Translations under genes and position numbers: made by a program
Source of the DNA: Clostridiales bacterium
GTDB taxonomy: Bacteria; Bacillota; Clostridia; Oscillospirales; Oscillospiraceae
Reading direction: 5' to 3'
NCBI GenBank assembly: GCA_022786995.1
Contig: JALFUW010000025.1
Span: 1-64,000 of the forward strand
DNA: 64,000 bases
Shown: positions 1 through 64,000 of the stretch, piece after piece
How positions within the stretch are numbered: position 1 is the first letter of the stretch
How the letters are laid out: each line of letters begins with the position of its first letter
Notes under the pieces: model-generated
What the model was told of the DNA's origin: nothing
What the model saw: the letters and a program-made list of their open reading frames with translations, nothing else
The model's database searches: none

Positions 1-984
1 GCCCACAGCGATGGTGCCCCAGATACCGTTCATGCAGTGAACAGCCACAGCACCAACGGGATCATCAATGCGCAGCTTGTGGTCAAGCAGCCACACACCG
101 AATACCACCAGCACACCGGCAACAGCGCCGATGACAGTAGCCCCCAGACAGTCCGTCACATCGCAGCCAGCGGTGATGGCTACCAGACCGGCAAGGGAAG
201 CGTTCAAACACATGGAAACATCGGGCTTACCATACTTCAGCCAAGTGAAGATCATGCACACGACAGTGGCAACAGCGGGGGCAACGGTGGTGGTCAGGAA
301 AATGGAACCCAGCTGGCCAACGGAAGTCGCGGCGGCGCCGTTAAAGCCATACCAGCCCAGCCAAAGGATGAAGACACCCAGAGCACCCAGAGCAATGCTG
401 TGACCGGGGAAGGCGTTGACCTTTACGATCTTACCGGAAGCGTCGTGGGTAAACTTGCCGATACGGGGTCCCAGCAGCTTGGCGCCGATGAGAGCGGAGA
501 TGCCGCCGACCATGTGGATAGCACAGGAACCGGCAAAATCGTGGAAGCCAAGGCTGGCCAGCCAACCACCGCCCCAGATCCAGTGGGCTTCAATGGGATA
601 GATCAGCGCGGAAATCACTGCGGAATAGATGCAGTAGGACAGGAACTTGGTCCGCTCTGCCATGGCGCCGGATACGATGGTTGCGGTAGTGGCGCAGAAA
701 ACCAGGTTGAATACAAAGCTGGAGAAATCGAAGCTTTCGTAGGCAGTGAACAGGTCGAAGCCGGGCTTTCCGATGAAACCGAACAGATCCTCACCCATCA
801 GCAGGCTGAAACCGATCAGGATGAATACAACCGTGCCGATACAGAAGTCCATCAGGTTCTTCATGATGATATTGCCGGTATTTTTGGCTCTGGTAAAGCC
901 GGCTTCCACCATTGCAAAGCCAGCCTGCATCCAGAATACCAAAGCCGCGCCGATCAGATACCATACACTCCATACTTCACTCAT
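1..984 (-). CDS. amt: Ammonium transporter, Amt family (3' end beyond window start)
   Basis: Minus-strand frame from ATG at 984 after GGAGG reads MSEVWSVWYLIGAALVFWMQAGFAMVEAGFTRAKNTGNIIMKNLMDF...ATIVSGAMAERTKF...GGGWLASLGFHDFAGSCAIHMVGG, typical of Amt. Not in the supplied track because it runs off the edge. Confidence 0.95.
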   Translation of the reverse strand, partial: MSEVWSVWYLIGAALVFWMQAGFAMVEAGFTRAKNTGNIIMKNLMDFCIGTVVFILIGFSLLMGEDLFGFIGKPGFDLFTAYESFDFSSFVFNLVFCATTATIVSGAMAERTKFLSYCIYSAVISALIYPIEAHWIWGGGWLASLGFHDFAGSCAIHMVGGISALIGAKLLGPRIGKFTHDASGKIVKVNAFPGHSIALGALGVFILWLGWYGFNGAAATSVGQLGSIFLTTTVAPAVATVVCMIFTWLKYGKPDVSMCLNASLAGLVAITAGCDVTDCLGATVIGAVAGVLVVFGVWLLDHKLRIDDPVGAVAVHCMNGIWGTIAVG

Positions 985-1118
985 AATCTTACCTCCTTGT
1001 AATTTGGTTCTTCTCTTTTTCCCTGGGAACCACGAAAGTTCCCATAAATGGCTTTCCCGATTTGGACAGAGCGCTCAAACCGGGAAAGTACTTAACATGG
1101 AAACATAGGCCGCTTTCC

Positions 1119-1143
1119 GGGAGGGGGTGGTCAGCCCCCTCCC
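1119..1143. terminator. Strong GC hairpin between glnN and amt
   Basis: GGGAGGGGG-TGGTCAG-CCCCCTCCC, 9-bp perfect stem; no clear U-tract. Confidence 0.4.
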
Positions 1144-1190
1144 ACGGGCCGTCCGAGACGGCATTTGGCAGCTATGAAAGGGTAGCGGTT

Positions 1191-3284
1191 TTAACGAACG
1201 CCGAAGAGCAGATCACCGTAGGTGGGGAAGGGCCAGTACTTCTCAGCGGTCTGGGTCTCAGCCTCATCGGCTACGGCACGAAGAGCGGCCATCTTTCCGA
1301 GAATGGTATCGCGAATGGCGAAGGACTCTTCCTTGGTATCGGCGATGCCGTTCAGATCCAGCAGCGCGGTCTCCAGTTCATCGGTCTTTTCAGCGATCTG
1401 ATCCGTGAGAACAGAGAGCTTTGTAATCAGGCCGGTCTCATAGGCGCAGGCTGCGGCGGGAGCGACGGCCTTCTTGGCGGCGGAAGCCTTTGCCAGGTCA
1501 CTGACATAGCTTTCCACTGCGGGAAGAATCTGCTTCCGGGCCATATCAATCATGGTGGTTGCCTCGATGCGGACGGTCTTGCAGTAGTTCTCCAGCATGA
1601 TTTCACAGCGGGACTCCAGCTCAGCAACGGTGAAGACCTTGTGAGAGGTCAGCATCTTTACATTCTTCTCGTCCAGCAGGTGGGGCATACAATCAGGTGT
1701 GGTACGGTAATTACACAGGCCGCGCTTTTCGGCTTCCGCGATCCAGGCATCATCGTAGCCGTTGCCGTTGAACAGGATGCGCTTGTGATCCTTGATGGTC
1801 TTCTTGATCATCTCGTGCAGGGCGGTCTCGAAATCCTCAGCGCCTTCCAGACGGTCAGCATAGATTTTCAGAGATTCTGCAACAGCGGAGTTGAGCATCA
1901 TATTGGCACAGGCAATGGAGTTGGAGGAGCCCAGCATACGGAACTCAAATTTGTTGCCGGTAAAGGCGAAAGGAGATGTACGGTTGCGGTCTGTGGTGTC
2001 CCTGGCGAAACGGGGAAGCACATCCACACCCAGCTTCATGGTAGTCTTCTGGGTGCCGGCATAGGGGGTATCGTTCTCAATGGCATCCAGAATCGCCATC
2101 AGCTCGTCACCCAGGAAAATAGACACAACGGCGGGAGGCGCTTCGTTGGCACCCAGACGATGGTCGTTGCCGGCGGTGGCTACGGACAATCTCAGCAGAT
2201 CCTGATAGTCGTCAACGGCCTTGATGACCGCGCACAGGAACAGCAGGAACTGGGCGTTCTCGTAGGGAGTTTCACCGGGAGACAGCAGGTTCACGCCGGT
2301 GTTGGTGGCAATGGACCAGTTGTTGTGCTTGCCGGAGCCGTTGACACCGGCGAAGGGCTTCTCGTGGAGCAGGCACACCAGGCCATGCTTTGCTGCTACC
2401 TTCTGCATGATCTCCATGGTCAGCTGGTTATGGTCGGTAGCGACATTCGTAGTAGTATAGATGGGAGCCAGCTCGTGCTGAGCGGGGGCTACCTCGTTGT
2501 GCTCGGTCTTTGCCAGAATGCCCAGCTTCCACAGCTCCTCATTCAGGTCAGCCATGTAAGCGGCAACTCTGGGCTTGATAACGCCAAAGTAATGATCGTC
2601 CATCTCCTGACCCTTGGGGGGCTTTGCGCCGAACAGGGTACGCCCGGTGTAGATCAGATCCTTGCGCTTGTCGTACATTTCTTTGTCAATCAGGAAATAC
2701 TCCTGCTCGGGGCCGACGGAAGTGCGAACACATTTCACATCCTTGTTGCCGAACAGCTTCAGGATGCGCATGGCCTGACGGTTCAGCGCCTCCATGGAGC
2801 GGAGCAGAGGAGTTTTCTTATCCAGTGCCTCACCGCCATAGGAACAGAAGGCGGTGGGAATGCAAAGGGTCTTGCCCTTAATAAAAGCGTAAGAGGTGGG
2901 ATCCCAGGCGGTATAGCCTCTGGCTTCAAAGGTTGCGCGCAGGCCGCCGGAGGGAAAGCTGGAAGCGTCAGGCTCGCCCTTGATCAGTTCCTTGCCGGAG
3001 AAGTCCATGATCACGCCGCCGTCGGGGGCAGGGGAGATAAAGCTGTCATGCTTCTCGGCGGTGATGCCGGTCAGCGGCTGGAACCAGTGGGTAAAATGGG
3101 TAGCACCGTTGGCGATTGCCCAATCCTTCATGGCAGCGGCAACAGCATTCGCTACGCTGGCATCCAGCTTTGCGCCCTGATCGATGGTCTTGCGAAGAGA
3201 CCGATAAACGTCAGAACTCAAATTCGCCTTCATAACGCGGTCGTCAAAAACCAGACAGCCAAAATAATCGGATATAGTACCCAT
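1191..3284 (-). CDS. glnN: Glutamine synthetase type III (GlnN family)
   Basis: ~700 aa [22 protein letters not shown]..., [36 protein letters not shown] motifs. Start at 3284 preferred over the 3359 ORF start (GGGTG RBS). Confidence 0.95.
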
Positions 3285-3377
3285 AAACAAACACCCTTTC
3301 AAATTCATAGCTGAAATAAAGAAGGCAAGGATGCCTATGAGACCGAAGCTCAAAGACATCCTTGCCTTATGGGACGC

Positions 3378-3406
3378 ATTTTACAACAGAATATTCTGTT
3401 TGTCAA
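3378..3406 (-). promoter_or_regulatory. Sigma-A promoter for glnN with palindromic operator in the spacer
   Basis: Minus strand TTGACA-17 nt-TAAAAT; spacer contains the perfect 16-bp palindrome AACAGAATATTCTGTT (3385-3400). Confidence 0.75.
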
Positions 3407-3443
3407 CACCCTGCACAAAAAAAGTTTTTTGTCTTTGGGTAGA

Positions 3444-3472
3444 TTGACAAGGTGCAGAAAATGGAATATAAT
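3444..3472 (+). promoter_or_regulatory. Sigma-A promoter for glnA
   Basis: TTGACA (3444-3449), 17-nt spacer, TATAAT (3467-3472): exact consensus. Confidence 0.8.
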
Positions 3473-3490
3473 GGCTCCAGTGAGCAAAGG

Positions 3491-3535
3491 CGTTCATGAG
3501 TGGGGCGAGTCTACCCCTTTTATGACCGTCTTTTT
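3491..3535 (+). terminator. Candidate leader attenuator upstream of glnA
   Basis: CGTTCATGAGTGGGGCGAGTCTACCCCTTTTATGACCG can fold (CG.TCAT/ATGA.CG outer stem, GGGG/CCCC inner stem), followed by TCTTTTT, inside the ~180-nt leader. Confidence 0.5.
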
Positions 3536-3656
3536 GCATTTTGGAACAATTTCCATATTCAATTGTAGAATTCTCTGATAACATCTGGTATCATATCCTT
3601 GTCCGAACCGGGCGCCGGTGCGGCGCTTAAAACGTATTCAGAAAGCAGGTAGCTGT

Positions 3657-4865
3657 ATGAAATATACGCCCCAGGAAGTAATTCAGTTCATTCAGGAAGA
3701 AGATGTCAAATTCATCCGCCTTGCCTTCTGCGATGTGCAGGGGCGGCATAAAAACATTTCCATTATGCCCCACGAGCTGGAGCGCGCGTTTGAATACGGA
3801 ATAGCTATTGACGCTTCTGCCATTGATGGATTTGGCGATGAGGTGCATTCCGACCTGTTTCTGCGCCCTGACCCCACCACCATTGCGGTTTTGCCATGGC
3901 GGCCGGAGCACGGCAGGGTTGTGAGAATGTACTGCACAATTACGGATCAGAGCGGCAACGTTTTCATTCATGATTCCAGAAGCATTCTGAAGCAGGCCGT
4001 TGCGGATGCCGCTGAAGCGGGCTATACATTCCGCTTTGGCTCTGAACTCGAATTCTATCTATTTAAGCTGGATGATGCTGGAGAGCCTACGCATATTCCT
4101 TATGATCAGGCGACCTATATGGATGTTTCCCCCGACGATAAGTGCGAGAATGTCCGCCGTGAGATCTGCCTGACGCTGGAGAGAATGGGAATTCAGCCGG
4201 AATCGTCCCACCATGAGCAGGGCCCCGGACAGAATGAGATCGATTTTCGGTACTCGGATGCGCTCACTGCTGCGGACAATGCTGTGACGTTCTGCACTGT
4301 GGTAAAGACGATTGCCGCCGCCAACGGTCTTTATGCGGATTTCTCTCCCAAGCCGATCGCGGATCAGCCCGGCAGCGGCTTCCATATCAACATGTCCGTC
4401 CGCGGAGGCAGTGAGGATCAGATGCAGCACATGATTGGCGGCATTCTTTGCCATATTGCGGACATGACGCGTTTCTTAAATCCCACTGTCCAATCGTATA
4501 GTCGTCTTGGTGTCTGTAAGGCTCCCAAATACATTTCCTGGTCCAATAACAATCGCTCGATGCTGATTCGAATCCCCGCGGCTTCCGGCGAATACAGAAG
4601 AATGGAGCTTCGCTCACCTGACTGCACCGCGAATCCGTATATTGCGTTTGCATTGCTGATATGGGCCGGCTTGGATGGATTAAACAATCAGATCCTTCTG
4701 CCTGAAAAAGCCAATGTGAATCTGTATACGGCTGGGCCGAAGGATGTTTGGGATATGGAAACGCTTCCGCTGACACTGAGCGCGGCAAGCAAACTGGCGG
4801 AGGGAAGCGAATTCATTCGAAAGCACCTGCCGGAATCGCTCATTGAGTATTATTGCAGGCATTGA
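3657..4865 (+). CDS. glnA: Glutamine synthetase type I
   Basis: MKYTPQEVIQFIQEEDVKFIRLAFCDVQGRHKNISI...SGFHINMS...NNRSMLIRIP; GlnA family. Confidence 0.95.
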   Translation: MKYTPQEVIQFIQEEDVKFIRLAFCDVQGRHKNISIMPHELERAFEYGIAIDASAIDGFGDEVHSDLFLRPDPTTIAVLPWRPEHGRVVRMYCTITDQSGNVFIHDSRSILKQAVADAAEAGYTFRFGSELEFYLFKLDDAGEPTHIPYDQATYMDVSPDDKCENVRREICLTLERMGIQPESSHHEQGPGQNEIDFRYSDALTAADNAVTFCTVVKTIAAANGLYADFSPKPIADQPGSGFHINMSVRGGSEDQMQHMIGGILCHIADMTRFLNPTVQSYSRLGVCKAPKYISWSNNNRSMLIRIPAASGEYRRMELRSPDCTANPYIAFALLIWAGLDGLNNQILLPEKANVNLYTAGPKDVWDMETLPLTLSAASKLAEGSEFIRKHLPESLIEYYCRH

Positions 4866-4897
4866 TTTGAATCGCCAGAAGAAGGGAGAGTGTTCGA

Positions 4898-5482
4898 TTG
4901 GTTTTCAGTGCAGAGACATACAGCGTGCTGGTGGTTTCCAATCAGCACAGATTTAATGACGCCCTGACTCCAATGCTGCCGCCTTCTGAATATTACCCGA
5001 TATGCTTCTGTTCCAATATTGCTGCTGCCCGCAGGGAGCTTTTGTCGCGTAACTTTGATTTTGTTATCATCAATGCGCCGCTTCCGGATGATCCTGGCAC
5101 TGGATTTGCGATTGATGCCGGTAACCGCTCTGACACCGTTGTTCTCCTGCTTCTCCGAGCCGAAAACTATGAGGAAGTGAACGAGCGTGTGATTTCTCAT
5201 GGCGTATTTACGCTTCAGGTACCATTTCCTGCCAGCACAATCCGTCAGTGCCTGAAATGGATGATCTCTGCTCGGGAGCGGCTGCGTAAAATGGCAACAA
5301 ATAATCTGTCGGTAGAAGAAAAGATGGAGGAAATTCGTCTTGTCAACCGCGCCAAGTGGATTCTGATTGAGCAGCTGAAAATGAATGAAGCCGATGCCCA
5401 TCGACATATCGAGAAGCAGGCAATGAATCGATGCACATCCAAAAAGGAAATAGCGCTTAGTATCATCAAAACCTATACATAA
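4898..5482 (+). CDS. ANTAR-domain regulator with receiver-like N-terminus
   Basis: C-terminus VEEKMEEIRLVNRAKWILIEQLKMNEADAHRHIEKQAMNRCTSKKEIALSII matches the ANTAR pattern; TTG start. Confidence 0.85.
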   Translation: MVFSAETYSVLVVSNQHRFNDALTPMLPPSEYYPICFCSNIAAARRELLSRNFDFVIINAPLPDDPGTGFAIDAGNRSDTVVLLLLRAENYEEVNERVISHGVFTLQVPFPASTIRQCLKWMISARERLRKMATNNLSVEEKMEEIRLVNRAKWILIEQLKMNEADAHRHIEKQAMNRCTSKKEIALSIIKTYT

Positions 5483-5629
5483 TTCACTCCTACGCCGGCG
5501 TCTGCGGATGCCGGCGTATAAACGCAATTGCGTCATTGAAAAAAACAGTTGTATTATTCTGGATTTGTGGTACAATAAACGAAAGTATGTCGTGCCGAAA
5601 GGCAGGACCATCATCTAGGAGGTATCCCT

Positions 5630-5977
5630 ATGGCAGAGGCGAAGCAGTACATTTCACACGCTCAGGATGGCGGAAAGGTTTTGATTTCCGAGGATGTTGT
5701 CAGCACCATCGTTGAAAACACCCTTACCGAGGTTGACGGTGTTGTGAAGGGTGGCTCAGAGGTCGTTGGCAAAAAAAGCTGGGGCAAAGGCATTCGGATT
5801 CAGATTGCCGAAGATAACACCCTGACCATCGGCTGCAATATCATCGTTCGTTACGGTGAGAGCGTTATTCAGGTTGCAAAAGCGGTTCAGGAGGCGATTA
5901 CCAGCGCTGTAGAATCTGTTACCGGCGTTACCGTACAGGATGTGGATGTAAACGTCTGCGGAATCATCCGCAAGTAA
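5630..5977 (+). CDS. Asp23/Gls24 family protein
   Basis: ISEDVVSTIVENTLTEVDGVV...VTGVTVQDVDVNVCGI; located before nusB, as is common in Firmicutes. Confidence 0.85.
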   Translation: MAEAKQYISHAQDGGKVLISEDVVSTIVENTLTEVDGVVKGGSEVVGKKSWGKGIRIQIAEDNTLTIGCNIIVRYGESVIQVAKAVQEAITSAVESVTGVTVQDVDVNVCGIIRK

Positions 5978-5988
5978 AGGGAACGGGT

Positions 5989-6453
5989 ATGACGAGAGGG
6001 AATGCCAGAGAACTTGCGGTACATCTGATATATGGTCGCGCTTTTACCGGCGAAGAGCCGGAGCAGGTGATTTCCACCCGCATGGAGAAGGAATACTATG
6101 CGCAGCTGGCGGAAGAGAACGACGTGTATTCCGACCGTCCCAGCCGTGCACAGCTTCGCTATATTGACACGGTTGTGACTGGAGTCGCCAACCGGGAGGA
6201 AGAGCTGGATGAACAGATCCAGAAATACTCCATTGGCTGGGATATCAGCAGAATCTCCAAGCTGGCCCGCTGCATCCTGCGGCTGGCGATTTACGAGATT
6301 CAGTATGTTGACGACGTCCCCGCCGGAGTCGCTGTTTCGGAAGCTGTCCGCATTGCCAAGAAATACAATGACAATGATACGGGCGCTTTTGTGAACGGAA
6401 TTCTGGGCAGCTATGTCAGACACTTGGCTCCTGCTGGAGAGGCAAAACAATGA
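5989..6453 (+). CDS. nusB: Transcription antitermination factor NusB
   Basis: ARELAVHLIYG...ISRISKLARCILRLAIYEIQYVDDVPAGVAVSEAVRIAKKYNDNDTGAFVNGILG. Confidence 0.9.
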   Translation: MTRGNARELAVHLIYGRAFTGEEPEQVISTRMEKEYYAQLAEENDVYSDRPSRAQLRYIDTVVTGVANREEELDEQIQKYSIGWDISRISKLARCILRLAIYEIQYVDDVPAGVAVSEAVRIAKKYNDNDTGAFVNGILGSYVRHLAPAGEAKQ

Positions 6454-7376
6454 ATTCAGTCTTGGGAATCGACACCAGCAATTATACCACTTCCATTGCT
6501 TTCTACGATGGCAATGAAGGGGAAAACTGCTCAAAGCTTCTGCCTGTAAAACAGGGAGAATTGGGCCTTCGGCAGTCAGATGCCGTTTTCGCGCACATAA
6601 AGAGCCTGCCGGAGCTTTCCGGCAGGCTGTTTTCCCATATTCAGGCAGAAAAAATAACTGCGGTGGGTGTCAGCACCCGGCCACGAGCAGTTAAGGGCAG
6701 CTATATGCCCTGCTTTATGGTGGGTTATTCTCACGCGAAATTACTGTCCGATATGCTAAACGTGCCCCTGATTGAGGTTTCCCACCAGCAGGGACATGTG
6801 GCTGCTTCCCTGTGGAGTGCCGGTCATATGGAGCTTCTGTCCCAGCCCCATCTGGCGTGGCATTTATCCGGGGGTACGACGGAGCTTTTGCTGGTGGAGC
6901 CGGATGGAAAAAATGTGTCCTGTACAAAGATTGGCGGCACATCGGATATTTCCGCTGGGCAGTTGATTGACCGCACTGGCCAGCTTCTTAACTTGCCGTT
7001 TCCTTCGGGGAAGCACCTGGACGTCCTGAGTCAGGAAGCGGGCGGTAAGGAACTGTTTAAGGTGAAATGCGCGGATATGACGTTCTCTCTTTCCGGCGTA
7101 CAGAATAAGGTTCAGCAGTATCACGCGCAAAAGGGAATCCCGGCGGAAACTGCGGCTTACGCTCTGCGTTGTGTTGCCAATGCGGTGTTTCAGGCAACGC
7201 AGCAGGCACTTGCGCGGTACCCAGGCCTGCCGGTGGTTTTCTCCGGCGGTGTGGCGTCCAATTCCATGCTGCGGCAGTTTCTGGAGCCACTGAAACCGAT
7301 CTTTGCTCAGCCACAGTATTCAACGGATAACGCAATGGGTGTGGCGGTATTGACCTACCGTTCCATGGAGGTGTAA
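6450..7376 (+). CDS. TsaD/Gcp-like (peptidase M22 family) protein
   Basis: VLGIDTSNYTTSIAF..., VSHQQGHVAASL, FSGGVASNSMLRQFL; shorter than canonical TsaD. Confidence 0.8.
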   Translation: MNSVLGIDTSNYTTSIAFYDGNEGENCSKLLPVKQGELGLRQSDAVFAHIKSLPELSGRLFSHIQAEKITAVGVSTRPRAVKGSYMPCFMVGYSHAKLLSDMLNVPLIEVSHQQGHVAASLWSAGHMELLSQPHLAWHLSGGTTELLLVEPDGKNVSCTKIGGTSDISAGQLIDRTGQLLNLPFPSGKHLDVLSQEAGGKELFKVKCADMTFSLSGVQNKVQQYHAQKGIPAETAAYALRCVANAVFQATQQALARYPGLPVVFSGGVASNSMLRQFLEPLKPIFAQPQYSTDNAMGVAVLTYRSMEV

Positions 7377-7377
7377 G

Positions 7378-8586
7378 ATGGCCCAGAATGTACTGTCGAT
7401 TACCCAGCTGAATGAATACATCCGTGGAAAAATGGATACGGATCCGCTGCTGACACAAGTTGCTGTTCGAGGGGAAATCAGCAATTATAAGCTTTATCCA
7501 TCCGGACACCACTATTTCACACTGAAAGATGAGGGCAGCGCGTTAAGGTGCGTTCTGTTTAAGGGGAATGCGGCGAGGCTTCGCTTCCGGCCGGAAAACG
7601 GCATGAAAATTATCGCGATGGGGAAGGTGTCTGTTTATCCCAGAGACGGCGCCTATCAGCTGTACTGCACTGGGTTGACCATGGATGGTGTCGGCGACTT
7701 ATACGCGGCATTTGAGCAGCTTAAGAAAAAACTGGAGGCTCAGGGCTTGTTTGACCCGGCACATAAAAAACCGATCCCCAAATATCCGGGAACCATCGGA
7801 ATCATTACCAGTTCCGCCGGTGCGGCTGTTCACGATATGCTGCGAATTCTGAGAAAACGCTATCCGCTCAGTAAGGTTCGGCTGCTGCCTGTCCGGGTAC
7901 AGGGTGTGGAAGCACCTGGTGAGATTGCGGCGGCGATTGGATATGCCAATCATTACCGGCTTGCGGATTTGCTCATAGTTGGCCGGGGCGGTGGCTCCAT
8001 TGAAGATTTGTGGGCATTTAACGACGAGCGGGTTGCCTATGCCATTTATCATTCCGAAATTCCTGTGATCTCAGCGGTTGGACACGAGCCGGACGTTACA
8101 ATTTCCGATTATGTTGCAGACCTGCGGGCAGCAACGCCATCTAATGCAGCCGAGCTTGCTGTCCCGGATCAGGATGCCCTGCGGCAGAATTTGGACGCAA
8201 TGTCAAACGCCATGGTGTCCAGCCTGAGCCGGCAGGTGAAAGCGGCCCGCCAGCATTTGAAGGTTTTGTCCGCTTCGCAGGCACTGCGCAGTCCCACAGG
8301 ATATCTGGAGCAGAGAAGTCAGTCTGTGGAGCTGCTGAAAAACCGTCTGGTTGCAGCACAAAATCAGAATATCACCAGAGCCAGACAGCGCTACATTGCG
8401 CAAATCTCCAAGCTGGAGGCCATGAGCCCGCTGAAGGTATTGACACGGGGCTATTCCATGGCGCAGACGCAGAGGGGAGAAGTGGTTCGCTCGATCAACC
8501 AGGTAGAGCTGGGGGAACGAATCCGAATCAGACTCAGTGACGGTACTATTTCCGCAACGGTCATGAATAAGGAGGAAGGAAAATGA
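7378..8586 (+). CDS. xseA: Exodeoxyribonuclease VII large subunit
   Basis: LSITQLNEYIRGKMDTDPLLTQVAVRGEISNYK...GRGGGSIEDLWAFNDERVAYAI. Confidence 0.95.
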   Translation: MAQNVLSITQLNEYIRGKMDTDPLLTQVAVRGEISNYKLYPSGHHYFTLKDEGSALRCVLFKGNAARLRFRPENGMKIIAMGKVSVYPRDGAYQLYCTGLTMDGVGDLYAAFEQLKKKLEAQGLFDPAHKKPIPKYPGTIGIITSSAGAAVHDMLRILRKRYPLSKVRLLPVRVQGVEAPGEIAAAIGYANHYRLADLLIVGRGGGSIEDLWAFNDERVAYAIYHSEIPVISAVGHEPDVTISDYVADLRAATPSNAAELAVPDQDALRQNLDAMSNAMVSSLSRQVKAARQHLKVLSASQALRSPTGYLEQRSQSVELLKNRLVAAQNQNITRARQRYIAQISKLEAMSPLKVLTRGYSMAQTQRGEVVRSINQVELGERIRIRLSDGTISATVMNKEEGK

Positions 8587-8816
8587 ATCAGGAGAATCAG
8601 ACCTTTGAAGCATCCATGGCTCGGTTGGAGCAGATCGTTCGTGCAATGGAGCGGGGAGACGTGGCTCTGGAAGAATCACTGAAACTGTTCCAGGAGGGTA
8701 CCGAGCTGGTCAGAAACTGCCAGAAGCTGTTGGATGATGCCCAACTTCAGATTAAAAAGATCATGACGGCGCCGGATGGAAGCCCTGTAGAGGAGGAATT
8801 TCAGGATGAACCTTGA
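8583..8816 (+). CDS. xseB: Exodeoxyribonuclease VII small subunit
   Basis: TFEASMARLEQIVRAMERGDVALEESLKLFQEGTELV; overlaps the xseA stop. Confidence 0.95.
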   Translation: MNQENQTFEASMARLEQIVRAMERGDVALEESLKLFQEGTELVRNCQKLLDDAQLQIKKIMTAPDGSPVEEEFQDEP

Positions 8817-9681
8817 GAAGCAGTGCCATGAATACCGTGAGTATGTGGAGGGCTATCTGAAAGAGCACTACGAGGCCCTGTCAGACCAGCCCCAGAAGCT
8901 GCTGTTTGATGCCATGCAGTATAGTCTGATGGCGGGAGGAAAGCGTTTGCGTCCAATCCTTGCGTTTGAATTCTGCCGAATCTGCGGCAATGATTGGAAG
9001 GCAGCCGCGCCCTTTGCGGCCGCGATTGAAATGATCCATACTTATAGCCTGATTCACGACGATTTGCCCTGCATGGACAACGACGACTATCGTCGTGGAC
9101 GCCTGACCAACCACAAGGTGTATGGAGAAGGAATGGCGGTATTAGCAGGTGACGCGCTGCTGACGGACGCTTTCGGAATTGCGGCTTCCGCAAAGCTTCC
9201 CAGGCCAGAGGATATGGCAACTGCCATTGGCGTTCTTTCCGAATGTGCCGGTTCGATCGGAATGGTTGGCGGTCAGGTGCTGGATATCATGAGCGAAGAA
9301 CGGGAGCTGACTGAACAGGAGGTTCTGGATATCCAGAATCGGAAAACAGGCTGCCTGATCTCCGCTGCTTGTGCCCTCGGCGTTCTTGCGGGCGGCGGAA
9401 GTGAAAAGCAGCATGATGCTGCCTGCCAGTTTGCGGCAGGTCTTGGGCTGGCTTTTCAGATTCGTGACGATATGCTGGATGTGATCGGAACACAGGAGGA
9501 GCTTGGAAAGGCAACCGGTGTAGATTCTCAAAAAAACACATTTGTAAAACTTTATGGCCTAAAAAGATGTGAAGAATTGGTTGCATCCTATACAAATTAC
9601 GCAATCAAGGCACTAAATGCGTTTGCAGATCCCGGCATCTTAAAAGCGCTTGCAGCATCTCTGACAGATCGGAGAGTGTAG
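8806..9681 (+). CDS. ispA: Polyprenyl (farnesyl/geranyl) diphosphate synthase
   Basis: GGKRLRPIL, SLIHDDLPCMDNDDYRRG, GLAFQIRDDMLD motifs. Confidence 0.92.
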   Translation: MNLEKQCHEYREYVEGYLKEHYEALSDQPQKLLFDAMQYSLMAGGKRLRPILAFEFCRICGNDWKAAAPFAAAIEMIHTYSLIHDDLPCMDNDDYRRGRLTNHKVYGEGMAVLAGDALLTDAFGIAASAKLPRPEDMATAIGVLSECAGSIGMVGGQVLDIMSEERELTEQEVLDIQNRKTGCLISAACALGVLAGGGSEKQHDAACQFAAGLGLAFQIRDDMLDVIGTQEELGKATGVDSQKNTFVKLYGLKRCEELVASYTNYAIKALNAFADPGILKALAASLTDRRV

Positions 9682-9682
9682 T

Positions 9683-10360
9683 GTGCTCTCAAGTCAGCTT
9701 CTCGATGTTCTATACGAAAACCAGGATGAAACGTACAGGCAGATGCAGATCAGGCTGCTCCCAAATCTGGAACCTGATTCCATTATCGGCGTAAGAACGC
9801 CTGTGTTACGTTCAATCGCCGGGCAGCTGGAGGATGCTTCTGTTTTTCTGGATAGCCTTCCTCATCGTTTCTTTGAAGAAAACCAGATCCACAGCTTTCT
9901 TATCGAGCTGGAAAAGAATTTTGATGTGGCTGTTTCAGAAATTGAAGGTTTTTTACCGTTTGTCGATAACTGGGCAACATGCGATCAGCTCAGGCCAAGA
10001 TGCTTTCAAAGGAACCGGCGGAAGCTTTTGCCGTATATCCGTAAATGGATTGCTTCCGATGAGACGTATACGATTCGCTTTGGTGTTGGTATGCTGATGG
10101 TTCATTTTTTGGATGAGGATTTTGAGGCATCCCTTTTGGAACTGCCTGCGGGGGTGCATTCAGAGGAATACTATGTTCGAATGATGATTGCGTGGTATTT
10201 TGCAACCGCGCTTGCAAAGCAATATGATGCCGCTCTTCCGTATATCAGCGGTTACAGGCTTGATAAATGGACGCATAACAAGACGATTCAGAAGGCAATT
10301 GAAAGCAATCGGGTTGCGCCGGAGCATAAACAAGAGTTGGTTGGATATCGCCTGAAATAG
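9683..10360 (+). CDS. DNA alkylation repair protein (AlkD-like HEAT fold)
   Basis: LLPNLEPDSIIGVRTPVLRSIA...FVDNWATCDQLRP...RFGVGMLMVHFLDEDF. Confidence 0.8.
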   Translation: MLSSQLLDVLYENQDETYRQMQIRLLPNLEPDSIIGVRTPVLRSIAGQLEDASVFLDSLPHRFFEENQIHSFLIELEKNFDVAVSEIEGFLPFVDNWATCDQLRPRCFQRNRRKLLPYIRKWIASDETYTIRFGVGMLMVHFLDEDFEASLLELPAGVHSEEYYVRMMIAWYFATALAKQYDAALPYISGYRLDKWTHNKTIQKAIESNRVAPEHKQELVGYRLK

Positions 10361-10365
10361 AAACA

Positions 10366-10394
10366 AGTCTGGAAGAGGAAACCCCTTCCAGACT
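10366..10394. terminator. Bidirectional rho-independent terminator
   Basis: AGTCTGGAAG...CTTCCAGACT followed by GTTTTTT, between convergent genes. Confidence 0.8.
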
Positions 10395-10399
10395 GTTTT

Positions 10400-11431
10400 T
10401 TATATTTGTTCGGCAATTTCCTGAACCAGACGTTCTGTTTCATTCCAACCAATACAGGGATCGGTGATGGACTTTCCGTAGATGCCCTCGCCGATTTTCT
10501 GACAGCCGTTTTCCAGATAGGACTCGATCATAAATCCCTTTACCATAGAGCGTATCTCGGCGCTATGGCGGCAGGTATAGAGAACATCCTTGCAAATTCT
10601 CGGCTGCTGATCGTATTTCTTGGCGGAGTTAGAATGGTTTGCGTCTACAATCAGAGCCATATTCTGAAGGCCCTTGGCCCGATATGCCTGATTGAGAAAT
10701 TCCAAATCCTCATAGTGGTAGTTGGGATGGGCTTCACCATGCTTATTCACATAGCCACGAAGAATTGCATGGGCCAGGGGATTTCCAGTGGTTTCCACCT
10801 CCCAGCCCCGGTAGATAAAGGTGTGAGGACTTTGCGCTGCCAGAATGGAATTGAGCATCACAGAGATATCACCGCTGGTAGGATTCTTCATACCGACCGG
10901 GACAGAAATTCCGCTGGACGTCAGCCGATGCTCCTGATTCTCCACGCTTCTGGCGCCGACAGCAACATAGGAAAGCAGATCTGACAGGTAGCGGTAATTG
11001 TCGGGATAGAGCATTTCGTCAGCGGTAGACAATCCAGTGCTTGCCAATACGTTTGTGTGAAGCCGGCGAATGGCAATTACACCCTGAAGCATGTCCGATT
11101 TCTGTTCAGGATCCGGCTGATGAAGCAATCCCTTATACCCAGCGCCAGTCGTGCGGGGTTTGTTGGTATATACTCGGGGAATCAGGATTAACCTGTCCGA
11201 AACGACCTCCTGGAGCTTCGCCAGACGCTGGCAATAATCAAGAACGGCATCTTCCCGATCAGCAGAACAAGGCCCGACAATCAGGACCATTTTGTCGCTG
11301 TGTCCAGTGAATATGTCGGCAATTTCCGCATCCCGTGCTTCTTTGAGGCGAGACAGCTCAGCGGTCAGCGGATATTGTTCTTTGATTTCTTTTGGAACCG
11401 GCAGCTTCCGATTAAAGTGCATGTTTTTCAT
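10400..11431 (-). CDS. aroG: 3-deoxy-7-phosphoheptulonate (DAHP) synthase, class I
   Basis: LIVGPCSADREDAVLDYCQRLAKLQ...RVYTNKPRTTGAGYKG...GVKNPTSGD-type motif. Confidence 0.9.
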   Translation of the reverse strand: MKNMHFNRKLPVPKEIKEQYPLTAELSRLKEARDAEIADIFTGHSDKMVLIVGPCSADREDAVLDYCQRLAKLQEVVSDRLILIPRVYTNKPRTTGAGYKGLLHQPDPEQKSDMLQGVIAIRRLHTNVLASTGLSTADEMLYPDNYRYLSDLLSYVAVGARSVENQEHRLTSSGISVPVGMKNPTSGDISVMLNSILAAQSPHTFIYRGWEVETTGNPLAHAILRGYVNKHGEAHPNYHYEDLEFLNQAYRAKGLQNMALIVDANHSNSAKKYDQQPRICKDVLYTCRHSAEIRSMVKGFMIESYLENGCQKIGEGIYGKSITDPCIGWNETERLVQEIAEQI

Positions 11432-11461
11432 ATTTTTTTCGTCCTTTTCTATATTACCGTT

Positions 11462-13468
11462 TTATTCGGGCTTTTTTCGCATATAAACAATCAGGCCAAA
11501 GATTGCTGCCAGAGACACGATGGCGATTACCAGCGGCAAGACAGGGAAGGGAGCAGACTCCGCTTCCACGGGGAGCTTTTCTACAGTCTCCGCAGGTGCG
11601 GTTTCGGTAACTTCCGTTGGAACAGTGACTTCCTCACTTGGCATTGGATCGTGTTTTCCTTCGGCAAATACAATTCGCCCGGAGCCATTGACTGCCCCAT
11701 AGTCAATCCCAAAGCTGGGGTACTTCTCCAGCAGCGGGGAATTCGATGCCTTGACGGTGTTATCTTCAAATGCCTGTACATAGTTCGCAAGAACCATATA
11801 ACCCCGCATGACATAATCAATCACATTGACCCCAGAGGACAACATAGTATACCCGTTTCCGGAATTTCTGAGGATATAATCGGAGCCTGCAATCCGATAA
11901 TTGGCTTGCGTATCCAGCGGTTTCCAGCCATCCGTGGCCTTGTCATAGATTTCTACGTCGTGAACGCGGTATCCATCAGTTGGGCCGCCAATCCACATGA
12001 AGCCATCGTCGCTTTTCTGCGTGGAATCCGGCCATTGGGTATCCACTTGATAACGGATGCCTGAAACTTGCAAAAAACCATTGCATTCTTCTCCGCTTCC
12101 GGCACGACGAGCGCCCCATTCCAGTGCATCCAGAAGCTGCTGCCCGGTTATGATCTGCAAACAGACAGAATCGCTGAAGGGTTGGATATTCTTGCAGGTT
12201 TTGTAGGTCATGGCACCCTTGATCGACTCATTTCGAATCCCGCCACCATACACGATTGCACCATCCACATTCATACCCATTTGATCAAACAGATAATAAA
12301 GTGCGTCCGCTGCGAAGTCGCCGGTATTGGTCTCCTGCATGCAAGCAAGCTGCTTTCCATCCTCAGAGGAGTTTTCAAGAACGACGTTTGTTTCTCCAAT
12401 CTTCTGTTTCAATGCCAGATTGACTTTTTTAATCCACTGATTCTTTTGCGCGGCAATGGTGTAATCAATCGGCCAATCTGGCCCACCGTATAGTTCGGAA
12501 GAGAGCTGATAACCAACGATCTGAGAGGTCTTGGAGCCATCCTTGTTGGTGACGGTTTTCTGCAGTTCATTGCAATCTATGAGATCGGAACGAATTTCGC
12601 CGGTTTCGTAGTCGATAATCATAATCCCGACCTTATTCAGATTTTCCCCGGCCTGTGTCAGAAGGGTAGTCGTTCCATTGGCGCTGAGCACCTGCTTTTG
12701 CCTTATCATGCTATGGGAGTGCCCATCGATGAAGGCATCCAGACCGCTGACATTTTCAATCACTTCTTCACTTGTCCAGGGAGAGGAGGATGGATCGTCA
12801 CCCAGGTGGCCTACAGCGATGACTTTGGTAGCACCGGCTTTGCGGACGGCATTTACCGTATTCTGAACCTCGTCATATAGGGCCTTTCCATTATCACTGC
12901 CGGAAATTTCATAACAGAAATTGCCATTATCATCCTGGAAATGGGCAGGTGCAGCATTCAGGATCGTTTCAGGCGTTGTAATCCCGATAAAAGCCACAAT
13001 TTCTTTTCCAAAATGGTAAGCGTGAAAAGGTTCCAGCAGCCGCTCTCCGCGAACGCCATCTGACTGATGATAAAAGTTACAGGAAAGGTAGGGAAACTCC
13101 GCTTCCTGTGTGCGCTTCAAAAAGGTATCCATTCCGTAATCAAAATCATGGTTTCCCGGGACTGCCAGATCAAAACCGGCTTTGTTCATCAGCTGTACAA
13201 TGGTCGCACCCTTATCCAGTGATCCGAATTCTGTCCCTTGCAGATGGTCTCCGGCATCCACAAGAAGAACATAGCGGTATTCTTTTTCCAACTGTTTTTT
13301 GATTGCCCCAATGGTGTCATAGCTCAAGGGGCGGTCTATATTGGCGTGGGCATCATTGATGTACAGTATCACAATATCATTGGATTTGCCTTCATCCAAG
13401 GCGGATACAGGAACACACAATATGGCAATCAGCATCACGGAGCAAAGGAATGAAAACAGTTTCCGCAT
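11462..13468 (-). CDS. Secreted/membrane-anchored 5'-nucleotidase family metallophosphoesterase
   Basis: Signal peptide MRKLFSFLCSVMLIAILCVPVSA; DIVILYINDAHANID, VPGNHDFDYGMD; C-terminal TM plus MRKKPE. Confidence 0.88.
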   Translation of the reverse strand: MRKLFSFLCSVMLIAILCVPVSALDEGKSNDIVILYINDAHANIDRPLSYDTIGAIKKQLEKEYRYVLLVDAGDHLQGTEFGSLDKGATIVQLMNKAGFDLAVPGNHDFDYGMDTFLKRTQEAEFPYLSCNFYHQSDGVRGERLLEPFHAYHFGKEIVAFIGITTPETILNAAPAHFQDDNGNFCYEISGSDNGKALYDEVQNTVNAVRKAGATKVIAVGHLGDDPSSSPWTSEEVIENVSGLDAFIDGHSHSMIRQKQVLSANGTTTLLTQAGENLNKVGIMIIDYETGEIRSDLIDCNELQKTVTNKDGSKTSQIVGYQLSSELYGGPDWPIDYTIAAQKNQWIKKVNLALKQKIGETNVVLENSSEDGKQLACMQETNTGDFAADALYYLFDQMGMNVDGAIVYGGGIRNESIKGAMTYKTCKNIQPFSDSVCLQIITGQQLLDALEWGARRAGSGEECNGFLQVSGIRYQVDTQWPDSTQKSDDGFMWIGGPTDGYRVHDVEIYDKATDGWKPLDTQANYRIAGSDYILRNSGNGYTMLSSGVNVIDYVMRGYMVLANYVQAFEDNTVKASNSPLLEKYPSFGIDYGAVNGSGRIVFAEGKHDPMPSEEVTVPTEVTETAPAETVEKLPVEAESAPFPVLPLVIAIVSLAAIFGLIVYMRKKPE

Positions 13469-13636
13469 GACGTAATCCCTCCTTTTTCGACACTGGTATT
13501 TTACACCATTTCGTCGCAAAAGGGAAGTCCTGAAAAAGAGAATGCGCTATTATTTCACATATGGACAACGCCATGGTTTTATGCTATTCTATTGATGATA
13601 TTTTGGGAATTCCTCGCAAAGGAAATGGTAAAGAGT

Positions 13637-15220
13637 ATGAAAAATAGAGCTATTCTTCGCATGACAGCGGCTTTCTTGATTTTGTTCATTTGCAGTAGCT
13701 GCCTGTTTGGCTGCGGTAAGAAAAAAAGGGTGACAAAAGAGACGGAGGATACCACCTACGGTATCGATGTTGCCCGGTATCAGGGAACAATTGACTGGAA
13801 TGAGGTCGCCCAATCCGGGGTAGATTTTGCGATGATCCGGGTTGGATATCGCGGGCAGACCGACGGCATCATAAAGGAAGATCCCAACGGACGCTACAAT
13901 CTGCAGGAAGCTACAAAAGCCGGAATCAAGATTGGCGCGTATTTCTTCTCAACTGCCGTTTCCGAAGAAGAGGCAAAAGAAGAAGCGGCGTGGATGGGGG
14001 AGATTCTGGCAAAATACCCCATCACATACCCAGTGGTCTATGACTGTGAAGGGTTTCGGGAGACTTCCAGCAGACAGTACGCGATGAGCAAGCGCGAAAG
14101 AACGGATGCCGCATTGGCGTTTCTTGCGGCCATTGAGCGCCTTGGCTATGAAGGCATGTTTTACGCATCAAAAGGCGACATGGAATTTGACAATCACTGG
14201 GAAACTTCAAGAATTGAGGACAAATACAAAATATGGGTAGCACAATATCCGGCAGAACCGCATCCCCAGACGGAGGTATCCAGCTACGCGCAGACACATC
14301 ATATGTGGCAGTATTCCACAACGGGTTCTGTGCCGGGCATTTCTCTGCCTGTTGATTTGAATATCGCTTATTTTGGATATGATGGCATCGAACCGGCGCA
14401 AGACAAGACGCCTCCGGAGGAAGCGGAAGCGGATATCGAAGCCATGATGGACTTTACGCCGGTGTCGGAGGAGGTAACCGCCAAGGACGAAACGAATCTG
14501 CGTGATATCCCCAGTCAGGGTGATGACAGCCATGTGATGTGCACACTGAAAAACGGCGAAATCGTCAAGCGAATTGCAATCAGCAGCAGTGGATGGTCAA
14601 AGGTTGCATATGGGGAGAATATCTATTATGCTGTCTCCAGCTATTTAACGACGGATTTGAGCGTGAAACCTGCGGAAACAGAGGAAGATGATGGCATTCA
14701 GACGAAGTTTTCGCCAGTTAATGAAAGTGTTACCGCAAAGAAGCTGGTAAATCTCAGGAAACTGCCCAGCGTGGAGCATGAAGACGCGACTGTAATAGCG
14801 CAGCTAAAGCACGGCGATATTGCGACACGGGTTGGTATCAGTGATAATGGGTGGTCAAAGCTGAACTATCAAGGTGAAACCTGTTATGCCGTCAGCAGTT
14901 ATCTGGAACCGTTAGGACAGAGCACAGTGGCACCATCTTCAGAACAAACCGAAGATGATGCTTCTGCCGCCGAATCGTCGCCCATCGGCGAAATTCAAAC
15001 GCAGTTTGAGCCGATACAGGATCGTGTTACCGCAAAGGTTGAAGTGAACCTGCGTTCATTGCCCAGCGTGGAGGATCCGCGCTGTGTTGTAGTCGCCACT
15101 CTAAAAAACGGTGAGGTTGTCACGCGCAATGGTATCAACCGTGATGTGGGCTGGTCCAGAGTTGAGTACTATGGTCAGATTTTGTACTGCGTCAGTAACT
15201 ATCTGACTGCCGCGGAATAG
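13637..15220 (+). CDS. GH25 lysozyme lipoprotein with three C-terminal SH3b repeats
   Basis: Lipobox-like LFGC, YGIDVARYQGTIDWNEVAQSGVDFAMIRVGYRG, then three repeats of VTAKxxxNLRxLPS...GxxVxRxGIxxxGWSKVxYxGxxxYxVSSYL. Confidence 0.88.
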   Translation: MKNRAILRMTAAFLILFICSSCLFGCGKKKRVTKETEDTTYGIDVARYQGTIDWNEVAQSGVDFAMIRVGYRGQTDGIIKEDPNGRYNLQEATKAGIKIGAYFFSTAVSEEEAKEEAAWMGEILAKYPITYPVVYDCEGFRETSSRQYAMSKRERTDAALAFLAAIERLGYEGMFYASKGDMEFDNHWETSRIEDKYKIWVAQYPAEPHPQTEVSSYAQTHHMWQYSTTGSVPGISLPVDLNIAYFGYDGIEPAQDKTPPEEAEADIEAMMDFTPVSEEVTAKDETNLRDIPSQGDDSHVMCTLKNGEIVKRIAISSSGWSKVAYGENIYYAVSSYLTTDLSVKPAETEEDDGIQTKFSPVNESVTAKKLVNLRKLPSVEHEDATVIAQLKHGDIATRVGISDNGWSKLNYQGETCYAVSSYLEPLGQSTVAPSSEQTEDDASAAESSPIGEIQTQFEPIQDRVTAKVEVNLRSLPSVEDPRCVVVATLKNGEVVTRNGINRDVGWSRVEYYGQILYCVSNYLTAAE

Positions 15221-15229
15221 GGGAGTATT

Positions 15230-15742
15230 GTGATACAAATTCGAAGAGGGACAATGCAGGACATGGAGCCGTTTATTGAATTGATGGCTCATGTCAGGCG
15301 GAACATGGAGCATAAGGAATGGTTGTATCTTGACCCGCCTGAGGAAGTGCGAAAAATGCTGCACAATGGTACCATGTCTCTATGGGTTGCAGTCGATAAC
15401 AAACGGATCGTGGGTGCATTTGATGCGCTGAAGCCCAAGCTCGCGCCGTTTAATTATGGCTATACCATTGGCCTTACCGAAGAAGACCTGCTGCGGGTAG
15501 TTAACATGGATACCGCAGTTGTGCATCCAGATTACCGTGGACATGGCTTGCAGCAGCGCCTGATGCAATGTGCGCAGATGGATCTGGTTGAATCGGGCGA
15601 ACGTATTCTGATGTGTACAGTGCATCCGCAGAATCAATTCAGTCTCAATAATGTACTTTCACAAGGATACAGGATTTGCAGGACTATGCCTATGTATGGA
15701 TCCATACGCCATGTGTTGAGAAAAGACATTGGTTCGTGGTAA
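15230..15742 (+). CDS. GNAT-family N-acetyltransferase
   Basis: IQIRRGTMQDMEPFIELM...DTAVVHPDYRGHGLQQRLMQCA. Confidence 0.8.
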   Translation: MIQIRRGTMQDMEPFIELMAHVRRNMEHKEWLYLDPPEEVRKMLHNGTMSLWVAVDNKRIVGAFDALKPKLAPFNYGYTIGLTEEDLLRVVNMDTAVVHPDYRGHGLQQRLMQCAQMDLVESGERILMCTVHPQNQFSLNNVLSQGYRICRTMPMYGSIRHVLRKDIGSW

Positions 15743-15892
15743 CGATTCAGGCGCCCCGTCCAAACGGGCCGGATTTGCGCAAAATGTGGAATGATTCCAG
15801 ATTGCCCAGATGCCGTGCATTGGCGCTGTGGATAGATTCTCACTGCCGGCCATGTGGAAAAACGCGTCTTTTCCCGGCTGCTGAATCGTTAC
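15739..15892 (+). other. Structured inverted-repeat element or candidate ncRNA/3'UTR
   Basis: 12-bp perfect closing stem GTAACGATTCAG (15739-15750)/CTGAATCGTTAC (15881-15892), with inner hairpins CCCGT-CCAA-ACGGG and CC-CAG-GCC.../GGC-CTG-GG. Confidence 0.45.
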
Positions 15893-15914
15893 AAAAAATG
15901 ATTATTTCTGACAG

Positions 15915-15943
15915 CCACTCCGCTTTTCGCGGAGTGGTTTTTT
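15915..15943 (+). terminator. Rho-independent terminator
   Basis: CCACTCCGC-TTTTC-GCGGAGTGG followed by TTTTTT. Confidence 0.85.
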
Positions 15944-15973
15944 GTGCTACTTCCGTTTCGGGGCGCATAGTCT

Positions 15974-16819
15974 ATGGCAGGAGTGATGCAAATGATTTGT
16001 GCATGGAAGCAGCTGCTGAGTGTATTGCCGCCGGACATCGGGCAGCAGGTGGACAGTGCCGGAAAAGAGACAATGCAGGAGCTTCGGCTGCGGCTGAATG
16101 CCCCGCCGGAAATGGTCTGCGGCACCGGGAGTGTCTGGCTGAAAGGAACGGCAAAAAAAGAAGACCTGAACTATATTGTCAATTCTGCCAGCCGTTATTC
16201 TCCGTGGTGCGCAAGCACCATGGCCCTCGGCTACATCACAGCGCCCGGAGGTCACAGAATCGGTATCTGCGGCGACGCGGTGCTCCATGCTGACGCACCC
16301 GGCAGCTTTCAGAGCATCACATCCCTGTGTATCCGTGTGGCTCGGGACTATCCGGGAGCTGCAGACAAAATCAAGGACATCTGGAAGTCCATCCTGATCA
16401 TCGGCGCCCCCGGCTGGGGGAAGACCACATTGCTTCGGGATCTGACAAGAAGAATTGCGAATGAGAGAGTTGTCTGCGTCGTGGACGAGCGTGAAGAACT
16501 TTTCCCGGAGGGCATCCAGCGAGGGAAACGGATGGATGTTCTGCACGGATTCCCGAAACCCCGTGGAATGAATATGATGCTTCGGACAATGGGGCCGGAT
16601 TATATCGCTGTGGACGAAATCACCGCGGAGCAGGACTGCGCCGGACTGATTCAGGCTGCGAACTGCGGTGTCCGCCTGATTGCCACGGCCCACGGTTCCG
16701 GCTTGCAGGATCTGCGGCAAAGGCCGCTGTACCAGCCACTTCTTGACAGAAAAATCTTCCAGACAATCGTACTTCTCAATAAGGACAAGTCCTACAGCGT
16801 AGAAAGGGTGGTATCATGA
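15974..16819 (+). CDS. spoIIIAA: Stage III sporulation protein AA (ATPase)
   Basis: Walker A GAPGWGKTTLLRDLTR; first gene of a complete spoIIIA cluster. Confidence 0.95.
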   Translation: MAGVMQMICAWKQLLSVLPPDIGQQVDSAGKETMQELRLRLNAPPEMVCGTGSVWLKGTAKKEDLNYIVNSASRYSPWCASTMALGYITAPGGHRIGICGDAVLHADAPGSFQSITSLCIRVARDYPGAADKIKDIWKSILIIGAPGWGKTTLLRDLTRRIANERVVCVVDEREELFPEGIQRGKRMDVLHGFPKPRGMNMMLRTMGPDYIAVDEITAEQDCAGLIQAANCGVRLIATAHGSGLQDLRQRPLYQPLLDRKIFQTIVLLNKDKSYSVERVVS

Positions 16820-17328
16820 ACGCCAAGTGGATTGGGGCGATATTTGTACTGGTCAGCTGCGGCGGATTCGGTTTCAGCATCGCCCGCGGCTATCGTCAGC
16901 GGGAACGTCTTCTGCATCAACTGCTGAACGTTCTGGAAACGATGGCATCGGAGCTGGAGTACCGTCTCACGCCGCTGCCTGAGCTTTCCCGGAAGGCGGC
17001 AAGGGATACCTGCGGTGTATTGCGGGATGTATTCGCGAACCTCGCCAGAGAGCTGGACTGGCAGTCTGAGCCGGACGCGGGAAGTTGTATGCGTGCCGCT
17101 ATGGATAAATGTCATGATCTTCCGGCCTGCCTGCGCCGCCCCCTTCGTCTGCTGGGCCAGACGCTGGGCCGCTTTGATCTTCCGGGACAGCTGAAGGGAA
17201 TCAAAGCCGTTCAGGAATCCTGCCGCCGGGAGCTTGCCCGTCTGGAGCGGAACCGGGATGCCCGGCTGCGGAGCTACCAGACACTGGGACTGTGCGCCGG
17301 GGCGGCACTGGTGATTCTGCTTGTATAA
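16816..17328 (+). CDS. spoIIIAB: Stage III sporulation protein AB
   Basis: Position and sequence (GFSIARGYRQRERLLHQLLNVLETMASELEYRLTPLPEL). Confidence 0.92.
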   Translation: MNAKWIGAIFVLVSCGGFGFSIARGYRQRERLLHQLLNVLETMASELEYRLTPLPELSRKAARDTCGVLRDVFANLARELDWQSEPDAGSCMRAAMDKCHDLPACLRRPLRLLGQTLGRFDLPGQLKGIKAVQESCRRELARLERNRDARLRSYQTLGLCAGAALVILLV

Positions 17329-17329
17329 C

Positions 17330-17524
17330 ATGGACATCGACCTGATATTCAAAATCGCCGCGGTAGGAATCATTGTTTCCATTCTGAACCAGGTGCTTTC
17401 CCGGTCTGGACGGGAAGAGCAGGCCACAATGACCAGCCTTGCGGGTCTTGTGGTCGTACTGATGATTCTTGCCCAGAAAATTGCCGAACTGTTTGAACTG
17501 GTGAAGAATCTCTTTGAATTCTGA
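17330..17524 (+). CDS. spoIIIAC: Stage III sporulation protein AC
   Basis: MDIDLIFKIAAVGIIVSILNQVLSRSGREEQA. Confidence 0.95.
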   Translation: MDIDLIFKIAAVGIIVSILNQVLSRSGREEQATMTSLAGLVVVLMILAQKIAELFELVKNLFEF

Positions 17525-17919
17525 TGAGCGAGTTTTTGAAAATTGTGTCCCTTGTTCTGCTGACGGTTGTACTTGGCCTGTCAGTCGGAAAAACGGAGAA
17601 GGATATTTCTGCCGTTCTGGGGATGGTTTCTCTTTGTATTGCGGCTTGCGCGGCTGTTACGGTTCTGGAACCAGTGCTGGATTACCTGGTGGAGCTGCGG
17701 CGGGTCTTCAATCTGCCGGATGAACTGGTCAGCACGCTGCTGAAAGCGGTCGGAATCGCATTGACGGCAGAGCTTTCCGCAGCAGTCTGTACGGATGCCG
17801 GCAGTGCTTCGCTGGGAAAGATTCTGCAAATTCTGGGCGGAGCAGTGGTGCTGTCCCTGTCCATACCCATGTTCCGTACACTAATGACAATCATCAAGGA
17901 GATGACCGGTGGAATATGA
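17524..17919 (+). CDS. spoIIIAD: Stage III sporulation protein AD
   Basis: Position and membrane profile in the spoIIIA cluster. Confidence 0.92.
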   Translation: MSEFLKIVSLVLLTVVLGLSVGKTEKDISAVLGMVSLCIAACAAVTVLEPVLDYLVELRRVFNLPDELVSTLLKAVGIALTAELSAAVCTDAGSASLGKILQILGGAVVLSLSIPMFRTLMTIIKEMTGGI

Positions 17920-18956
17920 TCCGTTTGATCGCTTCCGTTTTTCTTGTTTTCTGCCTGTGCCTGCCTGCCTCAGCGGTGGAATATACCGCGCCTGAGGTGC
18001 CGGATTCCGGCCGCGATCTGATGCCCGCCGAAACCGGCAGCTTTGGCAAGGGACTGGCGGAGCTGCTCAAGAAAGCCTGCCTGCAGATTCGCCCGGATCT
18101 GAATGAGGCTGTCAGGCTTGGCGCAGGCATCATTGCTTCTTCGCTGCTGGTCAGCATTCTGCGTACCTTTTCCGGCTTTTCCAAAGATGCTGTGAACCTG
18201 TCTGGTGTTGTAATTGTTTCCCTGCAGCTGCTGTCTTCCGCAAACGCCATGATCCGCCTCGGATGCGATACCATCCAGGAGCTGAGCAATTACGGAAAAC
18301 TCCTGCTGCCGGTTATGGCGGCGGCGCTTGCGGCAGAGGGAGGGGTTACCTCCGCTGCCGCGCTGTATGTCGGTACGACTGTATTTGACACACTGCTGGG
18401 CAGTTTGATCGCCGGAATCTTTACGCCGATGGTCTTCATTCTCCTGACGGTTGGCATTGCCGGGTGTGCGCTCGGGGATGAAACGCTGAAAAAGATACAG
18501 GATATGGGTAAGAGCGTCCTGACATGGAGCCTGAAAACCATTTTGATTGTGTACATGGCATATATGGGGATTACGGGTGTTGTCAGCGGAACAACAGATG
18601 CCGTGGCACTGAAAGCCGCCAAGCTGACAATTTCCACCGTCGTCCCCGTGGTCGGAGGAATTCTGTCTGATGCCTCAGAAGCGGTTCTGGTCAGTGTGGG
18701 TGCCATGAAAAACGCGGCGGGTATCTACGGCATTCTCGCGGCGGCGGCAGTTTTTCTGGAACCCTTTCTGAAAATCAGCGCCCACTATCTGGTTCTGAAA
18801 GGGACAGGTGCTGTCTGCGGGATTCTCGACCCCAAAGGCACAGGAGGACTTCTGGAGGTTTTTTCAGCCGCGATGGGTCTGATCCTTGCTATGACAGGGG
18901 TATGCTGCCTGCTGCTTCTGATCAGTACCGTCTGCTTTTTGCGGGGTGTGAGCTGA
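17916..18956 (+). CDS. spoIIIAE: Stage III sporulation protein AE
   Basis: Signal peptide plus polytopic protein, spoIIIA order. Confidence 0.92.
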   Translation: MIRLIASVFLVFCLCLPASAVEYTAPEVPDSGRDLMPAETGSFGKGLAELLKKACLQIRPDLNEAVRLGAGIIASSLLVSILRTFSGFSKDAVNLSGVVIVSLQLLSSANAMIRLGCDTIQELSNYGKLLLPVMAAALAAEGGVTSAAALYVGTTVFDTLLGSLIAGIFTPMVFILLTVGIAGCALGDETLKKIQDMGKSVLTWSLKTILIVYMAYMGITGVVSGTTDAVALKAAKLTISTVVPVVGGILSDASEAVLVSVGAMKNAAGIYGILAAAAVFLEPFLKISAHYLVLKGTGAVCGILDPKGTGGLLEVFSAAMGLILAMTGVCCLLLLISTVCFLRGVS

Positions 18957-19426
18957 TGGCGTGGCTGCGGGAGTATCTGGTCAGCGTTGTGTCGGCCTCT
19001 ATGCTCAGCGGAATTCTGATTCGTTTGACCCGCAACAGCGCCAGCGGGGAAATTGTCAGAATGCTGTGCGGAATCCTAATCACAATCGTACTGATCCAGC
19101 CGATTACTGGGAAAAAGGCGCTTTTGTGGGAGTCCGCACTGCCGGAATTCAGTGCGCAGGCCGAGGATGTCATTGCGGAAGGAACTGCCGCCGCGGACAA
19201 TATGAGAAAGGAATTCATAAAGCAGCGGGTGCAGACATATATCTTAAGCAGAGCCGGGGCTATGGACGCGGATATCCAGGCAAGCGTTACGCTGGGGGAA
19301 AACTTCGTCCCGTGCCACGTTCGTATCACCGGCAGAATATCACCAATAAACAGGAGTAAACTGACACAGATCATTGCTTCAGAATTGGGGATACCAAGGG
19401 AGCAGCAGGAATGGATTGGACAGTGA
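18956..19426 (+). CDS. spoIIIAF: Stage III sporulation protein AF
   Basis: MAWLREYLVSVVSASMLSGILIRL; ATG overlaps the spoIIIAE stop (TGATG). Confidence 0.88.
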   Translation: MAWLREYLVSVVSASMLSGILIRLTRNSASGEIVRMLCGILITIVLIQPITGKKALLWESALPEFSAQAEDVIAEGTAAADNMRKEFIKQRVQTYILSRAGAMDADIQASVTLGENFVPCHVRITGRISPINRSKLTQIIASELGIPREQQEWIGQ

Positions 19427-19905
19427 ATAGAAACGCGGTTCTGGACTATCTTAAAAAATATAAATTCGTGATTCTTATTTTGCTGGCGGGAATTGTACTA
19501 CTGATGCTGCCGGGCGAGGAGGAAAAGAAGGAGGCGCCTGCCCTGGTCAGCCAGGAAATCACCCTTCAGGAGTCTCTGGAGAGCATACTGGGGGAGATTT
19601 CCGGCGCGGGTGAGGTATCCGTGCTGCTGACCCAGTCTGCGGGAGAAGAAACCATCTATCAAACCGACGAAAACACGTCTGTACAGGAAAACGGAAACAG
19701 CAGTCATAACCAGACAGTGCTGGTTTCCGGCTCAGGCAGAGAGGAAACCGGCCTCGTCAGAAAAGTGAAAGCACCAACCTATTTTGGGGCAGTTGTCGTA
19801 TGCCAGGGGGCGGACAACGCTTCTGTTCGTCTGGCAGTTGTGGAGGCGGTGAGAAGTGCCACCGGGCTTTCTACCGACCGAATCAGTGTTTTGAAAATGA
19901 AATGA
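19411..19905 (+). CDS. spoIIIAG: Stage III sporulation protein AG
   Basis: Single TM plus GAGEVSVLLTQSAGEETIYQTDENTS; spoIIIA order. Confidence 0.9.
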   Translation: MDWTVNRNAVLDYLKKYKFVILILLAGIVLLMLPGEEEKKEAPALVSQEITLQESLESILGEISGAGEVSVLLTQSAGEETIYQTDENTSVQENGNSSHNQTVLVSGSGREETGLVRKVKAPTYFGAVVVCQGADNASVRLAVVEAVRSATGLSTDRISVLKMK

Positions 19906-19920
19906 ATGGAGGCATTTTTT

Positions 19921-20484
19921 ATGAAAGTGTGGAAGAAGAATCTGGTTGCTGCCGCAATTCTGGTGACCGTTTGCGCCGGGATTTATGTCAACTGGCTGTA
20001 TACAGAAGACAAAACAGCCGCCAGTCTGGAGGATTCACTGGACACGCAGAAGGTCATGAACGAGGATACTCTGGTACTTAGCGGAGATATGGAGGCCATC
20101 GCCGCAGGCGAGGACGTGACTTCGACAGCCACGGACTATTTCGCCGCTGTGCGTCTGTCCCGGCAACAGGCCAGAGACAATGCGGTAAACCTGCTTCAGG
20201 AAGCCATGGCGTACAGCGGAAGTGAAAGCTCCAAGGATGTGGAATCGGCCATGGAACTGGAGGATATTGTGCAGACGGCGCTGAGCGAAGCGCAGATTGA
20301 AAGCCTGATCATTGCCAAGGGCTACGCCGACTGCGTCGCTTATATGTCAGGTGAGGGAATCTCGGTGGCTGTTTCTTCCCCGGAAGGCGGTCTGCAGCAA
20401 GCGGACGTGGCGGTAATCGCCGATATCGTGATGACCCAGTCCGATTATTCTCTGGACGATATCCGAGTGGTAGAAGTTCAGTGA
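19921..20484 (+). CDS. spoIIIAH: Stage III sporulation protein AH
   Basis: MKVWKKNLVAAAILVTVCAGIYVNWLYT...SRQQARDNAVNLLQE. Confidence 0.92.
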   Translation: MKVWKKNLVAAAILVTVCAGIYVNWLYTEDKTAASLEDSLDTQKVMNEDTLVLSGDMEAIAAGEDVTSTATDYFAAVRLSRQQARDNAVNLLQEAMAYSGSESSKDVESAMELEDIVQTALSEAQIESLIIAKGYADCVAYMSGEGISVAVSSPEGGLQQADVAVIADIVMTQSDYSLDDIRVVEVQ

Positions 20485-20493
20485 AACAAAACA

Positions 20494-20524
20494 GTCCCGC
20501 AGACGCTTGAGACGTCTGCGGGAC
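20494..20524. terminator. Bidirectional terminator hairpin
   Basis: GTCCCGCAGACG-CTTGAGA-CGTCTGCGGGAC, 12-bp perfect stem between convergent genes. Confidence 0.75.
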
Positions 20525-20529
20525 TTGCG

Positions 20530-21468
20530 TTATTTTTGGGGATAATCCAGCACTTCCTTGGCAATATAAATTGGACGCTCCTTGCTCTGCTCAAAGATTC
20601 TGCCAACATACTCGCCAATGATTCCGATGCAGAACAGCTGAACACTGCTAAATAGAAGGATCAGGACGATAATTGTCGCATAGCCCGGGACGGCGATACC
20701 CCATACAAGCTTTTCAATGATGACCCAGATCAGGTAAAGAATCGCGACGATGCCGGAAACGCTGCCCAAAACGGTTGCCAGCCGGAGCGGGGCGGTGGAA
20801 AACCCGATGATTCCCTCAATTGCGTACTCCACCAGCTTCCAGAAGCTCCATTTTGTTGTTCCCGATGCACGCTCACAGGCGGTGTAGGGGATAAATTTGG
20901 TTTCATATCCCACCCAGGCAAACAGGCCTTTCGAAAACCGATGATACTCCGCAAGCTCCAGCAGGCTGTCCCGGACGCTTCGGCGGAAGGTGCGAAAATC
21001 GCTGGCATCCGGCTGAAGAGATACGCGCGAAAGCTTGTTGATCAGGGTATAGAAGCTCTTTTTGAAGAAGGAGAGCACCTTACCTTCGCCGCGTCGGTCC
21101 TGATAGGCCGCCACCACATCCACATTCTGGTCTTCATCCAGAATCCGAACCATATCCCGAACAATCTCAGGCCTTTGCTGCAAATCCGCGTCAATCAGAG
21201 CAATGTATTCGCCCCGGGCGTGCTCCAGACCTGCGTAAAGGCCGGCTTCTTTACCAAAATTACGGGAAAAGGAGATTACCTGAACCGGGCATTTCTGAGC
21301 GGCATGGATTTTCCTCAGGTTATGGAGCGTAGCGTCCCGGCTGCCGTCGTTGACAAATACGATCTCATAGTCGTAATCGCAGCCATCGAAAGCCGAGATA
21401 ACGGCATTCTGAAAAGCAGCTACGTTTTCCGCTTCGTTGTAGCAGGGAACTACCAGTGATAATTTCAT
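20530..21468 (-). CDS. Glycosyltransferase family 2 (GtrB/DPM1-like) with C-terminal TM helices
   Basis: MKLSLVVPCYNEAENV, LIDADLQQRPE, C-terminal TM pair. Confidence 0.88.
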   Translation of the reverse strand: MKLSLVVPCYNEAENVAAFQNAVISAFDGCDYDYEIVFVNDGSRDATLHNLRKIHAAQKCPVQVISFSRNFGKEAGLYAGLEHARGEYIALIDADLQQRPEIVRDMVRILDEDQNVDVVAAYQDRRGEGKVLSFFKKSFYTLINKLSRVSLQPDASDFRTFRRSVRDSLLELAEYHRFSKGLFAWVGYETKFIPYTACERASGTTKWSFWKLVEYAIEGIIGFSTAPLRLATVLGSVSGIVAILYLIWVIIEKLVWGIAVPGYATIIVLILLFSSVQLFCIGIIGEYVGRIFEQSKERPIYIAKEVLDYPQK

Positions 21469-21611
21469 TATGATCACTCACAATACAATAGGAATACCAA
21501 GATTATATTGTTTGGAGCTGCAAACGTCAAGCAGAAAGATTTCATTTGCAAAAGAATGTACGGAAACCTGTTGACAAGCTGCGAAAAATATGCTAACTTA
21601 AGCGAGAAATG

Positions 21612-21830
21612 TGTAGATGGGGAGGTTCCGCTTCCTGCGCCGAAAAGAGAGTACCCGGCTGGTGTGAGGGTATGCGGTGAAAAGCGGATGGTCGCCCCGG
21701 AGCGGACTCTCTGAATGTAGTAGGGGAGTACGGGCCTGCCCGTTACAGCGGATTGAGTGCCCGAAAGGGAATTCAGGTGGTACCGCGGAAAAATTTCGCC
21801 CTGAGTCAGCGATGACTCGGGGCGTTTCTT
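21612..21830 (+). promoter_or_regulatory. T-box leader of valS
   Basis: T-box sequence ATTCAGGTGGTACCGCGGAA (21771-21790) followed by terminator CGCCCTGAGTCA-GCGA-TGACTCGGGGCG (21797-21824) and TTTCTT; GAGAGT/ACTCTC stem upstream. 5' boundary approximate. Confidence 0.9.
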
Positions 21831-21851
21831 ATTTGCAAAGGAGCGAAAAAA

Positions 21852-24497
21852 ATGGCAAGAGAATTACCGAAGATCTACGAGCCTCAGCAGGTCGAGTCCC
21901 GGATCTACCAGATGTGGCAGGACGGCGGCTTCTTCCATGCGCAGAAGGATGAAAGCAAGAAGCCTTTCACCATCGTAATGCCCCCACCAAACGTTACCGG
22001 CCAGCTGCACATGGGCCACGCCATGGACGCGACATTGCAGGATACCCTGATCCGCTTCAAGCGGATGCAGGGCTATAATGCCCTGTGGGTTCCCGGTGTT
22101 GACCATGCCGGTATCGCCACCCAGATCAAGGTAGAGGAGGAGCTGCGCAAGGAAGGCCTGACCCGCTACGACCTGGGCCGTGAAAAGTTCCTGGAGCGTG
22201 TCTGGGACTGGAAGAATAAGTACGGCAATCGGATCGTGGAACAGCAGAAGAAGCTGGGCGCCTCCTGCGACTGGGACCGTGCCCGGTTCACCATGGATGA
22301 GGGCTGTTCCAAGGCTGTCCGGGAAGTGTTTGTTTCCCTGTATGAAAAGGGCCTGATCTACAAGGGTAGCAGGATCATCAACTGGTGCCCCCATTGCGTC
22401 ACCGCCCTGTCTGATGCCGAGGTGGAATATGTGGACAAGCCCGGCCACCTGTGGCATATCCGCTACCCACTGGCAGATGGCACCGGCGAAGTGATTGTGG
22501 CCACTACCCGTCCTGAGACCATGCTGGGCGACTCCGGCGTGTGCGTCAACCCCGATGATGCGCGCTACAAGGATATCGTCGGTAAGAAGGTCATCTTGCC
22601 CCTAGTGAATAAGGAAATACCCGTTGTTGCCGACGACTATGCCGAGATGGAATTCGGCACCGGCTGCGTCAAGATGACCCCTGCCCACGACCCCAACGAC
22701 TTTGAAGTCGGCCTGCGGCACAATTTGGAAGTTATCCGGGTTCTGGACGACAAGGGCGTTGTCAACGAGTTTGGCGGTAAGTATCAGGGCCTTGACCGTT
22801 ACGAAGCCCGCAAGCAGATCGTCGCGGATCTGGAAGCCGGTGGCTATCTGGTGAAGGTGGAGGACTACTCCCACAATGTGGGCACCTGCTACCGCTGCCA
22901 TCAGGATGTTGAGCCCATCATCTCCGCCCAGTGGTTTGTGAAGATGAAGCCCCTGGCAGAGGAAGCCATCCGGGTCGTGAAGGAAGGGGAGACGAAGTTT
23001 GTCCCTGATCGCTTCAGCAAGACCTATATGAACTGGATGGAAAATGTCCGTGACTGGTGCATTTCCCGTCAGCTGTGGTGGGGCCATCAGATCCCCGCCT
23101 GGACCTGCGCCGACTGCGGCCACATCACCGTGTCCCGGGAGGATGCCTGCAAGTGTGAAAAGTGCGGCAGCACCAACATCACCCGGGAGGAGGATGTGCT
23201 GGATACCTGGTTCTCCTCTGCCCTTTGGCCCTTCGAGACTCTGGGCTGGCCTGAAAAGACCGAGGATTATGACTACTTCTATCCCACGGACGTGCTGGTC
23301 ACCGGCTATGACATTATTTTCTTCTGGGTTGCCAGAATGATCTTCTCCGGCTGTGAGCACACCGGCAAGACCCCCTTCCACACGGTTCTGATTCACGGCC
23401 TTGTTCGGGACAATCTGGGCAGAAAAATGTCCAAGTCTCTTGGCAACGGCATCGATCCTCTGGAAATGATCGATAAGTACGGCTGTGATGCCCTGCGGAT
23501 GAACATGGTCACCAGCAATTCTCCCGGCAACGACATGCGTTTCTACACCGAGCGCTGCGAGGCCATGCGGAATTTCGCCAATAAACTGTGGAACGCTTCC
23601 CGCTATGTTTTGATGAATCTGGGTGAGGACGCTGTCAACGCACTGCCTGCGGCTGAAAAGCTGGAAATCTCCGACAAATGGGTGCTGTCCAAGCTGAACA
23701 CCCTGATTGCCGAAGTGACCGAGAATCTGGAAAAGTACGAACTGGGCGTGGCTGTACAGAAGGTGTACGATTTCATCTGGGATACCTACTGTGACTGGTA
23801 TATCGAGCTGACCAAGGCACGGCTGTATTCCGAGGATGCCGACCGAAAGCAGACCGCCTTGCAGGTGCTCGTCTACGTTCTGGATCAGGTGCTGCGGCTG
23901 CTGCATCCCTTCATGCCCTTTATCACCGAGGAAATCTGGCAGAGCCTGCCCCATGACGGCCCGGCTCTGATCGCTGCCCAGTGGCCTCAGTACCGGCAGG
24001 AGTTGGCCTTCAGCGCGGAAGAAAGCCACATGGAGTCCGTTATGGAAGCCATCCGTGCCATTCGTGCCCGCCGTACAGAAATGAACGTTCCTCCCAGCAA
24101 AAAGGCTGCCCTGTATATCCTGACCAGCAAGCCTCAGATCTACGCCGAGGGCGAGGGCTTCATCCAGAGACTGGCCTACGCGGATACCGTGACGCTGCTG
24201 AGCGCGGAGCCGGAGAATCTGGACGGCATGGTGACCATCACCACCGCGGATGCCAAGCTGTATATTCCCATGGGACAGCTGGTGGATGTGGCGAAGGAGC
24301 TGGAGCGCATCGCCAAGGAGCTGGCGGATGCCAGAAAGTTCCTTGCTTCTGTGGAGGGGAAACTCGCCAACGAGAAGTTTGTTTCCCGAGCCCCGGAGGC
24401 CGTTGTGGAAGCAGAACGCCAGAAGGCACAGAAGACCCGGGATCTGATCGCGCAGCTGGAGCAGAGCGAAGCTGCCATGCAGAAATTGTCCAATTAA
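21852..24497 (+). CDS. valS: Valyl-tRNA synthetase
   Basis: PPPNVTGQLHMGHA (HIGH-type) and KMSKSLGNGIDP motifs; ValRS length. Confidence 0.97.
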   Translation: MARELPKIYEPQQVESRIYQMWQDGGFFHAQKDESKKPFTIVMPPPNVTGQLHMGHAMDATLQDTLIRFKRMQGYNALWVPGVDHAGIATQIKVEEELRKEGLTRYDLGREKFLERVWDWKNKYGNRIVEQQKKLGASCDWDRARFTMDEGCSKAVREVFVSLYEKGLIYKGSRIINWCPHCVTALSDAEVEYVDKPGHLWHIRYPLADGTGEVIVATTRPETMLGDSGVCVNPDDARYKDIVGKKVILPLVNKEIPVVADDYAEMEFGTGCVKMTPAHDPNDFEVGLRHNLEVIRVLDDKGVVNEFGGKYQGLDRYEARKQIVADLEAGGYLVKVEDYSHNVGTCYRCHQDVEPIISAQWFVKMKPLAEEAIRVVKEGETKFVPDRFSKTYMNWMENVRDWCISRQLWWGHQIPAWTCADCGHITVSREDACKCEKCGSTNITREEDVLDTWFSSALWPFETLGWPEKTEDYDYFYPTDVLVTGYDIIFFWVARMIFSGCEHTGKTPFHTVLIHGLVRDNLGRKMSKSLGNGIDPLEMIDKYGCDALRMNMVTSNSPGNDMRFYTERCEAMRNFANKLWNASRYVLMNLGEDAVNALPAAEKLEISDKWVLSKLNTLIAEVTENLEKYELGVAVQKVYDFIWDTYCDWYIELTKARLYSEDADRKQTALQVLVYVLDQVLRLLHPFMPFITEEIWQSLPHDGPALIAAQWPQYRQELAFSAEESHMESVMEAIRAIRARRTEMNVPPSKKAALYILTSKPQIYAEGEGFIQRLAYADTVTLLSAEPENLDGMVTITTADAKLYIPMGQLVDVAKELERIAKELADARKFLASVEGKLANEKFVSRAPEAVVEAERQKAQKTRDLIAQLEQSEAAMQKLSN

Positions 24498-24509
24498 CTT
24501 ATTTTTCAA

Positions 24510-24550
24510 GACAGAGCGCAAACCATTGGTCTGCGCTCTGTCTTTATTTT
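24510..24550 (+). terminator. Rho-independent terminator after valS
   Basis: GACAGAGCGCA...TGCGCTCTGTC then TTTATTTT; a second A/T-rich hairpin AAACCCGTTTTCGA...GGAAACGGGTTT follows at ~24557-24594. Confidence 0.8.
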
Positions 24551-24628
24551 GATAAAAACCCGTTTTCGACTGAAAAATCGGAAACGGGTTTTTATACTTA
24601 AGAAGACAAAGAACAAGGAGGAGATTAT

Positions 24629-24946
24629 ATGCACTTTACAAGCTTTTTGGAGGAAGGGCGACTGACGGTTGCTCTGACCGGGGAAATAGACCACCACTGT
24701 GCAAAAGCGTATATTCAGGCGATCGCGGCTAAAATTGAAGCGTATATGCCCGATGTCTGCGTGCTGGATTTTCGTGAGGTTTCGTTTGTGGATTCCTCTG
24801 GAATCGCTGTGGTTATCAACGCCCTGCGGAGTATGACACAGATCGAGGGACAGCTTCTGCTGACCGGTATCGCGCCCCAGCCTATGCGGGTATTCCGTGC
24901 ATCCGGGATTGATAAACTGGTTGAGATCAGGGAGGCAGTATCATGA
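24629..24946 (+). CDS. spoIIAA: Anti-sigma F factor antagonist
   Basis: STAS domain with DFREVSFVDSSGIAVVINALR; spoIIA order. Confidence 0.93.
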   Translation: MHFTSFLEEGRLTVALTGEIDHHCAKAYIQAIAAKIEAYMPDVCVLDFREVSFVDSSGIAVVINALRSMTQIEGQLLLTGIAPQPMRVFRASGIDKLVEIREAVS

Positions 24947-25374
24947 AATTCGAAAACTATATGATTCTGGATTTTCCGAGCAAGTCCAGCAATGAAGCCT
25001 TTGCGAGATCTGCGGTTGCGTGCTTTGCGGCCCAAATGGATCCTACGTTGGAGGAGCTGGGGGACATCCGTACAGCGGTGTCCGAGGCCGTTACCAACTG
25101 CATCGTTCATGCCTATCCTGAAAAATTGGGTAACATTACCCTGCGCTGCCGCATTCTCAAGGATAATGTGCTGGATATTGTGGTAAAGGATAGGGGCGTC
25201 GGAATCCCTGACGTGGAACAGGCAAGAAGGCCCTCCTTCACCACAGGCGGAAACGAACGAAGCGGTATGGGATTCACCATCATGGAGAGCTTCATGACCA
25301 ATCTGGATATCTCATCCAAGCCAGGTAAGGGGACCACGGTACATATGCGTCGAAAACTGCAGCGCCGCCAATGA
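24943..25374 (+). CDS. spoIIAB: Anti-sigma F factor
   Basis: HATPase motifs ISEAVTNCIVHAYP-type, DRGVGIPDVEQA, GMGFTIMESFMT. Confidence 0.93.
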   Translation: MKFENYMILDFPSKSSNEAFARSAVACFAAQMDPTLEELGDIRTAVSEAVTNCIVHAYPEKLGNITLRCRILKDNVLDIVVKDRGVGIPDVEQARRPSFTTGGNERSGMGFTIMESFMTNLDISSKPGKGTTVHMRRKLQRRQ

Positions 25375-26075
25375 GTGTATCGGAAGAACTGATTCACCTT
25401 GCCCAGGCCGGGGACAGGGATGCCGCGGAAAAGCTGGTAACAGAAAACTCCGGCCTGATCTGGGCAGTGGCAAGACGTTTCCTCGGCAGAGGCGTGGAGA
25501 CAGACGATTTGTATCAGCTTGGCTGCATGGGATTCCTGAAAGCGGTAGATGGATTCGATCTGTCCTTCGGAACACAGTTTTCCACCTACGCGGTGCCGAA
25601 AATCGCCGGTGAAATCCGACGTTTTTTGCGTGACGACGGAGCTGTGAAGGTATCGAGGAGTATTAAAGAGCGTGCCGCTGTTATCCGCTCCTGCCGCAAC
25701 CAGCTGGCAGCCGCGCTGGGAAGGGAACCGACAATTCAGGAGATATCGCGGCAGACCGGCATTTCGCCGGAGGATATCGCGCTGGCCGAAACGGCAACCG
25801 CTTCTACGGAATCCATCCAGCAAGAAAATGGGGAAGAGGGCTTTTCTCTGGAGGATGTTCTGACTGATACAGAATCAGAAGATCAGATGCTGGAGAAAAT
25901 CGCACTGCGTCAGGCAATTGCGAAGCTGCCCCAGCGGGAACGCTCCGTTGTGGAGCTTCGGTACTTCCACAGTCTGACCCAGCAGAGAGTTGCGAAAATT
26001 CTGGATGTCAGTCAGGTGCAGGTATCCCGCATTGAAAAAAGGGCCATTGCTCTGCTGCATGAAATGCTGAACTAA
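25371..26075 (+). CDS. sigF: Sporulation sigma factor F
   Basis: DDLYQLGCMGFLKAVDGFD, YAVPKIAGEIRRFLRDDG; sigma-70 region 2/3/4. Confidence 0.95.
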   Translation: MSVSEELIHLAQAGDRDAAEKLVTENSGLIWAVARRFLGRGVETDDLYQLGCMGFLKAVDGFDLSFGTQFSTYAVPKIAGEIRRFLRDDGAVKVSRSIKERAAVIRSCRNQLAAALGREPTIQEISRQTGISPEDIALAETATASTESIQQENGEEGFSLEDVLTDTESEDQMLEKIALRQAIAKLPQRERSVVELRYFHSLTQQRVAKILDVSQVQVSRIEKRAIALLHEMLN

Positions 26076-26239
26076 GGAAACGCTGATTAAATCGTCTGCG
26101 GCTGGGCGGCGAATCTTTTGCCCCTTCCGTGCAGTTCTGACAACGGGAAATACATACAGTATTCCTCCATTTTCAGAACTTTCGGCTGGGCCAAAATCTT
26201 CTGCCGCCAGCTCTTGCCGATTTATTCAGAGCTTCCCTA
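26073..26239 (-). mobile_element. 167-bp palindromic MITE-like element, copy 1
   Basis: TA-bounded imperfect palindrome TAAGGAAACGCTGATTAAATCG...CGATTTATTCAGAGCTTCCCTA; homologous on the minus strand to 49819-49985. Confidence 0.75.
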
Positions 26240-26309
26240 AAACAAACACTTTACCTTTTGAGAAAAATGCGCTAAAATGGTCGCATCTTATATTTGGATT
26301 GGTGCGACT

Positions 26310-28706
26310 ATGAACGAACAACTGGATGAACGTTTTTTAACTGCCCGGCGCCGCTATATCGAGAGCCAGTTTTCTCAGCTCAATGAAATGCAGCGTCAGG
26401 CGGTGATGACGACGGAAGGTCCGCTTTTGCTGCTGGCTGGCGCTGGAAGCGGAAAGACGACGGTTCTCATTAACCGAATCGCAAATCTTATGCGGTTTGG
26501 CCGCGGCAGCGACAGTAATGAGATTCCTGCCGATGTTTCTGAGGATGACGTTGCTTTTCTTGAATCCCTTGAGCCGGATGGCGAATATGACCGCTGGCGT
26601 GCCGAGCATCTTTGTACGGTGGAACCGGCGGCACCCTGGAGCATTCTGGCGATTACGTTTACCAACAAGGCGGCAAATGAAATCCGCGACCGCCTGTCAT
26701 CCCTGCTGGGCCCCGGTGCCCAGGATATCTGGGCAATGACCTTCCACTCCGCCTGCTGCCGGATTCTTCGGCGGGACATTGAGATAATGGGCTATACCCG
26801 CAGCTTTACCATCTATGATACATCGGATTCCGAGCGGATCATGAAGGATATCATCAAGGACATGGGCCTGGATGATAAGACCTTCCCGGCAAAATATGTT
26901 CTTGGAGCCATCAGCCGGGAAAAGGATAAGATGGTGTCCCCGGAGGAAATGCTGGAACGGGCGGAAGCCAGCGGAGATCTACGGGCTTTGCACATTGCCC
27001 GATGCTATGTAAAGTATCAGACCCGTCTGAAGGACAACAACGCGCTGGACTTTGACGATATTATTTTCGTGACGGTAAAGCTTCTGCAGGAGCATGAGGA
27101 TGTCAGGCAGTATTATCAGCGCAAGTTCCGATATGTACTGGTGGACGAGTATCAGGATACCAACCATATGCAGTATCTTCTGACCTCTTTGCTGGCGGGC
27201 GGGTATGAAAACGTCTGTGTGGTTGGCGACGATGATCAGAGCATCTATCGATTCCGCGGCGCTACCATTGAGAATATTCTGAACTTTGAAAAACAGTACC
27301 GTGGCTGCCGTACCATTCGGCTGGAACAGAACTATCGTTCAACACAGTCGATTCTGGACGCGGCGAATGCGGTGATTTCTCACAACCTCGGGCGGAAAGG
27401 AAAACGTCTGTGGACATCTAACGGACGTGGAGACCCCATTACCCTGTACGAAGCCAGCGACGAGGGAACGGAAGGCAATTATGTCGCCAGCCGCATCATA
27501 GCCGGTTCCCGGGGCAAGAATTTCAAGGACTTTGCAATCCTTTATCGAACGAACGCGCAGTCCAATGCTCTGGAATTCGCGCTGAAACGAAACGGAATTC
27601 CGTATCGCGTCATTGGCGGCACCCGCTTTTTTGACCGGGCGGAAGTCAAGGATATGCTGTCCTATCTGTGCGTTATCAACAACCGCACCGATGATCTCCG
27701 GCTGCGGAGAATTATCAACAATCCGCCCCGGGGGTTGGGCGCCAAGACCATTGAAACAGCCCAGCGGCTGGCGGACGCGGCGCATAAGCCGCTGTATGAT
27801 ATCGTGTCCGATCCCTATTCCTACGCACCGCTGGAAAAACCGGCTATGAAGCTGCTGCAATTCTCCGCGCTGATCGAGGAACTGGCGCAGATGCTGGACG
27901 ACGGTATGAGCCTGCCTGATTTCTACGAGGAACTGCTCATTCGTTCCGGCTATGTGGATATGCTGAAGGCGAAAGATACAGAGGAGAATAAGACCCGGCT
28001 TGAAAACGTCCGTGAATTGAAATCCAGCATTCTGTCCTACATGGAGAACACAGAAGCGCCGACGTTGGCAGGATTCCTTGAGGAAATTGCCCTGTACACC
28101 GACTTGGAGCAGTACAACGACAGCGATGACGCAGTTGTCATGATGACCATGCACTCGGCAAAGGGTCTGGAATTTCCCAATGTGTTCCTTGTTGGCTTCG
28201 AGGACGGCCTCTTCCCGGGTATGCGCGCCATCGGAGATGCCGAGGAAATGGAGGAGGAACGGCGGCTGTGCTATGTTGCCATTACCCGGGCAAAGCAGTC
28301 GCTGACCATCAGTTACGCCCGGCAGCGAATGCTGTATGGCCGCACCTCTGCGTCGCTGCCTTCCCGGTTTCTGAAAGAAATCCCGGAAGAATGCCTGATT
28401 CGCAAGGGCGGCTACCGCCGCGCGGCCCCGGAATACGGCGGCTATGTTGATTATTCCCAGAGCCGTCCATCACCTGCCCGTAAACCCCAGCCACGGTTTA
28501 CAGGAAGCTCCGTCGGCACATCCGCGGGGGTCGCGATGCTGGAACTGAATGCCGGGGATATGATCCAGCATGCTGCATTCGGCCGGGGTATGGTGCTGTC
28601 CGTTATGAAGATGGGCGCAGATGCACTGCTCGAAATTGCCTTTGACGATATCGGCACCAAAAAGCTGATGGCGAAAACGGCCTCAGCCCACATGAAAAAG
28701 CTGTAA
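26310..28706 (+). CDS. pcrA: UvrD/PcrA-type ATP-dependent DNA helicase
   Basis: LNEMQRQAVMTTEGPLLLLAGAGSGKTTVLINRIA, VDEYQDTNHMQ, VGDDDQSIYRFRGA. Confidence 0.95.
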   Translation: MNEQLDERFLTARRRYIESQFSQLNEMQRQAVMTTEGPLLLLAGAGSGKTTVLINRIANLMRFGRGSDSNEIPADVSEDDVAFLESLEPDGEYDRWRAEHLCTVEPAAPWSILAITFTNKAANEIRDRLSSLLGPGAQDIWAMTFHSACCRILRRDIEIMGYTRSFTIYDTSDSERIMKDIIKDMGLDDKTFPAKYVLGAISREKDKMVSPEEMLERAEASGDLRALHIARCYVKYQTRLKDNNALDFDDIIFVTVKLLQEHEDVRQYYQRKFRYVLVDEYQDTNHMQYLLTSLLAGGYENVCVVGDDDQSIYRFRGATIENILNFEKQYRGCRTIRLEQNYRSTQSILDAANAVISHNLGRKGKRLWTSNGRGDPITLYEASDEGTEGNYVASRIIAGSRGKNFKDFAILYRTNAQSNALEFALKRNGIPYRVIGGTRFFDRAEVKDMLSYLCVINNRTDDLRLRRIINNPPRGLGAKTIETAQRLADAAHKPLYDIVSDPYSYAPLEKPAMKLLQFSALIEELAQMLDDGMSLPDFYEELLIRSGYVDMLKAKDTEENKTRLENVRELKSSILSYMENTEAPTLAGFLEEIALYTDLEQYNDSDDAVVMMTMHSAKGLEFPNVFLVGFEDGLFPGMRAIGDAEEMEEERRLCYVAITRAKQSLTISYARQRMLYGRTSASLPSRFLKEIPEECLIRKGGYRRAAPEYGGYVDYSQSRPSPARKPQPRFTGSSVGTSAGVAMLELNAGDMIQHAAFGRGMVLSVMKMGADALLEIAFDDIGTKKLMAKTASAHMKKL

Positions 28707-28745
28707 TTTTTGTAAAATCCCGGGCATATCCTGTTCCCGGAGGGG

Positions 28746-31350
<2,605 letters not shown>

Positions 31351-31353
31351 AAC

Positions 31354-31389
31354 AGACGGAGGTCAGCTCACAGGGGCTGACCTCCGTCT
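31354..31389. terminator. Bidirectional terminator
   Basis: AGACGGAGGTCAGC-TCACAGGG-GCTGACCTCCGTCT, 14-bp perfect stem. Confidence 0.85.
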
Positions 31390-31599
31390 TTACAGAGTAA
31401 AATCTTCCTGATCATATTTGGAAAAATCCAGTGCTTTCGCCTTCTTTGGAATCCGTTTGCAGGGATCATATCGGAAGCGCCAGCACTTATCCTCCGGCAG
31501 ACGCAGTCCTTTCCGGGCGCACAGAATCTGCCCATCCTCAAGCTCCGCACCGCTTTCGCAATAGCTGCAGAGTCGTTTCATTTTTTTTCGAAACAGCAT
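31390..31599 (-). CDS. Small Cys-rich hypothetical protein
   Basis: MLFRKKMKRLCSYCESGAELEDGQILCARKGLRLPEDKCWRFRYDPCKRIPKKAKALDFSKYDQEDFTL; CxxC plus a further Cys pair; ends at the shared terminator. Confidence 0.7.
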   Translation of the reverse strand: MLFRKKMKRLCSYCESGAELEDGQILCARKGLRLPEDKCWRFRYDPCKRIPKKAKALDFSKYDQEDFTL

Positions 31600-31629
31600 A
31601 ATTCGCCCTCCACATATCATTCTTACATA

Positions 31630-32598
31630 TTATACACCAGACAGAGCCTGATTTCCACTTCTTTTTTTACGGATCCTGTACAGCAGGGGTAGAACAAATA
31701 AAAATGGTACAATCGTCCGATATACGATGCAGCAGCTCAGAACAAGGCTGACCAGAAGCTGTATCATTTTTCCTAACCAATAGTATCGCAAAGACAGAGC
31801 CTTTGTAACGGAGACAGTTTGCGCCGTAACACACAACCCGCCTGCCGCAAGCATTCCGCTGCATAGGATGAAGCGGATAGAAACATTGGAAATCTGTGTC
31901 AATTCACAGCATCCATTGGACAGCTCCAGCAACCCGACAACCGCGACACGCACAGCCTGCGGCAAAAGCCAAAGAAACCATCTGTCCAGGAAAGCAATCC
32001 ATACACGAAACAGAACAATCCAGCCGCACACGACGCCCATTGTCTTGACGGCCCCCGCCATAATGTCACCATTTGAACTGACAGGCTGCTTATCAACACA
32101 TTCGGAATCATCCATATCAGACAAACAGCGTGCCGCAACCAGTGCGCCAGCGATATGGATTCCCCATAGTGCCCATGGCATCCAGGGCTTTGGAAACATC
32201 TGACCGACCACGCCAAAGACAAACGCGGGACCTGCGTTATTGCAGAACGCTAGCAGCTTCTGTGCCGAAGCTTTCCGCAAATGCCCATCCGCGTAGGCTT
32301 GATAGACACTCTGTGCCCCCACGGGGTATCCTCCCAGAAAGCAGGGAAGCGCAAGGGCCCCAGCTCCCCGAGGAAAACCAAGCAGAGAAGGTAGGCCCTT
32401 TTCCCGCCACGAAAAAGAGGCGGAGAAACTGAGGAAGGTGGAGGACAGGAGAAAAAAGGGAAACAGTGCCGGAATCACTGTTCGAACGCACATATCAATA
32501 CCATCAGCCGCCCCGGAAAGGGTGGTCTTCCCATCCAGAATCAGTATTAGCAGTCCGAGCGCGGATAAAATACAGGTTAATTGCCTGTGTCGATTCAC
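31630..32598 (-). CDS. YlbJ-like nucleoside-recognition/sporulation membrane protein
   Basis: Polytopic; VIPALFPFFLLSSTFLS, CFLGGYPVGAQSV, CNNAGPAFVFG; GTG start after GAGGTGAGG. Confidence 0.75.
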   Translation of the reverse strand: MNRHRQLTCILSALGLLILILDGKTTLSGAADGIDMCVRTVIPALFPFFLLSSTFLSFSASFSWREKGLPSLLGFPRGAGALALPCFLGGYPVGAQSVYQAYADGHLRKASAQKLLAFCNNAGPAFVFGVVGQMFPKPWMPWALWGIHIAGALVAARCLSDMDDSECVDKQPVSSNGDIMAGAVKTMGVVCGWIVLFRVWIAFLDRWFLWLLPQAVRVAVVGLLELSNGCCELTQISNVSIRFILCSGMLAAGGLCVTAQTVSVTKALSLRYYWLGKMIQLLVSLVLSCCIVYRTIVPFLFVLPLLYRIRKKRSGNQALSGV

Positions 32599-32673
32599 GT
32601 TCCTCACCTCGAAAGAATCTATGCAAACGAGGGTGCAGTCATTCATATCATAGTCAAAAAGGGGGTGTACGGT

Positions 32674-32961
32674 ATGGGAAAAGGATATCGAATCATGGAA
32701 CTGCTTGCAGACCGGGCGGAATTGGAATCAGAACCGATGCCGGCACAGCCCATTATCGAAATTGCCGGTGAGCAACGGATACTTGTTGAAAACCACAGGG
32801 GCGTCAGTGCATACAGTACGGAAAAGGTTGTCATCAACGTTGAATTCGGCACGATCTGTGTTTGTGGGTGCGGTCTTCGTCTGTTTCGGATGACAAAGGA
32901 ACAGCTGGTGATTCGAGGCAGGATTGACACCGTCTCCTTGCAGAGGAGGAATGGAAAATGA
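32674..32961 (+). CDS. yqfC: Sporulation protein YqfC
   Basis: PIIEIAGEQRILVENHRGVSAYSTEKVVINVEFG...LVIRGRIDTVSL; precedes yqfD. Confidence 0.88.
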   Translation: MGKGYRIMELLADRAELESEPMPAQPIIEIAGEQRILVENHRGVSAYSTEKVVINVEFGTICVCGCGLRLFRMTKEQLVIRGRIDTVSLQRRNGK

Positions 32962-34154
32962 CGTTCTGGAGATCCATCGACGGGCTCGTCGATGTGGAGT
33001 TAACCGCGGCGGAACCGGAAAAAGCGCTGACCGCTATCACACTCTCAGGCATAGGGCTGTTCGAGGTGCGTCATGATAAGAATCTTGTCTGCTCCTTTTC
33101 CATTCTGCGCAGAGACTATGCCAGACTGGCAGCATTGTGCGAAAAACAGGGACTGTCTTTGAAAACGAATCGCAGGCGAGGGATTTACTATGATTTTCTA
33201 AAGCTGCGTCATCGGAAAATACTGCTGACAGGCATAGGACTGCTTCTGTTCAGCGCACTTTTTCTGCCGTCAAGAATCCTGTTCGTCCGTGTGGAGGGAA
33301 ATGATGGGATACCGGCAAATCGGATCCTTTCCGTGGCGGAGGAATGCGGAATCCATATGGGTGCCTCCAGAAGGTATGTTCGTAGCGAGAAAGTCAAAAA
33401 TGCCTTATTGGACGCGATCCCACAGCTTCAGTGGGCAGGTGTGAATACGAGCGGCTGTACGGCCGTCATTTCTGTCCGGGAACGGGTGGTCAGCCCTTCT
33501 TTTCAGGAGCAAAGCGCTGTATCAAGCATCATAGCTGACAGGGACGGCTATATTCTATCCTGTGTCGTTACGCAGGGTACTGCCAAGATTCAGCCGGGGC
33601 AGTCTGTTCGAAAGGGACAAACACTGATTTCCGGCTATACGGAATGCGGCATTTACATTCAGGCGGCGCAGGCAAAAGGCGAGATCATTGCCCAGACCAA
33701 CAGGGAACTGAATGTGGTTGCCCCCGTAAACTGTATGAAACGGACAGTCAGGACAGATTCCACAAGGGGGATCAGCCTGCTTCTGGGAAAAAAACGTATC
33801 TTTTTTTGGAAAGGTAGTGGAATTTTGGATGCCGGATGTGGTAGAATGTATAAACAGTATGATTTAACGTTACCGGGCGGTTTTCGGCTGCCCGTCGCTC
33901 TGTGCGTGGACACATACAAGCACTTTGATTTGGAGAACTATGCGTCCGAGGCATCTTCACTGGAAGCGTTTGCCCCTCGCTATCTGAAATCACAAATGGT
34001 CGCGGGACAGATTCAGAGCGGTACGCAGGCGGTTGTGCGAAGCGGTGACGTGCTTCTGCTTAGGGGAAGCTATGTCTGCACAGAATCAATCGGTAAAGTG
34101 AAACCAGAACAGATTGGAGAGACAAATGGCAAAACAAACGGAGAGAATCGTTAA
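32958..34154 (+). CDS. yqfD: Sporulation protein YqfD
   Basis: Position between yqfC and phoH; single TM plus extracytoplasmic domain. Confidence 0.9.
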   Translation: MTFWRSIDGLVDVELTAAEPEKALTAITLSGIGLFEVRHDKNLVCSFSILRRDYARLAALCEKQGLSLKTNRRRGIYYDFLKLRHRKILLTGIGLLLFSALFLPSRILFVRVEGNDGIPANRILSVAEECGIHMGASRRYVRSEKVKNALLDAIPQLQWAGVNTSGCTAVISVRERVVSPSFQEQSAVSSIIADRDGYILSCVVTQGTAKIQPGQSVRKGQTLISGYTECGIYIQAAQAKGEIIAQTNRELNVVAPVNCMKRTVRTDSTRGISLLLGKKRIFFWKGSGILDAGCGRMYKQYDLTLPGGFRLPVALCVDTYKHFDLENYASEASSLEAFAPRYLKSQMVAGQIQSGTQAVVRSGDVLLLRGSYVCTESIGKVKPEQIGETNGKTNGENR

Positions 34155-35139
34155 TGCGGATCGTGTAGAGGACCTGATTGCGGTTTTTGGATCCTTTGAC
34201 GAGAATATCAAGCGTATCGAGCAGGCTTTGAACGTGCAGGTTGTCAATCGCGGCACCGATCTGCGGGTGTCCGGCGACGAGGAAATGGTCGACAAAGCTG
34301 TCCGTACAATCGAGGGGCTTCTGACGCTGGCCTCCAAAGGGGAAGTAATTGATGAGCAGCGTGTCCGATATCTGATTACACTGGTCAATGAGGGAAATGA
34401 TCAGCAGGTCGCCCAGATGACAAAGGACGTGGTCTGCATCACCGCCAAGGGAAAGCCCATCAAAGCCAAAACCGTTGGTCAGCAGCGCTATATGCGGGCG
34501 ATCCAGTCCAATACGGTCACCATTGGCGTTGGCCCTGCCGGTACGGGCAAGACCTATCTGGCTGTGGCGGCAGCGGTTGCCGCTTTTCGTGAGCGAACGG
34601 TGAATCGGATCATTCTGACCCGCCCCGCTGTTGAGGCAGGGGAGCGCCTGGGATTTCTGCCGGGAGATCTGCAGAATAAGGTTGACCCCTACCTTCGCCC
34701 GCTTTACGATGCGCTGTATGATATGCTGGGTGCGGAAACCTTCCAGAAGTACCAGGAGCGCGGCTCCATTGAGGTGGCGCCCCTTGCCTATATGCGCGGC
34801 AGAACGCTGGATGACAGTTTTATCATTCTGGATGAAGCCCAGAATACCACACGGGAGCAGATGAAAATGTTCCTTACCCGTCTGGGTTTTGGTTCGAAAA
34901 TCGTGATCACCGGCGATGTGACCCAAATTGACCTGCCGGAGGATAAGGTTTCCGGCCTGAAGGACGCCATCCGGGTTCTGGACGGAGTAAAAGATATCGC
35001 GATCTGCCGCCTGACCTCAGCGGATGTAGTACGTCATGCGCTGGTACAGGAGATTATCAACGCTTACGAGAAAGCGAACAGCAAGCCGACTGCAAAGAAG
35101 CCCCAGCAGTTCAGCGGGCGGTATAAGAGGAAGAATTAA
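34126..35139 (+). CDS. phoH: PhoH family ATPase
   Basis: GPAGTGKTYLAVAAAVAAF, LTRPAVEAGERLGFLPGDLQNKVDPYLRPLYDAL. Confidence 0.95.
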   Translation: MAKQTERIVNADRVEDLIAVFGSFDENIKRIEQALNVQVVNRGTDLRVSGDEEMVDKAVRTIEGLLTLASKGEVIDEQRVRYLITLVNEGNDQQVAQMTKDVVCITAKGKPIKAKTVGQQRYMRAIQSNTVTIGVGPAGTGKTYLAVAAAVAAFRERTVNRIILTRPAVEAGERLGFLPGDLQNKVDPYLRPLYDALYDMLGAETFQKYQERGSIEVAPLAYMRGRTLDDSFIILDEAQNTTREQMKMFLTRLGFGSKIVITGDVTQIDLPEDKVSGLKDAIRVLDGVKDIAICRLTSADVVRHALVQEIINAYEKANSKPTAKKPQQFSGRYKRKN

Positions 35140-35140
35140 C

Positions 35141-35641
35141 ATGACACATAAGATTAATCTGGTTTTTGAGCAGCTCAGCCTGCAAAAATTTACAATCAGC
35201 GGTATTATCCGTAAATGCATTCAGGAAACGCTCCGTGCCGAGGGCATCAGTGCAAAATGCGAAATTAACGTACTGGTGACCAATGATGGGGGCATTCATA
35301 CCATCAATCGGGAAAGCCGGGGCATCGACAGGCCAACGGATGTATTGAGTTTTCCTATGTTTCAGCTGGAGGCGGGGAATCCACCCAACGACTGGTCAGA
35401 ATATGAGGACCCGGAGACCGGTCTTGTTCCGTTGGGAGATATGTGCATCAGCCTGGAGCGGGCCACGGCGCAGGCGCAGGAATTCGGTCACTCCGTCCGC
35501 CGGGAGGTTGGCTATCTGACCATCCATTCCATGCTGCATCTGCTGGGCTATGACCATCTGGATGAGGCAGAGCAGAAACGCCAGATGCGCGCCAGGGAAG
35601 AAGCAATCGCCGCGGGTATTCACGGAATGTGCAGAGATTGA
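35141..35641 (+). CDS. ybeY: Endoribonuclease YbeY
   Basis: Motif HSMLHLLGYDHLDEAE; after phoH. Confidence 0.95.
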   Translation: MTHKINLVFEQLSLQKFTISGIIRKCIQETLRAEGISAKCEINVLVTNDGGIHTINRESRGIDRPTDVLSFPMFQLEAGNPPNDWSEYEDPETGLVPLGDMCISLERATAQAQEFGHSVRREVGYLTIHSMLHLLGYDHLDEAEQKRQMRAREEAIAAGIHGMCRD

Positions 35642-35661
35642 TGATTACACAGGAGAAGAAT

Positions 35662-36549
35662 ATGAAAACGAAAACCGCTATCATTACCATTGCAGGCCGC
35701 CCCAATGTGGGAAAGTCCACCCTGACCAACTATCTGGTAGGTGAAAAGATTGCCATCGTGTCCAATAAACCCCAGACCACCCGAAATCGAATCTGCGGAA
35801 TTGTCACGAAGGACAACCTGCAATTCATTTTCATGGATACCCCCGGCTACCACAAGGCCCGTACCAAACTGGGAGATTACATGGTCAGCACCGTCCGGGA
35901 GTCCATCTCCGATGTGGACGCCACCATTCTGGTTGTGGAACCAATTCCCTCCGTCGGCACCCAGGAGGAGGCTCTGATTGAGCGAATCCGTGCCACCCAC
36001 TGTCCCGCAATTCTGGTTATAAATAAGATTGATACCGTGGAGAAGGACAAGCTGCTGGAGGTCATTGCGGCCTATTCCGCCACCGGCGCATTTGACTCCA
36101 TCATTCCCATCTCCGCCAAAACCGGCGATGGCGTGGACGTCCTGCTGGCGGAATGCGAAAAGTATGCACAGGAGGGCCCCTTCCTGTTCCCGGATGACGT
36201 AACCACCGACCAGCCGGAGCGGCAGGTCATGGCCGAGATCATTCGGGAAAAGCTTCTGTGGTGTCTGGATAAGGAAATCCCCCACGGAACGGCGGTGGAA
36301 ATCAACACCTTCAGCGAACGTGACAATGGCATTATCGATCTGGATGCTACCATTTACTGCGAAAAGGCCAGCCACAAGGGCATTATCATCGGAAAGCAGG
36401 GAGCCATGCTGAAGAAAATCTCGTCTCTTGCCCGGGCGGATTGTGAGAAATTCATGGGAACCAAAGTCTACCTGACCACATGGGTAAAGGTGAAGGAAAA
36501 CTGGCGTGACAGTGATTTCATGGTTCGAAATTTTGGCTACAGCGAATAA
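35662..36549 (+). CDS. era: GTPase Era
   Basis: GRPNVGKSTLTNYLVGEKIAIVSNKPQTTRNRI, DTPGYHKART, KH domain. Confidence 0.97.
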   Translation: MKTKTAIITIAGRPNVGKSTLTNYLVGEKIAIVSNKPQTTRNRICGIVTKDNLQFIFMDTPGYHKARTKLGDYMVSTVRESISDVDATILVVEPIPSVGTQEEALIERIRATHCPAILVINKIDTVEKDKLLEVIAAYSATGAFDSIIPISAKTGDGVDVLLAECEKYAQEGPFLFPDDVTTDQPERQVMAEIIREKLLWCLDKEIPHGTAVEINTFSERDNGIIDLDATIYCEKASHKGIIIGKQGAMLKKISSLARADCEKFMGTKVYLTTWVKVKENWRDSDFMVRNFGYSE

Positions 36550-36604
36550 TTTCCAGTGGTAAAACCGCCATCATTGCAAATCCTATCCACAGGAGGGATG
36601 CACG

Positions 36605-36748
36605 ATGGAAGCAAGAGAGTATTGGCAGCTTTTTTGGGAGACCGGCGCGCCGGAAGCCTATCTACTCTACAGCAGGCAAGTAAAATCGGAGGCACAATAT
36701 GTACTTGACCGTTCAGGGCATCGTCCTGAGAGTGACGGACTACAATGA
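36605..36748 (+). CDS. yqzL: YqzL-like microprotein (47 aa)
   Basis: MEAREYWQLFWETGAPEAYLLYSRQVKSEAQYVLDRSGHRPESDGLQ; preceded by AGGAGG; sits between era and recO as yqzL does in Bacillus; absent from the ORF track because of size. Confidence 0.7.
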   Translation: MEAREYWQLFWETGAPEAYLLYSRQVKSEAQYVLDRSGHRPESDGLQ

Positions 36749-37457
36749 CCGTGATGCCCTGCTCACGGTGCTGACCAGGGGACATGGCAGGCTGACCATC
36801 AAGGCCCGGGGTCTGCGTCGAAAAAACAGCCCACTGACCGCACCCTGCCAGCTGCTGGCCTTTGGTGAATTTACACTGTTTGAATACCGGGGGCAGTATA
36901 CAATCAATGAGGCCCACTCTATTGAGCTGTTCTCGCCATTGCGCAGAAGCTTAACCAAGCTTTCGCTGGCAACGTACTTTGCGCAGGCTTCCGAGATGCT
37001 CTCTCAGGAGGACCTGCCAAACCCCGAACTGCTATCGCTGCTGCTGAACAGCCTGTATGCACTGTGCAATTTGAAGCTGCCTGAAGCACAGATTAAGGCG
37101 GTCTTTGAACTGCGGGCAGCCTGCCTGTCTGGCTACACGCCGGATTTGTTTGGCTGCCACATCTGCGGCAATCAGAATCCGACCCGCTTTGACCTGCGGG
37201 CAGGACAGCTGGAATGTGAGAATTGCCGCAGTTCAGAATCCGATGGTATTCGTTTGCCGGTAACGCCGGCGATTCTGGAAGCCATGCGGTATATCTGTTT
37301 GTGTGACCCAAAACGGCTGTTTTCCTTTACGATAGGGGAAGAAACGCTGTTGCAGCTGGCAAATCTGACAGAAGCTTATCTGGCAACCCAGCTGGAACGG
37401 GGCTTTTCTACCCTGGATTTCTACAAATCTCTTTACATAGGAGAAAAATATGTCTGA
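36699..37457 (+). CDS. recO: DNA repair protein RecO
   Basis: VQGIVLRVTDYNDRDALLTVLTRGHGRLTIKARGLRR; CxxC zinc site. Confidence 0.93.
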   Translation: MYLTVQGIVLRVTDYNDRDALLTVLTRGHGRLTIKARGLRRKNSPLTAPCQLLAFGEFTLFEYRGQYTINEAHSIELFSPLRRSLTKLSLATYFAQASEMLSQEDLPNPELLSLLLNSLYALCNLKLPEAQIKAVFELRAACLSGYTPDLFGCHICGNQNPTRFDLRAGQLECENCRSSESDGIRLPVTPAILEAMRYICLCDPKRLFSFTIGEETLLQLANLTEAYLATQLERGFSTLDFYKSLYIGEKYV

Positions 37458-39828
37458 ATTATATGAAAAATCTCTGCAAAAACTGGAATTGCCCCAGGTT
37501 TTACAACTGCTGTCTGCCTGCGCCGGCAGCATAGGCGGCAAAGAAGCCTGTCTGCGGCTTTCTCCGACTACAGATCTGGAGGAAGTGGAGCTGCTGCTTC
37601 AGCAGACAACTGCTGCCTCTGATTTATGTGACCGAAAGGGCAACCTGGTCTTTGGTGATGTCACGGATGTATCTGCCTCTCTTGAGCGTGCCGAACGGGG
37701 CGGAACCCTGCAGCCCAAGGAACTAACGCGCATTGCGGGCATCCTTCGCTGTGCCCGAACCACCCGGGGCTATGTCTCCGAAGACGACGAAAAAACAGTT
37801 CTGGATTCTCTGTTCAGCGCACTGACACCCAACAAGTATCTGGAAGACAGAATTTTCGGCGCGATACTGTCTGAGGATGAAATCGCTGATACGGCCTCTG
37901 CCGCGCTGGCTGATATCCGCCGCCATATGCGTATTCAGTCAGGCAAAATTCGGGATAGCCTGCAGAAGGTGATTTCCTCTCCTGCTTATTCCAAATTTCT
38001 TCGGGAGCCCATTATCACCATTCGTCAGGGCCGCTATGTTGTCCCGGTAAAAAGCGAGTGTAAAAATGATGTGCCCGGTCTTGTACATGATGTTTCCGCC
38101 TCCGGCTCAACTTATTTTGTGGAACCCATGTCCGCAGTCAACGCAAATAATGCCCTGCGGGAGCTGGAACTGAAGGAAAAGAAGGAAATTGAGCGGATTT
38201 TGGCGGAGCTGTCTGCCGAGGCAGCAGGTTATCGAGAAGCCATCAACCTGGACTACCAGATGCTGGTACAGCTGGATGTGATCTTCGCCAAGGCAAAGCT
38301 TGCCTATCAGATGCGTGCAGGCGCGCCCATTATGAACGATCAGGGCAGGGTAGAGCTGCGCAAGGCCCGGCATCCGCTGATTGATACAAAATCGGTCGTG
38401 CCGATTACCGTTCGGCTGGGCACAGACTTCGACACCATGATCATCACCGGCCCCAACACCGGCGGCAAAACTGTAACATTGAAAACCATCGGCTTGCTGA
38501 CGCTGATGGCCGAATGCGGTATGCACATTCCGGCTGGGGACGGAAGCGTACTGTCGACCTTCGATGCCATTCTGGCAGACATCGGCGACGAGCAGTCTAT
38601 CGCGCAAAGCCTGTCCACCTTCTCCAGCCATATGCGCACCATCGTGGATGTGGTAGCCCAGTGTGATGATCGGACGCTGGTGCTGTTCGACGAATTGGGC
38701 GCCGGTACGGATCCGGCGGAGGGTGCCGCTCTGGCGACTGCTATTATTGAATTCTGCCGAAAAATGGGCAGTCATGTTGTGGCTACGACCCACTATGCGG
38801 AGCTAAAGCTCTACGCCATGCGCACAAAAGGAGTCATCAACGCCTCCTGTGAATTTGACGTGGAAACACTGCGTCCTACCTATAAACTGCTCATCGGCAT
38901 TCCCGGAAAGTCCAACGCCTTCGCCATTTCCCGGAAGCTTGGCCTGGCGGAGGAAATCCTGAAAGAAGCGGACGACCTGGTAGATAAGAGTGATAAGGAT
39001 TTTGAAGATGTCCTTGCCCAGCTGGAACAGCAGCGTCAGCAAATGGAGTCTGCCCGTCAGGAGGCAGAGCGGCTGCGTCAGGAAACCGCGAAAATCAAGC
39101 AGCAGAGTGAGGAATACCACGAGCAGCTTCGCCGGGAAAAGGAGAAAGCCATGGAATCCGCCCGGCGGGAGGCACAGCATATCATTGAGGAAGCCCGTGC
39201 CGCCGCGAATATTGCCAGCGAAGAGCTGAAAGCCATGAAGAAACAGCTTCAGGACAGTGCGGACACCACGGGCATCAACCAGCGGCAGTCTGATCTGCGC
39301 AGAAATCTGAATGAGGTGGAGGAAAAGCTCCATGCCGCCCAGCCCCAGCGGGAGCGTCCCAAGCCCAGCCGCGGTATACTGGTGGGCGATACTGTGGAGC
39401 TTCTGAAACTGGGGACAAAAGCCAGTGTTATCGCCATCAATAAGGATGGCACCCTTCAGCTTCAGGCGGGCATTCTGAAAATGACCGCTGCTCAGGAGGA
39501 AGTGTACCTGCTGGAAAACCAGAATCCCTACAAAGAAAAGGGCGCCCGTCCCAAGCATTCCGGCAAGGAAATGAAGCTGACCGCCATGCCGACGGAAGTT
39601 GATCTGCGCGGCATGGATGCCATTGAAGCGGTGTGCGTATTGGAGCGGTATCTGGACGAGGCCATGCGAGCCAATCTGACACAGGTTCGCATCATCCATG
39701 GAAAAGGTACCGGCACCCTTCGGGCGGCTGTGCAGCAGGCACTGAAGAAGAACAGGTTTATCAAAAGCTTCCGACTTGGTCAATACGGGGAAGGTGAAGA
39801 CGGCGTAACCATTGCTGCATTCCGATAA
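37450..39828 (+). CDS. mutS2: Endonuclease MutS2
   Basis: GPNTGGKTVTLKTIGLLTLMAECGMHIPA, C-terminal Smr VDLRGMDAIEA...IIHGKGTGTLR. Confidence 0.96.
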   Translation: MSELYEKSLQKLELPQVLQLLSACAGSIGGKEACLRLSPTTDLEEVELLLQQTTAASDLCDRKGNLVFGDVTDVSASLERAERGGTLQPKELTRIAGILRCARTTRGYVSEDDEKTVLDSLFSALTPNKYLEDRIFGAILSEDEIADTASAALADIRRHMRIQSGKIRDSLQKVISSPAYSKFLREPIITIRQGRYVVPVKSECKNDVPGLVHDVSASGSTYFVEPMSAVNANNALRELELKEKKEIERILAELSAEAAGYREAINLDYQMLVQLDVIFAKAKLAYQMRAGAPIMNDQGRVELRKARHPLIDTKSVVPITVRLGTDFDTMIITGPNTGGKTVTLKTIGLLTLMAECGMHIPAGDGSVLSTFDAILADIGDEQSIAQSLSTFSSHMRTIVDVVAQCDDRTLVLFDELGAGTDPAEGAALATAIIEFCRKMGSHVVATTHYAELKLYAMRTKGVINASCEFDVETLRPTYKLLIGIPGKSNAFAISRKLGLAEEILKEADDLVDKSDKDFEDVLAQLEQQRQQMESARQEAERLRQETAKIKQQSEEYHEQLRREKEKAMESARREAQHIIEEARAAANIASEELKAMKKQLQDSADTTGINQRQSDLRRNLNEVEEKLHAAQPQRERPKPSRGILVGDTVELLKLGTKASVIAINKDGTLQLQAGILKMTAAQEEVYLLENQNPYKEKGARPKHSGKEMKLTAMPTEVDLRGMDAIEAVCVLERYLDEAMRANLTQVRIIHGKGTGTLRAAVQQALKKNRFIKSFRLGQYGEGEDGVTIAAFR

Positions 39829-39916
39829 AAAGTGTCGAAGGAAGATACTGGAAACGTTTTCAACAAGAATCGACATTCTTTTAGCACACTTCTTGTGAAA
39901 ACAGGACGAAAATTAG

Positions 39917-39944
39917 TTGACTTTTTCGGTAAAAATGCTATGAT
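39917..39944 (+). promoter_or_regulatory. Promoter upstream of the HPr-like gene
   Basis: TTGACT-16 nt-TATGAT. Confidence 0.55.
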
Positions 39945-39994
39945 ATAGGCAGACCCGTTGCATCCGCACGGATGTGATGAAAAGGAGTGGAATT

Positions 39995-40255
39995 ATGTTT
40001 AATAAAGAAGTCGTTGTTCGCTGCGAATCCGGTCTGCACAACAGACAGGCAACCTATTTTGTGCAGAAAGCTAACGAATTTGAAAGCAGCATCTGGCTGG
40101 AGTCCGGAAGCCGCAAGATGAACGCCAAGAGTCTTCTGGGCATTATGTCTCTGGGAATTGTCACCGGCTCTACTGTTACACTGAGCGCGGTTGGCCCCGA
40201 TGAGGAAGCTGCGGTGGCGGCTCTGGATGTGCTGCTCCAGCGGGACGTTTATTAA
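39995..40255 (+). CDS. HPr-family phosphocarrier protein with variant active-site loop
   Basis: CESGLHNRQATYFVQKANEF...SRKMNAKSLLGIMSLGI; HPr fold and Ser46-type motif. Confidence 0.85.
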   Translation: MFNKEVVVRCESGLHNRQATYFVQKANEFESSIWLESGSRKMNAKSLLGIMSLGIVTGSTVTLSAVGPDEEAAVAALDVLLQRDVY

Positions 40256-40333
40256 CATCACTTTACTTAACCGCCTCGGTGCCCGGAAAAGCATTGGGGC
40301 GGTATTCATTTCCAATTTGAGGGGAGAATCTGC

Positions 40334-42151
40334 GTGACATTTGATGAGCTGAAAGAAAAGGCGCTGAGTCTGCCCTATGCACCGGGCGTCTACATCATGC
40401 GGGATCAGACGGATAAGGTGATTTATGTCGGAAAGGCAAAGAAGCTGAAAAACCGGGTCAGCCAGTATTTTCAGGACACCGCGTCCCATACACCGAAAAC
40501 CCGTATCATGGTCAGTAAAATTCATCATTTTGACGTGATTGTCGCGGCTTCCGAGTTTGAAGCGCTGGTGCTGGAGTGCTCCCTGATCAAACGGTATCTT
40601 CCGAAGTACAATATCCTTCTGAAGGATGACAAAGGCTATCCCTATCTTCGCCTGGATATGCGGGAGATCTATCCCAAGATCACCCTGGTAAGTAAGCTCA
40701 GTGACGATGGAGCAGAATATTTTGGCCCCTTCGGCGGCAGGAGTGTCACCCATGACGTGATGGAAGCCCTTCGCCTGACATTGAAGCTCCCCGGTTGCCA
40801 TTTGCAGTTTCCCAGGGATGTGGGGAAGGGGAGACCTTGCCTCAATTACCACATGAACCAGTGCGCCGGATGGTGTCAGGAAGGGAAGTCCTGCACGGAA
40901 TACCGGCAGACCATGCTGCAGGCCCGAGAACTGCTCCGTGGAAACTACAAAGTCGTGGCTGATGAGATTCGGGAGCAGATGCTTTCCGCTTCGGAAAATC
41001 TGGAATTTGAGCTTGCCGCAAATCTTCGCGACCGATTACATGCCGTGGAGAATCTGGGTCAGAAACAGCTTGTAACAGCCGGTACACTGGCCGATACGGA
41101 CGTAATTGGCTATGGCGAAACCGAAGCAAAAGCCTGCTTTGCGGTGCTTCATTTCTCCGGCGGTAATCTGCTGGATAAAGAATACGAAGTGTTTCCAAAG
41201 CCGGACGAAAAAACCGAGGCCGTATCGAGCCTGATGAAGCAATTCTATTTAAGCCGTGGACTGGCTCCCAAACGTGTCCTCCTGCCTTTTTCACTGGATG
41301 ATTCAGAGCTTTTTTCCCGGCTTCTGGAGCAGCAGCTTGGCCGTCTTCCGAAGCTGTCGGTACCACAAAGGGGGGATAATGCGCGTCTTGTGGAATTGGC
41401 CTGCAAAAACGCGCAGGAGGAGGCAGAGCGGGTGACGGGGAAGGACGAACGCGTCAGCGCAACACTGTCCCTCCTTGGAAAAATGCTGATGATGGAACCG
41501 CCAATGCGGATTGAATCTTTTGATATTTCCAACATTTCGGGGACAGATATTGTTGCCAGCATGGTGGTTTTCCAATCAGGAAAACCATACAAAAGCGGCT
41601 ATAAACGCTTCAAAGTGGAAGGCCTTGACAATCAGGATGATTATGCTTCCATGCACCAGGTTGTGAAACGGCGATTTGCGCATTATAAGGAAGGGGATAA
41701 GGGCTTTGAGGCGGCACCGGATCTGCTGCTGATTGACGGCGGCGTAAACCACGCCAGAACCGCGGTGCGCGCGTTGGGAGAATTGGAACTGGAGTTTCCT
41801 GTGTTCGGTATGGTGAAAGATGACAGGCACCGTACAAGGGCACTGGTGACGTCGGAGGGGCAGGAGATCCGCATTGACAATAACCAGGCGGTCTTCTCCC
41901 TGATAGGAAGCATTCAGGAGGAAACCCACCGATTTGCCATTTCGTACCACCGTCAGCTGCGCAGCAAGAGGCTGCGCCATTCCGAACTGGATGATATTCC
42001 CGGAATCGGCCCGAAAAGAAAACAGGAATTGCTGAGGCAGTTTAAATCCATTCAAGCAATCCGTCAGGCTACGCTGCCCGAGCTGGAGCGCCTGCTTCCG
42101 AAAGATGCGGCGGCGGCAGTTTACGCACATTTCCAAAATACAGAAGGCTAG
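40334..42151 (+). CDS. uvrC: Excinuclease ABC subunit C
   Basis: PYAPGVYIMRDQTDKVIYVGKAKKLKNRVSQYF; C-terminal HhH. Confidence 0.96.
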   Translation: MTFDELKEKALSLPYAPGVYIMRDQTDKVIYVGKAKKLKNRVSQYFQDTASHTPKTRIMVSKIHHFDVIVAASEFEALVLECSLIKRYLPKYNILLKDDKGYPYLRLDMREIYPKITLVSKLSDDGAEYFGPFGGRSVTHDVMEALRLTLKLPGCHLQFPRDVGKGRPCLNYHMNQCAGWCQEGKSCTEYRQTMLQARELLRGNYKVVADEIREQMLSASENLEFELAANLRDRLHAVENLGQKQLVTAGTLADTDVIGYGETEAKACFAVLHFSGGNLLDKEYEVFPKPDEKTEAVSSLMKQFYLSRGLAPKRVLLPFSLDDSELFSRLLEQQLGRLPKLSVPQRGDNARLVELACKNAQEEAERVTGKDERVSATLSLLGKMLMMEPPMRIESFDISNISGTDIVASMVVFQSGKPYKSGYKRFKVEGLDNQDDYASMHQVVKRRFAHYKEGDKGFEAAPDLLLIDGGVNHARTAVRALGELELEFPVFGMVKDDRHRTRALVTSEGQEIRIDNNQAVFSLIGSIQEETHRFAISYHRQLRSKRLRHSELDDIPGIGPKRKQELLRQFKSIQAIRQATLPELERLLPKDAAAAVYAHFQNTEG

Positions 42152-42159
42152 GTGATAAA

Positions 42160-42696
42160 ATGCGTGTCATAACAGGAAAGGCCAGAGGTGTGCAGCTGAA
42201 AACCCCGGATGGGATGCTGACACGCCCAACGGCGGATCGTGTGAAAGAGGCATTATTCAGTATCATCAACTTTGATATCCCGGGTGCCAATGTGCTGGAT
42301 CTGTTTGGCGGTACCGGGCAGCTTGGCATTGAAGCGCTGAGCAGAGGCGCAGAACTATGCGTGTTTGTGGATGCTCGTGAAGAAGCCTGCCGACTGATCA
42401 AGGAAAACCTGAGACGGACGAAACTGGAAGGTACCGTTGTTCGCTGCGACTATATGGATTACCTGAACAGATGCAAAGAAAGGTTTTCCATCATTTTTCT
42501 TGATCCTCCGTATGCAGAGGAATTTCTTGAAAACGCGATAAAACGAATCATGGAAATTGACATTTTGCAAACCGATGGTATAATAGTCGCAGAGAGACCT
42601 GCCGGAAAGGAATTGCCTTGGGAATTCGACGGCTATCAGCGCTCCAAAGACTATAAGTATGGGAAAACGCTGCTTACAATCTACCGTAGGCTGTGA
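42160..42696 (+). CDS. rsmD: 16S rRNA (guanine966-N2)-methyltransferase RsmD
   Basis: ITGKARGVQLKTPDG...RPTADRVKEALFSII...DLFGGTGQLGIEALSRGA...FLDPPYAE. Confidence 0.94.
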   Translation: MRVITGKARGVQLKTPDGMLTRPTADRVKEALFSIINFDIPGANVLDLFGGTGQLGIEALSRGAELCVFVDAREEACRLIKENLRRTKLEGTVVRCDYMDYLNRCKERFSIIFLDPPYAEEFLENAIKRIMEIDILQTDGIIVAERPAGKELPWEFDGYQRSKDYKYGKTLLTIYRRL

Positions 42697-42713
42697 GCGG
42701 TGTCTGAGTATCT

Positions 42714-43208
42714 ATGAAAATAGCGATTTATCCGGGTAGTTTTGACCCGATTACCAGCGGGCACTTGAATATCATACGCAGGGCCTCCAGCATTTTTGAT
42801 AAGCTGATTGTTTGCGTCATGGTCAATGCAGGCAAGAATCCTATGTTTACGCAGGAAGAACGGGTGGAATTGATACGCCGCGTAACCGGGGATCTGCCGA
42901 ATGTAGAGATCGACAGCTCTAACGAGCTGCTGGCGGAATACGCTAGGCGGCGGGGGAGCTGCGTAATTGTAAAGGGCCTGCGAGCTGTATCTGATTTTGA
43001 GACAGAATTTCAGATGGCGCTGATCAACCATAAGATCAATTCGGAACTGGATACGATGTTTCTAACCGCTGACAGCCAGTATATGTACCTGAGTTCCAGT
43101 ATGGTAAAGGAACTGGGAACCTACGGGGTAGACCTTTCGGATTTGCTTCCCAGTGAAATTATTCCAGATTTTCAGGAAAGAATAGAGCACAGGAAACAAC
43201 ATTTTTAG
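42714..43208 (+). CDS. coaD: Pantetheine-phosphate adenylyltransferase
   Basis: IAIYPGSFDPITSGHLNIIRRAS. Confidence 0.97.
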   Translation: MKIAIYPGSFDPITSGHLNIIRRASSIFDKLIVCVMVNAGKNPMFTQEERVELIRRVTGDLPNVEIDSSNELLAEYARRRGSCVIVKGLRAVSDFETEFQMALINHKINSELDTMFLTADSQYMYLSSSMVKELGTYGVDLSDLLPSEIIPDFQERIEHRKQHF

Positions 43209-43220
43209 GAGGAAAACAGT

Positions 43221-43724
43221 ATGGCAGACCGTAGCACAGAGGATATCATTGGCGCTTTATATGACATGGTTCAGGATGCCCGCTCCATGCCTTTGGCAGC
43301 GGATAAGTGTATTCTGGAACGGGATCGTGTCTTGGATATGCTGGATGAAATTTTGGCTCAGCTGCCAGGAGAAATCAAACAATCCCGCGCCATTGTTGAG
43401 TCCCGTACCGAAATCGTTGGTCAGGCACGTCGTGAAGCTGAAAATATTGTAAAAGAAGCGCAGGAAAAAGCAAAGCAGATGGTAACCAAGGAAGCAGTAT
43501 ATATTGAAGCGAAAAAACGCAGCGAAGAGTTGGTTTCTCAAACGCAGAATCGGATTAACCAGCTTCGCAAAGCGGCAAACGAGTATATGGACGAGTCGCT
43601 GAGACAAACAGAAGAGGTCATTTCCGGCGCGTTGAATGAAGTGCGTGATACCAGAATGAAATTCCGCGCGGTTACAGAGTCGCAGGAGCAACGCAGAACG
43701 ATGAATGTGGATATTGAAGTATAA
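43221..43724 (+). CDS. Coiled-coil hypothetical protein (ATP synthase b / DivIVA-like)
   Basis: Long charged helix REAENIVKEAQEKAKQMVTKEAVYIEAKKRSEELVSQTQNRINQLRKAANEYMDE; follows coaD. Confidence 0.65.
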   Translation: MADRSTEDIIGALYDMVQDARSMPLAADKCILERDRVLDMLDEILAQLPGEIKQSRAIVESRTEIVGQARREAENIVKEAQEKAKQMVTKEAVYIEAKKRSEELVSQTQNRINQLRKAANEYMDESLRQTEEVISGALNEVRDTRMKFRAVTESQEQRRTMNVDIEV

Positions 43725-43741
43725 TGAATATGACGAAGTAT

Positions 43742-43777
43742 CGGGACGAGCTGGATGGCTCGCCCCGGTATTTTTTT
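43742..43777 (+). terminator. Rho-independent terminator
   Basis: CGGGACGAGC-TGGATG-GCTCGCCCCG followed by a T7 tract. Confidence 0.8.
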
Positions 43778-43818
43778 GCCATCAATCGAATAGCATTTAG
43801 GGAAGGGGGGATGTGCAC

Positions 43819-44271
43819 ATGACATACAATCGGAAAGTCACAGGCAGGGCGCTGTCAGCGCCGGCAGCCTTTACAATAGGTGTGTGTAGCAGCATAGGGA
43901 TAACGCTGCTTCTATCGGCAATATTGGCAAAACTAATCAGTTTAGAAAAACTTGAATGGGAAAAGATTGGATATGGGATAATCGTGATTCTTCTGATTGC
44001 CTCAGCAATTGGCGCAAAAGTAACGTGTCTCGTGCTCAAAAGAAGAAAAATATTATGTTGTTTCCTTTCCGGAGTTTTGTATTGGTTGGGGTTGCTGATC
44101 ATTGCGGCTCTATTCTATGGTGGTCAGTATAGCGGAATTGGTGTATCGGGTGCTATTATCTTATGTGGATGTGCAGTAGTATGTCTGCAGGAGGTAAGAT
44201 CAGACTGTTGCACAAAAACGCCCACTGCGAAAGGGAAGCGAAGAAAAAAACATTATAACCCAGGTAGGTAA
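43819..44271 (+). CDS. TIGR04086-like small membrane protein
   Basis: Four predicted TM segments, MTYNRKVTGRALSAPAAFTIGVCSSIGITLLLSAILAKLI; basic tail. Confidence 0.6.
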   Translation: MTYNRKVTGRALSAPAAFTIGVCSSIGITLLLSAILAKLISLEKLEWEKIGYGIIVILLIASAIGAKVTCLVLKRRKILCCFLSGVLYWLGLLIIAALFYGGQYSGIGVSGAIILCGCAVVCLQEVRSDCCTKTPTAKGKRRKKHYNPGR

Positions 44272-44285
44272 ATCTAATTTACCCA

Positions 44286-44342
44286 TAGATATTGGATTTG
44301 CAAGGCGGGCTGCAAATCCAATATCTAGTGTTGCACCGCCTT
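44286..44342 (+). other. 17-bp perfect hairpin with possible loop-3' pseudoknot
   Basis: TAGATATTGGATTTGCA-AGGCGGGC-TGCAAATCCAATATCTA; loop AGGCGG (44303-44308) is complementary to CCGCCT (44336-44341). Confidence 0.5.
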
Positions 44343-44454
44343 TCTTGCCGCAATATATTGGAAAAAAGTAAAAATTGGTAAAGATTGACCTTCCAAACTT
44401 TACGTCGGTTTACATAACGCTGTTAACATAATTATCCGTCAAAATCTACAAAAA

Positions 44455-44483
44455 AAGCATTTTTGGCTAAAAATGCTTGAATT
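44455..44483. terminator. A/T-rich hairpin, possible bidirectional terminator
   Basis: AAGCATTTTT-GGCT-AAAAATGCTT flanked by A-tract and T-tract. Confidence 0.6.
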
Positions 44484-44583
44484 TTTGTAAGAAATGGAGT
44501 ATAGTGTGTGTACAAAGTTTTCCGGCAGATTTGTATTATTTACCGCACTTCACTCCCTTTTTTCGTAAGCGTGTTTTTGCTGT

Positions 44584-45141
44584 TTGATCGTGTATGGGGG
44601 TGGTTGTGCGGTGCGCAAGCGTTTGTTCCTCTCACATAATATCAGCCGCAAGGGATTGCCGTTGGTTCTTGCAGTCTTCTGGCTCGTTGGCCTTCTTTGT
44701 GGTATTTGCTATTTCTCAGCTTGTGACAATAGAGTGATTTCGCTGATGCACAGAATGGCTTCCTGTTCTGTGTCGATCGTTGGCCTACTGAATACTGCGT
44801 TTATACCCTTTCTACTGACTGTGTTATTTATGGCCTTATCCAGACCTTGGGCGGTTATTGGAATTTGCTTTTTTAAGTCTTTTCTTTTTTCTTTTGTCTC
44901 GATAGGTTGCCTGGCAACATTTGGCTCTGGTGGTTGGCTGTTTCGATACTTCCTCCTCTTTGGTGACTGCGTTCTCCTGCCTGCTCTATTTTGGTATTGT
45001 ATGCGGTATACTTCTAAACCAATAGGAGTTTGCTGGAGTGTGATTTCGATTGCATTCGCTATTGTGATTGTACTTGTCGCTGTGCTGGATTATCGCATTA
45101 TAGCACCGTTTGCGTGCTTGATAGATTCTATGAAAGGGTAA
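44584..45141 (+). CDS. Polytopic membrane protein of unknown function
   Basis: Hydrophobic 185-aa ORF between the membrane protein and xerD; start (TTG or the downstream GTG) uncertain. Confidence 0.55.
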   Translation: MIVYGGGCAVRKRLFLSHNISRKGLPLVLAVFWLVGLLCGICYFSACDNRVISLMHRMASCSVSIVGLLNTAFIPFLLTVLFMALSRPWAVIGICFFKSFLFSFVSIGCLATFGSGGWLFRYFLLFGDCVLLPALFWYCMRYTSKPIGVCWSVISIAFAIVIVLVAVLDYRIIAPFACLIDSMKG

Positions 45142-45157
45142 ATAGGTAGGCTGTTTC

Positions 45158-46045
45158 ATGCTGGACATTATTTGTGAATATGAAGATTACCTGAGCAGGG
45201 TAAGACAGGCGTCCGGTAATACGGTTTCCTCCTATATTCGTGACATTCGTCAGTTTTCTGATTGGCTGGAACGTGCAGAGAAAACCGAACTGCTGAGTGC
45301 TACACAACAGAATATCAGTACATATCTTACTTACCTGGTGGACCATGGGAAATCTGGTTCGACAGCATCGCGAACGCTGGCCAGTCTTAAGAATTTCTAT
45401 GCGTACGCCGTATCTTCTGGTGTTCTGGAAACCTCTCCGATTACTGAGCAGATTCATGTGGATCGTGGCGAGCGCAAACCTCCGCAGATTCTGACAGGTA
45501 GGGAAGTGGAGCTGCTTTTATCGCAACCTGTTACTACTGATCCGAAGGGTCTTCGCGACAAAGCAATGCTGGAACTTATGTACGCAACCGGCATTCGCGT
45601 TTCGGAACTGATTGACTTGGATGTTGAGAGCGTAAATCTCGAAATGGGTGTTATTCGCTGTCAAGGAGCGAAAAAGACGCGTGTTATTCCTGTGTATCCC
45701 GCTGCACAAAAGGCCCTTGCAGTTTACCTCAGTGATGCCCGGCCTTACTTGACTGTGGGCACTTCGGAATCTGCGTTGTTTGTAAATATAGGCGGCGCCC
45801 GTATGAGCCGTCAGGGTTTCTGGAAGATTCTGAAATACTACCAGGGAAAAGCTGGAATTGAGAAGGAAATAACACCACATACTCTGCGCCATAGTTTTGC
45901 GGTACATCTTTTGGAAAATGGCGCTGATTTGAGTGCGTTGCAGGAGTTGATGGGGCACAGCGATATTTCCTCAACGCAAATGTACGCATCCCTCATAAAT
46001 CAAAAAGTCAAGTCTGTATATAAAAAATGTCATCCGAAAGCATAA
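45158..46045 (+). CDS. xerD: Tyrosine recombinase XerC/XerD
   Basis: LELMYATGIRVSELIDLD, HTLRHSFAVHLLENGADLSALQELMGHSDISSTQMYASL. Confidence 0.9.
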   Translation: MLDIICEYEDYLSRVRQASGNTVSSYIRDIRQFSDWLERAEKTELLSATQQNISTYLTYLVDHGKSGSTASRTLASLKNFYAYAVSSGVLETSPITEQIHVDRGERKPPQILTGREVELLLSQPVTTDPKGLRDKAMLELMYATGIRVSELIDLDVESVNLEMGVIRCQGAKKTRVIPVYPAAQKALAVYLSDARPYLTVGTSESALFVNIGGARMSRQGFWKILKYYQGKAGIEKEITPHTLRHSFAVHLLENGADLSALQELMGHSDISSTQMYASLINQKVKSVYKKCHPKA

Positions 46046-46075
46046 AAAAGGGGCTGTTTTTCTACAGCCCCTTTT
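46046..46075. terminator. Bidirectional terminator
   Basis: AAAAGGGGCTGT-TTTTCT-ACAGCCCCTTTT between convergent xerD and pfkA. Confidence 0.85.
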
Positions 46076-46106
46076 ATTAACAGTATAACGAACGAGAAGG
46101 AAAGGA

Positions 46107-47078
46107 TTAAATGCCGGTCATTGCTGCAAGCAAATCAACTTCCATTTTCTGGATACTCTTGTGCATGGACAGTCCTTCGTCAATATCAACATCTGTGAAT
46201 TCACCATCGTGTGTACAGACAATTCGGTTTGTCTTACCCTGCAGTAGAAGTTCTACAGCCAAATATCCCATTTTGGTAGCGTTGACGCGATCGCGTCCCG
46301 TAGGTGTGCCGCCTCTTTGGATGTGTCCCAAAACAGTCACACGGGGATCCAAATCAGTAGCTTCTTTAATTTTTACCGCGATTTCAGAAGCCGAGCCAGC
46401 GCCCTCAGCTACAACAATCATGTAGTGAGTAAAACCATTGAATCTTGCCTTTCGTATCTTTTCAACAACATCGCGCTCAAAATCAATTTCCTCTTCGGGT
46501 ACCAGGACCGCGGTGGCGCCAACAGCCAAACCAACATACATGGCAAGATATCCAGCGTTCCGGCCCATCACCTCAACAACAGAGCAGCGTTCGTGAGACT
46601 GCATGGTATCGCGAAGCTTATCAATACACTCAATAGCAGTATTCGCCGCAGTATCAAAGCCAATACAATAATTCGTGCAGCTAATATCGTTATCAATCGT
46701 ACCAGGAATACCAATTACATTGATTCCGTATTTGCTTAATGCGCGTGCTCCGCGGAAGGTGCCATCACCTCCAATGGCTATGATACTGTCTAAGCCAAGG
46801 AATTTACAAGTAGAAACTGCCTTTCTTTGACCTTCCTCAGTCATAAACTCCTTGCTTCGAGCTGTATACAGGATCGTTCCGCCTCTGTTAATCGTATGAG
46901 ATACACTTTTCTCATCCAATCTTACAATATCACCGGAAATCAGGCCATTCCATCCGCGACGAATTCCGTAGCACTCCAAACCATGATACAATGCTGTGCG
47001 GACGACCGCACGGACGCAGGGGTTCATGCCAGGGGCATCGCCACCACTGGTAAGTATACCAATTCTCTTAACACTCAT
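46107..47078 (-). CDS. pfkA: ATP-dependent 6-phosphofructokinase
   Basis: MSVKRIGILTSGGDAPGMNPCVRAVVRTA, IGGDGTFRGA, GIPGTIDNDI. Confidence 0.97.
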   Translation of the reverse strand: MSVKRIGILTSGGDAPGMNPCVRAVVRTALYHGLECYGIRRGWNGLISGDIVRLDEKSVSHTINRGGTILYTARSKEFMTEEGQRKAVSTCKFLGLDSIIAIGGDGTFRGARALSKYGINVIGIPGTIDNDISCTNYCIGFDTAANTAIECIDKLRDTMQSHERCSVVEVMGRNAGYLAMYVGLAVGATAVLVPEEEIDFERDVVEKIRKARFNGFTHYMIVVAEGAGSASEIAVKIKEATDLDPRVTVLGHIQRGGTPTGRDRVNATKMGYLAVELLLQGKTNRIVCTHDGEFTDVDIDEGLSMHKSIQKMEVDLLAAMTGI

Positions 47079-47259
47079 TGTAGGTTCCTCCATTCATACA
47101 GGTTGGATTCGCCTCTATTGTAGCTGCAAATCAAGAAAAAGTAAAGACATAATTCGACTATGAACGCACAGAATTTTTCATACCCCTATTACCTTTGAAA
47201 ACTACATCCAAAAGGGCAGAGGGAACGAAAGAAGAAGCATGCCGTGCTGCAATATATTT

Positions 47260-47745
47260 GGTTCAATGAAAAAACTTGTGAGATTTTTAGACGAACCGAC
47301 AAATGGAGCGTTTGTTGCACAGGTTCAAACATTTCAAAAATGCTGTCATCCTGAGCGAAGCGCAGCGTAGTCGAAGGATCTTGGCACGGAATGGACTGCA
47401 AAGGATAACGCAATGCGTAGATCCTTCGACTACGCTGCGCATTTTTCTGAGGTATGACTGCCACCGGCAGTCATGGAATCCGAAATCGCTGACGCTATGC
47501 TCAGGATGACAAGGTTTTCTGTTATTTGCGGCTGCCCGACAAATTCCAATTTCGTAACAGCTTATGGTCGAGGGGCCCAAAGGATGTAGGATGACCGCCC
47601 AGCGTCCGTGACGCATTGGCTGCGGGCCCTGCCCGCCAAATTCCAATTTGTCTGACAGTGGAAGCTTTCGGTCAATATTCCTGAATCCTGCGCCCCGGTG
47701 GAAAGCAGGCAAGGGAAAGGCACACACAAACTCTTTCATTGAACC
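47260..47745. repeat. Inverted-repeat-flanked non-coding segment
   Basis: GGTTCAATGAAA (47260-47271) and TTTCATTGAACC (47734-47745), with wider similarity on both sides. Confidence 0.55.
47345..47510. repeat. MITE-like palindromic repeat
   Basis: Outer GTCATCCTGAGC/GCTCAGGATGAC; inner 22-bp perfect IR GCGCAGCGTAGTCGAAGGATCT (47360-47381)/AGATCCTTCGACTACGCTGCGC (47418-47439). Confidence 0.75.
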
Positions 47746-47814
47746 ATAAATTTGTAATATCATTTCGGCAAATCCGAGAATGGCGTACGGGGACAGAAAA
47801 CAAACGAAACAAAA

Positions 47815-47840
47815 CGCTACAAAACCGCAATTTTGTAGCG
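47815..47840. other. 10-6-10 dyad A upstream of the recombinase
   Basis: CGCTACAAAA-CCGCAA-TTTTGTAGCG. Confidence 0.6.
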
Positions 47841-47952
47841 ACTGAGCCAGATACGGCTTGGGTTAGCGTCGGCAGCAGCTAGGGAGGGGAGCGCCCACCC
47901 GGTGAGGGGTTCGGCACTGGAACTTCAGAAGCAGTTATTCGTAGGCCTGACG

Positions 47953-47982
47953 AACGCAACAAAATAAAAATTTTGTTGCGTT
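47953..47982. other. 12-6-12 dyad B upstream of the recombinase
   Basis: AACGCAACAAAA-TAAAAA-TTTTGTTGCGTT. Confidence 0.6.
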
Positions 47983-48077
47983 TAGATGCAATTTGTGATA
48001 GAATATAAGCACAGCCGCATCGACTATGATCCCAAGGATTATCACCGAATCGATAACACATGTTTTTTGGAGGCTTT

Positions 48078-49076
48078 ATGAAACGCTATTCAGATTGTCC
48101 GCAAGTTCTGCGAGAATTTCTAATTTACCACGAAAACATTATGGGCCAGTCACCGTTGACAATATCTGAGTATTATCTGGATCTGAGAATGTTTCTCAGG
48201 TTTATCAAACTCATGCGTAATGATATGCCCATCTCAACCCAGCTGGACAATATTGATATTCGCGATGTAGATATTTCGTTTATTCAAAGTATCGATACTT
48301 CTGATGTATTTGATTTTCTATCGTACTTAGCGAATGATCGGGCTATCCACCCGGACTCAGTTTCTCCAGACTACGGAGTATCTCCATCTGCCCGTGCAAG
48401 AAAGCTTTCTTCGATTAAATCGTTTTTCAAATACTTAACAGTAAGAACGAAGCAACTGCAGGAAAATCCCGTTGCGGATTTGGAGTATCCAAAACTTCGC
48501 AAAAGTCTACCGAAGTACCTGACTATGGAACAGTCAGCTGCTTTGCTTCAGGCCGTTTCTGGGCAAAACGAAAAGCGCGATTATGCAATCTTGATGCTGT
48601 TCTTGAACTGTGGAATCCGCCGCAGTGAGTTGGTCGGGTTAAATCTTTCAGATGTTTATGAAGATCGCATCCGTGTCCTTGGCAAAGGCAATAAAGAACG
48701 CTTTGTGTACTTCGGAAAGGCTTGCCGCAAGGCTATTGATGCGTATCTGATTGAGCGCAACAAGAAAGAACTGTCGGACAACCGGGCGTTGTTTGGTTCA
48801 AGGGATAACAACAGAATCAGTGTCACAGCGGTGCACAGATTGGTAAAAAAAGCGCTTCTGAAGGCTGGCCTAGATTCCACACAGTTTTCAGCACACAAGC
48901 TGCGTCATACTGCCGCAACAATGATGCTCTCAGGTGGTGTTGATGTAAAAACTGTACAGGAAGTGCTGGGACATGAAAATCTGAATACAACCCAGATATA
49001 CACCCATATTGAAAATACGGAGTTGAGGATCGCGGCCGAAGCGAATCCACTCTCAAAACTTGATTTCGAAAAATAG
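48078..49076 (+). CDS. Tyrosine recombinase (Xer-like), second copy
   Basis: LNCGIRRSELVGLNLSDV, HKLRHTAATMMLSGGVDVKTVQEVLGHENLNTTQIYTHI. Confidence 0.9.
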   Translation: MKRYSDCPQVLREFLIYHENIMGQSPLTISEYYLDLRMFLRFIKLMRNDMPISTQLDNIDIRDVDISFIQSIDTSDVFDFLSYLANDRAIHPDSVSPDYGVSPSARARKLSSIKSFFKYLTVRTKQLQENPVADLEYPKLRKSLPKYLTMEQSAALLQAVSGQNEKRDYAILMLFLNCGIRRSELVGLNLSDVYEDRIRVLGKGNKERFVYFGKACRKAIDAYLIERNKKELSDNRALFGSRDNNRISVTAVHRLVKKALLKAGLDSTQFSAHKLRHTAATMMLSGGVDVKTVQEVLGHENLNTTQIYTHIENTELRIAAEANPLSKLDFEK

Positions 49077-49130
49077 TGGAAATAATGTCGATTGCAACTG
49101 ATTGTTGCTAAGAAATTGTGGGTAATTCTT

Positions 49131-49520
49131 ATGTCTATTGGAGAAAGAATTGTACAGTTGAGGAATGATAAGGGCGTTTCTCAGGGGCAGCTTGCGCAAA
49201 TCCTGGGCGTGTCTCGCCAGGCGATCAGCAAATGGGAAAATGATCAAAGCAGTCCAGACACTCTTCACCTTATCAAGCTTGCGGATGTTTTGGATACCGA
49301 GGTTGAATATCTGGCGACAGGACGGAAACCGGTCTATGAAGAGGCTCCGATTGTTGTAAATATGGTTCATAAAGTTGATAAAGTGGTAGAGAAAGTAGTC
49401 GAAAAGCCTATACTCAGAAAGATTGTGCGGGTAAAATATGTCAGAAATCCTTTGGAATACTTTTTGCTTGCTGTTATTTCCCTGATCATTGGCCTTATTC
49501 TTGGAGCAATTTTCCTTTAA
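49131..49520 (+). CDS. XRE-family HTH regulator with C-terminal TM
   Basis: MSIGERIVQLRNDKGVSQGQLAQILGVSRQAISKWENDQSSPD... then LEYFLLAVISLIIGLILGAIFL. Confidence 0.88.
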   Translation: MSIGERIVQLRNDKGVSQGQLAQILGVSRQAISKWENDQSSPDTLHLIKLADVLDTEVEYLATGRKPVYEEAPIVVNMVHKVDKVVEKVVEKPILRKIVRVKYVRNPLEYFLLAVISLIIGLILGAIFL

Positions 49521-49547
49521 CCCCCCTCCCCTTCTCCCCTTTTAGAT

Positions 49548-49584
49548 AAAAAAAGAAGGTACACAATTGTGCACCTTCTTTTTT
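49548..49584. terminator. Bidirectional terminator
   Basis: AAAAAAAGAAGGTACACAATTGTGCACCTTCTTTTTTT between convergent genes. Confidence 0.85.
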
Positions 49585-49672
49585 TGGTGGGCGAGGCGGG
49601 ACTTGAACCCGCACGTCCGCAGTGAACACTAGAACCTGAATCTAGCGAGTCTACCAATTCCACCACTCGCCC
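49585..49672 (-). tRNA. tRNA-Leu (anticodon CAG)
   Basis: Minus strand GGGCGAGTGGTGGAATTGGTAGACTCGCTAGATTCAGGTTCTAGTG...GCGGGTTCAAGTCCCGCCTCGCCCACCA; acceptor stem, T-loop, encoded CCA, anticodon loop TTCAGGT. Confidence 0.96.
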
Positions 49673-49818
49673 ATATCTCGTTGCCGTCTCTCAACGACCA
49701 ACATATGATACCACAGGTTCTTGTAATTGTCAATAAGAAAAAACTTGAGTTTCGGTATATCTTAGTCCCCAAGTTATCCACAGGAGAAAAACCACCAAAC
49801 AAGAAAAGCCGAAATAGT

Positions 49819-49985
49819 TAGGGCAACACCGCATAATGGGACAAGGAGATTCGGTGAGAGATTTTGACCCGAGCGAAAGTATGAAAAATGCGGGAATACT
49901 GGATGTATTTCCCATTTTTCATACTGCACGATTGGGGCAAAAGATCCGCCGAAGCCCGCAGTGCCCATTGTACGGTGTTGCCTTA
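49819..49985 (+). mobile_element. 167-bp palindromic MITE-like element, copy 2
   Basis: TAGGGCAACACCG...CGGTGTTGCCTTA termini bounded by TA; core GGGAATACTGGATGTATTTCCC; homologous to 26073-26239. Confidence 0.75.
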
Positions 49986-50753
49986 GCATTTTTTGTTCTT
50001 TTTGTAAATTATGTTCAAGCCTTTCAGCAGAAGATCCTTCTCAAGTATGATCTCCCGCTTACACAGCGGTGTAATGAACTGCGCCAGACCGCCAGTGGCA
50101 ATCAACGTGCAGCGGTGTCCAAGCTCTTCTTCCATCCGCTCAACAAGTCCGTCAATCATTGCAGCGGTTCCGTACATCATTCCGCTGCGCATACAGTCCA
50201 CCGTATTTTTACCAATGACCTGTTTCGGCTGGTCAAGGCTGATTCCCGGCAGCTGCGCCGCGCGGCTGGTCAGTGCGTCCAGCGAGACCCGGACACCGGG
50301 GAAAATCACGCCGCCCATATACACATTTTCTGGCTCCACCGCTTCAATGGTGGTAGCGGTACCCAGATCCAGCAGAAGCAGCGGCGCTTTGTATTCAGCC
50401 AATGCGGCAACCGCGATCACGATCCGGTCGCTGCCCACCTGAGAAGGCACATCCACATGGATGTTAAGGCCCGTTTTCAGTCCGGGGCCCACCACCATGG
50501 GCTGCTTTCCGATGATCTTGATCACGCCGGTTCGTACGGAGTTAAATACCGGCGGAACCACCGAAGAAATAATGCAGTCCTTGATATCCGACCGATCTAC
50601 ACCATATGCTTCCAGCATGTTTTTGATCTCCACGCCGTACTGATCCGATGTTCTGGTGCGGTCGGTGGCGATACGGGCTTTGAAAAGGATTTTATCGTCA
50701 CGAAAGCAGCCAATTACAAGATTGGTATTGCCGATATCAATGGCCAGAAGCAT
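49983..50753 (-). CDS. coaX: Type III pantothenate kinase
   Basis: MLLAIDIGNTNLVIGCF, LLLLDLGTATTIEAV, ATGGLAQFI. Confidence 0.95.
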   Translation of the reverse strand: MLLAIDIGNTNLVIGCFRDDKILFKARIATDRTRTSDQYGVEIKNMLEAYGVDRSDIKDCIISSVVPPVFNSVRTGVIKIIGKQPMVVGPGLKTGLNIHVDVPSQVGSDRIVIAVAALAEYKAPLLLLDLGTATTIEAVEPENVYMGGVIFPGVRVSLDALTSRAAQLPGISLDQPKQVIGKNTVDCMRSGMMYGTAAMIDGLVERMEEELGHRCTLIATGGLAQFITPLCKREIILEKDLLLKGLNIIYKKNKKC

Positions 50754-50765
50754 ACTATTTCCTCC

Positions 50766-51404
50766 TTATCGATTCTTCATGCGTGCCATCAGATGCAGCA
50801 GCGCTTTGCCGATGACAGTCACCAGCACCGCCGCAATAATTGCCTCGGGAATGCCGGAAGCCGTAACGGTTCCCATCACAAGCCCAAAGACGGCAGTGAT
50901 CGCCACATTCTTTGCCTGGGCGTACTGCTGGGCCAGCAGCAGATAGATGCTGCCCATCACCAGAATCGTGTGGCAGATGGTAGAGACAGCCGCCGTCACC
51001 GGCAGAGCCAGATAGTCCTGCTTCAGCACTTTTTTTAGCCCTTTCCAGAGCCAGCCGGCAATCACACCCAGCAGAATCCGGCAGCCCAGGGCGATCCAAA
51101 GGCTTTTCAAAACACCCGGCAGACCTTCCGTGGTCATAAACGGAGAAAAGGCGAATGCCAGCAGTCCGGGAGAAGTGGTATTGGCCCAGATGGAACAAAG
51201 GCCAAATACGCCGCCCAGTACCGCGCCCGCGGCGGGTCCCAGAAGGACGGCGCCCAGAATCACCGGGATGTGCATGGTGGTGGCTTTGATCACAGGCAGC
51301 GGAATAAATCCGATGCCGGTGGCGCCCATCACCAGCAAAATTCCGCAGAACATTGCCAGCGTCGCCATATAGCGGGTGTCCATTTTTTTACGGTTCATAT
51401 TCAA
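50766..51404 (-). CDS. ECF transporter S component, probable pantothenate (PanT-like)
   Basis: Polytopic; VIKATTMHIPVILGAVLLGPAAGAVLGGVFGLCSI; adjacent to coaX and divergent from coaBC. Confidence 0.8.
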   Translation of the reverse strand: MNMNRKKMDTRYMATLAMFCGILLVMGATGIGFIPLPVIKATTMHIPVILGAVLLGPAAGAVLGGVFGLCSIWANTTSPGLLAFAFSPFMTTEGLPGVLKSLWIALGCRILLGVIAGWLWKGLKKVLKQDYLALPVTAAVSTICHTILVMGSIYLLLAQQYAQAKNVAITAVFGLVMGTVTASGIPEAIIAAVLVTVIGKALLHLMARMKNR

Positions 51405-51577
51405 TTACCTCCTGCTGCCGTTCCTCATGTAAGGATACAGCGCAAATTTTACGGGCTTCCGCCCAAAACGGTATTATAGCAGAGCTGTTTCAAAAAAACA
51501 AGTAAAAATCCTGCCTTTACATCAAGGCCCAATCGGGGTATAATGAACGCAAATGAGCCGATTCGGGAGGATTTTGT

Positions 51578-52774
51578 ATGCTGAAGGGAAAAACGGTTTT
51601 GCTTGGCGTTACCGGCGGAATCGCTGCCTATAAGGCCGCGGCGCTGGCATCGACTCTCGTCAAGCAGCATGCGGCTGTGGAAGTGGTCATGACGGAGCAT
51701 GCCACTGAGTTTATTACGCCGCTGACCTTTGAACAGCTCACCGGTCGAAAGGTCATGGTCGATACCTTTGACCGAAATTTCGTCCATCAGGTGGAGCATA
51801 TTTCCCTTGCCCAGCGCACGGATCTGGTCATCATCGCTCCCGCAACCGCCAATATCTGCGCCAAGCTGGCCCACGGGCTTGCCGACGATATGCTGACAAC
51901 CACCGTGCTTGCCTGCCGCTGTCCCAAGCTGATTGCCCCTGCCATGAACACGAATATGTACGAAAACCCCGTGACCCAGGACAATCTGGATACCCTGCGG
52001 CGCTACGGCTGGGATGTAATTTCCCCAGCCAGCGGACGCCTGGCATGCGGCGCGGTAGGGCCCGGCAAGCTGCCGGAGCCGGAGGAGTTGCTGCAATATA
52101 TTCTGCGGCGGCTGGCATTTCCTCATGATCTGGAGGGTAAGAAAGTGCTCATCAGCGCCGGCCCCACCCAGGAAGCGCTGGATCCCGTGCGATACCTGAC
52201 AAACCATTCCACGGGAAAAATGGGCTATGCGCTGGCCCGGATGGCCATGCTGCGGGGTGCGGAGGTGACATTGGTTTCCGGTCCGGTCTCTATTGCTCCT
52301 CCTCCCTTTGTTCGGCTGGTTCCCATCGTATCCGCACAGGATATGTTCGAGGCCATTACGGCCGACGCGCCCGGCGCTGACTATATCTTTATGGCGGCAG
52401 CCGTGGCGGACTACACACCCGCCCAGTACGCGGACGATAAAATCAAGAAACACGACGGCGATATGTCTATTCCTCTGCAAAGAACCAAAGATATTCTGGG
52501 ATATTTGGGAGAACACCGTTCTGATAACCAGATCATCTGCGGATTCTCCATGGAAACCCAGGATATGCTGGAAAACAGCCGGGCAAAACTCCAAAAAAAG
52601 AAGGTAGATATGATCTGCGCCAACAATCTGAAGGTTCCCGGCGCCGGCTTTGGGGTGGATACCAATGTCATTACCATGATCACGAGGGACAACATCACAG
52701 AGCTTCCGCTGCTGACCAAGGACGAAACCGCAAACGCCATCCTTGATAAGGCAGTAAACCTTTCCAATCGATAA
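51578..52774 (+). CDS. coaBC: Bifunctional phosphopantothenoylcysteine decarboxylase/synthetase
   Basis: LLGVTGGIAAYKAAALAS, APAMNTNMYENP, SAGPTQEALDPVRYLTNHSTGKMG. Confidence 0.96.
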   Translation: MLKGKTVLLGVTGGIAAYKAAALASTLVKQHAAVEVVMTEHATEFITPLTFEQLTGRKVMVDTFDRNFVHQVEHISLAQRTDLVIIAPATANICAKLAHGLADDMLTTTVLACRCPKLIAPAMNTNMYENPVTQDNLDTLRRYGWDVISPASGRLACGAVGPGKLPEPEELLQYILRRLAFPHDLEGKKVLISAGPTQEALDPVRYLTNHSTGKMGYALARMAMLRGAEVTLVSGPVSIAPPPFVRLVPIVSAQDMFEAITADAPGADYIFMAAAVADYTPAQYADDKIKKHDGDMSIPLQRTKDILGYLGEHRSDNQIICGFSMETQDMLENSRAKLQKKKVDMICANNLKVPGAGFGVDTNVITMITRDNITELPLLTKDETANAILDKAVNLSNR

Positions 52775-52781
52775 TATGAAT

Positions 52782-52811
52782 ATATCGGCTGTCCGATCGG
52801 ACAGCCGATAT
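52782..52811. terminator. Perfect 30-bp palindrome between convergent genes
   Basis: ATATCGGCTGTCCGATCGGACAGCCGATAT. Confidence 0.7.
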
Positions 52812-52814
52812 TCG

Positions 52815-54176
52815 TTACAGCGCCGTTTCAATGGCTTCCCGCAGATTCCGCACCCGATACACCGTCAGACCCTTTGGGATTTCCACCTTCTCTGAGCCGC
52901 TTCTGGGAATCATACACTTCGTAAAGCCCAGACGGGACACTTCGCCCAGACGCTGGGAAAGATGGGACACCGCCCGAATCTCGCCTGTCAGGCCCACTTC
53001 CCCAATGGCAACCAGATCGTCCGCAATGGGAACATCCCGATAGGACGAGGCAATCGCCAGCGCCACCGGCAGATCGGCGCCCGGTTCGTCCAGATGCAGG
53101 CCGCCGATCACATTGATATAGGCGTCAAATGCGCTGAGCTTCATCCCGGCCCGCTTCTCCGCAACCGCCATCAGAAGCACCGCCCGGTTGAAGTCAAAGC
53201 CGTCCGATGCCCGGCGGGGAACATTAAAGGTGGTCTTGGCAATCAGCGCCTGTACCTCCGCCAGAACAGGCCGGGTGCCCTCCATGACGCAGGCAACGCA
53301 GGTGCCGCTGGCGCCCTCAGGTCTGCCCTCCAGCAGCATCTGCGACGGATTCGGAACCTCCTCAAGACCCGTATCCAGCATCTCAAAAACACCGATTTCG
53401 TTTGTGGAGCCAAATCGGTTTTTTGCCGCCCGCAGAAGCCGGTAGGAGGTATTGGGATCACCTTCAAAGTACAGCACGCAGTCCACCATGTGTTCCAGCA
53501 CCTTCGGCCCCGCAATGTTTCCGTCCTTGTTGATGTGACCCACCACAAAAACCGTGATCCCCTGGGCTTTGGACAGCTGCATCATGGTCATGGTGCAGTC
53601 CTTGACCTGGGATACACTGCCGGGAGAAGAATCGTTATTCTCGTTATAGAGCGTCTGGATGGAATCCACGATCAGAATATCCGGCTGCATATCGTCTACG
53701 GTTTCCACAATGTCGGACAGTCTGGTTTCCGACAGGATATATAAATCCTCTGGCGATACCCCCAGCCGCTCCGCCCGGAGCTTCAGCTGGCGCTCGCTTT
53801 CCTCGCCGGAGATATAAAGAACCCGCCGTCCGTTGCACAGACTGTTGCAGATTTGCAGCAGCAGCGTGGATTTTCCGATACCGGGCGCACCGCCCACCAG
53901 CACCAGGGAACCGGCCACCGCGCCGCCGCCCAGCACACGATCCAGCTCCCCCATGCCGGTAGAAAAACGGATTTCACCGTCACTATCCACCTCCCGGATA
54001 CGCTGAGGCCTGCGGCTCATTCCCACAGGCGCGGATTTTGCCTTACCCGGGGCAACCGGCTTCTCTATGTGTTCCTCCATGGTGTTGTAGGCCCCGCAGC
54101 TGGGGCATCGTCCCATCCATTTCGGCGTCTCATTTCCGCAGTTGGTGCAGAAAAAAACAGATTTTGTCTTTGCCAT
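52815..54176 (-). CDS. radA: DNA repair protein RadA
   Basis: MAKTKSVFFCTNCGNETPKWMGRCPSCGAYNT, GGAPGIGKSTLLLQ, LNVVGG-type INVIGGLHLDEPGADL. Confidence 0.96.
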   Translation of the reverse strand: MAKTKSVFFCTNCGNETPKWMGRCPSCGAYNTMEEHIEKPVAPGKAKSAPVGMSRRPQRIREVDSDGEIRFSTGMGELDRVLGGGAVAGSLVLVGGAPGIGKSTLLLQICNSLCNGRRVLYISGEESERQLKLRAERLGVSPEDLYILSETRLSDIVETVDDMQPDILIVDSIQTLYNENNDSSPGSVSQVKDCTMTMMQLSKAQGITVFVVGHINKDGNIAGPKVLEHMVDCVLYFEGDPNTSYRLLRAAKNRFGSTNEIGVFEMLDTGLEEVPNPSQMLLEGRPEGASGTCVACVMEGTRPVLAEVQALIAKTTFNVPRRASDGFDFNRAVLLMAVAEKRAGMKLSAFDAYINVIGGLHLDEPGADLPVALAIASSYRDVPIADDLVAIGEVGLTGEIRAVSHLSQRLGEVSRLGFTKCMIPRSGSEKVEIPKGLTVYRVRNLREAIETAL

Positions 54177-54236
54177 ATGCCATCCTCCGACGGAATCGTT
54201 GTCTATCACGGATTATACCAGCAAAAGACATTTTGG

Positions 54237-54944
54237 TCAACTGTTCGATAGATGCTGACTGACCACCGCCGCTATGACGCAGCAAAGCCTTTTCTGGTAT
54301 TCACTGTCACGGAGTCTTGCTTCTTCTCTCGAATTGGACAGGAATCCGCATTCAACCAGTATGCCGGTACAGTTTATTCTTTCCATAAGGTATACGCCTT
54401 GGATTGGCTTGCTCTTTCGGTTACTGCCCGGATTCAGAGCTTCAACCAATCTTGTCTGAAGCTGCTGCCCCAGTTCTTTGCTCCCGTCCGTCTTTGCGTA
54501 AAACACCTGCGCCCCGCTGTAGCGGGAATCACTGAACTGATTCTGATGGATACTGACAAGCAGGGCGTTGTTGACTTCATTTACGATTCTGACCCGTTCC
54601 TTTAGATCAGAGACCTTTTTCTGCGCGATGGTCTCGCCGGTTGTGTAGATGGAAACGTCCGAAGTTCGGGTCATGCGGGTTCGGTAGCCTAAAAAATGCA
54701 GCAGATCATCCAGCCTCCGGGATATCGCGAGATTGTACTCGCTTTCCATCCGCCCGGTGCAGGAGGTCGCGCCGCCATCCTCTCCCCCATGACCAGGATC
54801 GATCACGATACAATGCTTCCGTTCAAAGGGAAGCGTTTCTGAAATCACACTCACCGCTCTGCTGCCCCACCAGGAACACAGCAGTACCAGCGCCATCGTC
54901 GCTACACAAAACAGATAATAGTTCCAGCGTTTCAAGCCCACCAC
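54237..54944 (-). CDS. cwlD: N-acetylmuramoyl-L-alanine amidase (CwlD-like)
   Basis: IVIDPGHGGEDGGATS, RTSD, SIHQNQF, VECGFLSN amidase_3 motifs plus N-terminal TM. Confidence 0.88.
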   Translation of the reverse strand: MVGLKRWNYYLFCVATMALVLLCSWWGSRAVSVISETLPFERKHCIVIDPGHGGEDGGATSCTGRMESEYNLAISRRLDDLLHFLGYRTRMTRTSDVSIYTTGETIAQKKVSDLKERVRIVNEVNNALLVSIHQNQFSDSRYSGAQVFYAKTDGSKELGQQLQTRLVEALNPGSNRKSKPIQGVYLMERINCTGILVECGFLSNSREEARLRDSEYQKRLCCVIAAVVSQHLSNS

Positions 54945-55052
54945 CTCCTGAAATTTCTATGCCGTGTCAGACATTTTTTGAACAATCACCAAAAAGAATG
55001 CATAGTATGACACGGATGAAAATCCGACTCTATCTTACAGGAGGTATGGAAA

Positions 55053-55499
55053 TTGGACAGACAAAATCAAGAACCGTCCTATCGTGACGGGCGCTTACCC
55101 GCTATGGCACCCCTGGCAAACCCCTATGTCCCCTTCCAGATGGAAAACCCGGCAAAGTATGAAGCAAAAAAGGGGCTTGTTCGGGGCACGCTGTTCCCGG
55201 GACTGGATCTTCCCTTTATGGGCATGGTCAACCAGTATGAGCTGCCGCCGTCCACACAGGCAGAGCTTCAGGCTCTGGGATTTGCAGTACAGGAACTGGC
55301 GCTTTATCTGGACACCCACCGGGAAGATAAGGAAGCATTGGCTCTGTACCGGGAATATCAGCAGATGTACGATAAATGCAGACAGCTGTATATCCGGGAG
55401 CATGGCCCCCTCAACCACGGAATGCCGTCGCAGTCCGATGGCTACAGCTGGCTGGATGACCCATGGCCCTGGGAATACTGCGGAAATAAGGAGGCGTAA
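55053..55499 (+). CDS. CotJA-CotJB fusion spore coat protein
   Basis: N-terminus PYVPFQ...KKGLVRGTLFPGLDLPF (CotJA-like), then ALGFAVQELALYLDTHREDKEAL...YGxSWLDDPWPWEY-like (CotJB). TTG start after GGAGG. Confidence 0.8.
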   Translation: MDRQNQEPSYRDGRLPAMAPLANPYVPFQMENPAKYEAKKGLVRGTLFPGLDLPFMGMVNQYELPPSTQAELQALGFAVQELALYLDTHREDKEALALYREYQQMYDKCRQLYIREHGPLNHGMPSQSDGYSWLDDPWPWEYCGNKEA

Positions 55500-55501
55500 T
55501 C

Positions 55502-55939
55502 ATGTTTGTATATGACAAGAAGCTGCAATACCCGGTAAAAATCGCGAACACAAACCCACGGCTGGCAGCGATTATCATTTCCCAGTATGGCGGTCCCGAC
55601 GGGGAGCTGGGCGCGTCCCTGCGGTACCTGTCCCAGCGCTATTCCATGCCCTTTGACGAACTGAAGGGCTTGCTGACGGACATCGGAACAGAAGAACTGG
55701 GGCACCTGGAGATGATCGGCGCCATTGTGCATCAGTTGACCCGAAATCTGAACGACAGTCAAATCAAGGATGCCGGTTTCGCTCCGTATTTTGTTGACCA
55801 TACCATCGGGGTTTATCCCACTGCCGCGTCCGGCAGTCCCTGGAACGCTGCCAGCATGGCGGTAAAGGGCGATCCTATGGCGGATCTGGTAGAAGATCTC
55901 GCGGCTGATGGTACGACTGTGCAAGAACAACGTGGCTGA
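55502..55939 (+). pseudogene. cotJC: CotJC (Mn-catalase family), 3'-truncated by ICE insertion
   Basis: MFVYDKKLQYPVKIANTNPRLAAIIISQYGGPDGELGASLRYLSQRY...KGDPMADLVEDLAA, then unrelated DGTTVQEQRG-stop; lacks the expected C-terminal ~45 aa. Confidence 0.75.
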
Positions 55940-56064
55940 AAACCCTTGAAAATACAGGATTTTTTGTTGTACGAGTTTTTTCATGCTACGTTTGTAAAAG
56001 GACAACCTACCTAAATTACAGATAGGACAAGCTATTTCACATACCAAAATTCCATATCGTACCT

Positions 56065-56094
56065 ATGGGCGTTCCGAAATGGACGCCCATTTTT
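56065..56094 (+). terminator. Terminator near ICE left end
   Basis: ATGGGCGT-TCCGAAATGG-ACGCCCAT followed by TTTT. Confidence 0.75.
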
Positions 56095-56124
56095 CATGCC
56101 CAAAAGCAGAAAGGAGGCGACGCT

Positions 56125-57324
56125 ATGTACTTTACTTCCGGCCAAGACCGGGCCTTTGAACGGCTGATGCAGGAAAAGCCCGGTTTCGATCATTACGACG
56201 GCGGCGGGGCGAACGCGCCGGAGGATTGCGGTAGTTGCCGCTTCTATCGCCCGGATTGGAAATATCAATACTGCGTGTATGCAGAGTGTCCCTATCAGCC
56301 GGGCAAGCTGACCGCCCTTGCTGCGGTCAAATTCACAGTGAAAGGAGCTGACGACGATATGGCAGTATTCCGTGTGGAGAAGAACAAAGGCTATACGGTG
56401 ATGTCCAACCACCACCTGCGGAACAAAGCCCTGTCCCTGAAAGCCAAGGGCCTGCTGTCACAAATGCTGTCCTTGCCGGAGGATTGGGACTACACCCTAA
56501 AGGGCCTGTCCCTTATCAACCGGGAAAGCATTGACGCCATCAGGACAGCGGTGTGGGAGCTGGAACGGGCCGGATATATCAGACGGGAGCAGGGCCGTGA
56601 CGCAAAGGGCAAAATGGCCGATATGGTCTATACCATTTACGAGCAGCCGGTGTTGGATAAGCCGGTATTGGAAAACCCGGTGTTGGAAAATCCAACATCG
56701 GATAACCCGACATCGGATAATCCGGTGTCGGGAAATCCAACGCAATTAAATAAAGAGATACAAAGAACTAACTTACCAAGAAAAGAAAAATTAAATACAG
56801 ATAGACAAAGTACCGATTCCATTCCTTTCCCATCCCTGACCCCTGCCCCTGCGAGGAACGAGGCGGCGGCTGCACCGCCGGAACGGAAAGGAACAGGAAA
56901 GGATGCGGCAGTACAGATTTATCGGGAAATCCTTATGGAGAATATCGAGTATGACTATCTCATTCAGGATAGCCACATTGACCGGGAGCAGCTTGACGAG
57001 ATCGTTGACCTGATGCTGGAAACCGTCTGCACTTCCCGCAAGACCATCCGTATTGCCGGGGATGATTACCCCGCCGAGCTGGTGAAGTCCAAGTTTATGA
57101 AGCTGAACAGTGAACATATCCGCTTTGTCTTTGACTGCCTGCGGGAGAACACTACGAAAGTCCGCAACATCAAGCAGTATTTACGGGCTATGCTGTTCAA
57201 TGCCCCCAGCACCATCAGCAACTACTACACATCCCTTGTGGCGCACGATATGGCGCAGCCGGATTGGGGCAAGCCGAAATCCGGCCTGCCGGACTATTCC
57301 TGTTCGCCGGATGAAAGCCTGTGA
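56125..57324 (+). CDS. ICE protein: Cys-rich N-terminal module joined to DUF6017/RepA-N-like HTH protein
   Basis: MYFTSGQDRAFERLM...CGSCRFYRPDWKYQYCVYAECPYQPGKL in frame with MAVFRVEKNKGYTVMSNHHLRNKALSLKAKGLLSQMLSLPEDWDYTLKGL; possible internal ATG at 56359. Confidence 0.75.
   Translation: MYFTSGQDRAFERLMQEKPGFDHYDGGGANAPEDCGSCRFYRPDWKYQYCVYAECPYQPGKLTALAAVKFTVKGADDDMAVFRVEKNKGYTVMSNHHLRNKALSLKAKGLLSQMLSLPEDWDYTLKGLSLINRESIDAIRTAVWELERAGYIRREQGRDAKGKMADMVYTIYEQPVLDKPVLENPVLENPTSDNPTSDNPVSGNPTQLNKEIQRTNLPRKEKLNTDRQSTDSIPFPSLTPAPARNEAAAAPPERKGTGKDAAVQIYREILMENIEYDYLIQDSHIDREQLDEIVDLMLETVCTSRKTIRIAGDDYPAELVKSKFMKLNSEHIRFVFDCLRENTTKVRNIKQYLRAMLFNAPSTISNYYTSLVAHDMAQPDWGKPKSGLPDYSCSPDESL
56644..56745 (+). 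repeat. Degenerate 15-bp tandem repeat within the CDS
   Basis: Encodes QPVLDKPVLENPVLENPTSDNPTSDNPVSGNPT (5-aa period). Confidence 0.8.
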
Positions 57325-57418
57325 GGAAAAGGAGGCGCTTTGAACCGTTGTTACCTGCGGCGTCTGGTGGTTCCACCTTAGACGCAATTTTTGACTTTCT
57401 GACAAGGAGGGATGCTTA

Positions 57419-57895
57419 TTGCAGGAAGAAGTCGATCAGAAAACCATTGCCCTGTCCATGAAAACGGGCAAGCTCACGGCCCAAGTGCTGCAAGCGGCGC
57501 TGAAAAAGTATTTGCAGCACCGGGCCAAGGGCAAGACCACGCTGCACCACGGCCAGCAGAGCCTAAAGCGGCTCAAAAAGCATGGGGCGGCCCTCTCCAA
57601 CATTGAGATCACCGAGGCCAACATAGGTGCGTTCAAGCCCTGTGCCAAGAAATACGGCGTGGATTTTGCTTTGCGAAAGGATAAGACCACCCAGCCGCCC
57701 CACTACGTTGTAATCTTCAAGTCCAAGGACGCGGACAATCTGGAACAGGCGTTCCGGGAGTTTACGGCAAAGACACTCTCCAAGGAGCAGCGGCCCTCCA
57801 TCCGTAAGGTGCTGTCTGCCATGAAGCAAAAGACAGCGGAGCAGACCAAGCAGAGGGCCAAGGAGAAAATCAGAGAAAGGGGGCTGGAACGGTGA
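57419..57895 (+). CDS. PcfB-family conjugation protein
   Basis: Directly upstream of and overlapping the VirD4 gene; GKTTLHHGQQSLKRLKKHGAALSNIEITEANIGAFKPCAKKYGVDFALRKD; TTG start. Confidence 0.82.
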   Translation: MQEEVDQKTIALSMKTGKLTAQVLQAALKKYLQHRAKGKTTLHHGQQSLKRLKKHGAALSNIEITEANIGAFKPCAKKYGVDFALRKDKTTQPPHYVVIFKSKDADNLEQAFREFTAKTLSKEQRPSIRKVLSAMKQKTAEQTKQRAKEKIRERGLER

Positions 57896-59700
57896 AGCCT
57901 GATATAAAAAAGCTGGTGATCCTCAACCTCCCATATCTAATTTTTGTGTACCTGTTCGGAAAATGCGGGCAGGCGTACCGGCTGGCTGCCGGTGCTGACC
58001 TGTCGGGAAAGCTCCTGCATCTTGCGGACGGCTTCACAGCGGCCTTTGCAAATCCCCTCCCCAGCCTGCACCTGTTTGATTTCTGCGTCGGCGTCGCCGG
58101 TGCTTTGATCGTGCGGCTGGTGGTGTACTGCAAGGGCAAGAACGCCAAGAAGTACCGCAAGGGCGTGGAGTACGGCAGCGCCCGTTGGGGAACGGCCAAG
58201 GATATTGCCCCCTACATCGACCCTAAGTTTGAAAACAATATTTTGCTGACCCAAACAGAACGGCTTACCATGACCGGGCGTCCCAAAGACCCCAAGACCG
58301 CCCGGAACAAAAACGTGCTGGTGATTGGCGGCAGCGGTTCAGGTAAGACACGATTTTTCGTGAAGCCCAACCTGATGCAATGCTTTCCGACCACGGACTA
58401 CCCAACCTCATTTGTGGTGACTGACCCGAAAGGCACCCTTATTCTGGAAACGGGAAAGATGTTTCAGCAGGCGGGCTACCGCATTAAAATCCTGAACACC
58501 ATCAACTTTTCCAAGTCCATGAAATACAATCCGTTCGTCTACATCCACTCGGAAAAGGACGTGCTAAAGCTGGTAAATACCCTGATTGCCAACACCAAGG
58601 GAGAGGGCGAAAAATCAGCAGAGGATTTTTGGGTCAAATCGGAACGGCTGTTTTACACGGCCCTGATCGGCTACATCTGGTATGAGGCCCCGGCAGAGGA
58701 AATGAACTTCACAACGCTGCTGGAAATGATAAATGCCAGTGAAGCCCGCGAGGACGACCCGGAGTTTCAAAGCCCCGTAGACCTGATGTTTGAACGGTTG
58801 GAGCAGAAAGACCCAGACCACTTTGCCGTGCGGCAGTATAAGAAATTTCTGCTTTCCGCTGGCAAAACCCGTTCCTCTATCCTGATAAGCTGCGGCGCAC
58901 GTTTGGCCCCCTTTGACATCCGGGAAGTGCGCGAACTGATGGAGGACGACGAAATGCAGCTGGACACCATCGGGGACGAAAAGACGGTACTGTTTCTCAT
59001 TATGAGCGACACGGACACCACTTTCAATTTCATTCTGGCAATGCTCCAAAGCCAGTTAATCAACTTACTTTGTGACCGGGCCGATGATAAGTACGGCGGA
59101 CGGCTGCCTGTCCATGTGCGGCTGATCTTAGACGAGTTTGCCAACATCGGCCAGATACCAAATTTTGATAAATTGATCGCCACCATCCGAAGCCGGGAAA
59201 TCTCGGCTTCTATTATTTTGCAGAGCCAGTCGCAGTTAAAGGCCATCTACAAGGATGCTGCCGAAATCATATCGGACAACTGCGATTCTGTGCTTTTCCT
59301 GAGTGGGCGCGGCAAAAATGCCAAGGAAATCTCCGATGCGCTGGGGAAAGAAACCATTGACAGTTTCAACACCAGCGAGAACCGGGGAAGCCAGACATCC
59401 CACGGACTGAACTACCAGAAGTTAGGAAAGGAGCTGATGAGCCAAGACGAAATCGCCGTGATGGACGGCGGCAAGTGTATCTTGCAGCTACGGGGTGTGC
59501 GCCCATTTTTATCGGAGAAATTCGATATTACCAAGCACCCACGCTACAAGTATCTTGCTGACGCCGACAAGAAAAACACCTTTGATGTGGACAGGTTTTT
59601 GACCGCTACGCGCCGGAAACGGCAGCAAGTGGTGACGCAGGACGAGATTTTCGACCTGTACGAAATTGACCTGTCGGACGAGAACGCCGCCGCTGAATAA
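57892..59700 (+). CDS. VirD4/TraG-type conjugative coupling ATPase
   Basis: VIGGSGSGKTRFFVKPNL, VTDPKGTLILETG, LILDEFANIGQIPNFDKLIATIRSREIS. Confidence 0.93.
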   Translation: MKPDIKKLVILNLPYLIFVYLFGKCGQAYRLAAGADLSGKLLHLADGFTAAFANPLPSLHLFDFCVGVAGALIVRLVVYCKGKNAKKYRKGVEYGSARWGTAKDIAPYIDPKFENNILLTQTERLTMTGRPKDPKTARNKNVLVIGGSGSGKTRFFVKPNLMQCFPTTDYPTSFVVTDPKGTLILETGKMFQQAGYRIKILNTINFSKSMKYNPFVYIHSEKDVLKLVNTLIANTKGEGEKSAEDFWVKSERLFYTALIGYIWYEAPAEEMNFTTLLEMINASEAREDDPEFQSPVDLMFERLEQKDPDHFAVRQYKKFLLSAGKTRSSILISCGARLAPFDIREVRELMEDDEMQLDTIGDEKTVLFLIMSDTDTTFNFILAMLQSQLINLLCDRADDKYGGRLPVHVRLILDEFANIGQIPNFDKLIATIRSREISASIILQSQSQLKAIYKDAAEIISDNCDSVLFLSGRGKNAKEISDALGKETIDSFNTSENRGSQTSHGLNYQKLGKELMSQDEIAVMDGGKCILQLRGVRPFLSEKFDITKHPRYKYLADADKKNTFDVDRFLTATRRKRQQVVTQDEIFDLYEIDLSDENAAAE

Positions 59701-59779
59701 GCAGCGGCTATTTTCATACCCAAAATCCAAATCAAACAATTTTGTGAGCCGCAAAACGCGGCAGAAAGTGAGGACATTT

Positions 59780-59995
59780 ATGGAATTTTTCAACAGCGCA
59801 GTGAACACTTTGCAGACTATCGTGATTGGACTGGGCGGCGGCCTGTGCGTCTGGGGCGGCGTCAATCTTCTGGAGGGCTACGGCCAGGACAACCCCGGCG
59901 CTAAGAGCCAGGGCGTGAAGCAGCTTGTCGCTGGCGGCGGTGTGGCCCTGATCGGCGTGACCCTGATTCCCCTGCTGTCCGGCCTGCTGGGATAA
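59780..59995 (+). CDS. Maff2-family small membrane protein
   Basis: MEFFNSAVNTLQTIVIGLGGGLCVWGGVNLLEGYGQDNPGAKSQGVKQLVAGGGVALIGVTLIPLLSGLLG. Confidence 0.85.
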   Translation: MEFFNSAVNTLQTIVIGLGGGLCVWGGVNLLEGYGQDNPGAKSQGVKQLVAGGGVALIGVTLIPLLSGLLG

Positions 59996-60084
59996 GCCCG
60001 GCATTCGTCCGTAACCATCCACACTAATCCCCTCTGCGCTCTCCCGGCCTGACCGGGAGAGCGCGGGAAAGGAGGTGTTTACCC

Positions 60085-60948
60085 GTGATTAGTGAAATCA
60101 TTGAAGAATGGATAAAAGGTATTCTGATCGACGGCATCACGGGCAACCTGTCCGGGCTGTTTGACAATGTAAATGCCAAAGTCGGAGAAATCGCCGCCGA
60201 TGTGGGAGCCACCCCGCAGGCGTGGAACAGCGGCATTTTCAATATGCTGCAAAACCTGTCCGAAACGGTGGTGCTGCCCATTGCAGCGGCCATCCTTGCC
60301 TGTGTCATGTGCATGGAGCTGATACAGATGATAACCGAGAAAAACAATATGCACGACTTTGACAGCTCTATGTTCTTCCGCTGGATTTTCAAGTCTGCGT
60401 TTGCCATTCTTATTGTCAGCAACACATGGAACATCGTCATGGGCATCTTTGACGCCACCCAAAACGTCGTCAACCAAAGCGCCGGTGTGATTATCGGGGA
60501 AACGTCCGTGGACTTTAACAGCCTGATACCTGACCTTGAAAGCCAGTTGGAGGCTATGAGCGTGGGCGGACTTCTGGGCCTGTGGTTCCAGACCCTTGTG
60601 GTGGGCCTTACCATGAACATCCTCGCCATCTGCATTTTCCTTGTGACCTACGGGCGTATGATTGAAATTTACGTCGTGACCTCGTTAGGGCCTATCCCCC
60701 TTGCCACCATGGGAAACAGCGAATGGCGCGGCATGGGCCAGAACTACTTGAAATCCCTGCTGGCGCTGGGCTTCCAAGCCTTTTTAATCATGGTTGTTGT
60801 CGGTATCTATGCGGTGCTGATACAGAACATTGCTTCCGCTTCTGACATATCCGGCGCAATCTGGGGCTGCATGGGCTACACAGTGCTTCTGTGCTTCTGC
60901 CTGTTCAAGACCGGCAGCATCAGCAAATCCGTGTTCTCGGCGCATTAA
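60085..60948 (+). CDS. VirB6/TrbL-like conjugation membrane protein
   Basis: Polytopic; position between Maff2 and PrgI genes. Confidence 0.78.
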   Translation: MISEIIEEWIKGILIDGITGNLSGLFDNVNAKVGEIAADVGATPQAWNSGIFNMLQNLSETVVLPIAAAILACVMCMELIQMITEKNNMHDFDSSMFFRWIFKSAFAILIVSNTWNIVMGIFDATQNVVNQSAGVIIGETSVDFNSLIPDLESQLEAMSVGGLLGLWFQTLVVGLTMNILAICIFLVTYGRMIEIYVVTSLGPIPLATMGNSEWRGMGQNYLKSLLALGFQAFLIMVVVGIYAVLIQNIASASDISGAIWGCMGYTVLLCFCLFKTGSISKSVFSAH

Positions 60949-60965
60949 CAGAAAGGAGGTGCCAG

Positions 60966-61388
60966 ATGGCTTATGTAACTGTCCCCAAGGACTTAACCCA
61001 TGTGAAATCCAAGGTTGTGTTTGGCCTTACCAAACGGCAACTGATCTGTTTTGGCGGGGCGCTGCTGGTAGGCGTCCCGTTATACTTTCTCACCCGTGAC
61101 TATCTCTCCACCAGTGCGGCGGCCCTGCTCATGGTATTTATCATGCTGCCGGGCTTTTTGCTTGCCATGTATGAGCGTCACGGCCAGCCCCTTGAAGTGG
61201 TGGTAATGCAGATGATTCAGTGCTGCTTCCTCCGTCCCAAGGAGCGCCCCTACCAGACCAACAACGCCTATGCCGCCCTTATGCGGCAGCATCAAATGGA
61301 ACAGGAGGTAAAGGCCATTGTCCAAAAAAGAAATCCCAAAAGAACCAGAAAAAACAAAGCTGACCCGCGCCCAGCGAAAAGAAATTGA
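60966..61388 (+). CDS. PrgI-family (VirB3-like) protein
   Basis: MAYVTVPKDLTHVKSKVVFGLTKRQLICFGGALLVGVPLYFL; immediately before virB4. Confidence 0.85.
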   Translation: MAYVTVPKDLTHVKSKVVFGLTKRQLICFGGALLVGVPLYFLTRDYLSTSAAALLMVFIMLPGFLLAMYERHGQPLEVVVMQMIQCCFLRPKERPYQTNNAYAALMRQHQMEQEVKAIVQKRNPKRTRKNKADPRPAKRN

Positions 61389-63717
61389 GGCGGTGATCCG
61401 CAAGTACAAGGGCGACGGCAAGCCCCATACGGCGCAGGCCACCATCCCCTATGAGGCCATGTACCCGGACGGCGTGTGCCGCCTGACGAAAAACACCTTT
61501 TCCAAGTGCATTGCCTTTGAGGACATCAGCTATCAGCTCGCCCAGCCGGACACCAAGACGGCCATCTTTGAACATCTTTGCGACCTCTACAACTATGTGG
61601 ACGCCTCTATCCACGTCCAGTTTTCGTTCCTGAACCGCAGGGTTGACCCGGTGCAGTACGCCAAGAGCTTTGAGATCGCGCCGCAGGGGGACGACTTCGA
61701 CGACATCCGGGCCGAGTACACCGGCATCCTGCAAAAGCAGCTTGCAAACGGCAACAACGGCATCGTCAAGACCAAGTACCTGACGTTCACCATTGAGGCC
61801 GATAGCCCGAAATCCGCAAGGGCCAGGCTGAACCGCATCGGCCTTGACCTTTTAGGTTATTTCAAGACGATGGGAGCTGTGGCCCATGTGATGAACGGCA
61901 AAGAACGGCTTGCGGTGCTGCATGGGGTGTTCCACCCGGACGGGGAGCTGTTCAATTTTGACTGGAAGTGGATGACCCCCTCCGGCCTTTCCACCAAGGA
62001 CTTTATCGCCCCGTCCTCCCTGTGCTTCGGCAATGCAAAAACCTTTGGCATGGGCGGCAAATACGGCGCGGTAAGTTTTTTGCAAATCCTCGCCCCGGAA
62101 CTGTCGGATGAAATGCTGGCGGATTTTCTCAATACGGACAGCGGCATTTTGGTGAACCTCCATGTGCAGGCCATCGACCAGACGGAGGCCATTAAGACCA
62201 TCAAGCGCAAGATCACCGACCTTGACGCCATGAAGATACAGGAGCAGAAAAAGGCCGTCCGCAGCGGCTACGATATGGACATACTGCCCAGCGACCTTGC
62301 CACCTATGGGGAGGACGCCAAAAAGCTGCTGACCAAATTGCAGACCCGCAACGAGCGTCTTTTCATGCTGACGTTTCTTGTGCTGAACGTGGCCGATACC
62401 AAACAGAAGTTGAGCAACGATGTGTTTCAGGCCGCCGGTGTGGCACAGAAATACAACTGTTCCCTTGTCCGTCTGGACTACCAGCAGGAACAGGGCCTTG
62501 TGAGCAGCCTGCCGCTGGGCGTCAACCAGATCAAAATTCAGCGGGGCCTTACCACTTCCAGCGTGGCTGTGTTCGTGCCGTTTGTGACGCAGGAGCTTTT
62601 TCAGGGCGGCGCAGCCATGTATTACGGCGTCAACGCCAAGTCCCACAACATGATTATGCTGGACAGGAAACAGGCCCGGTGTCCCAACGGTTTGAAATTA
62701 GGCACCCCCGGCAGCGGCAAGTCCATGAGCTGTAAATCCGAGATCGTCAGTGTGTTCTTAACGACGCCTGACGATATTTTTATCTCCGACCCGGAGGCTG
62801 AATACTATCCGCTGGTGAAGCGGCTTCATGGACAGGTTATCCGGCTGTCCCCCACAAGCAAGGACTATGTGAATCCGCTGGACATTAACCTGAACTATTC
62901 CGAGGACGATAACCCGCTGGCCCTGAAATCCGACTTTGTGCTGTCGTTCTGCGAGCTGGTCATGGGCGGCAAGAACGGGCTGGAACCCATTGAAAAGACA
63001 GTGATTGACCGGGCCGTGCGGGTGATCTACCGTCCCTATCTGGCAGACCCCCGCCCGGAAAATATGCCGATTCTGTCCGACCTCCACAAAGCGTTGTTAG
63101 ATCAGCACGTCCCGGAGGCTGACCGTGTGGCGCAGGCCCTTGACCTGTATGTGTCCGGCTCCCTGAATGTCTTTAACCACCGTACCAACGTGGACATCGG
63201 CAACCGGCTTGTGGCCTTTGACATCAAGGAGCTGGGCAAGCAGCTCAAAAAGCTGGGGATGCTCATTGTCCAAGACCAGATTTGGGGTCGCGTCACCGCC
63301 AACCGCAGCCAGGGCAAGGCCACATGGTACTTTGCCGACGAGTTCCACTTGCTTCTGAAAGAGGAACAGACGGCGGCCTATTCCGCTGAAATCTGGAAGC
63401 GTTTCAGGAAATGGGGCGGTATCCCCACCGGCGCGACGCAGAACGTGAAAGACCTGCTTTCCTCCCCGGAGATCGAAAACATTCTGGAAAACAGCGATTT
63501 TATTACGCTGCTCAATCAGGCGTCCGGGGACAGAAAAATTCTTGCGGAACGGCTCAACCTGTCCGCAGACCAGCAGAAGTACATCGACAATTCCGAACCC
63601 GGCGAGGGCCTTTTGATCTTTGAAAATGTGGTGCTACCCTTTACCAACCCGATCCCCCACAACACCCAGCTCTACAAGATTATGACGACCCGGTTAAGCG
63701 AGGTGGTAAGCCAATGA
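61318..63717 (+). CDS. VirB4-like conjugation ATPase
   Basis: GTPGSGKSMSCKSEIVSVFL (Walker A), ATWYFADEFHLLLKEEQTAAYSAEIWKRFRKWGGIPTGATQNV; TTG start overlapping prgI. Confidence 0.93.
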   Translation: MSKKEIPKEPEKTKLTRAQRKEIEAVIRKYKGDGKPHTAQATIPYEAMYPDGVCRLTKNTFSKCIAFEDISYQLAQPDTKTAIFEHLCDLYNYVDASIHVQFSFLNRRVDPVQYAKSFEIAPQGDDFDDIRAEYTGILQKQLANGNNGIVKTKYLTFTIEADSPKSARARLNRIGLDLLGYFKTMGAVAHVMNGKERLAVLHGVFHPDGELFNFDWKWMTPSGLSTKDFIAPSSLCFGNAKTFGMGGKYGAVSFLQILAPELSDEMLADFLNTDSGILVNLHVQAIDQTEAIKTIKRKITDLDAMKIQEQKKAVRSGYDMDILPSDLATYGEDAKKLLTKLQTRNERLFMLTFLVLNVADTKQKLSNDVFQAAGVAQKYNCSLVRLDYQQEQGLVSSLPLGVNQIKIQRGLTTSSVAVFVPFVTQELFQGGAAMYYGVNAKSHNMIMLDRKQARCPNGLKLGTPGSGKSMSCKSEIVSVFLTTPDDIFISDPEAEYYPLVKRLHGQVIRLSPTSKDYVNPLDINLNYSEDDNPLALKSDFVLSFCELVMGGKNGLEPIEKTVIDRAVRVIYRPYLADPRPENMPILSDLHKALLDQHVPEADRVAQALDLYVSGSLNVFNHRTNVDIGNRLVAFDIKELGKQLKKLGMLIVQDQIWGRVTANRSQGKATWYFADEFHLLLKEEQTAAYSAEIWKRFRKWGGIPTGATQNVKDLLSSPEIENILENSDFITLLNQASGDRKILAERLNLSADQQKYIDNSEPGEGLLIFENVVLPFTNPIPHNTQLYKIMTTRLSEVVSQ

Positions 63718-63748
63718 CCCCAAAGCACAGCAAAGGAGGTGACGGCCA

Positions 63749-64000
63749 TTGAAAGAGCTGAAAGCAAAGCCAAAGGTGACACAGGCCATGACCCGCGATG
63801 GCCTGACGCTGGAAAATCAGGCCACCGGCGAGGTTGAGAACATTTCCAGCCGGGAGGCCGAACAGGACTATACCCCGGAGGCTGGCGGCACAGCGGAAAA
63901 GCTGCTGGAACGGGCCGACGATGCCCATGACCGGCACAAGGCTAAAAAGTCCGCAAAGCAGGCAGCGGCCACCACAGCCGAGGGGGACGCCGCCCTGCAC
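63749..64000 (+). CDS. Conserved ICE protein, N-terminal part (truncated by window)
   Basis: TTG start after AAAGGAGG; LKELKAKPKVTQAMTRDGLTLENQATGEVENISSREAEQDYTPEAGGTAEKLLERADDAHDRHKAKKSAKQ open to the window end; follows virB4. Confidence 0.7.
   Translation, partial: MKELKAKPKVTQAMTRDGLTLENQATGEVENISSREAEQDYTPEAGGTAEKLLERADDAHDRHKAKKSAKQAAATTAEGDAALH

Follow-up and report, generated by a model that had tools for sequence, protein, structure and literature searches.

The window, namely, the whole stretch of 64,000 nucleotides analyzed here (contig JALFUW010000025.1 of a Clostridiales bacterium), contains two homologous palindromic elements, in each case at the place given in the original prediction. 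Copy 1 (positions 26076-26236, minus strand) lies between a spoIIA-type operon and a pcrA/uvrD-type helicase gene (26277-28706, plus strand), the latter being the downstream neighbor and lying outside the element. The upstream neighbor is sigF (25371-26075, plus strand), assigned on the basis of a TIGR02885 match (E = 2.3e-80) that falls below the curated cut-off of that model; spIIAB, encoded just upstream of sigF, scores above the cut-off of its own model. The sigF coding sequence is intact, with copy 1 having inserted at its stop codon. Indeed, the TAA stop (26073-26075) is part of the left 4-bp target duplication, CTAA (26072-26075), as had been anticipated for the TA at this edge of the element, and a second CTAA is found on the other side (26237-26240). 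Copy 2 (49822-49982, plus strand) is flanked by the 4-bp duplication TTAG on the left (49818-49821) and again on the right (49983-49986), and is adjoined by a type III pantothenate kinase gene on the minus strand, the stop codon of which lies in CTAA, the complement of the TTAG at 49983-49986. Elsewhere in the window, a T-box leader (21605-21806; Rfam RF00230) is found upstream of a valyl-tRNA synthetase-like gene at 21852.

Each copy is 161 bp long. The value of 167 bp and the TA boundaries proposed earlier reflect the inclusion, at each end, of three bases belonging to the target duplication, with the TA corresponding to the center of the YTAR target. Both copies begin with GG and end with CC, and present imperfect terminal inverted repeats of the form GG(A/C)A...T(T/G)CC. 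Copy 1 bears what are termed type-A ends (GGAAGCTCTGAATAAATC / GATTTAATCAGCGTTTCC) and was detected by cmsearch on the minus strand with E = 2.9e-40, while copy 2 bears type-B ends (GGCAACACCGCATAAT / ATTGTACGGTGTTGCC) and was detected on the plus strand with E = 7.8e-37. The apical hairpin of copy 1 (26146-26165) reads GGAATACTGTATGTATTTCC on the minus strand and corresponds to a GGAAUACU-NNN-UGUAUUU(C/U) motif that is conserved in the alignments. The hairpin predicted for each window copy has a folding energy of approximately -90 kcal/mol, corresponding to z-scores of -10.7 and -12.3 relative to dinucleotide shuffles, with none of 200 shuffles folding as well.

The host genome contains 16 full-length copies of the element as well as shortened ones, each without a transposase gene, in agreement with the proposal of a multi-copy, MITE-like mobile palindrome. 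Of 99 copies, 61 were found to lie between perfect 4-bp repeats, for the most part TTAG, TTAA, CTAA, and CTAG (consensus YTAR). Among 143 copies with perfect repeats, TTAG was seen 43 times, TTAA 29 times, CTAA 17 times, and CTAG seven times. The middle two bases are almost always TA. In a sister species with a SigF 91% identical to that encoded in the window (locus L231, genome G249), an empty site, as sought in the original prediction, was found, with CGCTAAAACAAATACTTTACC, containing a single CTAA and no element, appearing in place of the AACTAA-[161 bp]-CTAAAACAAACACTTTACC arrangement of the window. A closer sister (SigF 93% identical) carries the orthologous sigF copy. The window sequences are copies of a non-autonomous IS5-type MITE that inserts at YTAR sites with duplication of 4 bp.

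YTAR duplication is known for IS5 (PMC10359306), and the combination of YTAR duplications and GG-starting ends therefore indicates the IS5 family. The sole PF01609 transposase of the host genome corresponds to NCBIfam IS5_4 (NF033581, E = 1.4e-105), and the host IS5_4 element (L322) is 1133 bp long, with ends GGCAATACCGCACA/GGCAACACCGCACA and TTAG on each side. A 1150-bp IS5_4 copy in another genome (G136) is flanked by CTAA on each side. Type-B ends, as in copy 2, are borne by IS5_4 copies in three genomes (G000, G136, and G245). A full-length IS with ends matching those of the MITE, also sought in the original prediction, thus exists for type B; none with type-A tips (GGAAGCTCTGA) was found among the IS5_4 loci of the genus or viral contigs, the genomes being drafts that may lack one. 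Nothing obvious is common to the IS and the MITE beyond the terminal repeats. Judging by these ends, the element is most likely mobilized in trans by a DDE transposase of the IS5_4 family. Mobilization by an IS630/Tc1-mariner system with TA duplication, as originally put forward, would account for the nearly invariant TA at the center of the duplication, but the duplication comprises 4 bp, the empty site holds a single CTAA, and the transposase of the full-length IS with matching ends belongs to IS5_4, leaving that assignment with almost no probability.

Core-less derivatives of 65-80 bp were also identified, several with flanking repeats, which suggests that transposition itself does not require the fold in cis. 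Derivatives shortened to 65-128 bp and without the apical core occur at seven own-genome loci (L215, L216, L217, L218, L219, L220, and L221), and several of these retain matching flanks, such as the CCAG on both sides of a 78-bp copy in L215. A hybrid copy (L182 / L003; G000:C96:1890-2051) combines a type-A left end with a type-B right end, has TTAA on both sides, and presents a poorly pairing outer stem; either two copies have recombined, or an element has moved with ends that differ. At two loci (L227, G000:C62:63400-64000; and L065), two elements abut and have one target duplication in common. Stop codons were considered as preferred targets. The neighboring stop codon lies inside the duplication in 44 of 143 copies (31%), yet because stop codons likewise account for 26% of non-genic YTAR sites in the window (p = 0.22), insertion there is not special, and stop-codon targeting was rejected as being accounted for by the location of YTAR. 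Nor is any antisense preference at stop codons claimed, the ratio being 25 to 7 in a first set and 7 to 5 in a second.

A search with a covariance model, constructed using 53 copies, detected the element in 81 of the 201 family genomes, corresponding to 55 of 106 genera. Among the named hosts of the element are Faecousia, Avoscillospira, Flavonifractor, and Pseudoflavonifractor. In a class-wide sample, matches were obtained in 27 of 288 genomes. Most of these class-level matches retain the apical hairpin, GNAATAC...GTATT, together with a frame that is palindromic or resembles an IS; a few of the weakest (L294 and L295) look like chance. Since the apical motif belonged to the pattern used in one search, its conservation in that set is by construction; the motif is still conserved in copies that the covariance model found without the motif pattern. 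Searches of Rfam 15 at gathering and relaxed thresholds, using the window and 20 further loci, returned no family covering the element and nothing credible, and phage and plasmid collections yielded no match. Six apical-pattern matches were obtained in viral contigs, of which two are element-like (L350, identical in sequence to the bacterial copy L140; and L353) and four look like chance. Full-length elements are found on two IMG/VR viral contigs (L353 and L376), possibly reflecting phage carriage or host DNA in the viral set.

Several unusual relatives were also encountered. A 219-bp copy (L143:3319-3537) appears to hold some 60 extra bases in the apical loop. A distant relative (L299:865-1655) is the immediate neighbor of a gene for OLE RNA (Rfam RF01071, E = 4.1e-121). 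Within a different family of the class (L293 and L297; genomes G318 and G286), the apical hairpin is found within an element of about 300 bp that has different inverted ends (TAGGCATAAGG...). Finally, many contigs of Avoscillospira stercorigallinarum (L053, L057, L063, L081, and others) start or stop inside an element, which suggests the presence of many near-identical copies that break the assembly.

A single long hairpin spans the entire body of the element, and does so on just one of the two strands; its purine-rich internal loops and its apical loop are fixed. In an alignment of 106 copies fitted to the model structure, a procedure that favors pairing, 95.8% of cells are paired and two-sided changes are seen in 40 of the 54 stem pairs, a number reached by no shuffle; the compensatory change in the inner stem noted originally between the window copies holds. 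The covariation score of this alignment is 0.415, as compared to 0.151 for shuffled and 0.048-0.085 for slid controls, supporting the earlier view that the folded form is under selection. An unfitted MAFFT alignment of 53 copies likewise revealed compensatory changes in 34 of the 54 pairs. The conserved internal loops comprise GCAAG opposite CGCAG, AA opposite GCA, and GA opposite GA. The last of these, a tandem G-A mismatch, is retained in most copies (85 and 94 of 104), with the loop being complementary in only 6.7% of cells.

The two strands of the element are not equivalent. In 273 of 274 distinct copies, the better fold is that of the strand corresponding to the plus strand of copy 2 (means of -81.7 vs. 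-64.8 kcal/mol), and the same is true of all 13 of the distant relatives listed. Changes from a Watson-Crick pair, counted on a tree of 104 copies, led to G-U in 108 cases and to A-C in 59 (p = 2e-4), where equality is expected under strand-symmetric mutation, although derivation of the structure on the better-folding strand could have introduced a bias that accounts for some of the G-U excess. The same preponderance is seen on internal branches (26 vs. 8) and when only pairs found from both strands are counted (70 vs. 37 cells). In gaps between co-directional genes, 26 copies are in the sense and 25 in the antisense orientation. Because orientation relative to genes is thus near random, strand-biased mutation arising from transcription is an unlikely cause of the excess. 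Together, the better fold of one strand, the G-U excess, and the conserved non-complementary G-A loop show that strand-specific selection acts on a folded single strand. That strand is probably RNA.

These observations also bear on the possibility that the DNA palindrome alone matters, with the compensatory changes arising by arm-to-arm template switching (quasi-palindrome correction) rather than by selection on a folded strand. Symmetric differences at adjacent opposite positions (4/158 and 5/157) in one orthologous pair are what such a process would leave behind, and two-sided changes on a branch were adjacent 13 times as compared to the 6.9 expected, a value within the permutation range, which extends up to 16. 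Few two-sided changes, however, form adjacent runs, and whereas correction would remove loops with mismatches, the tandem G-A loop is fixed and non-complementary, as are other loops. Moreover, template switching predicts no difference between strands. The strand asymmetry hence already disfavors template switching as the sole cause, and this explanation is considered unlikely.

The time at which selection acts was addressed by comparing branches of the tree. Changes that break a pair account for 28 of 152 pair changes (18%) on internal branches vs. 141 of 326 (43%) on terminal ones (p = 7e-8), in a parsimony-based comparison in which the difference could be exaggerated by errors in the alignment and by the length of terminal branches. 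As terminal branches include time after insertion, the fold appears to be kept in spreading lineages and lost in settled copies. It thus seems, on statistical grounds, that the fold is maintained while a lineage propagates and that this constraint is relaxed post-insertion. In the only orthologous pair compared directly, namely, that at sigF, 47 of the 54 pairs are intact in the sister copy and 51 in the window copy, with two pairs being compensated and seven being broken in the sister copy, which fits loss of the fold following insertion.

Decay on terminal branches does not, therefore, point to a host function at each site. Were the element a host regulatory RNA, such as a 3' UTR stabilizer or terminator maintained by the host wherever it lies, its frequent presence at gene ends, often with the neighboring stop codon inside the duplication, would be readily understood. 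That stop-codon fraction is, however, close to the non-genic YTAR expectation described above, orientation is near random, pairs are broken more often on terminal branches, and comparison with sister-genome copies revealed a shared location for only one of the own-genome insertions. Host maintenance is accordingly deemed quite improbable.

A folded single DNA strand fits the same data as does RNA. In such a scenario, the hairpin would act as single-stranded DNA, for example, on the lagging strand or in a transposase-bound transposition intermediate, with RNA being irrelevant. Double-stranded ends are used in IS5-type DDE transposition, and core-less short derivatives with flanking repeats exist, both of which argue against this idea. 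At the same time, DNA also forms G-T wobbles and tandem G-A pairs, and both the near-random orientation relative to genes and the tracking of the fold with propagating lineages would be compatible with a DNA form. Indeed, such a form was raised by Narunsky et al. for the MRSC-65-2 motif (PMC11109978). A role as single-stranded DNA is considered somewhat unlikely.

Taken together, the explanation that best accounts for these findings, to which a probability of roughly 60% is assigned, is that of an IS5-type MITE moved in trans and carrying a selected fold on one strand, probably an RNA that serves the element. An IS5_4-family transposase would move the 161-bp body through its IS5-like terminal inverted repeats into YTAR sites, and read-through from neighboring promoters would then yield the folded RNA strand. 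Near-random orientation implies that about half of all insertions would lack neighbor-driven transcription of the better-folding strand, which weakens the read-through idea. The folded strand would most likely benefit the element and not the adjacent host gene; it might, for instance, bind a protein or render new insertions tolerable. A more specific proposal, namely, that a cut-and-paste IS5-type MITE depends on an RNA step, in which a one-strand hairpin RNA, conserved across Clostridia and recognized by a transposase or host protein, raises the chance of spread of the element, appears improbable.

Some features of the element recall other small repeats. ERIC, RUP, and Correia/NEMIS are intergenic palindromic repeats of 100-170 bp that are often transcribed; they resemble the present element in size, palindromic nature, and intergenic location but differ in having TA target sites and other sequences. 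REP/BIME sequences, palindromes of 20-40 nt associated with RAYT transposases and lacking target duplication, were ruled out by the 161-bp length and 4-bp duplications. IS5-family MITEs share with the present element IS5-type terminal repeats, the 4-bp YTAR duplication, and a related full-length IS in the genome. We know of no conserved interior structure in ordinary MITEs; in the present element, the loops of the interior are conserved and its stems covary over a large number of genera. A conserved RNA structure in bcr1 was reportedly described by Okstad in 2004 and by Klevan in 2007. The bcr1-bcr3 repeats of the Bacillus cereus group are MITE-like, intergenic, often located in UTRs or operon gaps, transcribed, and similar in size to the present element (PMC3446304). 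They differ in that bcr1 is associated with a TTTAT motif (PMC6542083) as opposed to YTAR flanking repeats, and in being confined to one species group with no link to IS5. The MRSC-65-2 motif, one of the mobile/repeat sequence candidates (MRSC) of Narunsky et al. (2024; PMC11109978), likewise consists of a single long covarying stem found in dozens of copies per genome, with inconsistent gene orientation and a presumed transposase-driven spread. Its stem carries a repeated UYCCGG that, by inspection, is absent from both window copies, whereas for the present element a duplication, an IS family, an empty site, and a strand bias have been established. In addition, a palindromic class has been listed among candidate RNAs from the human microbiome (PMC8040213). 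A literature search on MITEs in Oscillospiraceae or Faecalibacterium uncovered nothing relevant.

Structured mobile repeats are, therefore, already known from bcr1-bcr3 and the MRSC class, including MRSC-65-2 (PMC3446304; PMC6542083; PMC11109978). The present one is IS5-borne, strand-specific, endowed with fixed non-complementary loops, and widespread in one family. Reports of structured repeats usually describe them in one of two ways, as MITEs or as orphan RNA motifs, and the present element has both properties. Its IS family, target site, and an empty site have been identified, and roughly half of the genera sampled in one family of gut bacteria carry it. The element is well suited to asking which kind of selection preserves RNA-like folds in selfish DNA, and the covariance model can be used to annotate many unexplained intergenic hairpins in gut Clostridia.
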